This document shows, piece after piece, positions 1 through 41,730 of a stretch of DNA of 41,730 nucleotides. The translations under genes were made by a program, and so were the position numbers. Source of the stretch: Nitrososphaerota archaeon (lineage in GTDB: Archaea > Thermoproteota > Nitrososphaeria > Conexivisphaerales > UBA164); the NCBI GenBank assembly GCA_029786595.1, contig JAFLXO010000002.1, forward strand, positions 20,281-62,010, in the 5' to 3' direction. The first letter of the stretch is position 1. Every line of letters begins with the position of its first letter. The notes beneath the pieces are model-generated. The model was not told the DNA's origin. It did not search any database and saw nothing but the letters and a program-made list of their open reading frames with translations.

Positions 1-204
1 ACCGATAGCGTCCAGGTAGTTTTCGTTGAGATGGAGCTTTCTTCCCAGTGAAATGTACTCCCGCGACCTCAGGCCCCCTCCCACCACCAGTGTGAGCCCG
101 TTACCGGCCGCGTGGTAGCTCCTTAGTACCTTTGCGATGGAAATAATGCCAGAAACGTCTGGGCCATTGAACAGGGAACCTGAAAGCTTTATTACCGCTA
201 TCAA
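1..204 (-). CDS. pyrH: UMP kinase (archaeal PyrH-type), partial: N-terminal 68 codons, runs off the window edge
   Basis: Minus-strand translation from a TTG at 204: (M)IAVIKLSGSLFNGPDVSGIISIAKVLRSYHAAGNGLTLVVGGGLRSREYISLGRKLHLNENYLDAIG; KLSGS and VVGGGLxxREYI...LG match the amino-acid-kinase-fold UMP kinase N-terminus. Not in the ORF track. Confidence 0.8.
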   Translation of the reverse strand, partial: MIAVIKLSGSLFNGPDVSGIISIAKVLRSYHAAGNGLTLVVGGGLRSREYISLGRKLHLNENYLDAIG

Positions 205-257
205 GATGCTATAGGTAGCGAATGGTGGTAATTAAGATTTAAGGTGATCTGGAAGCT

Positions 258-3014
258 ATGGATGAATATAATTCAGTTGCGGCGTATAAGATAAAGAGGC
301 TTTTGCTGGAGCTAGGGAACATTTCGGGCCACGGCACAGAACTGGTATCCCTGTACGTTCCGCCAAAAAAGCCGATTTACGATGTGGTAAATGAGCTAAA
401 GGATGAATACGGAACAGCGTCAAATATCAAAAGCGATACTACCAGGACGCATGTGCAGGACGCGTTGACACGCATAATGCAGAAGTTGAAGCTATATAAA
501 CAGCCACCCGATACTGGCCTGATCATATTTGGAGGTTCGCTTCCTGTGGAAGGAAGCACAAAGGACGAAGAGATAAGAACCTATGAAATCGTCCCTCCAA
601 AGCCGGTTACTACATATCTCTACAGATGCGTTTCGCCGGATACACGGATAGTCCTACAGAATGGGCTGCAAAGGACCATTGGCCAACTTGGATCGTCATG
701 GAGTCGTGAAACCATAAGGTCAACAAAGGATAATGGGCGACAGATAACTGGGGCCCGAATAAAAGGCTACATCCAGACGGTGGCAGGAAGGCGGAAGGTT
801 TACCGCCTCACCAGCGAGAGTGGGAGGGCTATAGTTGCTACTGAAGATCACCCATTTTTTACGCCAGCCGGCTGGAAGCATATGGCAGATATAAAACCTG
901 GAGACCTGGTATGTGTCTATCCTCTGGATGACATGGACTTCCAGAAAGTGGACCCTGGGGGCGACAAAATAGTTATTGATGAAGGGCCTATAAAAAGCGC
1001 GCACTATCCTCCAATGGATATCGATGTTGCTGTTAAAAGGCTAAAACAGCTGGCACTTCTGCCACTGAAATTCGATAATCCAAAATTACCTATTGTAGCG
1101 CGTATTCTAGGGTATATGCTTAGTGAAAGCTCTTCATGCCCTGCAGCCAGGATCAATGACGGAAAACAGCGCTCCGTTTACTCCATTGACATTTATGCCG
1201 AAGATGCTTCAGCCGCAGAAGATATCAGGGCCGACTTGATGTCCTTGGGGGCAGCAACCCGGCTGGTTGGGCTAACTGCATCAGAGGGTAACTCGAACGC
1301 TGAGGGCAGGCCCCATAATGCGATCAACGTAAGGCTTGTAGACCCAGCGATCCATATGCTATTAATGGCTCTGGGCGCTGGCCGCGGTCATATCCTCGGA
1401 GGCATGCCTATGGTACCGGATTGGCTGTTTAATGCGCCTGCTGAAGTTCAGCGGGAGTTCCTAGCGGCCTATATGGGTGGGGACAGTCAGGCCCCAGCCA
1501 TATCGAGCTCAGATCATCTAGTTTCAGGTAGGGCGGTATTCCACAGGCCCCAAGGAATGTATGAAGAAGGCATGGAATTTGCGCGGGATATTTCGCGCCT
1601 ATTTACAAACTCTGGAATTAAGATCGATGACATCCTGACGAGGCCCATGGGCCCATCGATGGATGACACAAGGGCTGTTGAATTTGAGCTTCTATTTGAT
1701 CATACGGAAGAAAATATCCTGAAGTTGTGCCATGCAGTGGGATTCAGATATTCGGAAAGGAAGGCCTCGGTGGCACTGCTCCTTGGTGAATACCTGAGAA
1801 TCAGGGCATTTTACCATTCTTCTGCAGGCGCCGGAATAACCCCTGTATCCGGAGGGGGTTCGGGCAGCGACATCCCAGGGATCCCAAATTCTCTAAATAT
1901 TGGAAGGCAAGCAACCCAAACTGGCAATTCTGGCGGCATCATAACATCCATTTTAAGGACGGCGCCTGTATCCGAATATTCTGACTGGCTTGCCACCTCA
2001 AGGGTTAGGCCTGATGGGTTCCTCCTCTGGGAGAACGTAGTCTCCACTGAGTTGGTGGAGGTAGACGATGTAAGGGACCTGACGCTTGATGGAGGGGATC
2101 ATTCCTTCTTTGCCAACGGGTTTATGGTCCACAATTGCGACGACCATTTCCATCTCGACATCCTCAGGTCATTATTAAGGGAGGAGGAATTGATAGGCAT
2201 ACTTTCCATGGATAACTCCGAGGCGGGCTACGGGACCATATCCGGGGACAGGGTAGATGTCATTCAGGTGATAACCAGTGGCGTCGGCGGCAAGCATAGA
2301 CAGGGAGGTCAATCGGCTAGGAGGTTCGAGAGGATAAGGGAGAACGAAATAAACGACTACTTCCACAGGGTAGCTGCCCACGCCACCAAGATATTCCTGG
2401 GGGATAGGCCAATAAAGGCGTTGATAATCAGCGGTCCAGGCATGACCAAGGAGGATTTTTTCAAGGGCGAATATATGGATTATAGATTGCAGAAGATGAC
2501 CATAGGTGAGATCGATACCGGCTATGCCGGTGAAGAGGGGATCAGGGAAACGCTCACCAGAGGACAGGGGCTTCTGGAAAACATGAGGGTAATACAGGAG
2601 AAGAAGCTTGTGGAGCAGTTCATAACCGAGGCATCAAAGCCCAAGGGGCTGGCGGTATACGGCCTGAAGCCCGTGCTTGACAGCATAAGGGACGCAAGCG
2701 CACAAACGATCCTGATTTCGGAAGATCTTAATATGAAATTTGTGAAAACCATCTGTAAAAATTGTGGATATAATAGGGAGGATTTCGTCAAGGAATCCGA
2801 TATGTTTTCGTTTAGGACGAGGATGAGCGATGCCAGATGCCCCACATGTGGTAAGGACACTTGGAACTTTGAGACACAGGATCTAGTGGATTTCCTATAT
2901 GACAGGGGGACGGCCGTGGGCAGCAAAATTGAGGTGATCTCCTCCAAATCAGAGGCTGGGGTAATGTTCATGAGCTTTGGTGGGATAGGGGCGCTCCTGC
3001 GCTATAGGCGCTGA
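258..3014 (+). CDS. prf1: Peptide chain release factor aRF1 (eRF1 family), interrupted by an in-frame intein
   Basis: NIKS motif (SNIKSDTTRTHVQDAL), GGQ motif (GGKHRQGGQSARRFERIRE), extein junction YLYR|CDDHFHLD, C-terminal CPTCG; intein splicing blocks between. Confidence 0.96.
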   Translation: MDEYNSVAAYKIKRLLLELGNISGHGTELVSLYVPPKKPIYDVVNELKDEYGTASNIKSDTTRTHVQDALTRIMQKLKLYKQPPDTGLIIFGGSLPVEGSTKDEEIRTYEIVPPKPVTTYLYRCVSPDTRIVLQNGLQRTIGQLGSSWSRETIRSTKDNGRQITGARIKGYIQTVAGRRKVYRLTSESGRAIVATEDHPFFTPAGWKHMADIKPGDLVCVYPLDDMDFQKVDPGGDKIVIDEGPIKSAHYPPMDIDVAVKRLKQLALLPLKFDNPKLPIVARILGYMLSESSSCPAARINDGKQRSVYSIDIYAEDASAAEDIRADLMSLGAATRLVGLTASEGNSNAEGRPHNAINVRLVDPAIHMLLMALGAGRGHILGGMPMVPDWLFNAPAEVQREFLAAYMGGDSQAPAISSSDHLVSGRAVFHRPQGMYEEGMEFARDISRLFTNSGIKIDDILTRPMGPSMDDTRAVEFELLFDHTEENILKLCHAVGFRYSERKASVALLLGEYLRIRAFYHSSAGAGITPVSGGGSGSDIPGIPNSLNIGRQATQTGNSGGIITSILRTAPVSEYSDWLATSRVRPDGFLLWENVVSTELVEVDDVRDLTLDGGDHSFFANGFMVHNCDDHFHLDILRSLLREEELIGILSMDNSEAGYGTISGDRVDVIQVITSGVGGKHRQGGQSARRFERIRENEINDYFHRVAAHATKIFLGDRPIKALIISGPGMTKEDFFKGEYMDYRLQKMTIGEIDTGYAGEEGIRETLTRGQGLLENMRVIQEKKLVEQFITEASKPKGLAVYGLKPVLDSIRDASAQTILISEDLNMKFVKTICKNCGYNREDFVKESDMFSFRTRMSDARCPTCGKDTWNFETQDLVDFLYDRGTAVGSKIEVISSKSEAGVMFMSFGGIGALLRYRR
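627..2135 (+). mobile_element. Intein (503 aa) with LAGLIDADG (DOD)-type homing endonuclease domain
   Basis: Begins Cys1 (CVSPDTRI, block A), block B ATEDHPFFTPAGWKHMADIKPGDLV, LAGLIDADG-like LGYMLSESS and FLAAYMGGD, block F/G VRDLTLDGGDHSFFANGFMVHN followed by Cys+1. Removing 627-2135 restores YRCDDHFHLD, the conserved aRF1 sequence. Confidence 0.95.
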
Positions 3015-3021
3015 TGGTAAA

Positions 3022-5391
3022 ATGGAACCAAAGATAAAGGAAACCAGGTGGGATACAGCCATTGAAAGTTCGATCATCGATGGATGGGAAAGGGATGACA
3101 TATATTCATTCGACAAGGCATCAGGGCTTCCGGTCTATTCCATCGATACGCCCCCGCCATATATAAATACTCAGATACATATCGGCCAGGCGTATACTTA
3201 CGTCTGGATGGACGCAATAGCCAGATACAGGCGTATGACCGGCAATAATGTGCTGTTCCCCCTCGGATTTGACAGAAATGGTCTGCCGATAGAAGTGCAG
3301 ACCGAAAAGGAATACAAGGTGGATATAAGGGTGACGCCGCGAGAGGAGTTCCTGGCCAAGTGTGAAGATCTGCTAAACAGATATACAAAGACCGCCCATG
3401 AAACATTCAGGCGACTCGGAATAGGGTTCAACAGTTATAAACGCGGACATGATGTGGGTGGCCTCTACGAAACTGATGATCCTGAATTCCGGAAGCTTAC
3501 CCAGAGGATCTTTCTTGACCTGTTTGCAAGGGGGCTCATATATGAAAGCGAACGCACAAGCAACTACTGTATAGCGTGCGGCACCTCGCTCTCCGATGCG
3601 GAGGTGGAATATCGGGAGGAGGAAACTACGCTATATTCCATCAGGTTCCAAATCGCTGACGACGACGGAAGTTTGACCATAGCCACCACCAGGCCTGAAC
3701 TTTTGGCTGCCTGCAAGGCCATCATCTTTAATCCTACAGATGAGCGGTACAGGAATTATGAGGGCAGGAAGGCCAGGGTGCCCCTATTTGGCCAGGAGGT
3801 ACCGATTAGGGGACATCCATATGCAAAGCCGGACTACGGGAGTGGGCTTGTTATGATATGCAGTTACGGCGATCAGGGGGATATAGCCGTGTTCAAGGAC
3901 CTGGGCCTTGCACCCACCTTTCTGCTGGGCCCGGACGGGCGAATGAACAAGCTGTCCGGAAAGTACGCTGGACTGAAGGTCAGGGAGGCCAGGGAGGAGA
4001 TAGCCTCCGATCTGGCGAAGGCCGGCCTTGTAGTTAAGGAGGAAAGGATTGTCCATCGTCAGCCAATTTGCTGGAGGAGCCACACCCCCATCGAATTCAT
4101 TCCACAGAAGGAGATCTACCTGAAACAGCTACCCTTTGTCAAGGAGTTGCTGGACGCCGTAGCCAGGATGAAATTCTTTGCCCCAGAAAGCAGGAAACTG
4201 CTCACCGACTGGATAAACGGGCTCTCTTCCGATTGGGTGATTTCGAGACATCGTTACTACGGGACAGAGATCCCCCTCTGGTACTGCAAAAGCTGCGGCG
4301 CCACCTATGCGCCACCGCCGGGCAAATATTACAGGCCGTGGAAGGAGGATCCACCGATCAATAGATGCCCCTCCTGCGGAGGATCAAGCTTCGTGGGTGA
4401 AGGTCGGATATTTGATACCTGGTTTGATTCCAGCAACACGGAGCTATATATAACTGGATACCCCCTGGATAGCCATACGTTTGGCAGGGCATTCCCTGTT
4501 TCGCTAAGGCCACAGGGAAAGGAGATAGTGAGGAGCTGGCTTTACTTTACGCTCTTGAAGAGCTATCTGATCACCGGAGCTGCCCCCTTCAAGGATGTAT
4601 GGATACATATGCATGTTGTGGATGAAAGGGGGGAGAAGATGAGCAAAAGCCTCGGCAACACGGTGGACCCTAACAAGGTGCTGGACCAGTTCGGGGCTGA
4701 AGCGTTCAGGGTCTGGGCGTTTTTGGAGGGCAATATAACGGAGGGGGATATAAGGTACTCACAGCAGAGGGTGACCGGAAATCAAAAGTTTCTGACCAAG
4801 CTCTGGAACGTAAGCAGGCTGATTTCGTCCTTCCCGATCCCAAGCGATGATTACGAACTGTTGAACAGCGATAGGTGGATCATAGCGGAGCTGGCTAAGT
4901 TGATCGACGAAGTCAGGAACTCAAATGAAAGCTATATGTTAAACAGGACTATGCTGTTGATTCGCGATTTCACATGGTACAAGTTTGCTGACCATTACAT
5001 TGAACTGGCGAAACCCAGGGCATATGGGGTAACCGGCTTCAGTGAAAGGGAGGTTAGAGGGGCTTGGTTCACATTACATCTGGTGCTCAGGAGCCTGCTC
5101 CTGCTGATCGCGCCGTTCATACCCATGATGTCCGACCGTATATTTACAACGCTGTATTCCTCGACCTCCATCCATAAGGAGATGTTCCCTTCAAAGCCCA
5201 CGGTGGAGAAGGACCTGAGCTATCTTACTGATAGGCTACTGGAGTTCAATAGTTATGTCTGGAACTATAAAAAGGAGAGGAAGCTTGCGCTCAAGGACCC
5301 AATAAGTTTAAAAATCCCTGACGAACTAAAGCCGTTCGAAAGGGACCTCCGGGCGATGCATAATATTGCCTCGATAGCTCAGATTGGTTAG
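3022..5391 (+). CDS. valS: Valyl-tRNA synthetase (class Ia, archaeal ValRS type)
   Basis: HIGQ (HIGH-like), DRNGLPIEVQTEK, DTWFDSS, KMSKSLGN, zinc-binding CxxC pairs; SIDTPPPYINTQIHIGQAYTYVWMDAIARYRRMTG block resembles archaeal ValRS. Confidence 0.85.
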   Translation: MEPKIKETRWDTAIESSIIDGWERDDIYSFDKASGLPVYSIDTPPPYINTQIHIGQAYTYVWMDAIARYRRMTGNNVLFPLGFDRNGLPIEVQTEKEYKVDIRVTPREEFLAKCEDLLNRYTKTAHETFRRLGIGFNSYKRGHDVGGLYETDDPEFRKLTQRIFLDLFARGLIYESERTSNYCIACGTSLSDAEVEYREEETTLYSIRFQIADDDGSLTIATTRPELLAACKAIIFNPTDERYRNYEGRKARVPLFGQEVPIRGHPYAKPDYGSGLVMICSYGDQGDIAVFKDLGLAPTFLLGPDGRMNKLSGKYAGLKVREAREEIASDLAKAGLVVKEERIVHRQPICWRSHTPIEFIPQKEIYLKQLPFVKELLDAVARMKFFAPESRKLLTDWINGLSSDWVISRHRYYGTEIPLWYCKSCGATYAPPPGKYYRPWKEDPPINRCPSCGGSSFVGEGRIFDTWFDSSNTELYITGYPLDSHTFGRAFPVSLRPQGKEIVRSWLYFTLLKSYLITGAAPFKDVWIHMHVVDERGEKMSKSLGNTVDPNKVLDQFGAEAFRVWAFLEGNITEGDIRYSQQRVTGNQKFLTKLWNVSRLISSFPIPSDDYELLNSDRWIIAELAKLIDEVRNSNESYMLNRTMLLIRDFTWYKFADHYIELAKPRAYGVTGFSEREVRGAWFTLHLVLRSLLLLIAPFIPMMSDRIFTTLYSSTSIHKEMFPSKPTVEKDLSYLTDRLLEFNSYVWNYKKERKLALKDPISLKIPDELKPFERDLRAMHNIASIAQIG

Positions 5392-5442
5392 AGCGTCGCC
5401 TTGGTAAGGCGAAGGTCGCGGGTTCAATTCCCGCTCGAGGCT
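5368..5442 (+). tRNA. tRNA-Thr (anticodon GGT)
   Basis: Acceptor GCCTCGA/TCGAGGC; anticodon loop TTGGTAA; T-arm CGCGGGTTCAATTCCCGC; discriminator T; no encoded CCA. Confidence 0.95.
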
Positions 5443-5539
5443 CTTGAAGGCTGAAGTTTGAGCCGATGGCGGTAAATTGGCTAGCTGCTGTCCCCATATT
5501 TGACTGACCGTCAGGCGCTAGCGTTTTAAATGGTCATCC

Positions 5540-6199
5540 ATGGCCTATCCGTCGATAACGCTTAATAGCCACACCTTGGCCTTGGACTACGTGATACCGG
5601 TAACCATAATCGTCCTCTCCGGCGGAGAATCAAGGAGGTTTGGGGGGAGAAAACAGATGTTCATGCTGGGCTCTAAACCCATGTTTCAGTGGGTGGTCGA
5701 TATAGCGACCCAGGCCTCAGATGATGTAATAATTTCGATCAAGGATAAGCAGCAGCTGGGTGGCTGGAATATCTCCAGCGACGTGACGGTCGCCATAGAT
5801 GGGCGTCAAGAATACTCCCCTCTTATAGGCACGGCCTCCGCAGTAGGCAAGGCCAAATATGATTATACGGTGGTGGTTCCGGCCGATTCCCCGTTCATAA
5901 CGCTTGGATTCATTGAACACCTATATCGAAGGATATCATCCACCGACTTCGCGGCCGTCATACCGATCTGGCCGGACGGACAACCTGAGGTCATTCATGC
6001 CATATATCGAACTGAAAAGCTCAGTAAAGCATGTGATTCGCTCATAGGCAGGAACTCCTTCGACGTTAAGGGGTTGCCCATGGAACTTGAAAGCGTTCTG
6101 TTCATGTCCGTGGAGGAAATAGATGAGGTGGACCGCATATCATTGAGGGACTTTGACGAAAGGGCGAACTTCCTTGTACAATGGAAGGATTTACCATAG
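5540..6199 (+). CDS. MobA-like NTP transferase (molybdenum cofactor guanylyltransferase family)
   Basis: TIIVLSGGESRRFGGRKQMFMLGSKPMFQWVV (LxGGxSxRxGxxK) and VVVPADSPFI nucleotidyltransferase signatures. Confidence 0.75.
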   Translation: MAYPSITLNSHTLALDYVIPVTIIVLSGGESRRFGGRKQMFMLGSKPMFQWVVDIATQASDDVIISIKDKQQLGGWNISSDVTVAIDGRQEYSPLIGTASAVGKAKYDYTVVVPADSPFITLGFIEHLYRRISSTDFAAVIPIWPDGQPEVIHAIYRTEKLSKACDSLIGRNSFDVKGLPMELESVLFMSVEEIDEVDRISLRDFDERANFLVQWKDLP

Positions 6200-6239
6200 G
6201 GGCGGTCCATGGACGGCTCGATGCATTGATATCTCAAAC

Positions 6240-7148
6240 TCAACCGTTTGAAACGGTTTCCCTGGACAGGTTAACCGAACTCTCAAAGCCCTTGTCAAGC
6301 CTGCCACCATCATAGGCCGCTATCAGATCTCTGAGCGTGACTATGTGCTCATTAAGGAGGTGGTATACCTGCTCCGGCTGTAGCTGTTTCTCCAATACTG
6401 TGACGGGGTACATATTTAGCCTCTCGAGGGTCCTTTCAAGCCCATGGCCCGGTGGGAAGTTCCAACCTATGACGTTCATGTGTTTACAGGATGAAAAGTC
6501 GACCGCTTCCCATGATACCTTCGTGTTTGTTACCAGGGTGCAGTTTGTGTAACCTAAACCATTGTCCCTTAGGTCTAGCAACCTCATATAAGTGTACATG
6601 GCCTCCTTGAGCCCCGTATATATCCCATATTCGTTATGATACTTGCATTCTATGAAATGCCTGCCTCCCTCCTCTTCGTATGTTATATCAAGTTCATGCA
6701 GGGCGCACTTTCCTCGCTCCTTGACCCTCACCAGCACATCCTTTCCTTCCAACCTGAGCATATCCGCTATGAAGTCTTCAAAGGCGAAACCGTTTGGACC
6801 AAGCTTCATAATCGATCTCCGCAGATCATAGCGAAGCGCTGATGGAGGCGATTCAACACGGAGCACTTCGAGCGCCATGTTATGCAGTTCGTCGGCCGTA
6901 ATATCTGCTTTACCGCCAGTAGCCTGGATCCTGTTTTCCACAATGCGAACCACCTTATCCGCTATTGCATAATTCGAGCATCTTAGGATGCCGGCGAACA
7001 GCTTGTCCCGCCTGTAGGGTTCCCTGCGTCCATCCCTTTTGATTATATTCAACAATATGTAACTGCCGGTGCGGAACGATAAAAGGCTTGCGTTCCTACC
7101 ACATATTCTGGGCCCTATTTCATTTTCATGCAGGGGCTGGCCAGTCAA
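6240..7148 (-). CDS. ATP-cone domain protein fused to a restriction-endonuclease-like (Mrr-like) domain
   Basis: N-term IIKRDGRREPYRRDKLFAGILRCSNY... ITADELHNMALEVL resembles the ATP-cone; C-term FEDFIADMLRLEGKDV...HELDITYEEEGGRHFIECKYHN has the D-ExK nuclease pattern. Confidence 0.75.
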   Translation of the reverse strand: MTGQPLHENEIGPRICGRNASLLSFRTGSYILLNIIKRDGRREPYRRDKLFAGILRCSNYAIADKVVRIVENRIQATGGKADITADELHNMALEVLRVESPPSALRYDLRRSIMKLGPNGFAFEDFIADMLRLEGKDVLVRVKERGKCALHELDITYEEEGGRHFIECKYHNEYGIYTGLKEAMYTYMRLLDLRDNGLGYTNCTLVTNTKVSWEAVDFSSCKHMNVIGWNFPPGHGLERTLERLNMYPVTVLEKQLQPEQVYHLLNEHIVTLRDLIAAYDGGRLDKGFESSVNLSRETVSNG

Positions 7149-7204
7149 AAGCAGCTGGTTTTCAAAAAAAAGGTTATTAGAGCACTGTGGCTAACCGAAG
7201 GTAA

Positions 7205-8500
7205 ATGAAACCGCCGGGGACAGCGGATTATAGCCTTACCGGCAGTAGGAGGATTGGCCTTACATCGGCCACCATGGGCCAATTCATGGGCCTTGCGACG
7301 ATCTCCCTGTTTGGACCGACCGCGGTGGTGTTCCAGAGGGCCATGAACCTTTCACCTATAGAGGTGGCACTGCTGGTCTCCATCCCCGTCGTAGCCGGGT
7401 CACTCCTAAGGGTTCCATTTGGAGCCTGGGCCGATTCTGCCGGTGGCAGGAGCCCGATGCTGATAGTCCTTGGCGTATCCAGCGTTTCGATGGCCGCCAT
7501 CACCATCATCCTTTTTCTGGATTATCCGATGAGGCTAACGCACAGCCTTTTCCCCCTTTTCCTCCTCCTTGGATGCCTTGTCGGCGTTGGTGCGGCCGCC
7601 TTTTCTATCGGTGTCCCCCAGGCATCGTACTGGTATCCGTTGAACAGGCAGGGGTATGTGCTGGGAATCTATTCGGGCATCGGAGGCTTGGCGCCCGGCT
7701 TAATCACACTTGCCCTTCCGCCTCTTCTGACCTTCACTGGTCCTGCATATGCTTACCTGATATGGCTTATACTCTCACTAGCTGTACTCTTGGTCTATTT
7801 CCTGATAGCCAAGGACGCCTTCTTCTTCCAGCTTTTAAAGAAGGGAGTGGATAGGGAACGGGCCGCGGCCATAGCGAAGGACAATGGGCAGGAGCTGGTG
7901 CCTTCCTATAACGCGTTCAGGTCGCTGATGGCTCCTCTCAGTAACCTGAAGAACTGGGGACTCGTAGTAGCCAACACGACAGCCTTTGGCGGATACGTAG
8001 CCCTTACCACCTGGCTGCCCACTTACTGGGCGCTTGACCATGGCGTTGGGATAATAGATGCTGGGATCATAGCATCTATCGGGTTCATCATCCTTGGCAC
8101 CATAATCAGAGTGCCAGCAGGTTCACTGAGCGATAGATATGGTGGTGAGGCCATCCTGTTCTATAGTTCGCTTTTAATGCTGGCTGGGTCGATCGTCTTT
8201 CTGATCAATGGCCTTGCCTTGGATGTTGCTGGCGAAATTATACTGGGCATAGGAGTCGGTGTAAACAGCGCTGCGACCTTCAAGCTAGTGCCCAAGTACT
8301 CTAAATCAAATATAGGCGGGGCCACCGGCTGGGTCAGTGGGCTCGGCGTATTCGGCGGGCTTATAATTACGGTTCTATTGGGGGCATTTGTCAACCTGTT
8401 CGGATACCGAGGGTACTCCCTTGGATTTATCATATATGTGGGGTTATCCATTGTGAGTTTGATAATAGGCGTCATCTTCATGCGGTTAAGCAAGGTTTAA
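7205..8500 (+). CDS. MFS transporter, nitrate/nitrite (NarK/NNP-like) family
   Basis: 12-TM-like hydrophobic profile; LLVSIPVVAGSLLRVPFGAWADSAGGRSPM and RVPAGSLSDRYGGEAILFYSS MFS loops resembling NarK. Confidence 0.8.
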   Translation: MKPPGTADYSLTGSRRIGLTSATMGQFMGLATISLFGPTAVVFQRAMNLSPIEVALLVSIPVVAGSLLRVPFGAWADSAGGRSPMLIVLGVSSVSMAAITIILFLDYPMRLTHSLFPLFLLLGCLVGVGAAAFSIGVPQASYWYPLNRQGYVLGIYSGIGGLAPGLITLALPPLLTFTGPAYAYLIWLILSLAVLLVYFLIAKDAFFFQLLKKGVDRERAAAIAKDNGQELVPSYNAFRSLMAPLSNLKNWGLVVANTTAFGGYVALTTWLPTYWALDHGVGIIDAGIIASIGFIILGTIIRVPAGSLSDRYGGEAILFYSSLLMLAGSIVFLINGLALDVAGEIILGIGVGVNSAATFKLVPKYSKSNIGGATGWVSGLGVFGGLIITVLLGAFVNLFGYRGYSLGFIIYVGLSIVSLIIGVIFMRLSKV

Positions 8501-8587
8501 CCTGATATCAAATGTAATTTTTATTAGCGAATAATACAAAATAAAACTTTAGTATAATAAATATATATATATAAAAAAAGAAAAAAT

Positions 8588-9973
8588 TTAGGCGGCGGTC
8601 ACCGTTGTGACCACCTTTGTATGTTGAGTTAGTGCAGCAAACAGCGTGTAGTTGAACCCGCTTATTGGCGTCAAGTATGCCGAACCCATCAGTGTAATGG
8701 GTATGTTGTCTTTGAAACCCGCTCCTATTGGCCCTGGTGTGAGGAATGTAAGTGTACCATTGAATGAAAAGGTAGCTGTCTGGTTAGCCTTTAGCATATA
8801 GCCTGAGTTGAACGACACGTTCGCAGGCTCAACTCCGAACTGGAATTGTTCACCGCCTGTGTCGCCACCACTGTTTTGGTCTAGGGCCACCACCGAATTG
8901 CCTATCTCCATATTCCTGTTATTTTGGCCATTCATATTTCCTTGGTCGTTCACGTTTCCCATCTCGTTCTCATTGCCCTGAATGAATGATTCTGTATTAA
9001 ATCCGCCTGAAAGGCCCTGCTCCATGCTGAATTTATTGATGAAGTTGAACTGTCCATCGCCTGAAGCTATTATCCCCATCGGCCTGAATTCATGAGGTAA
9101 CATTGTGGTTACGGGGACTAGGTTGGTTCCGTTAACCAAGAACAAGGCATCGGTGCGAATGGATGCGTTCTCAACCAATATGGTTCCATTAAACGTCTGC
9201 CCTGATACGACGACCGGTGGAACCGTTAGGGTAAACCAGCCGCTAAGGGCCACCGACTCTAGCGATATGGATATGTTCCCGTTGTTCTTAAGCGTCAGGC
9301 TAAGGAGTGTTCTGTTTCCAGATGATGTAAGGCTTGCAGCCACTACAGATACGTTGCCCTGTGCATTCTCGAGGTCATCCCTCGTTCTATTGCTTATGTT
9401 GTACATGTCTCCTAAGGCGACCTTCGAGTTCTGGTTAATGCCGCCCTGCACTGTAACTGCCGTGGCCGAAGGCACCATGAAGAAGACAGGGGTGGTACCA
9501 ACGAACGTCTGCACTACTACGGGTGAGAGTTGCAGGATAGCCGTTGTAGACGCCTTGCTCGCACCCAACACCGGGACCTCCAGCATCTTGTTAGCCAGAA
9601 CCACGTTGTATGCAGTGCCGTTCACCGTTATGCTCGAGGAGTTAATGACGAATCTTACCTGATTTATTACGGACCCGTTGGGTACCTGCGCCATTCCTAT
9701 CAGTTCACTTACATTCAATAGTGCCATGAGATTCAGGCTGCCCGAAGCGTTGATGTTAATCCATCCGCTTCCTTCAACATGCAGGGCTATTGCGCTGTAG
9801 TTAAGCGTCAGCGCGCTGGTCCCCGTTGGAACCGTTGGCGGATCCGTTAGCTGGATATAATATGTTTCCTTCTGTGCATTGGCAGTTGGATAGGATAACC
9901 CGTACCAAGCTATGCCACCTACTATTACTATTGCCATTATGATTGCCGCGGTCAGAATTTTTTTGCTTGTCAT
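8588..9973 (-). CDS. Secreted/membrane-anchored DUF4382-like protein with Asn-rich linker
   Basis: N-terminal signal/TM; YYIQLTDPPTVPTGTSALTLNYSAIALHVEGSGWININASGSLNLMALLNVSELIGMAQVPNGS resembles DUF4382; Asn/Gly-rich NENEMGNVNDQGNMNGQNNRN segment. Confidence 0.75.
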   Translation of the reverse strand: MTSKKILTAAIIMAIVIVGGIAWYGLSYPTANAQKETYYIQLTDPPTVPTGTSALTLNYSAIALHVEGSGWININASGSLNLMALLNVSELIGMAQVPNGSVINQVRFVINSSSITVNGTAYNVVLANKMLEVPVLGASKASTTAILQLSPVVVQTFVGTTPVFFMVPSATAVTVQGGINQNSKVALGDMYNISNRTRDDLENAQGNVSVVAASLTSSGNRTLLSLTLKNNGNISISLESVALSGWFTLTVPPVVVSGQTFNGTILVENASIRTDALFLVNGTNLVPVTTMLPHEFRPMGIIASGDGQFNFINKFSMEQGLSGGFNTESFIQGNENEMGNVNDQGNMNGQNNRNMEIGNSVVALDQNSGGDTGGEQFQFGVEPANVSFNSGYMLKANQTATFSFNGTLTFLTPGPIGAGFKDNIPITLMGSAYLTPISGFNYTLFAALTQHTKVVTTVTAA

Positions 9974-10170
9974 GTCAGATATCCCTTATATCAAGACTAT
10001 AATAAGGGGCGATTAGGAACCATCAGGAACGATGAGGAACGTACCTGCCGTTCTTCCTGTAAATTATATTTATGACAATAAACATCTGGGCTTTACCTCT
10101 TCTACTAAGCTCCTAAGACAACTGATTATTTCTGAACGCAGCAAGCTCAAATCAGTTTTTAAAATTATTA

Positions 10171-10249
10171 TGGCGATCCCGGTGGGATTCGAACCCACGA
10201 CCTCCGGCTTAGAGGGCCAGCGCTCTAATCCATGCTGAGCTACGGGATC
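10171..10249 (-). tRNA. tRNA-Arg (anticodon TCT), 3' CCA encoded
   Basis: Reverse strand GATCCCGTAGCTCAG...CTGGCCCTCTAAGCCGG...GTGGGTTCGAATCCCAC-CGGGATC-G-CCA; acceptor GATCCCG/CGGGATC; anticodon loop CCTCTAA. Confidence 0.94.
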
Positions 10250-10288
10250 AATGATCTTTCCGTGTTAAAACTACTTCTGTGTTATATT

Positions 10289-10870
10289 TTAAACGTTTGC
10301 ATCTCGGTCTTGCCTTATTTGAGATAATGGTAGCATCCTAAACCTAGTCAGTATATACAGCAGCAGGAGCACGACTATAAGCATGTAGAAGATCAACTCA
10401 CCATCAATCGGGCTTATGATCCCTACTATAGCGTTTACCGCTAATAGAGTTCCAAACGCGTATCTCAGCAACTCTTCCCTCCGTAGATCCCTCCTGCGCT
10501 TATCACTGATCGACTCGTTATATTCAAATATCATATGCTTTATCAGCCTGCCCCATAGCAGCAGCAGCACAGCGAAGAAGACCGAAATTGCAGTTATTCC
10601 CTGCCTTATTATCACTGGAATGATAGCTATAAGGATCAGGATCAGCACATCTATAAGTGGAAATGCCATGGTCTTGGGCGGAAATTCGAGCCTATCGGCG
10701 ACATAGATCCACCAGAACCAGACTACCAGGGCTGTTATCACGATAAACCTGATTATGCTCGCTAGGTCTGAAGCTACCAGGCTTTCTGCGTTAAAGGCTA
10801 AAGCTATGGCAATCACCATGGTAGCTAGTTCAAGCACCAGCAAATTGCCTGTCAGCTTATCGTTGATCAA
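10289..10870 (-). CDS. Hypothetical multi-pass membrane protein
   Basis: 193 aa, about 6 hydrophobic segments with a central charged loop (NESISDKRRRDLRREELL); family not recognised. Confidence 0.65.
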   Translation of the reverse strand: MINDKLTGNLLVLELATMVIAIALAFNAESLVASDLASIIRFIVITALVVWFWWIYVADRLEFPPKTMAFPLIDVLILILIAIIPVIIRQGITAISVFFAVLLLLWGRLIKHMIFEYNESISDKRRRDLRREELLRYAFGTLLAVNAIVGIISPIDGELIFYMLIVVLLLLYILTRFRMLPLSQIRQDRDANV

Positions 10871-11074
10871 TTTGTTCCGCTTTGATTTTATTTCCTTATA
10901 AATATGTTGGGGGTAACGGTAAAACTATGATGTCTTAGCGCAGAGGGGTATACGGGCCTCCCTCTTACAACTATTAAAGCCTTGGGATGCCATTTGTAAA
11001 AGTGACATCCTCTCATGCGCTTCAGCCATGTAAGGATGTCATATGTTGCTTTAAATAACTTTGAGCGCTGGACC

Positions 11075-12046
11075 ATGGCCAATATTTATATCGCCAGCTT
11101 CCATTTACTCCCAATATTGCAGGGATATCAAGGGGGCAAGAGCAATGGTTTTGCAGTACACGGGCACGGGGTTCACGTACCGTTCTGGCTCAGAGACCTA
11201 ATGGTGGAACCTGTTGAGGGGAGGGTGTTTGCGGCGTTCCGAGATGTGGTAAATGTCAAAGCCCTTGGCTTCCTAATTGGAATTGCTTCAGCAAGGATAC
11301 AACCGAACCCGATAACCATTGTAACCGACCTTGAAGTAGATTTTAAGCGCCTGACCAATTTTGGTGATAAAGTGTTGATATCTAATGGCAATATCATTAT
11401 AGCCCAGAAAATCTTCGTAGGCTATGACGAGTCTAACCTTTGGGTTTCTGAGCCATTACACGGATATGTCGATGCACTCAAGTTGATACCTTCGGTTCAC
11501 GCCCTGAAAACGCTCATCAAGGAAAATGGGAGGATGGAAGGAGCTGGCCCTGTCATAGATTATATTATGAAAGAAGATTATTATCCATCACTGGAGAGCG
11601 TCCCCAAACCGGTTAGAACTTATCTTGAACCCCTTAGAAAACTGATGCGCTGTCAAGCATCTTCTATACTGGATGGAATAGTAGGGTTAATTGGACTTGG
11701 GCCTGGTCTAACCCCTTCAGGGGATGATGTGTTAATGGGGTTTCTGGCTGCACGGACGTTATTAAATAGCGCATCTGATGCAATGGATATATACCTTGAT
11801 GTCTTTCGTAATGAGTTCCCACTCCTTTGCGGCCGCACTACCCTGCTCAGTGAAGAATTACTGTACTGGGCATCCAGAGGACAGTTTAGCAAATTGATAA
11901 CCGATGTAATGAATTCCATAGCTGATGGGGACGTACAAGGGGTGCGCGCATCTGCGCTTAACATGATGACTCAATTCGGCGCCACATCAGGTACCGATAC
12001 GCTTATCGGAATTGTAGCCGGCATGAGCTCAATGGTTAGCCCCTAG
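11075..12046 (+). CDS. DUF2877 / AllH-like protein (start probably at internal ATG 11075, not 11015)
   Basis: GLIGLGPGLTPSGDDVLMGFLAAR and TSGTDTLIGIVAGM motifs; TATA-like TTTAAATA just upstream of ATG 11075. Confidence 0.8.
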   Translation: MANIYIASFHLLPILQGYQGGKSNGFAVHGHGVHVPFWLRDLMVEPVEGRVFAAFRDVVNVKALGFLIGIASARIQPNPITIVTDLEVDFKRLTNFGDKVLISNGNIIIAQKIFVGYDESNLWVSEPLHGYVDALKLIPSVHALKTLIKENGRMEGAGPVIDYIMKEDYYPSLESVPKPVRTYLEPLRKLMRCQASSILDGIVGLIGLGPGLTPSGDDVLMGFLAARTLLNSASDAMDIYLDVFRNEFPLLCGRTTLLSEELLYWASRGQFSKLITDVMNSIADGDVQGVRASALNMMTQFGATSGTDTLIGIVAGMSSMVSP

Positions 12047-12151
12047 GAGAAATGGGGGGCTAAAGCCAGGCCAAGGAAATGAACATTACCATACCGCAGG
12101 GGGCCTGTCAGCCATGAACATTTAATAGGGGCCCTAAATAGCATCTAAAAT

Positions 12152-13045
12152 ATGAGTGAACTTGAAAGTTACCTTAAGGCTGGGAAATCGGCTGCTGAAG
12201 TGCTTAAAAGGGTCCCCTCAATAATACAGGAAGGGATGCCTGTGCTTGACCTCTGCGAAAAAATTGAAAACATGATCCTGCAACTCGGCGTCCAAATATC
12301 ATTTCCGGTAAACGTAGCCCAGGATAATGAAGCTGCTCACTATACTGCCTCCTACAATGACACTAAGAAGATAAAGGACAATTCCGTGGTAAAGGTGGAT
12401 ATAGGGACCCACTTAGATGGATTTATCGCCGACACGGCCATTACTATTTCCTTTAACACCAAATATGACAGGCTTGTCAAGTCAAACAACGAAATATTGT
12501 CAGAAGCATTGAGGACTCTCCGGCCTGGCTTAAAATTCAGCGAATTAGGCGGGCTAATAGAGGACAGGGCTAGGGAAATGGGCTTTGGGATGATAGAAAA
12601 CCTTTCTGGCCATAGGTTAGATCAGTACATATTGCATGCAAACGAATCGATTCCCATGATCAGGACGCCGATCAGGAATGAATTTAAACCGAATACTGCA
12701 TATGCTATTGAGCCGTTCCTGGTAGAGCGAAATGAATCCGGGTTTGTCGTAGACGGAAATGGGAGCAATATAATGAGCTTAATAAATCCCCGAAGGAATA
12801 AGGTGAAGGAACTGGATGAACTCATTCATGACATATGGAAGAAATACAGGGGATTGCCATTTGCTTCAAGATGGCTGGTGCGCGATCACGGAGAAGGGGT
12901 CCTTAAAAAACTTCAAGAGCTAATAAGGATCAACGCATTGATGGAATATCCAACGCTATTGGAAGCCAAGGGAGGATATGTTTCACAGTTCGAACATACC
13001 GTGTTCATCACCGAAGATGGCGCCATAGTCACCAGCGAAAGATAG
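12152..13045 (+). CDS. map: Methionine aminopeptidase, type II
   Basis: VDIGTHLDGFIADTAIT, NLSGHRLDQYILHANESIP, TAYAIEPF, SQFEHTVFITEDG. Confidence 0.96.
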   Translation: MSELESYLKAGKSAAEVLKRVPSIIQEGMPVLDLCEKIENMILQLGVQISFPVNVAQDNEAAHYTASYNDTKKIKDNSVVKVDIGTHLDGFIADTAITISFNTKYDRLVKSNNEILSEALRTLRPGLKFSELGGLIEDRAREMGFGMIENLSGHRLDQYILHANESIPMIRTPIRNEFKPNTAYAIEPFLVERNESGFVVDGNGSNIMSLINPRRNKVKELDELIHDIWKKYRGLPFASRWLVRDHGEGVLKKLQELIRINALMEYPTLLEAKGGYVSQFEHTVFITEDGAIVTSER

Positions 13046-13049
13046 GATT

Positions 13050-13235
13050 TTACTTGGGAGGGGACTCCGCAAATACGTACTTGATAACCATAGCCTTATT
13101 GCACTTTGGGCAGACGCCAGATTCCTTGAGGACGTAATCCCCGTCCTTGAAATCCCGCTTCAGTTTATATCCGCATATCGCACATTCCTCAACCGTGTAA
13201 ACCCTGTCTAGCTTGCTGTTCTTTGGATTCGCCAT
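13050..13235 (-). CDS. Small zinc-ribbon protein
   Basis: 61 aa; CAICGYKL...CPKCNKAM four-cysteine ribbon. Confidence 0.75.
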   Translation of the reverse strand: MANPKNSKLDRVYTVEECAICGYKLKRDFKDGDYVLKESGVCPKCNKAMVIKYVFAESPPK

Positions 13236-13241
13236 ATTCCA

Positions 13242-14384
13242 TCACTGGGCTATGCCTAACGTATTCCCAACACCTATTATGATCCCCTTCCCGTGTTCGG
13301 GAATGACTTCCTCGACCAGCTTTAATATGGTCGACCTTGTTTCATCCATGGAATCGGCTATCTCCTTCCTCATTATGGATATAGCCTCTATAAGGGATTC
13401 CTTGACAATTACGGCGTAGACAGGTATATTGTTTGCCGTGGATATCTCTTCTATTTTGAACCTTTCTACCCCCATTCCACCTATTGCGGCGCCTATTCCC
13501 TGTGCAACGCTGCCTGTGTCCTCTCCTTCAAGCTTGAGGGCGGCGTCTATCATGATTATCGCGGAAGAATCTGAATATGGGCCCTTAAGCAGGTTGATAA
13601 GGGCGTCGTCTACATGCCCCACGAAGGCCGTCGGGCCCTTCGCCTTTACTATGGCGATCCTCCTGTTATTATAATCCATTTCACCATATACCGTTTCATC
13701 GTCAAAGTCAACCTTTGGGACGCCCATCAACAGTTGTGAAGTCACCAGAGGTCCGGCACCATCACCTATGGGTTGTCCATGCTCCAGAGCGCCCATCGCA
13801 CCCAGCAGCGCTTCAGTCTGCCTAAGGATGATGGGTAATATCATCTGCAGTTGGGCCAGAAGGTAGATGTTGTTTGAAGATTTTTTGCTTATGAGCATAT
13901 AGTGCCGTACTATCTTGTACACCAGATTTATGGATGAAACGATCTCCAGCATGTTGGATGCGACGCTTCTATTCAGATCTGATGCGTTTGACATTATGTT
14001 CTTGATGTCCTTCTTTATCTGTTCGTTCTGGGTGGACATTATATGGTCCATCTTGTTTACAACGCCAACCGGGTCCAGGTTCACCGGCATGATCGTGGCC
14101 ATTTCAACCATTTCACTAACCCTGTTCTGGCCATCCAGGGCCACTCCCATCTTTTGAAGAAAACTTGTAAACGCGGCCTTCGATCTATCGGAATCCGCCT
14201 TTAAGCGAGCCAGACCGCGCACCACATCCCCCTGTATTGCCCATCCCTGTAGCTTCTGGCCATATATTATGAAAAGCAAGAACGGTATCCACACTATAAT
14301 CAAGTATATGGTATACTCCGTAGAGCCCGTAGGCGTAAAGAAACCGAACAGAGAGAGTGGATTTAGCATCGATTTAAAGACCAT
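13242..14384 (-). CDS. DUF1512 family archaeal membrane protein
   Basis: N-terminal TM followed by GDVVRGLARLKADSDRSKAAFTSFLQKMG; C-terminal HGKGIIIGVGNTLGIAQ; matches recollection of DUF1512. Confidence 0.8.
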   Translation of the reverse strand: MVFKSMLNPLSLFGFFTPTGSTEYTIYLIIVWIPFLLFIIYGQKLQGWAIQGDVVRGLARLKADSDRSKAAFTSFLQKMGVALDGQNRVSEMVEMATIMPVNLDPVGVVNKMDHIMSTQNEQIKKDIKNIMSNASDLNRSVASNMLEIVSSINLVYKIVRHYMLISKKSSNNIYLLAQLQMILPIILRQTEALLGAMGALEHGQPIGDGAGPLVTSQLLMGVPKVDFDDETVYGEMDYNNRRIAIVKAKGPTAFVGHVDDALINLLKGPYSDSSAIIMIDAALKLEGEDTGSVAQGIGAAIGGMGVERFKIEEISTANNIPVYAVIVKESLIEAISIMRKEIADSMDETRSTILKLVEEVIPEHGKGIIIGVGNTLGIAQ

Positions 14385-14536
14385 GGAGGCGTATTTATAA
14401 ATATTTATATGATAACATTGGTGTCGTCTTGCGCCTCCAGCTTCAACTATTACACGGCTGAACCTTACAGGGCGTCCGGCGGAGGAACGGCAGACTTATC
14501 GATTAATTTAAATATGCTAGCTAATTATCGGGTGTT

Positions 14537-14698
14537 ATGAGTTCCAAAAAGAAGGCGTCGGCGCTACCGGCGTCGAGTGCTGGTCTGCTTCGGTTTTACG
14601 AAACCGATGAGCCAGGGCTGAAGCTCAGACCAGAAATAGTTGTTATAGCAACCATAGTATTCATAACATTGACCGTTATTTTGCCCATAATAAAATAG
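14537..14698 (+). CDS. secG: Preprotein translocase subunit Sec61-beta (SecG-like)
   Basis: 53 aa: MSSKKKASALPASSAGLLRFYETDEPGLKLRPEIVVIATIVFITLTVILPIIK; SSAGLLRFY...LRPEIVV plus single TM is the Sec61-beta signature. Missing from ORF track. Confidence 0.93.
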   Translation: MSSKKKASALPASSAGLLRFYETDEPGLKLRPEIVVIATIVFITLTVILPIIK

Positions 14699-14717
14699 CA
14701 CTGGTTGGTAATATTAA

Positions 14718-16412
14718 ATGCTCAATGCCAATGAGACCCTTAACGGAAAGGTAAGTATCTTTCTCAGATTTCCCAGGTCAAGGATAATATCCTTTATCTT
14801 GACTGCAGCTATATTCTCGGTGTTTGAGGGAGGGCTCCTCTACTATTATGGCGTTGAATTCAATGCGCCATTCTTTCTTTTACAGCTGCTACTGCTTGCG
14901 GCCTTTGGCCTTGGCGTCAAGTATTCAACTAACCGGACGATATCATATGTTACAGTCAGGCGCCTATTCGCTATGCTTTCGGTTATCATGATCATAGGGA
15001 TCATTTCAATGTTAGTGTCCGTTCTTGTGAGAGACCTTCTGGGCGTAAACATATTTGAAGGATTTTTGGGAGTTCTCTTTCTCTTTTCCTTTTTTGTTCT
15101 GAATGGCGAGTTTGTAGACAATATACCTAAATCTACAGCGTTTACGTTGTTCTTCTTCCTGATAGCGCTATTACCTGTAGTCAGACCGGTTATCCTCGAT
15201 ACGAGCTATGTCACCATCCTATTATTTGTTGGCTTCTTTATTATCTTGATTTATACAATAAACCGGTTGGATGGAATGGGCACAAAGGAATTGGGGATAA
15301 GGACAACGCTGCTCCTGCGAGCTGCGCTGGATGCGTGGCTATCAGGTTCAACCACATCCTTAGAAGAATATTTTGACTCCAGATCCAAGGAAAAAAAGGT
15401 CAAGACCTATGCGCTGACCTTCTCCGATGGAACCGATAGGGCTTGCGTGGTCGTGCCGCCCATGCACCCTGGCCCCTTCAAGGGGGTTGGAAGCTATAAT
15501 CTACCGGAGGAGATAAATAAGGTATTCACGGGGATGGGCTTTAACGATTGTATAGTACTTCATTCAACGACCAACCATGATTCTAATGCGCCATCACGTA
15601 AATCGATGGCTGAGTATTTGAGTTCATTAAAGCATATGAAGCCCACCGTGATAAAACTGTCCAACGCACATCTTGTCAACTCGGAGAGCGTTAACTACTT
15701 TTATAGCGGCCTTTCATCGGATAAGGCTTCTCTAATAATAATATCGCCAAAGAGGCCTAGCGATGACTTCCCCCCAAACTATCTTGATCGAGTATACAAG
15801 ATGGAAGAGGAGACCGGTAAGGCGCTCCTTCTGGCTGATGGACACAACAATCTGGCCACCGGAAATTATCAAGTCATCACCGAAGAGATAGAAGGTCAGG
15901 TGAAGCGTATAGTCAACGATAACACGGCCCAATGTAATATTTCCTTAAGCGCCCAAAGCCTTGGCAATCCATTCCCTCTAGAGATCGGCAGCCTTGGTAT
16001 CAAAAAACTGCATATGGTAGATGAAAAAACCAGCCTTGATCTATTAATATTTGATTCTAACAACATCGTGCCGGGCGTAGCGCAGAGGGTCCGCGAGGCT
16101 CTTGGGGACAATTCGTGGGCTGTAACTACCGATACCCATTTTAATGCGTCCCATGCGCTCAATGGCAAGGGCTACTGGGCGCTAGGCGATATAACCCCGG
16201 CTCAATACATAATAGATCACCTAAAACGGGTCTCTGAGGGCGTCATGAAAAGGGTGGAAATCTCCCTGCTCGTCTGGGAGGGCAATATAAAACTAATGGG
16301 CCAAGATCCACTTGATAATCTGAAGAAGGCAGAAAGGAAGGGTATGCGCTATTTAGATGCGATTATAGGAATAATGGTTTTATACTTTCTAATGTCGCTA
16401 CTTTTAATATGA
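14718..16412 (+). CDS. DUF2070 family membrane protein
   Basis: N-terminal multi-TM region and soluble domain with VVVPPMHPGPFKGVGSYNLPEEI characteristic of DUF2070. Confidence 0.88.
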   Translation: MLNANETLNGKVSIFLRFPRSRIISFILTAAIFSVFEGGLLYYYGVEFNAPFFLLQLLLLAAFGLGVKYSTNRTISYVTVRRLFAMLSVIMIIGIISMLVSVLVRDLLGVNIFEGFLGVLFLFSFFVLNGEFVDNIPKSTAFTLFFFLIALLPVVRPVILDTSYVTILLFVGFFIILIYTINRLDGMGTKELGIRTTLLLRAALDAWLSGSTTSLEEYFDSRSKEKKVKTYALTFSDGTDRACVVVPPMHPGPFKGVGSYNLPEEINKVFTGMGFNDCIVLHSTTNHDSNAPSRKSMAEYLSSLKHMKPTVIKLSNAHLVNSESVNYFYSGLSSDKASLIIISPKRPSDDFPPNYLDRVYKMEEETGKALLLADGHNNLATGNYQVITEEIEGQVKRIVNDNTAQCNISLSAQSLGNPFPLEIGSLGIKKLHMVDEKTSLDLLIFDSNNIVPGVAQRVREALGDNSWAVTTDTHFNASHALNGKGYWALGDITPAQYIIDHLKRVSEGVMKRVEISLLVWEGNIKLMGQDPLDNLKKAERKGMRYLDAIIGIMVLYFLMSLLLI

Positions 16413-16474
16413 GTTCCAGCGCGCGTTGACTGGTCACCACCTCAGCATTTGAGCAACTGGCACTATTCCTGGAA

Positions 16475-16897
16475 TCATGCTGCCATATAGAACAGCGAAC
16501 CATCCATCATTATGTACATGTCTATCGGTTTGATGGTTGTGGAGCTGTTGACAGCGCTTGGAAGATTATATCTTATATCATCAAATATCTTGGTGAAATT
16601 AGCCCTCAACCTTATCGCATTATGATCGGCGAAGTCTACGACTAAGCTAGGTATATCGATAAGCCTTGTGTTTACAGGGATCCTGACCTTGTACGCTACA
16701 CCTTCATGTAACGCCGCCTCGATCGTAGCCTCCGCCATCTTCAGGTTCCTCAGGGCCCTCTTTTCCAATATGAGGACGTTCTCACGCGTGGTTCCATATC
16801 TTTCTGCTATATCTTCATATGACATTCCGCTCTTCCGTAGCTTTAGCACATCGAGCTGCCTACTTGTCAGAAAACCAAAACCAGGCTGCCTGCGCAT
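16475..16897 (-). CDS. Tfx family DNA-binding protein (start probably at ATG 16897)
   Basis: GFLTSRQLDVLKLRKSGMSYEDIAERYGTTRENVLILEKRALRNLKMAEATI HTH; Tfx-type C-terminus. Confidence 0.88.
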   Translation of the reverse strand: MRRQPGFGFLTSRQLDVLKLRKSGMSYEDIAERYGTTRENVLILEKRALRNLKMAEATIEAALHEGVAYKVRIPVNTRLIDIPSLVVDFADHNAIRLRANFTKIFDDIRYNLPSAVNSSTTIKPIDMYIMMDGSLFYMAA

Positions 16898-17000
16898 GAT
16901 ACAATTATTTGCAACATTTATATTAAAGGATATCGTTGTCAGCAAACTAGAGGCCGGGGTCGCTTTAAAGTATAAATAGCATGGTCAAGTAAACGCCAGT

Positions 17001-18326
17001 ATGCAAGGACAGGATGTTAAAAGGCAATATGACCACTTGTTTGAGCTCCTAAAGGAACACCAGAAATGGATTAGTGAATCGATAACGCTGATAGCTTCGG
17101 AGAACGTGCCGAGCCCAGCGGTAAGGGAGGCCATTCTCTCCGACTTTGGTAATAGGTATGCAGAGGGATGGCCGGGAGAACGCGTATACGCCGGATGCAA
17201 ATACATAGATCAGGTTGAAATAGCTGCGCAGAACCTGGGCAAGGAGCTATTCGGGGCAGAGTTTGTTGATGTTAGGCCCATAGCGGGCGTTAATTCAAAT
17301 TTAGTTATATATACGGCGTTCACCGATCCTGGAGATCGTATCCTCTCACTTTCCATTCCGAACGGCGGCCATATAACATATGGCAAGAAAGAGCTTGGGG
17401 GTACGGCCGGGGCTGTTCACGGCCTGGTCGTAGAAAATATTCCATTCGACGACGAAGAAATGAATATAGATGTTGACAGGACAAAGCAGAAGATAGAATC
17501 GATGATCAAGGAGGGAAAGAAACCGAAGATGATCGTTTTTGGCGGCTCGGTCTTTCTGTTTCCGCACCCACTTAAGGAGCTATCAGATTACCTGAAGTCG
17601 AACGAAATTCTTACGATGTATGATGGGGCGCACGTCCTCGGATTGATAGCGGGAGGCCAATTCCAGGACCCACTTAGGGAGGGGGCTGATTTTATGACTG
17701 GGAGCACCCATAAAACCTTGCCAGGCCCTCAGGGTGGGATCGTGGTTAGCTTCAACAAGTTCTCGGACAAGATCAAGGGATCGGTATTTCCAAGCAATAC
17801 CTCCAACCACCATTTACACCATATGGCCGCTAAGGCCGTAGTCTTTGCAGAGATGCTTGCATTTGGCAAGGATTATGCTACCAATGTGATCAGGAACGCC
17901 CAATCGCTTGCCGAGGCACTGTCCGCCAGAGGCCTGAAGGTGATCGGAGGAAGAAATGGATTTACGAAATCACACCAGGTTTTGGTTGATGTAACTGCCC
18001 AAGGCGGAGGATGGGGGGTTGAAAGGGAACTTGAGGATGCAAACATCATCCTGAATAGGAACATGATACCTAGCGATATAAAGGAGGGAAGGCACTTTAA
18101 GGACCCTGGGGGAATAAGGATGGGCACTCAGGAACTGACCAGGCTGGGCATGGGACGGTCAGAAATGGAATATATAGGCGATCTGATATATAGGATTGTA
18201 GTAAAAAAGGATGATCATGAAAGGATAAGGTCAGAGATAAGCGCGCTTAAAGGGAAGTTCCCAAAGGTGAGCTATGCATTCGATAACCAGCAAGATGCAT
18301 ATTCATATATAACGCTGAGAAGATAG
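17001..18326 (+). CDS. glyA: Serine hydroxymethyltransferase
   Basis: LIASENVPSPAVREAILSDFGNRYAEGWPGERVYAGCKYIDQVE, MTGSTHKTLPGPQGGIV PLP-lysine motif. Confidence 0.97.
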   Translation: MQGQDVKRQYDHLFELLKEHQKWISESITLIASENVPSPAVREAILSDFGNRYAEGWPGERVYAGCKYIDQVEIAAQNLGKELFGAEFVDVRPIAGVNSNLVIYTAFTDPGDRILSLSIPNGGHITYGKKELGGTAGAVHGLVVENIPFDDEEMNIDVDRTKQKIESMIKEGKKPKMIVFGGSVFLFPHPLKELSDYLKSNEILTMYDGAHVLGLIAGGQFQDPLREGADFMTGSTHKTLPGPQGGIVVSFNKFSDKIKGSVFPSNTSNHHLHHMAAKAVVFAEMLAFGKDYATNVIRNAQSLAEALSARGLKVIGGRNGFTKSHQVLVDVTAQGGGWGVERELEDANIILNRNMIPSDIKEGRHFKDPGGIRMGTQELTRLGMGRSEMEYIGDLIYRIVVKKDDHERIRSEISALKGKFPKVSYAFDNQQDAYSYITLRR

Positions 18327-18406
18327 GGAGAGCGTTCCAATTCTAAATATAGCCATCAACAGCGAAAATCGATGGCCCAGCTCATATGGCCGAGCGATAC
18401 GCACGT

Positions 18407-20908
18407 TCAGGTGTACTCAGAAAGTGAAAACTGCTTCTTTGACTTGACTAGCGACCTAAGCGCTTCTATGCTTATGTTTAGTTCATCTAGGGTGCCGCCC
18501 TCTAATTTACCGGTCAGGAGATTGGCCTTGTTGATTATGGATTTGAGCTTTTCGATCGAATATGAAGGCTCAAGCTTGCCTCCGCATACAGCGCACACAT
18601 TTCTCAGTCCAGCAACGCCTGCTGGTGCGCCGCATGACGCACAGATCAGCCCCCATGTGGATAGAAGCTGCTCCAGACCGCTAAGGAGCGGTAATACGAC
18701 CTCCCTCACCACTACATTTAAGCGGTTATCAGGGGTAGCCGCCATCCTATTTATAGCGTCAAGCTGTAACCCGGCTAAATAGAACGGGTCATCAATCTGT
18801 TCTGCATTGAGAAGGTTGCGCGGCCTGCCGACGTTAATTGAAACCATAGACGGATGAGATACGGCTGGATGCTTGAATAAAACCAGCTTTCGTTCAGGGT
18901 GTACATATAGGCCCGAAAAGTTCAAAAGGAGATCGCCAAGCAGAATTATATTTACGGAGAGGCTAGGCGCTGCCCTGTTGATTGTAAAAACCCATTCGTC
19001 CCTAGCAAGGCCTGACTCTCCATGAAGTATTCCAACGACTCTGCCCAATAATCCAATTCGTGAGCCGGCATCCAGTCCAACTATCGATCGGCCCAATAAA
19101 TCGCTTACCGATTGTAATTTGTAGTATGGCTCCAGCCCATACACTCTCTCCAGCTCATCATCTATGTACCTAGAGGCTTCCAGGAGCGCGTTCGCCGCCC
19201 TTACAGGTAACATTATTTCGTCGACCTTCAGTGCCTGGCCAGATTTATTAGAATATGCCACCATCATATTCCTATCCCAACTGTCTGTAGCCAGTTGCAC
19301 ATCTACCTTGACAGTAACTATCCCCGTCCTTTGCGCCATCAGTGAGTGGTACTGTCTAACCAGCGCCTTGCCCAAATTCTCCAGCTCGGTATTATCTACG
19401 GGCGTAATCCCCTTTAGGGGTTCCAATGGCTTTAGAGAGACCCTATGCGACTCATATTGTAACAGAGGGCGTACAGAAATTTCGTTGCTATATTCTCGTA
19501 CCGTCAAATGACCACAGTCAGGGCAGGTGGCAGAAGTGAGGCGTTTTTTACAATATGCACAGGTATATACCGCTTCCGTGATCTCCCCACATGTGGGGCA
19601 AATTCGGTATGGTGTTTCAGTCATACAGTGAACGCAGTAGCGCAGAGGTGATCTGACGACAACCCTGTCATCATCCAACAGGTTTCCGTTCATTGAAGGA
19701 AATATTCCGTGGGCCGTCTTAACCGGCTTGGCTTTGTTTAGTTTTAATGGTATTACAAGGGTTACCGGCTGACCTGCAGAGACCATTTTAAATCCACAAC
19801 CAGTTTCAAGGGCATCCAAGGAGGTCAAGCCTTTGATATCAAGCCCCTCAAGTATGCTGGCCAAGACTTCACCGGGATATCCACCCACCAATAGCGCTCC
19901 ATTTTCATATCCGGTCAGGATACCCATATCTGTTAACGCGCTGCTGGCCACAGCCCTAAAATGCGCAGTTCCATCGAGGATTCCAATAAATCCCTCTTTC
20001 AACGATCTCAGCTCGTCAAAGGAAAGCGTATGCAGTGGCAGTGAAAAGTTTGGATGCAGGAAGCCGCTAGTTCTTGCCTGTTCAAGCGCTTGATTTACAT
20101 TCATAGGCACGCTAGTGAATTTATAACTGTAGTTGAACAGCCCCCTCTCCATCATCGCGTCAAGCACCCACGATGGCGCGAGAAGTTCACCCATATCAAG
20201 CAGTTTAGGTCTGGCGGCATCAGCAGCCGTAGGGTTGGTGCTAGGCAGCGTGCTTGGCGGAGCTACCTCGTCGGAAAAATACAGGAATAATCTTTCTCCC
20301 AGCCCCGTTATATGGCACGCATAGGATGTAGATGATAAGCCATACAATTCGGCTGCGGCCTGATGTGCGATTATCATACGGGAGAATTGCGACCCCTGAT
20401 AGAAGCGAAGGCGAAAACTGCCTCCAGTAAAGCCCATCTTAAGGAACAGCGCTGGTGTATTGATACCATTAACATGATGTTGAAACTCTTGGCCTGCTGC
20501 ATCACACCCATAGCCTGCGCCTGTTGGTCCTCCAATTGAAGATGTTGTATAGCCGCTGGCTACAAGCGCTGAGTTTGTAATCGTCATTATGTGTTCTGCC
20601 ATAGCTCGGTTGGTGCTGTACTTCCGAACATTGGCGCTTTCAATTACAGCCGAATGTCCATTGAAGCTGATAATCCGAGGGGGGATTCGGTAATATTCTG
20701 AAGCAAAATACAAGCGCAGTGCATGGCCAAGGCGTTCTCCCTTGTACACGCCTGACTGGAGGTCCATGGTACTGGGGACCTTGTCAAACCGCATAGCTCT
20801 GGATGCGCGCTCAAGTAGTTCCACTGGGGTTTTCCTTATTACTATGCCGCGGTTATCGGGGTCCAGCCTTTTACTTCTTATCGAATTTACCAGCTCACTT
20901 AGTTTCAC
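18407..20908 (-). CDS. Divergent PolD large-subunit (DP2)-like protein, predicted catalytically inactive
   Basis: Collinear DP2-like blocks: LLDMGELLAPSWVLDAMMERGLFNYSY, FLHPNFSLPLHTLSFDELRSLKE, CVHCMTETPYRICPTCGEITEAVYTCAYCKKRLTSATCPDCG, PVRAANALLEASRYIDDELERVYGLEPYYKLQSVSDLLGRSIVGLDAGSRIGLLGRVVGILHGESGLA, LLLNFS, C-terminal CASCGAPAGVAGLRNVCAVCGGKL. The DP2 catalytic NxDxD segment is replaced by RAAPSLS. Confidence 0.75.
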   Translation of the reverse strand: MKLSELVNSIRSKRLDPDNRGIVIRKTPVELLERASRAMRFDKVPSTMDLQSGVYKGERLGHALRLYFASEYYRIPPRIISFNGHSAVIESANVRKYSTNRAMAEHIMTITNSALVASGYTTSSIGGPTGAGYGCDAAGQEFQHHVNGINTPALFLKMGFTGGSFRLRFYQGSQFSRMIIAHQAAAELYGLSSTSYACHITGLGERLFLYFSDEVAPPSTLPSTNPTAADAARPKLLDMGELLAPSWVLDAMMERGLFNYSYKFTSVPMNVNQALEQARTSGFLHPNFSLPLHTLSFDELRSLKEGFIGILDGTAHFRAVASSALTDMGILTGYENGALLVGGYPGEVLASILEGLDIKGLTSLDALETGCGFKMVSAGQPVTLVIPLKLNKAKPVKTAHGIFPSMNGNLLDDDRVVVRSPLRYCVHCMTETPYRICPTCGEITEAVYTCAYCKKRLTSATCPDCGHLTVREYSNEISVRPLLQYESHRVSLKPLEPLKGITPVDNTELENLGKALVRQYHSLMAQRTGIVTVKVDVQLATDSWDRNMMVAYSNKSGQALKVDEIMLPVRAANALLEASRYIDDELERVYGLEPYYKLQSVSDLLGRSIVGLDAGSRIGLLGRVVGILHGESGLARDEWVFTINRAAPSLSVNIILLGDLLLNFSGLYVHPERKLVLFKHPAVSHPSMVSINVGRPRNLLNAEQIDDPFYLAGLQLDAINRMAATPDNRLNVVVREVVLPLLSGLEQLLSTWGLICASCGAPAGVAGLRNVCAVCGGKLEPSYSIEKLKSIINKANLLTGKLEGGTLDELNISIEALRSLVKSKKQFSLSEYT

Positions 20909-20998
20909 TCGGACCCCCTCTGCACGGTAAGGTTCTTCAGATATTTAACATATACATTTACGGCATATGGCGCCCTGCCATGGTCCAAAAAATCCCAA

Positions 20999-22174
20999 AT
21001 GGTTAAATTAAAGCTGAACCCCACATCAGGCATGACCTCAGAGGTGGCCATAGGAGGAGGAAGTGTGGCAGGACTATCGGCTGCCAGGGTAGCCGCGGCA
21101 TTGGGCATTGACGTTGAGGTAATTGAAAACGACATGGAAATAGGGATGCCGGAAAAGTGTGGCGGTCTAATTTCGGTTGATGGCCTTACCAAGCTAGGCA
21201 TACCCCCTACAAGAAAGATCCTCCTTAATACTATCAGTGAAGGAAAGGTCGTGTTGTCTGATACATCAAGCTATGAATTTGATCTGAAGAAGGCTGGTCT
21301 AGTGGTTCTTAATAGAAACGAGTTTGATAAGGAGTTGGCGTCGCTGGCTGTAAGGGCAGGCGCAAGGATTTCCATAGGTGAAAGGATTGAAAGCGTACAG
21401 ATGGAAGATGAAGGCGTAACGATAAGAACCAACAAGAGGCAGACGTCATCCAAGTTGATGATAAACGCCATGGGTGCCGGTTATTACCCCAATAAACGAG
21501 GGCTTATCCCTGCATTTCAAAATCTGATCGCTGTAAAGGATGGGTTTTATGATGGGATTCTAGTGTTTATAGATAAGGTCAAGATTGGAGATTTCTTCGG
21601 ATGGTATATACCGCTGGATGATGGTTTTGCGAAGATAGGTGCCGGAGGCCGAACTGGCGGCCAGGAGGCTGACCGTTACTTTGAGTCCGCACTTCAAGCA
21701 CTGGGGATCAGATATCAGGTGATCAAGCGTATAAACGCGTCACTGGTGGTGGGCGGATACGTGAGACGGGACGGAGGGAGGATTTTACCAGTTGGTGATG
21801 CGGCAGGGCAGACCAAGCCCACTACAGCTGGAGGGATAATTACAGGGGGCGTGGGTGGTGCCATAGCAGGTAGATTGGCCCGTGATGCTCTCGAAAAAGG
21901 GGACTTTAATGGTTATACCACCCTTTATGATGATGCATATGGAAAAGAACTGGCTAGACAGGTTACTCTTGCGCAAGTGTATAAGATGTTGAATGATAAG
22001 CAATTGAAGGGTTTGATGGACCTAATCAAGGATGAAGACATAGAAATGGATTCTGCGGACTTCGATTTCCATTCTTATATTATAAGGAAGGTTTTGACCA
22101 GTAAGGTTGGGGCTTCGCTCATTTCCTCTATAATACCGAGATTGGCCATCGCCAGGCTCAAAGGGCTCTTCTGA
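20999..22174 (+). CDS. Geranylgeranyl reductase family FAD-dependent oxidoreductase
   Basis: VAIGGGSVAGLSAARVAAALGIDVEVIE, PEKCGGLIS, ILPVGDAAGQTKPTTAGGIITGG. Confidence 0.87.
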   Translation: MVKLKLNPTSGMTSEVAIGGGSVAGLSAARVAAALGIDVEVIENDMEIGMPEKCGGLISVDGLTKLGIPPTRKILLNTISEGKVVLSDTSSYEFDLKKAGLVVLNRNEFDKELASLAVRAGARISIGERIESVQMEDEGVTIRTNKRQTSSKLMINAMGAGYYPNKRGLIPAFQNLIAVKDGFYDGILVFIDKVKIGDFFGWYIPLDDGFAKIGAGGRTGGQEADRYFESALQALGIRYQVIKRINASLVVGGYVRRDGGRILPVGDAAGQTKPTTAGGIITGGVGGAIAGRLARDALEKGDFNGYTTLYDDAYGKELARQVTLAQVYKMLNDKQLKGLMDLIKDEDIEMDSADFDFHSYIIRKVLTSKVGASLISSIIPRLAIARLKGLF

Positions 22175-22220
22175 AATAGATCGATTTTTATATGGGAATG
22201 CTGGAATAGAGGCGCAGGGA

Positions 22221-22523
22221 ATGCCGAAGAGTAAAGGCTACAGGAGAAAGACAAGGGCCCTCTTAACGCTGGAAAAGAGAAAGGGGTTATCCTATTTGCT
22301 GCAGAGTTATAACGTTGGGGATAAAGTCATAGTTAAACTGGATCCTACCCAACCAAAGGGAATGCCACACAGGAGGTTTAACGGCAGGGTAGGGGTAATA
22401 AATGAAGTAAGAAGGCGCTCCCTGGTGGTAGACGTCCAAGTTGGCAAGAAGCTCAAACAGTTAATGGTCAGGCTGGAACATGTAAAACCTTTACGTGGTG
22501 AAGAAATGGTTGCCAAAGGTTAA
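22221..22523 (+). CDS. rpl21e: 50S ribosomal protein L21e
   Basis: MPKSKGYRRKTRALL...YNVGDKVIVKLDPTQPKGMPHRRFNGRVGVI. Confidence 0.96.
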   Translation: MPKSKGYRRKTRALLTLEKRKGLSYLLQSYNVGDKVIVKLDPTQPKGMPHRRFNGRVGVINEVRRRSLVVDVQVGKKLKQLMVRLEHVKPLRGEEMVAKG

Positions 22524-22836
22524 AAGCGCCAGAAAGATCACCATCCATGAGGCAAAGGATTTGCTCTTGCAGATAAAGAGCGAATCCATGGATCAGATTC
22601 AACAGAAGACGGCCGGCTATATAAGCGAATTTTCGACTATAGATGGTAAAAGGGGAAGGGACCTCGTCAATAGGATCGTAACTGAGTGTTCTCTTGAAGA
22701 GGACTTGGCCATTCAACTTGTCAACATAATGCCCAAGACCATGGAAGAAGTGAGGGCGCTTCTGGTGGGCTGGAAGAAGTTGTTGACATCCGATGTTGTA
22801 GCGAAGATCGTATCTATATTACAATCAAAGGCATAA
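22495..22836 (+). CDS. rpoF: DNA-directed RNA polymerase subunit F (Rpo4)
   Basis: Follows L21e with overlap; ITIHEAKDLLL...DLVNRIVTECSLEEDLAIQLVNIMPKTMEEVRALL. Confidence 0.85.
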   Translation: MVKKWLPKVKSARKITIHEAKDLLLQIKSESMDQIQQKTAGYISEFSTIDGKRGRDLVNRIVTECSLEEDLAIQLVNIMPKTMEEVRALLVGWKKLLTSDVVAKIVSILQSKA

Positions 22837-23037
22837 TTTAGGCGTCCGATTAATGTATCATTTAATCCAGGTGATGGTTTCCATGATTTCGTACAACATG
22901 TAATTTTAAATGGATTGCCCACGATCGTAGGTGTGTTCTAACAAATGGTCCTAGGTTTAACCACTTCATGATGGGCTTTAATCCGCGAGGTTTTCAATTG
23001 AAATGTTTTTATAACCCATCACCTAAAACGCTACCGA

Positions 23038-23601
23038 TTGATGTTGCAAGGAGAAACCCAGAAGAGATACGAAACATACGGCTATGTATTGGATTTCAGG
23101 CAAAACTCCGTATCCAAGATACTTAAGAATAGGGGCGGTACGGTTGTAGAAGCCTTAGGGGGAGAATTTTTCATGATCCTTGAACTTCTGGCTAATCCGA
23201 ACACGACCTTTGGAATTCAAGAAAAGGTATATATCAGCAAGGAAAGGCGTACCAAGATCGCGAGCGTTCTGGGACGAATGAAGTACAGCGATCTATCATC
23301 TGTGGCCAAGAATGAGCTACCGGCCGCAGTGGAAAGATCTGTGATGGACAACGAGGCTAGGTTCGTGGCCTTTTTCAACCAGTCACAACCCATAACGCCC
23401 AGGCTTAACGCCCTAGAGCTTATACCGGGCATAGGTAAAACGCTTATGCGACAGATGCTCGAGGAAAGAGAAAAGAAGCCGTTCGCCAGCTTCGAAGATA
23501 TACAGAAGAGAATAGGGCTAAAGGACCCCGGCAGGAGGGTAACCGAAAGAGTTCTTAGTGAGATCATCTCAGAACAGCAGGTCTATCTATTTGTACGATA
23601 G
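23038..23601 (+). CDS. DUF655 family protein (helix-hairpin-helix)
   Basis: YGYVLDFRQ, LELIPGIGKTLMRQMLEEREKKPFASFEDIQKRIGLKDP; conserved downstream of rpl21e-rpoF. Confidence 0.9.
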   Translation: MMLQGETQKRYETYGYVLDFRQNSVSKILKNRGGTVVEALGGEFFMILELLANPNTTFGIQEKVYISKERRTKIASVLGRMKYSDLSSVAKNELPAAVERSVMDNEARFVAFFNQSQPITPRLNALELIPGIGKTLMRQMLEEREKKPFASFEDIQKRIGLKDPGRRVTERVLSEIISEQQVYLFVR

Positions 23602-23617
23602 GTCTGGATGAACGTAA

Positions 23618-24583
23618 TTGGATGAAAAGGACATCATAAATTACATAAGGAGTGTATTCGGCAAAAATTTATCGTTCGAACTCAATGATGATGTAGCTTA
23701 CGTAAATGATGGCGATGGATTTCTAGTGCTTAAGGTGGACATGCTGGTGGGCTCTACCGATGTCCCCCCCAGCATGACCCCCCAACAGATAGGGAGGAAG
23801 GCGCTAGTGGCGGCGGTTTCTGACTTTGCGGCCAAGGGGGTGTCACCGGATGGCGCCCTGCTGTCCATAGGACTTCCACGGGGTTATAAGGAGGAGCTCA
23901 TAAAGGGGATCATAAATGGTTTCAAGGATGCCTCCATCGAGTTCGGTGTAGAGCTGCTTGGTGGAGATGTCAATGAGTCAAAGGACCTGGTGATCGATTG
24001 TGTGCTTTACGGCAGGGCGAAAAGGCGGGTCAGCAGGGGGGGAGCTAGACCCGGGGACCTGATATTTGTTACAGGCGAATTCGGGCCAAGCAAGGCCGGA
24101 CTGGACTTCCTTCTAAAGGGTTCCGGGTTACCAGATGGAAAAATGAAAGATGTATGTGTGCACGCCGCTCTGGAACAGAGCCCCCCGCTCCCTTTCGGAG
24201 TCCGGGCCGTAGAGGCAGGCCTTTTCACGTCTTCAATGGACTCGAGTGATGGCCTCGCTATAACCCTTCATGAGATGTCAAAACAAGGCCATGTAAAATA
24301 TATGATCGAAGAGCTTCCGATAGACCGTGCCATGGCCAACTTCCTCAGAAATTCCAACAATGATGTATATTCTGCCGTCTTCTACGGAGGTGAAGAATAT
24401 CAGATAGTGTTTACCTGCAACCCAGGTAGCTCAACTGCGCTCAGGGAAATAGCACGCTCACTAGGGATAACGCTTAGGCGCATAGGCCGAGTAGAGGAAG
24501 GGGAAGGCGTTTTCTTCTACGAGGGCCAAAGGTGGGTGCCAGTCCATGATATGGGGTGGGTGCACTTCGATTCAACTGTATAG
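23618..24583 (+). CDS. thiL: Thiamine-monophosphate kinase (ThiL-like, AIR synthase fold)
   Basis: DDVAYVNDGDGFLVLKVDMLVGSTDVPPSMTPQQIGRKALVAAVSDFAAKGVSPDGALLSIGLP; LGGDVNESKDLVIDCVLYGRA; TTG start. Confidence 0.88.
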   Translation: MDEKDIINYIRSVFGKNLSFELNDDVAYVNDGDGFLVLKVDMLVGSTDVPPSMTPQQIGRKALVAAVSDFAAKGVSPDGALLSIGLPRGYKEELIKGIINGFKDASIEFGVELLGGDVNESKDLVIDCVLYGRAKRRVSRGGARPGDLIFVTGEFGPSKAGLDFLLKGSGLPDGKMKDVCVHAALEQSPPLPFGVRAVEAGLFTSSMDSSDGLAITLHEMSKQGHVKYMIEELPIDRAMANFLRNSNNDVYSAVFYGGEEYQIVFTCNPGSSTALREIARSLGITLRRIGRVEEGEGVFFYEGQRWVPVHDMGWVHFDSTV

Positions 24584-25135
24584 CCCCTTAAGGGATTCCT
24601 CGATAGTTTCCAGCTTTAAACTGCCCTCCCTTAAAAGCTCTAAGGAGTAACCGCTAGTTTTTAACGTGGTCAACAGTTTCGGACCTCCCTCTGGCAAATC
24701 CATGACAACTGCATCTGGGTTCAGCTGAACGATGGCGTCATGCAGCTCCACCCTGGGGTCGATCTGGTATCCTGTGACAGCCTCTTTCAACATCATCATT
24801 AGGCTGCTGAAGCCGTGATGATTGATCAGGCTGAGCCCAAATCCTTCATACCCAGCCTCTGGATTCGAATCAACGACGGCCAACCCCCTATCTATGAATT
24901 TCTCAAGGAGAAACCTCGCAAGCTTATTGGAGGTATAGCCTTGCATAACCTTCACGTCATCGGTTAATATGATTGGCGGCGGCGTCAGACACCCCGCCTT
25001 AAGGGGCTTGAAGTTACTCCTTGCTAACCCAAAAATATACATTTCTCCGACGTTAAGTATTACAGAACCACCCAGGCTTAGTATCGATGAAACCCTGTAG
25101 AGGTCGTCCTTAGTACAGGAGAATATCAGCGTCAA
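24572..25135 (-). CDS. Hypothetical archaeal protein
   Basis: 187-aa ORF convergent with thiL; family not recognised. Confidence 0.6.
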   Translation of the reverse strand: MTLIFSCTKDDLYRVSSILSLGGSVILNVGEMYIFGLARSNFKPLKAGCLTPPPIILTDDVKVMQGYTSNKLARFLLEKFIDRGLAVVDSNPEAGYEGFGLSLINHHGFSSLMMMLKEAVTGYQIDPRVELHDAIVQLNPDAVVMDLPEGGPKLLTTLKTSGYSLELLREGSLKLETIEESLKGLYS

Positions 25136-25162
25136 GCCTGCGATTTTTTCAATAACGCTGGA

Positions 25163-25387
25163 CTAGGCTTCCAGCAGCGTTTCTGTGCTCCTGATGCCTT
25201 CGATCTTGTTTATCTCGGCCGTTAGCCTTATCATCTCTTCATAGTTGATGGCCCCTATGGATACAACCAGATCAAATCGCCCATAGACTATGAACGCATC
25301 CTTAACGCCGCTGATCTCCTTGATTGATTTGAGCGCTTCCCTAAGCTTTGTGGGTATGACCTTTATTAGCAAAGTTGCCTGGGGCAT
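25163..25387 (-). CDS. Stand-alone Lrp/AsnC ligand-binding (RAM) domain protein
   Basis: LLIKVIPTKLREALKSIKEISGVKDAFIVYGRFDLVVSIGA; no HTH. Confidence 0.88.
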   Translation of the reverse strand: MPQATLLIKVIPTKLREALKSIKEISGVKDAFIVYGRFDLVVSIGAINYEEMIRLTAEINKIEGIRSTETLLEA

Positions 25388-25632
25388 TATTCCGTCACCT
25401 CGATAAGGGATTCTGTAAAGACCACTCCGCTCATCCTGCTCATCCTCATTATGCTGGAGCCCATCGATGATGGATCCTTTGCCGATACGTACGCAACTAC
25501 ATCAAAGCGTCCAAGCACTGGATAAGCGCTGGTAACACCTGCTATCTTCCTTATTTCATCCAGTACAGAAGCGTACCTTCCCCTTTCTGTCCTCATCAGG
25601 ACACAACCCTTGACCATATCTATCACGTTCAC
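25387..25632 (-). CDS. Stand-alone Lrp/AsnC ligand-binding (RAM) domain protein
   Basis: VLMRTERGRYASVLDEIRKIAGVTSAYPVLGRFDVVAYVSA; no HTH; tandem with previous. Confidence 0.87.
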   Translation of the reverse strand: MNVIDMVKGCVLMRTERGRYASVLDEIRKIAGVTSAYPVLGRFDVVAYVSAKDPSSMGSSIMRMSRMSGVVFTESLIEVTE

Positions 25633-25692
25633 TAGGGAAGCTTCTATATTTAACTCTTATCAGCCATTTCAAGACCTTCCATTATCGGGGGC

Positions 25693-26808
25693 TTAAGGAT
25701 GAATTTCATGTGATAAGGTAGGCCCGATATTTGTAATCTTGCCCAGCTCGATAAGGGTTTCCTTGACCACGGCTATGGATGCCATATATTCATCTATCGA
25801 CAGAACTTCATCATCGGTATGCGCTAGCCTGGAATCTCCAGGGCCGTATGCGACCAACGGCACCTTATATTTAGAATAAAATACGTTTCCGTCGCTGGTT
25901 CCGGTCTTCTTAACGAAAGCCCCCTTGGAGCCCGTAACCTTGTATATGGACCTTGAAAATGCCCTGCATAGCTCGTTTGATGGCCTCGTAAGGGTAGGCT
26001 CTATCAGGTCCATCACCTCGTATTTCAAATTCGGGCCCTGCAAGTTCAATTTATCAATGATATCAGACCTTGACAACCCCGGTGGATACCTTATGTCCAT
26101 AAAGAATTGGGAGAGGGCCGGCGCCCTATTAAGCGAATCACCAGCTACGAACTTCGTCACGACCGCTGTAACCTTATCAAAATAGCCTTCAGCGTCGCGG
26201 TTTATATCAGCCAGTTTCCCGTTAATTGAATTTATTGTTTCCATTGCGATATCTATGCTGTTGGAGCCCAACCACGGTGATGCTGCGTGATATGGACGCG
26301 ATTCAACATCCACTCTGATAAGAAGGCGCCCCTTATAGCCTATCGCAACCTGATTAACTCCGCTTGGCTCGCCAAAGATGGCGAAGTCGGGCTCATCCCT
26401 AGTCTCAATAAAGCGTTTTATTCCCCTGTTCATACCCTCTTCATCGACTAAAGCCGCCAGGGTTATTCCGCACTTGACCCCCGCATCAAGCGCGTTGCGC
26501 GCGCCGTAAACGAGCGCACCAAGCGGACCCTTGGCATCCACTGCCCCCCTGCCCCTTATGTACCGTTCATCCATCGAAGCGGGCAAATTACCTTCAACTG
26601 TATCCATATGGCCGAACAGATAGACCATTGGCCTTCCCTCTTTCACGCGCGCGATCACGTTAGCCACGTCATCCCTTTCCACGCCGCTGAAGCCAACGGC
26701 CCCTTTCAAATGATCATATATGAAGTCAGAAATTTCGGCCTCATGATTGCTGGGCGAATATATCCCGACCAGCCTACGAAGAAATTCAACTTCTTCCATG
26801 TCTTTCAA
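25693..26808 (-). CDS. lysK: LysW-lysine/ornithine hydrolase (M20 family)
   Basis: VYLFGHMDTVEG, GRGAVDAKGPLGALVYG, LVDEEGMNRGIKRFI, KTGTSDGNVF; located in LysW cluster. Confidence 0.92.
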   Translation of the reverse strand: MKDMEEVEFLRRLVGIYSPSNHEAEISDFIYDHLKGAVGFSGVERDDVANVIARVKEGRPMVYLFGHMDTVEGNLPASMDERYIRGRGAVDAKGPLGALVYGARNALDAGVKCGITLAALVDEEGMNRGIKRFIETRDEPDFAIFGEPSGVNQVAIGYKGRLLIRVDVESRPYHAASPWLGSNSIDIAMETINSINGKLADINRDAEGYFDKVTAVVTKFVAGDSLNRAPALSQFFMDIRYPPGLSRSDIIDKLNLQGPNLKYEVMDLIEPTLTRPSNELCRAFSRSIYKVTGSKGAFVKKTGTSDGNVFYSKYKVPLVAYGPGDSRLAHTDDEVLSIDEYMASIAVVKETLIELGKITNIGPTLSHEIHP

Positions 26809-27637
26809 TGATATAGTCGAGCATTAAGCCGGGTATATCTATTCCGGTGGCAGGCACAGAGTTCTTGAATTCAGTGGTACCGTTTATTTCATGAACCACC
26901 ATTCCGGCTTCTGATTCCATCAGGTCCACGCCGAATATGCCATCACCAACCGTGGATGTGGCCCTGAGCGCGATATCCTCCAACTCATTGGTAATAGGGC
27001 AGTTGATCGCCTTACCACCTCTGGCCGTGTTTGTACGCCAGTCATCAGGGGGCTGCAACCTGTATATGGCCGCTATAACCCTGTCCCCTGCTACGAACGC
27101 CCTTATGTCCCTGGGGGGCCTCTTGACATATTCCTGCATGTAATATACCTGATAGAGTGGATACATATACTCCCTATCCTCTAGGACCGCCCGCGCGGCG
27201 GAATCGCTTTCAAGCAGCCCTATCATCCTCCCCCACGAACCCGTTACGGGCTTGATCACGGCCTTATTCCCGAGCTCCCTGAACGATTGGTATGCCTTTT
27301 CCTGGCTGAAGGAGACTATCGTACGGGGGACCGGAACGCCGGCCTTTTTCAGCGCCAGTATAGTGAAGAGCTTGTTCCCGGTTAGCTCACTGCTTCTTAG
27401 GTCATTGACGACCTTAACCCCCTGCCCCTCCACAAATGCCGTTGTGTGCAGGTTCCTGTAATGGCCAACGCACCGCTGCAGTGAGATATCGCCAAACCTT
27501 TCAGCCCTGCCGTCCGATGTGTCAAATATTTCCTCCTTGACATCAAGCATCTTCATATCTATATTACGCTTTTTTGATGCTTCATAAAGGGCCTTTTCCT
27601 CCCACCTTATTATATCGTATAGCATCGATACCTTCAT
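26786..27637 (-). CDS. lysX: LysW-alpha-aminoadipate ligase (LysX, ATP-grasp/RimK-like)
   Basis: DIIRWEEKALYEASKKRNID, KPVTGSWGRMIGLLES, QEYVKRPPRDIRAFVAGDRVIAAIYR, VHEINGTTEFKNSVPATGIDIPG; adjacent to homocitrate synthase. Confidence 0.88.
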   Translation of the reverse strand: MKVSMLYDIIRWEEKALYEASKKRNIDMKMLDVKEEIFDTSDGRAERFGDISLQRCVGHYRNLHTTAFVEGQGVKVVNDLRSSELTGNKLFTILALKKAGVPVPRTIVSFSQEKAYQSFRELGNKAVIKPVTGSWGRMIGLLESDSAARAVLEDREYMYPLYQVYYMQEYVKRPPRDIRAFVAGDRVIAAIYRLQPPDDWRTNTARGGKAINCPITNELEDIALRATSTVGDGIFGVDLMESEAGMVVHEINGTTEFKNSVPATGIDIPGLMLDYIIERHGRS

Positions 27638-27647
27638 TGACGCTCAC

Positions 27648-28838
27648 CTATTCCGATAGTATGGCCCTCTCCATCTCCTTAGTAAGTTCCAGCTCGAACA
27701 GGTCCCCCCGCCGCAGATCCTTCATCCCCTTAGAGAAGGATTTTATCGCTGTATCATCAACTTTCATCCCGAGCAATTTAAGGAAGAAGGCCGACCCGTT
27801 CTTGCCGAGAAGCTCACCAAACACAAGGCTCCTCCTGTTTCCTACGGTGCTTGGTGGAACTATCTCATAGGCGTTTGGACTTTTCAATATCGCAGCTATA
27901 TGGGTACCAGCCTTATGTTTATAGGCGTTTGCGCCCACCAGCGGTGAATTTGATGGCGTCTGATAGTTGGCATACGTTGCCAGGAGACCAGAAAGTTCGG
28001 CCAGCATGTCATAGCGTACATTTAACTTCAACTTGTACAGCACCAGCAGCGATATCACGAGCTGGGCTAGGTCGGTTATCCCTACCCTCTCCCCTACCCC
28101 CCCTATTGTGGCATGAATTTGATCCGCGCCCGCTTCATATGAAGCCAGTGCGTTAGCCAGGGCGAGCCCCAGGTCATTGTGGCAATGAACATCAAGCGGC
28201 ACCTTGACATTAGATCTTATAAGGGACACCAGCCGGTACATGCCGATTGGCCTCATTATACCCACAGTATCCGGAATGCTAAGCCTGTCCGCCCCCGCCT
28301 TTTCCATCTCCTTCGCAAATTGCACCATATATTCCGGATCTGCCCTGCAGGCATCCTCCAAGGTCATGCGAACGTAGAGCCCATGGGATTTGGCGTATTG
28401 AACAGCTTCTGTGGCCCTCCTTAATGCTTCCTCCCTGTTAACCTTCAGTTTGTACTTCAGATGGATATCGGATACCGAATGGTACATTGCTACATAGTCT
28501 GCACCGCACGACATCGAAATATCTATATCCTCTTTAAGGGCACGCCCGTGAGCAACTATCCTGGCCGAAAGGCCGGCGTTCAACAGCTTTTTGCACGACT
28601 CCCTATAATCCTCGGATATGATTGGGCTTATTTCTATGGCGTCAACGCCGAAATAATCCAGCATCCAAGCTATCTGTAGCCTTTGGCGCATGGTTAGGGA
28701 AACATTTGGTGACTGTTCTCCCTCCCTAAGGGTAGTATCCAATATTTTAACGGGCCTGGGCGTTGTGTCCGGCCGGCCGTTAAATTCAATTGAATGGCCG
28801 ATTCTGTCCACATCGTCGAATTCTTCGGTATTCTGCAT
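27648..28838 (-). CDS. Homocitrate synthase (2-isopropylmalate synthase superfamily)
   Basis: KILDTTLREGEQSPNVSLT, DVHCHNDLGLALANALASYEAGADQIHATIGGVGERVG, GANAYKHKAGTHIAAILKSP; LysX/LysK context. Confidence 0.87.
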   Translation of the reverse strand: MQNTEEFDDVDRIGHSIEFNGRPDTTPRPVKILDTTLREGEQSPNVSLTMRQRLQIAWMLDYFGVDAIEISPIISEDYRESCKKLLNAGLSARIVAHGRALKEDIDISMSCGADYVAMYHSVSDIHLKYKLKVNREEALRRATEAVQYAKSHGLYVRMTLEDACRADPEYMVQFAKEMEKAGADRLSIPDTVGIMRPIGMYRLVSLIRSNVKVPLDVHCHNDLGLALANALASYEAGADQIHATIGGVGERVGITDLAQLVISLLVLYKLKLNVRYDMLAELSGLLATYANYQTPSNSPLVGANAYKHKAGTHIAAILKSPNAYEIVPPSTVGNRRSLVFGELLGKNGSAFFLKLLGMKVDDTAIKSFSKGMKDLRRGDLFELELTKEMERAILSE

Positions 28839-28886
28839 GCTAACGGTTGACCGTAATGGGTTATTAACGTTTATCGTTCTTAAACA

Positions 28887-29297
28887 TCATATTTCTTTCA
28901 GAATAATGATGGTATTCGTATTGGTTACCCCTTCTGATTTCCGAATATCGTCAATACAGGCGTTGGCTTCGACGATATTAGAAGCTGATATCAGGGCCAC
29001 TATATCATATTCGCCGGTTATCTCGTAGATCTTATCCACATTTTGTATCTTTATCAGCTTCTCAGCCACCTGCGAAGTCGTGGCAGAAGGGTTTACGGAT
29101 ATTAACGTAAGCGCCTTAGCCTTTTCCTCCTCCCTTATCTCCACCGTGAACCGTTTTATAGTCCCCTTCTCCATAAGGGCCTTGATCCTGCGCCTGACCG
29201 CCGCTTCTGATAGCCCCAGCTCCTGTCCGAGAGCGACATATGACGCTCTGCCGTCGGACTTCAGCATATCTATGAGCTTTCTATCCTTATCATCCAT
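28887..29297 (-). CDS. Lrp/AsnC family transcriptional regulator (LysM-like by context)
   Basis: DRKLIDMLKSDGRASYVALGQELGLSEAAVRRRIKALMEKGTIKRFTVEI HTH plus RAM domain. Confidence 0.92.
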   Translation of the reverse strand: MDDKDRKLIDMLKSDGRASYVALGQELGLSEAAVRRRIKALMEKGTIKRFTVEIREEEKAKALTLISVNPSATTSQVAEKLIKIQNVDKIYEITGEYDIVALISASNIVEANACIDDIRKSEGVTNTNTIIILKEI

Positions 29298-29451
29298 GTT
29301 ATGCCGTTATAACCCCCTCTTAAAAACGTTTTTCGCACAATAAATGAAGGTATTCGGCTTCGTTTGATGATCCTGCGCAAATTGCCGGAAAGAGCGTTCA
29401 TCTATTCAGGTTATAGCTCAGGAAGGACGATAGCAGATGCATAGGGGATGT

Positions 29452-30675
29452 TCAAGTCAAGGCCTGATGCGACAGTGCGTTGCTCTCGGATTTTCTTATG
29501 GAGCTACCGGTTATCCTCAGCGCGTCGTCAATATCCCTCTGGGTTATTACATAAGGGGGGAGGAATCTCAGAGCGGTGTGCCCTGAATAAAGTGAAATCA
29601 TGCCCTCATTCAGCATTTCGAACAGCGTATCCTGAAACCTTACCCTCAATTCTATGGCGAGCATCAACCCCTTTCCCCTCACCTCCTTTACCAGCCTGCT
29701 TTCTTCACCTATCTTCCTTAAGCCTTGGAGCAGGGCCGCCCCCTTCGTATTTATGTCGTCAAGCATGGGCCCTATGAGCTTCAACGTACTAGTTCCTCCC
29801 ACGGACGCTAGGGGATTGCCGCCCATGGTTGTAGATTGTTCGCCGACCTTCATGGAGTTTGCCACATCTTCCCTAGCAAGGGTGGCGCCCATCGGTATCC
29901 CACCACCTATTCCCTTGCCAAGCGTCATTATATCCGGCTCCACCTTCCAGTGTTGATGAGCCCACCACTTCCCGGTCCTACCCAACCCGGATTGGATTTC
30001 ATCAACTATGAAGAGGGCACCCAGGCGCCTTGCCTTATCCTCAACCGCAGGCAGGAAATCATCACTGGGGATGTTCACTCCCCCCTCCCCCTGTACCGGC
30101 TCCACTATTATTGCAGCCACGTCCGAGCCATCTAGCGCCTCCAGGCTGGCTATATCCCCAAAGCTGGCGAACCTTACATTCTGCAGCAGCGGGGCAAAAC
30201 CCCCCCTATATTTAGGCGCATGAGTGACCGAAAGCGCGCCGAACGTCTTTCCATGAAACGCGCCTGTAAATGCTATGAATTCCTTTTTGCCGGTGTACTT
30301 GCGTGCCAGCTTGAGGGCTACTTCAACGGCCTCCGCTCCACTGTTGGATAGGAAAACCCTGCTCATCTGGGGTGGCGCCACCCTAAATAGCTCGTCAAGG
30401 AGCTTCGCCCTTGATTCATTATATACCGAGCCATGGCATATCATGAGCTTGTCTAATTGGTCCTTGAGCGCCTTTACTATCTCCGGATGCCTGTGCCCCA
30501 TTATGGCAACTCCATATCCGGCCATAAAGTCCAGATATTCCCTTCCGGCCGTATCCCAGACCCTAGCCCCCAGGCCTCTGGACAGGTCTAAATCATACTT
30601 CTGATAGGTGCTGAAGAGCCTTCTGTCTTCGATCTCCCTGAAATTGAAACCAACGCCATTATCAGCATCCATCAA
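29452..30675 (-). CDS. lysJ: LysW-semialdehyde aminotransferase (ArgD/LysJ)
   Basis: GYGVAIMGHRHPEIVKAL, FLSNSGAEAVEVALKLARKYTGK, FIVDEIQSGLGRTGKWWAHQHW, TLGKGIGGGIPMGA. Confidence 0.93.
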   Translation of the reverse strand: MMDADNGVGFNFREIEDRRLFSTYQKYDLDLSRGLGARVWDTAGREYLDFMAGYGVAIMGHRHPEIVKALKDQLDKLMICHGSVYNESRAKLLDELFRVAPPQMSRVFLSNSGAEAVEVALKLARKYTGKKEFIAFTGAFHGKTFGALSVTHAPKYRGGFAPLLQNVRFASFGDIASLEALDGSDVAAIIVEPVQGEGGVNIPSDDFLPAVEDKARRLGALFIVDEIQSGLGRTGKWWAHQHWKVEPDIMTLGKGIGGGIPMGATLAREDVANSMKVGEQSTTMGGNPLASVGGTSTLKLIGPMLDDINTKGAALLQGLRKIGEESRLVKEVRGKGLMLAIELRVRFQDTLFEMLNEGMISLYSGHTALRFLPPYVITQRDIDDALRITGSSIRKSESNALSHQALT

Positions 30676-31535
30676 ACTATCACCGTCCTGTGTTGCCCTT
30701 CAAGAGCGTTCTCCAGTGGATGCTGAACCAGCCCGCTGGAGATTACGCTCTCCCTAACGCCACCTTCAAGCGCCTCTATACAGGCCATTACCTTCTTATC
30801 CATCCCTGGTCCTACCTTCCTAAGGGTCTCCTTGGCTTCTCCCCTCTCCATGCGTTCAACCAGCTTGCCATCCATCAAGAGCCCCTCAACATCGGTGAAT
30901 ATAACCAGCCTGTCAGCCTTAAGCGCAGCCGCTATGGCAGCCGCTGTCCGGTCGCCATCTATATTCAATGCCTCCCCTTCAAATCCCATGGCTACAGGTG
31001 AAATTACAGGAAGATAACCGGCTGAGATGAGGGCCGACAGGGCCCCCGTGTTCACTTCTTTGACCTTTCCGGTATAACCTCCCTCTATGGCCCTCTTCCT
31101 CCCTTTTTCGTCTATTATAAGAAGCCTTTTCTTTCTTTCTGCCCTGATCGTCCATCCATCGATTCCTGACAGGCCAAAGGCCCTGATCCCTTTGATGGCA
31201 AGCCCTAAAACCAGTTGCGAGTTTATCTTACCCATAACCATATTATATATATCGGCCGTCTCCTTGTCAGTGTATCTGCTCCTTATTCCCTCGGGGGAAA
31301 ATATGAAGGTGGGCTTGACCCCGAGCCTTTCAGAGTATTCTGTAATTATCTTGCCACCTCCATGCACTAAGACGATCTTCTCGGATTCCGTGGTCAGGAG
31401 CCTAGCTATATCCCCGAGCATATTTTCCACAGGGCCGCTCGCAATGAGGCTCCCTCCGATCTTTATCACCGTTATCATAGAAACCAGCCACCTATACTGG
31501 ATGCAAGGCCGCCATTCCCAGTCCGGCCTTCTCAT
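30672..31535 (-). CDS. lysZ: LysW-aminoadipate/glutamate kinase (ArgB/LysZ)
   Basis: VIKIGGSLI, VLVHGGGKIITEYSERLGVKPTF, LNIDGDRTAAAIAAALKADRLVIFTDVEGLL. Confidence 0.93.
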   Translation of the reverse strand: MRRPDWEWRPCIQYRWLVSMITVIKIGGSLIASGPVENMLGDIARLLTTESEKIVLVHGGGKIITEYSERLGVKPTFIFSPEGIRSRYTDKETADIYNMVMGKINSQLVLGLAIKGIRAFGLSGIDGWTIRAERKKRLLIIDEKGRKRAIEGGYTGKVKEVNTGALSALISAGYLPVISPVAMGFEGEALNIDGDRTAAAIAAALKADRLVIFTDVEGLLMDGKLVERMERGEAKETLRKVGPGMDKKVMACIEALEGGVRESVISSGLVQHPLENALEGQHRTVIV

Positions 31536-32541
31536 TGAGCCCCAAGGACAGGTTCATTGACTGGACCGCGCTTCCCGCAGCCCCTTTGATTAGGTTGTCT
31601 ATGGCTGAAAGCATCACCAACCTGTTTAAATGAGGGTCCACTTCAAATCCTATATCCGCAAAGTTTGACCCTATGACTATCTTGGGATCAGGATACCTGT
31701 ATAGGCCGGCCTTGTCCCTTATGAACCTTATGAACGGCTCCGATATATAGAAGGATCTCAAGGCCTTCCATACCGCTGCTGCATCGGTCTTCGTAAATAC
31801 ATGGGAAGTTGATAGAATTCCCCTTACCATGTTGACGGCGTGGGCGCTCATTGCGACCCCGTAATCCTTTCCTGATACAAACTTGATTTCCTGTTCTATC
31901 TCACCGGTATGGCGGTGACCAACGGGCTTGTAGGGCCTCACCACACCGAACCTCTCGGAAAAGTGGGTAGCTAGTGACGGCTTACCGCCGGCTCCGGATG
32001 AACCTATTTTGGCGTCGACCACTATAGGCCCTTCGATATCCATCCCCTTTGCTATGGGCGCGAGGGCCAAAATGGCCGCAGCGGCCATACAACCGGGGGC
32101 AGCTATGTACCTGCTCCCCCTGATCTGTTCCCTGTGAAGCTCCGGCAGGCCATATACGAATTTTTTGAGGAGGTCCGGGTATGGATGCTCATAACCATAC
32201 CATGTCTTATATGATTCAGCGTTGGTAAGCCTGAAATCGGCGCTCATATCTACGATCCTCACCCCCATATCCATCAGCTTGGGGACCACCTTAAGCGAGG
32301 ATCCATGTGGCAGGGCGCAGAAGATTACATCGGCTCCAGCGCCCAACTTGAGCGGATCTTCACCGCTGAATTTCAAATCAAGTACGCCCTTTAAATTTGG
32401 GTGCACCCTGTGTACGTATTCACCAGCATAATGAACTGAGCCAGCCGCAGTTATCGTCACATCCGGATGATTCACCAGAATACGTAACAGTTCCCCTCCT
32501 ACATAACCAGAGCCCCCCAGCACGACTACCTTAATGCTCAT
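31492..32541 (-). CDS. lysY: LysW-phosphate reductase (ArgC/LysY)
   Basis: VVVLGGSGYVGGELLRIL, CALPHGSS, APGCMAAAAILALAPI, GHRHTGEIEQEI. Confidence 0.94.
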   Translation of the reverse strand: MSIKVVVLGGSGYVGGELLRILVNHPDVTITAAGSVHYAGEYVHRVHPNLKGVLDLKFSGEDPLKLGAGADVIFCALPHGSSLKVVPKLMDMGVRIVDMSADFRLTNAESYKTWYGYEHPYPDLLKKFVYGLPELHREQIRGSRYIAAPGCMAAAAILALAPIAKGMDIEGPIVVDAKIGSSGAGGKPSLATHFSERFGVVRPYKPVGHRHTGEIEQEIKFVSGKDYGVAMSAHAVNMVRGILSTSHVFTKTDAAAVWKALRSFYISEPFIRFIRDKAGLYRYPDPKIVIGSNFADIGFEVDPHLNRLVMLSAIDNLIKGAAGSAVQSMNLSLGLNEKAGLGMAALHPV

Positions 32542-33416
32542 TTTGATACACTACCCTTTACATATTTTATAATTTCAGAGGCTATATTTTTTTCGCTGAC
32601 CGAGGACGCGCCCTTGAACTCTACGTTGTTGTTGATTTCGTGGAGCACATAACCGTTTGACGACTCCATGGCATCTATTCCGAGGATTTCTCCACCAACC
32701 ACCTTTGCGGCCTTGAGCATCAGTTCCTCCAGTTCACTATCCGGTTTCAGCAGCTCCGCCTTTCCCCCCCTTGCTATGTTGGTCTTCCAGTCGTCATCCG
32801 GCTGATACCTGTATATGGTCGCCACCACCCTGTCCCCCACCACCACGCTCCTGATGTCCCGTGGTGGCCTGTTTATGTATTCCTGCACATAGTAGATCTG
32901 TTGCTGTGGGTCCGGCAGCATTTCCCTTGTTTCCAGCAGGGCCTCAGCTTCATCCCTATCCCTCACCTTGGCTATCATCCTCCCCCAGCTACCGGTTATC
33001 GGCTTTATGACCACAGGATAACCCATCTTGTCCATGATCTGAAGCGCTGAATCCCTTGAGAAAGCGATGAAGGTATGCGGCGTCGGTATGCCGTTCTGGG
33101 AAAGGAGAAGCGTAGTCAGCAGCTTGTTTCCGCAAAGATGAGATGATTTGTAAGAATTTATGACCCTGTAGCCCCATCTTTCGAGTATGGCCGCATAGTA
33201 CAGCCCCCGGTAGTGGCTTATGGTTCGCTGCAGGACAAGGTCGGCTATGGATGAAGGCACGCTCGAAGAAGTCAGATCGAGCGGCATGGATTTGGCATCC
33301 ACAAGGTTGACCTCCAAGCCCTCTTCTTTAGCCCTTTCAAATAATTCCTTTTCTTCCCATCTAAGGCGATCGAAGACTATGCTTAATTTGGCCAATTCTG
33401 AAGTTATTCTCCCCAA
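32538..33416 (-). CDS. argX: Glutamate-LysW ligase (ArgX, ATP-grasp/RimK-like)
   Basis: FDRLRWEEKELFERAKEEGLEV, KPITGSWGRMIAKVRD, VQEYINRPPRDIRSVVVGDRVVATIYR, LHEINNNVEFKGASSV; next to argGH and lysW. Confidence 0.87.
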   Translation of the reverse strand: MGRITSELAKLSIVFDRLRWEEKELFERAKEEGLEVNLVDAKSMPLDLTSSSVPSSIADLVLQRTISHYRGLYYAAILERWGYRVINSYKSSHLCGNKLLTTLLLSQNGIPTPHTFIAFSRDSALQIMDKMGYPVVIKPITGSWGRMIAKVRDRDEAEALLETREMLPDPQQQIYYVQEYINRPPRDIRSVVVGDRVVATIYRYQPDDDWKTNIARGGKAELLKPDSELEELMLKAAKVVGGEILGIDAMESSNGYVLHEINNNVEFKGASSVSEKNIASEIIKYVKGSVSK

Positions 33417-33577
33417 TCCTCGCCCACTTCTTCAGCGGGCTTGACTTCTACTTTGTCGGCAGAAATGGAAACTATTTCGTACTCCACGCCGCAATCTGGG
33501 CAGCTTATTATTTCCCCCGGAATGGAATCGGCCGGGATGTCCATTTCAGCTCCACATTCCTGACAGTTGATCTTCAT
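33404..33577 (-). CDS. lysW: Amino-group carrier protein LysW
   Basis: 57 aa MKINCQECGAEMDIPADSIPGEIISCPDCGVEYEIVSISADKVEVKPAEEVGEDWGE; zinc ribbon and C-terminal EDWGE. Missing from ORF track. Confidence 0.97.
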   Translation of the reverse strand: MKINCQECGAEMDIPADSIPGEIISCPDCGVEYEIVSISADKVEVKPAEEVGEDWGE

Positions 33578-33583
33578 TATCTA

Positions 33584-35044
33584 TTATACCTCCTTATCAC
33601 TCAATGACTCACCTAATAACGATTGATAAGCTTTTTTAATCCTATCGCTTTCAACCTTAACCCAGGCGCCCTCCTCCAGTAAAGTTTGTCTATGCTTCCT
33701 TATCATGTTATCAGATTCTGTGGGATTCGGACCTCCTTCTGTAAGCCTCAGCTTTATGCTCTTAACTACGTCAAACCTTTTAGCCAGTTCGGCTGCATCT
33801 ACGTCCAGGCCCAGATCCTGTTTGGAATACTTCACCACCAGCCCCTGAAGGCCTAAGCCACCGTCCTCCGTTTCCCTTATTGCCTTCCCGACAAGTTGGT
33901 GAGCGGACCTGAATGGGATACCATACCTCGTCGACAACCATTCTGCGACATCGCTGGCAGTTACCTGCGATGTTGATGCCGCGCTGATCATCGCGGCTTC
34001 ATCATACTTTACAGAAGCTATCATGGGCCCAACCACCTTTATGATGGGCTTGATTTCTTCCATGGACTCCCAAAGACGAGGGGTTATCTCCTGAAGGTCC
34101 AGATTATACGTCTGGTTAAGGCCACGCATTATCTCCATGGAGGACTCCAGATTGGACATTATAACGGCAGTCTTTGCCCTGATGATCTCCGCAACGACTG
34201 CGTTTCTCTTCTGCGGCATTATGCTGCTGGTGGAAACATATTCGTCGGCTATCCTTATAAGGCCCGTCGAAGACAAATACATAACATCCGAGGCTATCCT
34301 GCTGATGTCCACCGCGGTTGACGCTAGCGCATAAAGCGCATCCGCTATAAAATCCCGTGAACTTACTGAATCCATGGTGTTTTCCACCAGACCTGAAAAC
34401 CCGAGCATTAGCGCTTCCGCTGCTCTGTCGATATACACCGTAGAACCGGCCAGGGCTGCCGCCCCCATGGGGGAGGCATCAGAGCTCTGATATGCTTCCC
34501 TGAGCCTCCTAAGGTCCCTTAGAAGGGCGCCTGTATAACACAACAGCCAATGTGCGACGGTGCTAGGCTGAGCCGGCTGCAAATGCGTCATCCCGATCAT
34601 GAACGTATTTTTGTGTAACGCAGAAGTATCCAGAAAAGTGGATATGAGGGAACCCAATTCTCTGACGGTTTCTAACAGCTCCTCCTTGACCACCATGCGA
34701 ATGGCTGTGACCACCTGGTCGTTTCTGCTCTTTCCCAGCCCCAGGAACCCGGCCTTTTCGCCAACCGACTCCTTGACGGCCATTTCAAGGTTCATATGAA
34801 CGTCCTCCAGTCGATAATCAATCCTGTAGCCATTATATGCCTTTGAAAGGGCTTCGCTTATTATTGCGCGCGTTTTTCTATCTATAGCCCCAGATCTTTC
34901 GAGAAGTGATACATGAGCCAGGTTTATCAACACAATGGCCTTAGCTATTTTCGAGTCTGACTGAACTGACGAAGTGAGCCGCAGGGCTAGATCGTCCATC
35001 CCTGCCAGCCTATCCCCCCTAAGAAGGTCCTTCTTATTGTCCAT
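33584..35044 (-). CDS. argH: Argininosuccinate lyase
   Basis: GKSRNDQVVTAIR, TYNLDLQEITPRLWES, STSSIMPQKRNAVVAEIIRAK. Confidence 0.96.
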   Translation of the reverse strand: MDNKKDLLRGDRLAGMDDLALRLTSSVQSDSKIAKAIVLINLAHVSLLERSGAIDRKTRAIISEALSKAYNGYRIDYRLEDVHMNLEMAVKESVGEKAGFLGLGKSRNDQVVTAIRMVVKEELLETVRELGSLISTFLDTSALHKNTFMIGMTHLQPAQPSTVAHWLLCYTGALLRDLRRLREAYQSSDASPMGAAALAGSTVYIDRAAEALMLGFSGLVENTMDSVSSRDFIADALYALASTAVDISRIASDVMYLSSTGLIRIADEYVSTSSIMPQKRNAVVAEIIRAKTAVIMSNLESSMEIMRGLNQTYNLDLQEITPRLWESMEEIKPIIKVVGPMIASVKYDEAAMISAASTSQVTASDVAEWLSTRYGIPFRSAHQLVGKAIRETEDGGLGLQGLVVKYSKQDLGLDVDAAELAKRFDVVKSIKLRLTEGGPNPTESDNMIRKHRQTLLEEGAWVKVESDRIKKAYQSLLGESLSDKEV

Positions 35045-36227
35045 CCATTATCAACTTGGCAGTGCGCGCCTGCAGCCCCCAGATCTCTATGAAACCAATG
35101 GCGGCCTTCTGATCGAAGGTGGAACCGGTGCCGTACGTCGCAAGGTTGCTGAGATAAAGGGAGTTCTTGGATGAACGTCCAACCACCCTCATGCCCCCCT
35201 TGTACAGCTTGATCCTTACGCTTCCGTTTACATATCGCTGTGTGCTCATGGTAAAGGCCTCCAGGGATTGTCTAAGCGGATCAACCCATAGCCCTTCATA
35301 TATGAGCCTGGCCCACGTACTATCCACTATAGCCTTAAAGTTTAGTATGGACTTGGGGAGGGTCAGCTTTTCAAGGTCCCTGTGAGCTTCAAGGATCACG
35401 GATGCAGCGGGTGCTTCGTAGACCTCCCTTGACTTGATGCCCACCAGCCTGTCCTCTATATGATCTATCCTACCGATACCGTGCTCTCCAGCCAACCTGT
35501 TCAATGCGGTGATCAAGCTTGAAAGTTTCATCGCCTTTCCGTTCATTGCAACTGGCAGCCCACCCTTGAACTCCAAATCGATATATGCTGGCTTATCCGG
35601 CGCATCAAGAGGCGACTTCGTCCACCCAAACGCTTCCTCGGGCGGCTCGGTCATCGGATCCTCAAGCCTACCGCTTTCCGCAGACCTACCCCACAGGTTT
35701 TCGTCGATGCTAAACTCACTCTTCTTTATGGAAACCGGTATCTCCTTTTTCTTGGCGTACTCGATCTCCATGCTGCGGTTCATATCCCACTCCCTAACGG
35801 GCGCGATGACCTTTATGTTTGGTGCTAGCGCCTTGATGGTTACGTCAAAGCGCACCTGGTCATTGCCCTTTCCGGTGCTGCCGTGCGCCACCATATCAGC
35901 GCCCTCCTTTTTGGCCACTTCCACCATCTTCTTTGCTATGAGGGGCCTCGCCAGCGCAGTGGCCAGCGGATACTTCCCTTCATATAGCCCATTTGATGCT
36001 ATCTCAGGAGCTATAAAATCCGTTGAGAATTCGTCCAGCGCGTCTATGCTATAATGCTTTATGGCCCCAGTTTTATAGGCCCTTTTGCCTATCTCCTCAA
36101 GGTCTTCAAACTGGCCCAGGTTGACGGTCACCGTAATGACCGAAGAGGAATACTCCTCCGCGAGCCACTTGATCGCCACGGATGTGTCCAGCCCGCCCGA
36201 ATAGGCGAGCACAATTTTCTTTACCAT
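35034..36227 (-). CDS. argG: Argininosuccinate synthase (start at MVKKIVLAYSGG, 36227)
   Basis: VLAYSGGLDTSVAIKWL, HGSTGKGNDQVRFDVTI; the 28-aa upstream extension in the ORF track is non-conserved and lies over the promoter region. Confidence 0.96.
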   Translation of the reverse strand: MVKKIVLAYSGGLDTSVAIKWLAEEYSSSVITVTVNLGQFEDLEEIGKRAYKTGAIKHYSIDALDEFSTDFIAPEIASNGLYEGKYPLATALARPLIAKKMVEVAKKEGADMVAHGSTGKGNDQVRFDVTIKALAPNIKVIAPVREWDMNRSMEIEYAKKKEIPVSIKKSEFSIDENLWGRSAESGRLEDPMTEPPEEAFGWTKSPLDAPDKPAYIDLEFKGGLPVAMNGKAMKLSSLITALNRLAGEHGIGRIDHIEDRLVGIKSREVYEAPAASVILEAHRDLEKLTLPKSILNFKAIVDSTWARLIYEGLWVDPLRQSLEAFTMSTQRYVNGSVRIKLYKGGMRVVGRSSKNSLYLSNLATYGTGSTFDQKAAIGFIEIWGLQARTAKLIMDGQ

Positions 36228-36284
36228 TTCAGTTTCGCTCCTTAAGAAATGTTTAAATAGTTTTTGGCCTAAATCTGTCCAAAT

Positions 36285-36968
36285 ATGATTAAAATGACCA
36301 AAAATGACCAATCTATCAATAAATTGGTCGGAGAGGTGGTATCATCTGATGACGCCATAGAAGCGTCCATAATAGGCGGATATGCGAACCTCAGCGGAGT
36401 GGCACGCCTTATAAGGGAACGACTATCAGGGACTAGGCCTGAGGCCTCCGTTGAGGCCATAGTTTCAGCCTTAAAACGGTATAAAATCAGGGCCTCCGCC
36501 GAGAGGGAGCCGGTTTATCAGGTGCTGTCGAAGAGCTCTGTCATGCTGAGGACCAGCGTAGCAAAGGTGGTGCTTGGAAAGGGGGTGGAGGACATGGGAT
36601 CGTTGCTGGAGAGCCTTAAGAGATATGACGAGGACCTGGTGATCCTGTCAAAGACGCTGAACAACACGACCATAATTTTTGATGTATCGATATATGAGCG
36701 TATCAAGGCCGCCCTCAGAACGGCCAACATAGTCGACAAAAAGGGGGAATTGACCGCAATAACAGTTCACAGCCCCGCTGCTATAATAAGGACCCCCGGC
36801 TGTCTTGAATCCATTTATTCATCCGTCTCCAACGCCAAGATAAACGTAGAAGATACTACGAGCTGCTATACGGACACGGTGCTCATAGTAAAGGATGAGG
36901 ACGCCGGAAGGGCGTTCGATGCGATAACAAGGCTGATCAACGCTTCCAAGCGACTTTCCAGTTCTTAG
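36285..36968 (+). CDS. ACT-domain-containing protein, candidate amino-acid-responsive regulator
   Basis: C-terminal GELTAITVHSPAAIIRTPGCLESIYSSVSNAKINVEDTTSCYTDTVLIVKDEDAGRAFDAITRL resembles an ACT domain; divergent from argG. Exact start uncertain. Confidence 0.7.
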   Translation: MIKMTKNDQSINKLVGEVVSSDDAIEASIIGGYANLSGVARLIRERLSGTRPEASVEAIVSALKRYKIRASAEREPVYQVLSKSSVMLRTSVAKVVLGKGVEDMGSLLESLKRYDEDLVILSKTLNNTTIIFDVSIYERIKAALRTANIVDKKGELTAITVHSPAAIIRTPGCLESIYSSVSNAKINVEDTTSCYTDTVLIVKDEDAGRAFDAITRLINASKRLSSS

Positions 36969-37115
36969 TTAATTTCTCTTACGCAGCAGATAGTATTTAT
37001 CGTCGGGGGAGAACGGTGGCGGATGGGCTGAGACGGTCTTGGAGCCACACTTGGGGCAGATATCTTTCATGGTGTATGTTCTGCAGGATGGGCACACCTT
37101 TAGATATTTTGTCAT
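36969..37115 (-). CDS. nop10: Ribosome biogenesis protein Nop10
   Basis: 48 aa [48 protein letters not shown]; missing from ORF track. Confidence 0.95.
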
Positions 37116-37149
37116 AAATAAAACCGCCGCACAACTACCCTCTAGTCAG

Positions 37150-37917
37150 TCATTTCGTAATAAATTTGACCTGTCCGTTGCCCTTGATCTCCTTTTCCAT
37201 GATGGCCAAGGCCCTGTTCAACCTTTTCTCAGCTTCCTTATAGTTGTCCCCATATGCAACGACCTTGTACTTCGGCGCTCCTAAATATTTGATAAGGAGG
37301 TTACTCTTCCCAATCTGCCCCTGTGTATTCAGCAATGCCTTCTTAACCACTTCCATCCCGTTCGGTTTCGAGCTTGAGACCTCCATGATCGTATCGACCT
37401 CCACCAGGGAAGGTTTTATTCGTTCCATAGCTATTTCATATGCGGCCTCCGCGTACGGCTGATCCACACCGATCGAAATCCACGCAGTCGGTCCATCCTT
37501 TATTAGCTTCATCAGCGCCACGTATAGACCTTCGAAGTTGTCCTCTATGACCCTGAGCTGCTGGGCATCAGAGCTGAGCCCCAGCTTGGCTTTCACCATG
37601 GAAAATATGCTTTCAGCCTTCTTCGCCTTTTTCAGTTCCATCAGCTTGGCCTTTCTTTCTTCGTTGGTCAACTGTTTCAGCGACAGATCTATTTCCCCCT
37701 TTGCCCTGTTAACCCGTATAACCTTTAGAGGCAGCTTCTGGTTCTCCTTTATGTACCTGTCTATGTTCTTGATCAGCCCCGTTGATATTTCGCTTATGTG
37801 TAAGAACCCCTCCATGTTATTGTATTCGTCTAGGGAAAGATAGGCGCCAAATTGCGTTATCTTCCTTACTGTGACCACCACTATTTCCCCGATATCGGGA
37901 AAACTGGGGGGCTCCAT
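37150..37917 (-). CDS. eif2a: Translation initiation factor aIF2 subunit alpha
   Basis: S1 domain GEIVVVTVRKITQFGAYLSLDEYNNMEGFLHISEIS...GEIDLSLKQLTNEER. Confidence 0.96.
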   Translation of the reverse strand: MEPPSFPDIGEIVVVTVRKITQFGAYLSLDEYNNMEGFLHISEISTGLIKNIDRYIKENQKLPLKVIRVNRAKGEIDLSLKQLTNEERKAKLMELKKAKKAESIFSMVKAKLGLSSDAQQLRVIEDNFEGLYVALMKLIKDGPTAWISIGVDQPYAEAAYEIAMERIKPSLVEVDTIMEVSSSKPNGMEVVKKALLNTQGQIGKSNLLIKYLGAPKYKVVAYGDNYKEAEKRLNRALAIMEKEIKGNGQVKFITK

Positions 37918-37920
37918 GAC

Positions 37921-38133
37921 CTAATCAAGCCTCTTGACTATATCTGCATTAATCGATGCCATGCCGCCGCTTGGGACCACCAGTTCCTCCCCGCACCCAT
38001 CGCACTTGATGGCCGTAGTCGAATGGGAAAATATTATCCTTTCTGTTGCGCACTTCTTACATCTTATCAACAGGTACGAGCTTTTCGGGCTGACGATAAG
38101 GGACTTTGATTTTTTCATATTATCACTTTTCAA
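37921..38133 (-). CDS. rps27e: 30S ribosomal protein S27e (start may be an internal Met)
   Basis: LIRCKKCATERIIFSHSTTAIKCDGCGEELVVPSGGMASI. Confidence 0.94.
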   Translation of the reverse strand: MKSDNMKKSKSLIVSPKSSYLLIRCKKCATERIIFSHSTTAIKCDGCGEELVVPSGGMASINADIVKRLD

Positions 38134-38404
38134 CTATCTCTATCTTGCGCATCCTTATGCCAGGCCTAACTACTGTATAACCACATTTCTTACACTTCAA
38201 TTTAATGACCTGCTTTTTAGTGGTCTTCGACGTCCTGACCAGCTCAGGATACTTCTGGCCGCCGTAACCGTGTTTAATTTCTTCATGATACCTTGCACCC
38301 ATGGAAGTCTTCCTGTCCTTCCCCTTCTTATAGATCGAGGGGGTATGCTCCGTATGGGCCTTGCACCTTGGACAATATGTAACTATAACCTTTGGTAATT
38401 TCAT
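38123..38404 (-). CDS. rpl44e: 50S ribosomal protein L44e
   Basis: MKLPKVIVTYCPRCKAHTEHT...KTTKKQVIKLKCKKCGY. Confidence 0.96.
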   Translation of the reverse strand: MKLPKVIVTYCPRCKAHTEHTPSIYKKGKDRKTSMGARYHEEIKHGYGGQKYPELVRTSKTTKKQVIKLKCKKCGYTVVRPGIRMRKIEIVEK

Positions 38405-38961
38405 TCCAACACACTGACGTCTATCGCTATATTTTTGTCTATTAATACTTTTGCGTTATCCCTAGGCACGTCGGCCACATCCGACTTATCAAAGGGGCCA
38501 TAAACTTTAAGGTCAGCCCCTATGAACTTGTCGGTTGCCTCAATGAACCTTACTAACCTATAATGAGGCTCCTGCTTGGAATGCGCCACCCTCAGGCTCT
38601 CGGTGAGCCCGTGTCTTATGTCATCCTTTAACAGGCGGGACCGCCTGATCAGCTCGTATACTGGCTCAATAACCCTCTTCTCCTCCTCTGTCAGGTTGAC
38701 AATATCCTTTCCTGAAATCGCTTGGTTTAGCGCCTTCCTCACCCTTATATCCACCAGGTCCTCCATCAGCCCGTTGACCAGGTCGCGATATACAGTTACG
38801 GCCTCCGCGCCTTCGCTTGAAGGGCTGGTAGTCTCCAGCAGTACAAGCTCCTTAACCTTAATGGATAATGCTTCATAAAAGTCGGGGGGGATTTCGCCTA
38901 AACCGGCATCGGATAGCTCCCGGTTAAGTATGTTTATCATCACATCAGTTATATCATTCAT
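38401..38961 (-). CDS. GINS complex subunit (Gins51/Gins15-like)
   Basis: IPPDFYEAL...DLVDIRVRKALNQAISG...LTEEEKRVIEPVYELI; C-terminal small beta domain; next to priS. Confidence 0.83.
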   Translation of the reverse strand: MNDITDVMINILNRELSDAGLGEIPPDFYEALSIKVKELVLLETTSPSSEGAEAVTVYRDLVNGLMEDLVDIRVRKALNQAISGKDIVNLTEEEKRVIEPVYELIRRSRLLKDDIRHGLTESLRVAHSKQEPHYRLVRFIEATDKFIGADLKVYGPFDKSDVADVPRDNAKVLIDKNIAIDVSVLE

Positions 38962-38998
38962 GCCGGTTATAATGGAATGTTGTTCTTAAAAACTTACC

Positions 38999-39970
38999 TT
39001 ATGTAGCTTCAACAACAGCAAGCCCCTTTAGCATCAGGTATACCGCAGCATATGTGGGGATGGTTTTTGATTCATCCTTGTACGGCCCGAAAACCTGACC
39101 CTTTAGTCTGATCTGAGGCGCATATGTTATCCTGATCTTAACCGGATCTTCACGCAAGGCCACCGCCGAATCAAACGGATCTCCAGATAGCTGTTCATCA
39201 CACTCCTTCTTTGACAGGCCGCTTTTATCATGCAGCGATCCGGGGAGCCTGAATATCCTGTGCACATCCATGGAGACAGAAGGATCAACCTTTATGGCTA
39301 GGGCCGAAGATGGAGCTCTCTGCCCACTGCCCGTAAACCCGTTTAACCTTATGTAATCGACTATTTCTGTACGTTCCCTGGACGATAGGCTGCTGTAGAG
39401 GGTCGAACTAACAGAGATGTGATAACCGTGGTTTCCAGAAAAATATGCCGAAAGCTCATCGTGCCTGATGCCAAAATCATCATGAAGCATCTGGATCAGA
39501 GAAACGGTCTGCCCCTTGATCTTACCTAGGCATTCATCGCAGATCCATTCGACCTTAGATATGCGCTTTGAACCGCACCTTGAACATGTGAGAGGTGGCG
39601 GCAGCCTGCCCACCAGTTTACAATCATCGCATATCCAAAAATCATGTTTGACTTTACACCGAGCGTTAACTTCCTTTAGATCAAGATCGAATATAAGGTC
39701 CCCTTCAATCCAGCCCTTTTGATCCATGGGGGCCGCTGGAAACCTGTAATATGAAGATGAAGAATAAATTGAGCGAGGTATGGTTTGTATTATCAGGGCG
39801 GTCAACTCCCTTTCTTCGGCTATCGAAATATGCCTTTTCATGTTACCATCGAAGTCCCTGAATCCAAATTCTCGTTCCCTAAACCTAGTAGGGATTTTGA
39901 TTTCGGCCTGCCTATTAAAATAATACCACCTGAACGCGCTCTGTAGGAATTCCCTTTGGTTGACCGACAT
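38999..39970 (-). CDS. priS: DNA primase small subunit PriS
   Basis: EREFGFRDFDGNMKRHISI, GDLIFDLDLKE catalytic DxD, CKVKHDFWICDDCK, FSGNHGYHISV. Confidence 0.94.
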   Translation of the reverse strand: MSVNQREFLQSAFRWYYFNRQAEIKIPTRFREREFGFRDFDGNMKRHISIAEERELTALIIQTIPRSIYSSSSYYRFPAAPMDQKGWIEGDLIFDLDLKEVNARCKVKHDFWICDDCKLVGRLPPPLTCSRCGSKRISKVEWICDECLGKIKGQTVSLIQMLHDDFGIRHDELSAYFSGNHGYHISVSSTLYSSLSSRERTEIVDYIRLNGFTGSGQRAPSSALAIKVDPSVSMDVHRIFRLPGSLHDKSGLSKKECDEQLSGDPFDSAVALREDPVKIRITYAPQIRLKGQVFGPYKDESKTIPTYAAVYLMLKGLAVVEAT

Positions 39971-40065
39971 CGGTCTAAGATAACTGGGCCGCCATTTATC
40001 TGTATATCTATGTTTGACTTGTACAAAAAGGCATATTTACCACCGTATCCGGTATTAAAGGCAGT

Positions 40066-41052
40066 ATGAGGCCAATCAGAATTGAAGGGGACAGCATAGC
40101 GGTCCTCGACCAGAGGCTTTTGCCTACCCGTGAAGTGTGGATAAAGGTCAGGTCAGTAGATGATGCCTTTTCAGCGATACGAGAGCTGAAGGTTAGGGGG
40201 GCCCCCCTGATAGGCGTAGTGGGCGCGTATGGGTTAGCACAGAACATAACCGGGAATAGCCAAGACGACCGTTTGACCGCGGAAAAGCTCAAGGGCGCTA
40301 GGCCTACGGCCATTAACCTGGCATGGGCCATAGACAGGGTCCTTCGGGCATCCCTTGACGGCTCGAGAGGAGCTGCATTAGAGGAAGCGAAAAATATTTT
40401 CGATGAAGAGTTGAATAATGCCAGGCTTATAGGCGTTAACGGTGAACCGCTCATATCCGAAGGTGACGCCGTGCTAACTCACTGCAATGCGGGGGCCCTA
40501 GCTACCGTAGATTACGGGACGGCATTAGCCCCACTGAGGATAGCAAAGGATAAAGGCAAGAAGTTCAGGGTTTTTGCAACTGAAACCAGGCCAGTAATGC
40601 AGGGTTCCCGCCTGACCGCCTATGAACTCCTAAAGGATGGATTTGATGTAACGCTAATAGCTGACACCGCTGTGGGATACACTATGTCAAGGGGGATGAT
40701 CAAGAAGGTCATCGTAGGAGCCGACCGCGTATTTAACGATGGCCACACCATAAACAAGATAGGCACCTTTCAGGTAGCCACCTTGGCAAAGCGGTTCGGC
40801 ATTCCATTTTATGTGGCCTTGCCGCTGTCAACCCTAGATCTTGAGGGGAATGAAGCTACCACCAAGATTGAAGAAAGGGGGTCGGTTGAACTTGAATATA
40901 TAAGAGGAAAAAGGGTGGCCCCGCGAGGGATCAAGACATTTAACCCCGCCTTCGATATAACCCCCCCGGATTTGATTACAGCGTTTATAACTGAAAAGGG
41001 GGTTCTGAAGCCTCCCTTCAAGGCCATAAACAAAATCGGAACGTCAAGTTAA
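40066..41052 (+). CDS. mtnA: S-methyl-5-thioribose-1-phosphate isomerase (MtnA family)
   Basis: IRELKVRGAPLIGVVGAYGLA, LTHCNAGALATVDYGTALAP, VFATETRPVMQGSRLTAYEL, VGADRVFNDGHTINKIGTFQVA. Confidence 0.95.
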   Translation: MRPIRIEGDSIAVLDQRLLPTREVWIKVRSVDDAFSAIRELKVRGAPLIGVVGAYGLAQNITGNSQDDRLTAEKLKGARPTAINLAWAIDRVLRASLDGSRGAALEEAKNIFDEELNNARLIGVNGEPLISEGDAVLTHCNAGALATVDYGTALAPLRIAKDKGKKFRVFATETRPVMQGSRLTAYELLKDGFDVTLIADTAVGYTMSRGMIKKVIVGADRVFNDGHTINKIGTFQVATLAKRFGIPFYVALPLSTLDLEGNEATTKIEERGSVELEYIRGKRVAPRGIKTFNPAFDITPPDLITAFITEKGVLKPPFKAINKIGTSS

Positions 41053-41096
41053 ATACCTGGATGGTAATTTTATAGATGTTATAAATCCAGTAAAAT

Positions 41097-41171
41097 GGGC
41101 CCGTGGCCTAGGATGGATAGGGCGCTGGCCTTCGGAGCCGGCGGTCGTGGGTTCAAATCCCACCGGGCCCG
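41097..41171 (+). tRNA. tRNA-Arg (anticodon TCG)
   Basis: Acceptor GGGCCCG/CGGGCCC, anticodon loop CTTCGGA closed by CTGGC/GCCGG, T-arm GTGGGTTCAAATCCCAC, discriminator G. Confidence 0.95.
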
Positions 41172-41214
41172 TTAGGCCTATCACGACATCATCCCACTAC
41201 TAACGCATATGAGC

Positions 41215-41402
41215 CTTCCTGATGGCTACCCCTTTTGGGTTAGTCGGCAAGCAGAGAACTTGAGTCAACGGCACAGGGCTCACACCTTCTGATGCATCAC
41301 CGTGGGCGTCTCCACAGCTGTGATTTCTGATATTTCCATCCCAACCTCTTTCATGGCGCGTTACAGGACCACCGTTCCGGCCTTTATTTCCCTTGGGATG
41401 GT
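41215..41402 (-). pseudogene. Possible decayed IS200/IS605-type TnpB C-terminus
   Basis: Minus frame reads IPREIKAGTVVL*RAMKEVGMEISEITAVETPTVMHQKV*; AMKEVG...EITAVETP resembles archaeal TnpB C-termini; stop codons interrupt it. Confidence 0.4.
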
Positions 41403-41423
41403 ATGATCACGCGAAGGGCTGTA

Positions 41424-41729
41424 TTAATATACCGCAGAGGAATTGAAATGATATATTAACACCTGAGCCCAGATTCCATCCGACGCCTCAGACATAGGGG
41501 AGGAGTATGCCAAGGTAAACGGGCCAGTGCTGTTTGTATTATAGGTGATCCCGTACTGGGTTAGCGGCAGCTGGAAGTAAGGTGAACCTGACTGGTAAGT
41601 TTGCGAAATGCCTACAAGTTGTCCGTTGCTTGTATCTATGGAACCCCAGCCTACCCATTGCAATGGAAGAAGTTGACCTAGGAGGGTATCATTATAGAAG
41701 TAAGGGGTCAGCGTGCCTGTCGTGTTGCT
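41424..41729 (-). CDS. Probable secreted/surface protein, N-terminus beyond window
   Basis: Open frame continues upstream of the listed start to the window edge: SNTTGTLTPYFYNDTLLGQLLPLQWVGWGSIDTSNGQLVGISQTYQSGSPYFQLPLTQYGITYNTNSTGPF...; Asn/Ser/Thr/Tyr-rich. Confidence 0.6.
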   Translation of the reverse strand, partial: SNTTGTLTPYFYNDTLLGQLLPLQWVGWGSIDTSNGQLVGISQTYQSGSPYFQLPLTQYGITYNTNSTGPFTLAYSSPMSEASDGIWAQVLIYHFNSSAVY

Positions 41730-41730
41730 G

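Follow-up and report, generated by a model that had tools for sequence, protein, structure and literature searches.

In the archaeal order to which the source genome belongs (Conexivisphaerales), PolD has probably been retired as an enzyme, its dead DP1-DP2 pair being retained as a non-enzymatic scaffold of the replisome. The gene from which this reading starts is an 833-residue ORF with a GTG start (open frame of 845 codons) on the reverse strand of the window, the whole stretch of 41,730 nucleotides that was analyzed. By profile, sequence and predicted fold this ORF is a genuine homolog of DP2, the large subunit of PolD. Every sequence block quoted for it in the original prediction is present at 18407-20908 (-), and its description there as a shortened, fast-evolving DP2 relative distinct from the ordinary housekeeping polymerase holds, the catalytic loop being lost and the N-terminal domain (NTD) unrecognizable. 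The same prediction overlooked the loss of the catalytic aspartates, which became the main point of the analysis. The protein and its neighbor are laid out as follows:

17001..18326, + strand: glyA (serine hydroxymethyltransferase; Pfam SHMT), convergent with the DP2 gene
18407..20908, - strand: homolog of DP2 (PolD large subunit) with 833 residues, inactivated and truncated; profile, phmmer and predicted-fold matches
18413..18433, - strand: C-terminal PIP-box-like motif QFSLSEY, residues 826-832, corresponding to the PCNA/primase-binding peptide of DP2 (PMC7101311)
18584..18643, - strand: Zn-III of the C-terminal domain (CTD), residues 756-775; its P. abyssi DP2 counterpart binds DP1 (PMC6355029)
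18896..19237, - strand: remnant of the DPBB-2/catalytic domain, residues 558-671, aligning with PF24846 positions 88-201
18950..18982, - strand: catalytic-loop position, residues 643-653, INRAAPSLSVN against KRRDxDGDxDS; the equivalents of P. abyssi D956 and D958 are both missing
19514..19636, - strand: Zn-I and Zn-II modules, residues 425-465, eight Cys in invariant alignment columns
20450..20827, - strand: low-confidence N-terminal part, residues 28-153, at the place of the canonical DP2 NTD (PF03833), which is unrecognizable here

The DP2 homology originally proposed is borne out by several searches. Pfam PF24846, the DP2 catalytic domain, matches the ORF with 73.6 bits (E 1.8e-20, cut-off 24.3), and PF24844, the central domain, with 24.9 bits, barely above its cut-off. 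The match to NCBIfam PRK04023 (124.6 bits, E 2.7e-36) lies far under the equivalog cut-off of 1269 bits, as expected of a divergent member. When the PDB was searched with phmmer, the significant matches were PolD chains only (E about 1e-17, residues 424-674). An AlphaFold model made from 21 homologs has a mean pLDDT of 70.7 and a pTM of 0.66, and its comparison with known structures by Foldseek, a check suggested at the outset, put PolD DP2 chains on top; eight of them are the sole matches at E <= 0.001, the best at 2.3e-31. The predicted fold is of the DP2 type. The top matches include P. abyssi PolD, with a modest TM-score (TMq 0.48) and a high rmsd that leave the domain arrangement of the window protein uncertain. 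The 11th match, 5vbn, is a complex of the human Pol epsilon CTD and B-subunit and is not significant.

Polymerization by P. abyssi DP2 needs D956 and D958 in the DPBB-2 loop (PMC4996933), residue 956 being the first D of DGDED in the phmmer alignment numbering. At this loop the window protein reads APSLSV. None of the 16 DP2s aligned from the order, which belong to families f1, f2 and f3, has the DGDxD loop, and canonical DP2s of the same class do have it. The GRPEK, VRGGALRVLNDG and RSAGGT blocks show the same pattern in the alignment, lost in 16/16 order proteins and kept in five canonical class sequences. Family f2 proteins have the canonical layout (1071-1109 residues) with RCSGVAD, NCRGRSD or NYENNNT as the loop, and those of f1 and f3 are both dead and truncated, with open frames of 687-845 residues. 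At the DNA level, a degenerate pattern written for the canonical loop matched 222 of 300 class genomes and none of the 20 from the order, and its reversed control gave no match among the genomes listed. This pattern misses DGDGD and DGDSD, for which reason alone f11, f16, f17, f19 and f22 fail; it is therefore too narrow for class-wide counts and was used for the order alone, alongside protein searches. The phyletic distribution comprises dead DP2s in three families, and in the DP2 tree a single branch (99/97) separates the order from 15 other sequences, a grouping to be taken with caution because of long branches.

What persists of DP2 are the zinc modules, the helical CTD region with Zn-III and the PIP-box-like tail. 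Invariant across the order are 12 Cys, in Zn-I, Zn-II and Zn-III, together with E510, K514, R518, G529, D659 and Q826. Among 14 dead DP2s, mean pairwise identity is 0.37 over Zn-I/II, 0.43 over Zn-III and 0.42 over the last 11 residues, and 0.18-0.27 over the rest of the same proteins. A PIP-box-like C-terminal peptide of the QxxLxx[FY] type, a short motif match, occurs in 16/16 order DP2s and reads QFSLSEYT in the window; the C-terminal peptide of P. abyssi DP2 is a binding site for PCNA or primase (PMC7101311), and in that protein DP1 is bound by Zn-III together with the helices of the CTD (PMC6355029). The KxRRxP motif, which makes contact with DP1, is present in f2 and f3 and lost in f1, where the DP1 interface may consequently be altered. 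For DP2, dN/dS (Nei-Gojobori, own script, computed for this subunit in seven pairs) is 0.19 between the window gene and that of genome G001 and 0.09-0.27 in the six other pairs, which indicates purifying selection on the protein. A pseudogene or assembly artefact was considered and is ruled out by these ratios, by the intact reading frames and by recurrence of the gene across independent MAGs.

The window ORF is the DP2 of its genome, a vertically inherited positional ortholog of canonical DP2 and not the paralog that had been supposed. In the source assembly (1.61 Mb, 110 contigs, 82.7% complete) it is the single match to PF24846; the canonical DP2 that was to be sought in that genome did not appear, and a profile search found no PF03833 (DP2 NTD) match anywhere in it. 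The original refutation clause turned on its being the only DP2 and on a catalytic centre recoverable elsewhere in the alignment: it is the only DP2 found, and no such centre can be recovered. Protein searches detected DP2 in 53 of 61 relatives, each compatible with one gene, and in 18/20 genomes of the order with matches free of internal stops; DP2 and DP1 alike were found in all seven order genomes of at least 90% completeness. The same searches returned no second or canonical DP2 in any of the 20, including G012, a single contig of 1,593,902 bases that is 99% complete. The gene order points the same way. The convergent (tail-to-tail) DP2-glyA pair seen in the window also occurs at the canonical DP2s of families f5 (L049) and f7 (L051, L052), as well as at the full-length f2 genes (L042, L044, L046), and this linkage, common to the canonical f5 and f7 loci, places the window gene at the ancestral DP2 locus.

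What of the second subunit? DP1 (PF04042) was found in 17/20 order genomes. No DP1 lies beside the window ORF, as had been stated, yet the ORF is not partnerless: the search of its genome recovered one DP1 on another contig (C26; locus L147, 6938-8302), with its exonuclease motifs lost. In the motif table GNHD is replaced in 17/17 order DP1s (GELD in the source genome) and so is NSGxWQ (TAPMWN), and GHVH has become GHAG in the source genome. Many members of the order have lost SDLH, GD and GHVH, which some of f2 and f3 retain; all 15 canonical DP1s of the class retain GNH(D/E), GHxH and NSG. As for co-occurrence, the single order genome with DP2 and no DP1 is 73% complete, and two genomes that are 85-86% complete (G013, G018) have neither subunit; some lineages may therefore be able to do without the pair. 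The DP1 gene of the source genome diverges from a fen1-like gene (L147, 5619-6638), and in f3 genomes (L063, L067) DP1 adjoins an Orc1/Cdc6-like gene, both neighbors being named by eye from their sequences.

PolB is the likely replicase of these genomes. DNA_pol_B matches occur in 18/20 order genomes, and in most the longer PolB carries exonuclease motif I, motif A (DFASLYPSII) and motif C (YGDTDS). The intact PolB of the source genome (G000:C55, L083 199-3318) has 1040 residues and a mini-intein-like insert that divides motif C (YGD...HNTDS); a similar insert is seen in the PolB of the f2 genome G016 (L086). A second PolB of 711 residues (G000:C61, L100 1378-3510) has the motifs DFDSQYPS and YGDVDS, and similar short PolBs occur in most f1 and f2 genomes. 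No exonuclease I motif was recognized in this shorter protein by motif search. Its dismissal as an inactive polymerase was considered and rejected, a looser pattern recovering motifs A and C in most copies.

With neither active site left, why would both subunits be kept? The structural or scaffold role listed in the original prediction stands as the best guess, suggested by the retained parts together with literature on distant archaea and by analogy with Pol epsilon. Its opening steps can be read from the proteins themselves: DP2 has lost its polymerase residues, DP1 its exonuclease residues, and DP2 has been retained under selection. The remaining steps are conjectural. The kept Zn-III/CTD and the co-occurrence of the subunits suggest that the DP1-DP2 complex still assembles, and the PIP-box-like motif that the DP2 C-terminus would bind PCNA or primase. 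DP1 would contact GINS, as in Thermococcus, where DP1 binds GINS15 in a GINS15-DP1-GAN contact (PMC6741145). By the Pol epsilon analogy, the dead heterodimer could then tether PCNA or primase to GINS and the helicase at the fork, DNA synthesis having presumably been handed over to PolB. There is precedent for an inactive polymerase half at CMG in Pol epsilon (PMC6265327, PMC9675812), the non-catalytic C-Pol2 and Dpb2 being the essential parts of the yeast enzyme (PMC6265327).

Other readings deny that the order lost its PolD activity at all. The protein might still be a polymerase with relocated metal-binding residues, other acidic residues having taken over catalysis. DPBB-2 is partly recognizable and D659 invariant, as this would require, but D659 is just as invariant in canonical DP2, where it lies outside the catalytic loop; with D956, D958, further conserved blocks and the NTD all gone, and the proofreading motifs of DP1 lost in parallel, a relocated active site is very improbable. 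We give next to no credence to the window ORF being a paralog beside a canonical DP2 that escaped assembly. Incompleteness of the source genome and its many contigs would leave room for such a gene, yet none turned up elsewhere in the order, the single-contig G012 included, the dead gene itself fills the canonical glyA-linked locus, and DP1 is inactivated too.

If the loss of activity is accepted, the pair may serve another purpose or none. Inactivated PolD could be an accessory of repair or fork restart, for instance a PCNA-bound DNA clamp or a zinc clamp that regulates PolB or damage tolerance. Persistence of the zinc clamp modules, the DPBB-2 remnant and the PIP-like tail would suit such a role, as would the fen1-like gene adjoining DP1 in the source genome and the second PolB of most order genomes; however, no feature specifically indicates repair, and presence in all seven of the most complete genomes under strong constraint fits a core function equally well, so that we regard a repair role as possible and rather unlikely. 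A decaying vestige, with PolB having replaced PolD and the genes on their way out as in Nitrosocaldaceae, is less probable still, and we consider it doubtful. The gradation of dead proteins, full length in f2 and truncated in f1 and f3, resembles decay, and neither DP2 nor DP1 turned up in the tested genomes of f9, a family in the same class (G066, G076, G136; a single PolB match in G066 and likewise in G076; cf. PMC5817080). Against this stand the dN/dS of 0.09-0.27 in seven pairs, matches without internal stops in 18/20 genomes, and persistence over three families in which the zinc ligands and the PIP Gln do not vary. A retained replisome scaffold accordingly remains the preferred reading.

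Related changes are seen beyond the order. In the phylum sample two genomes outside the class carry a dead DP2. That of G449 (f58, L154) has 1032 residues and reads LCNGQED, i.e., NGQED for DGDED, with GEHD in its DP1; that of G458 (f61, L157) has 751 residues and lacks the loop, and DP1 was not found in its genome. Both DP2s carry LDKFF peptides at their C-termini. A test of a single origin for f58, f61 and the order neither rejected nor established it (AU p 0.18, with long branches); possibly these are independent inactivations of PolD. As dead DP2s are retained outside the class as well, the conversion may be recurrent in archaea. We lean towards the broader proposition that a PolD holoenzyme with both subunits dead became a conserved non-enzymatic replisome component, by a conversion that may recur in archaea and parallels Pol epsilon. 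Separately, the f14 genome G165 (L115) has a full-length DP2 of 1139 residues reading RRDCSGDSD, in which the first catalytic Asp is Ser and the remainder looks canonical; this may reflect recent inactivation or an error of sequencing or assembly. In three other f14 genomes DP1 was not found, nor any convincing match to DP2.

To our knowledge, PolD is essential in every archaeon tested. A lineage that has both subunits and lacks the chemistry separates the structural from the catalytic role of PolD, making a second, non-enzymatic job of a replicative polymerase at the fork directly testable. It also supplies intermediates of PolD loss and PolB takeover, from full-length dead through truncated dead to absent. 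A takeover of PolD by PolB has been invoked for the origin of the eukaryotic polymerases with inactive DP1-type B-subunits.

A literature search that took in the main text of PMC7544198 found no account of a dead DP2 that is retained, or of its orthologous position, two-stage decay, constraint or occurrence outside the class, and no paper on Conexivisphaera with PolD in its title or abstract. The nearest published observation is that of Kazlauskas et al. (2020), whose main text describes a Nitrososphaeria group (two MAGs and one DP1) with inactivated DP1 and without active DP2, and calls conclusions on it premature (PMC7544198). This Nitrososphaeria_GB_GCA_002499005-like group (UBA160, UBA164), which according to that text also lacks a CTD-bearing PolB, is probably the same lineage as the order analyzed here. 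A retained dead DP2 is not described for it in the main text, and Supplementary Figure S16 may show one (PMC7544198).

Compared with P. abyssi DP2 (PDB 6hms/8ppt, PRK04023), the window protein has the same block order, Zn-I, Zn-II and Zn-III, a DPBB-2 remnant, C-terminal helices, the PIP peptide and the predicted fold, but lacks D956/D958, GRPEK, VRGGALRVLNDG, RSAGGT and a recognizable NTD, and is about 270-440 residues shorter than canonical DP2. Loss of PolD has been reported in Ca. Nitrosocaldus islandicus (PMC5817080), and Nitrosocaldaceae resemble the order in having lost PolD activity, with PolB left as the candidate replicase (PMC5817080); they have lost both PolD genes, however, whereas the order retains both in dead form. 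In Pol epsilon, Pol2-C and Dpb2 likewise combine a dead large subunit bearing a zinc CTD with an inactivated DP1-type B-subunit, and the CTDs and B-subunits of Pol epsilon and PolD are described as homologous (PMC6355029; main text of PMC7544198). The dead core of Pol epsilon is a PolB core, whereas that of the window lineage is the two-barrel core of PolD, for which a scaffold role is proposed here.
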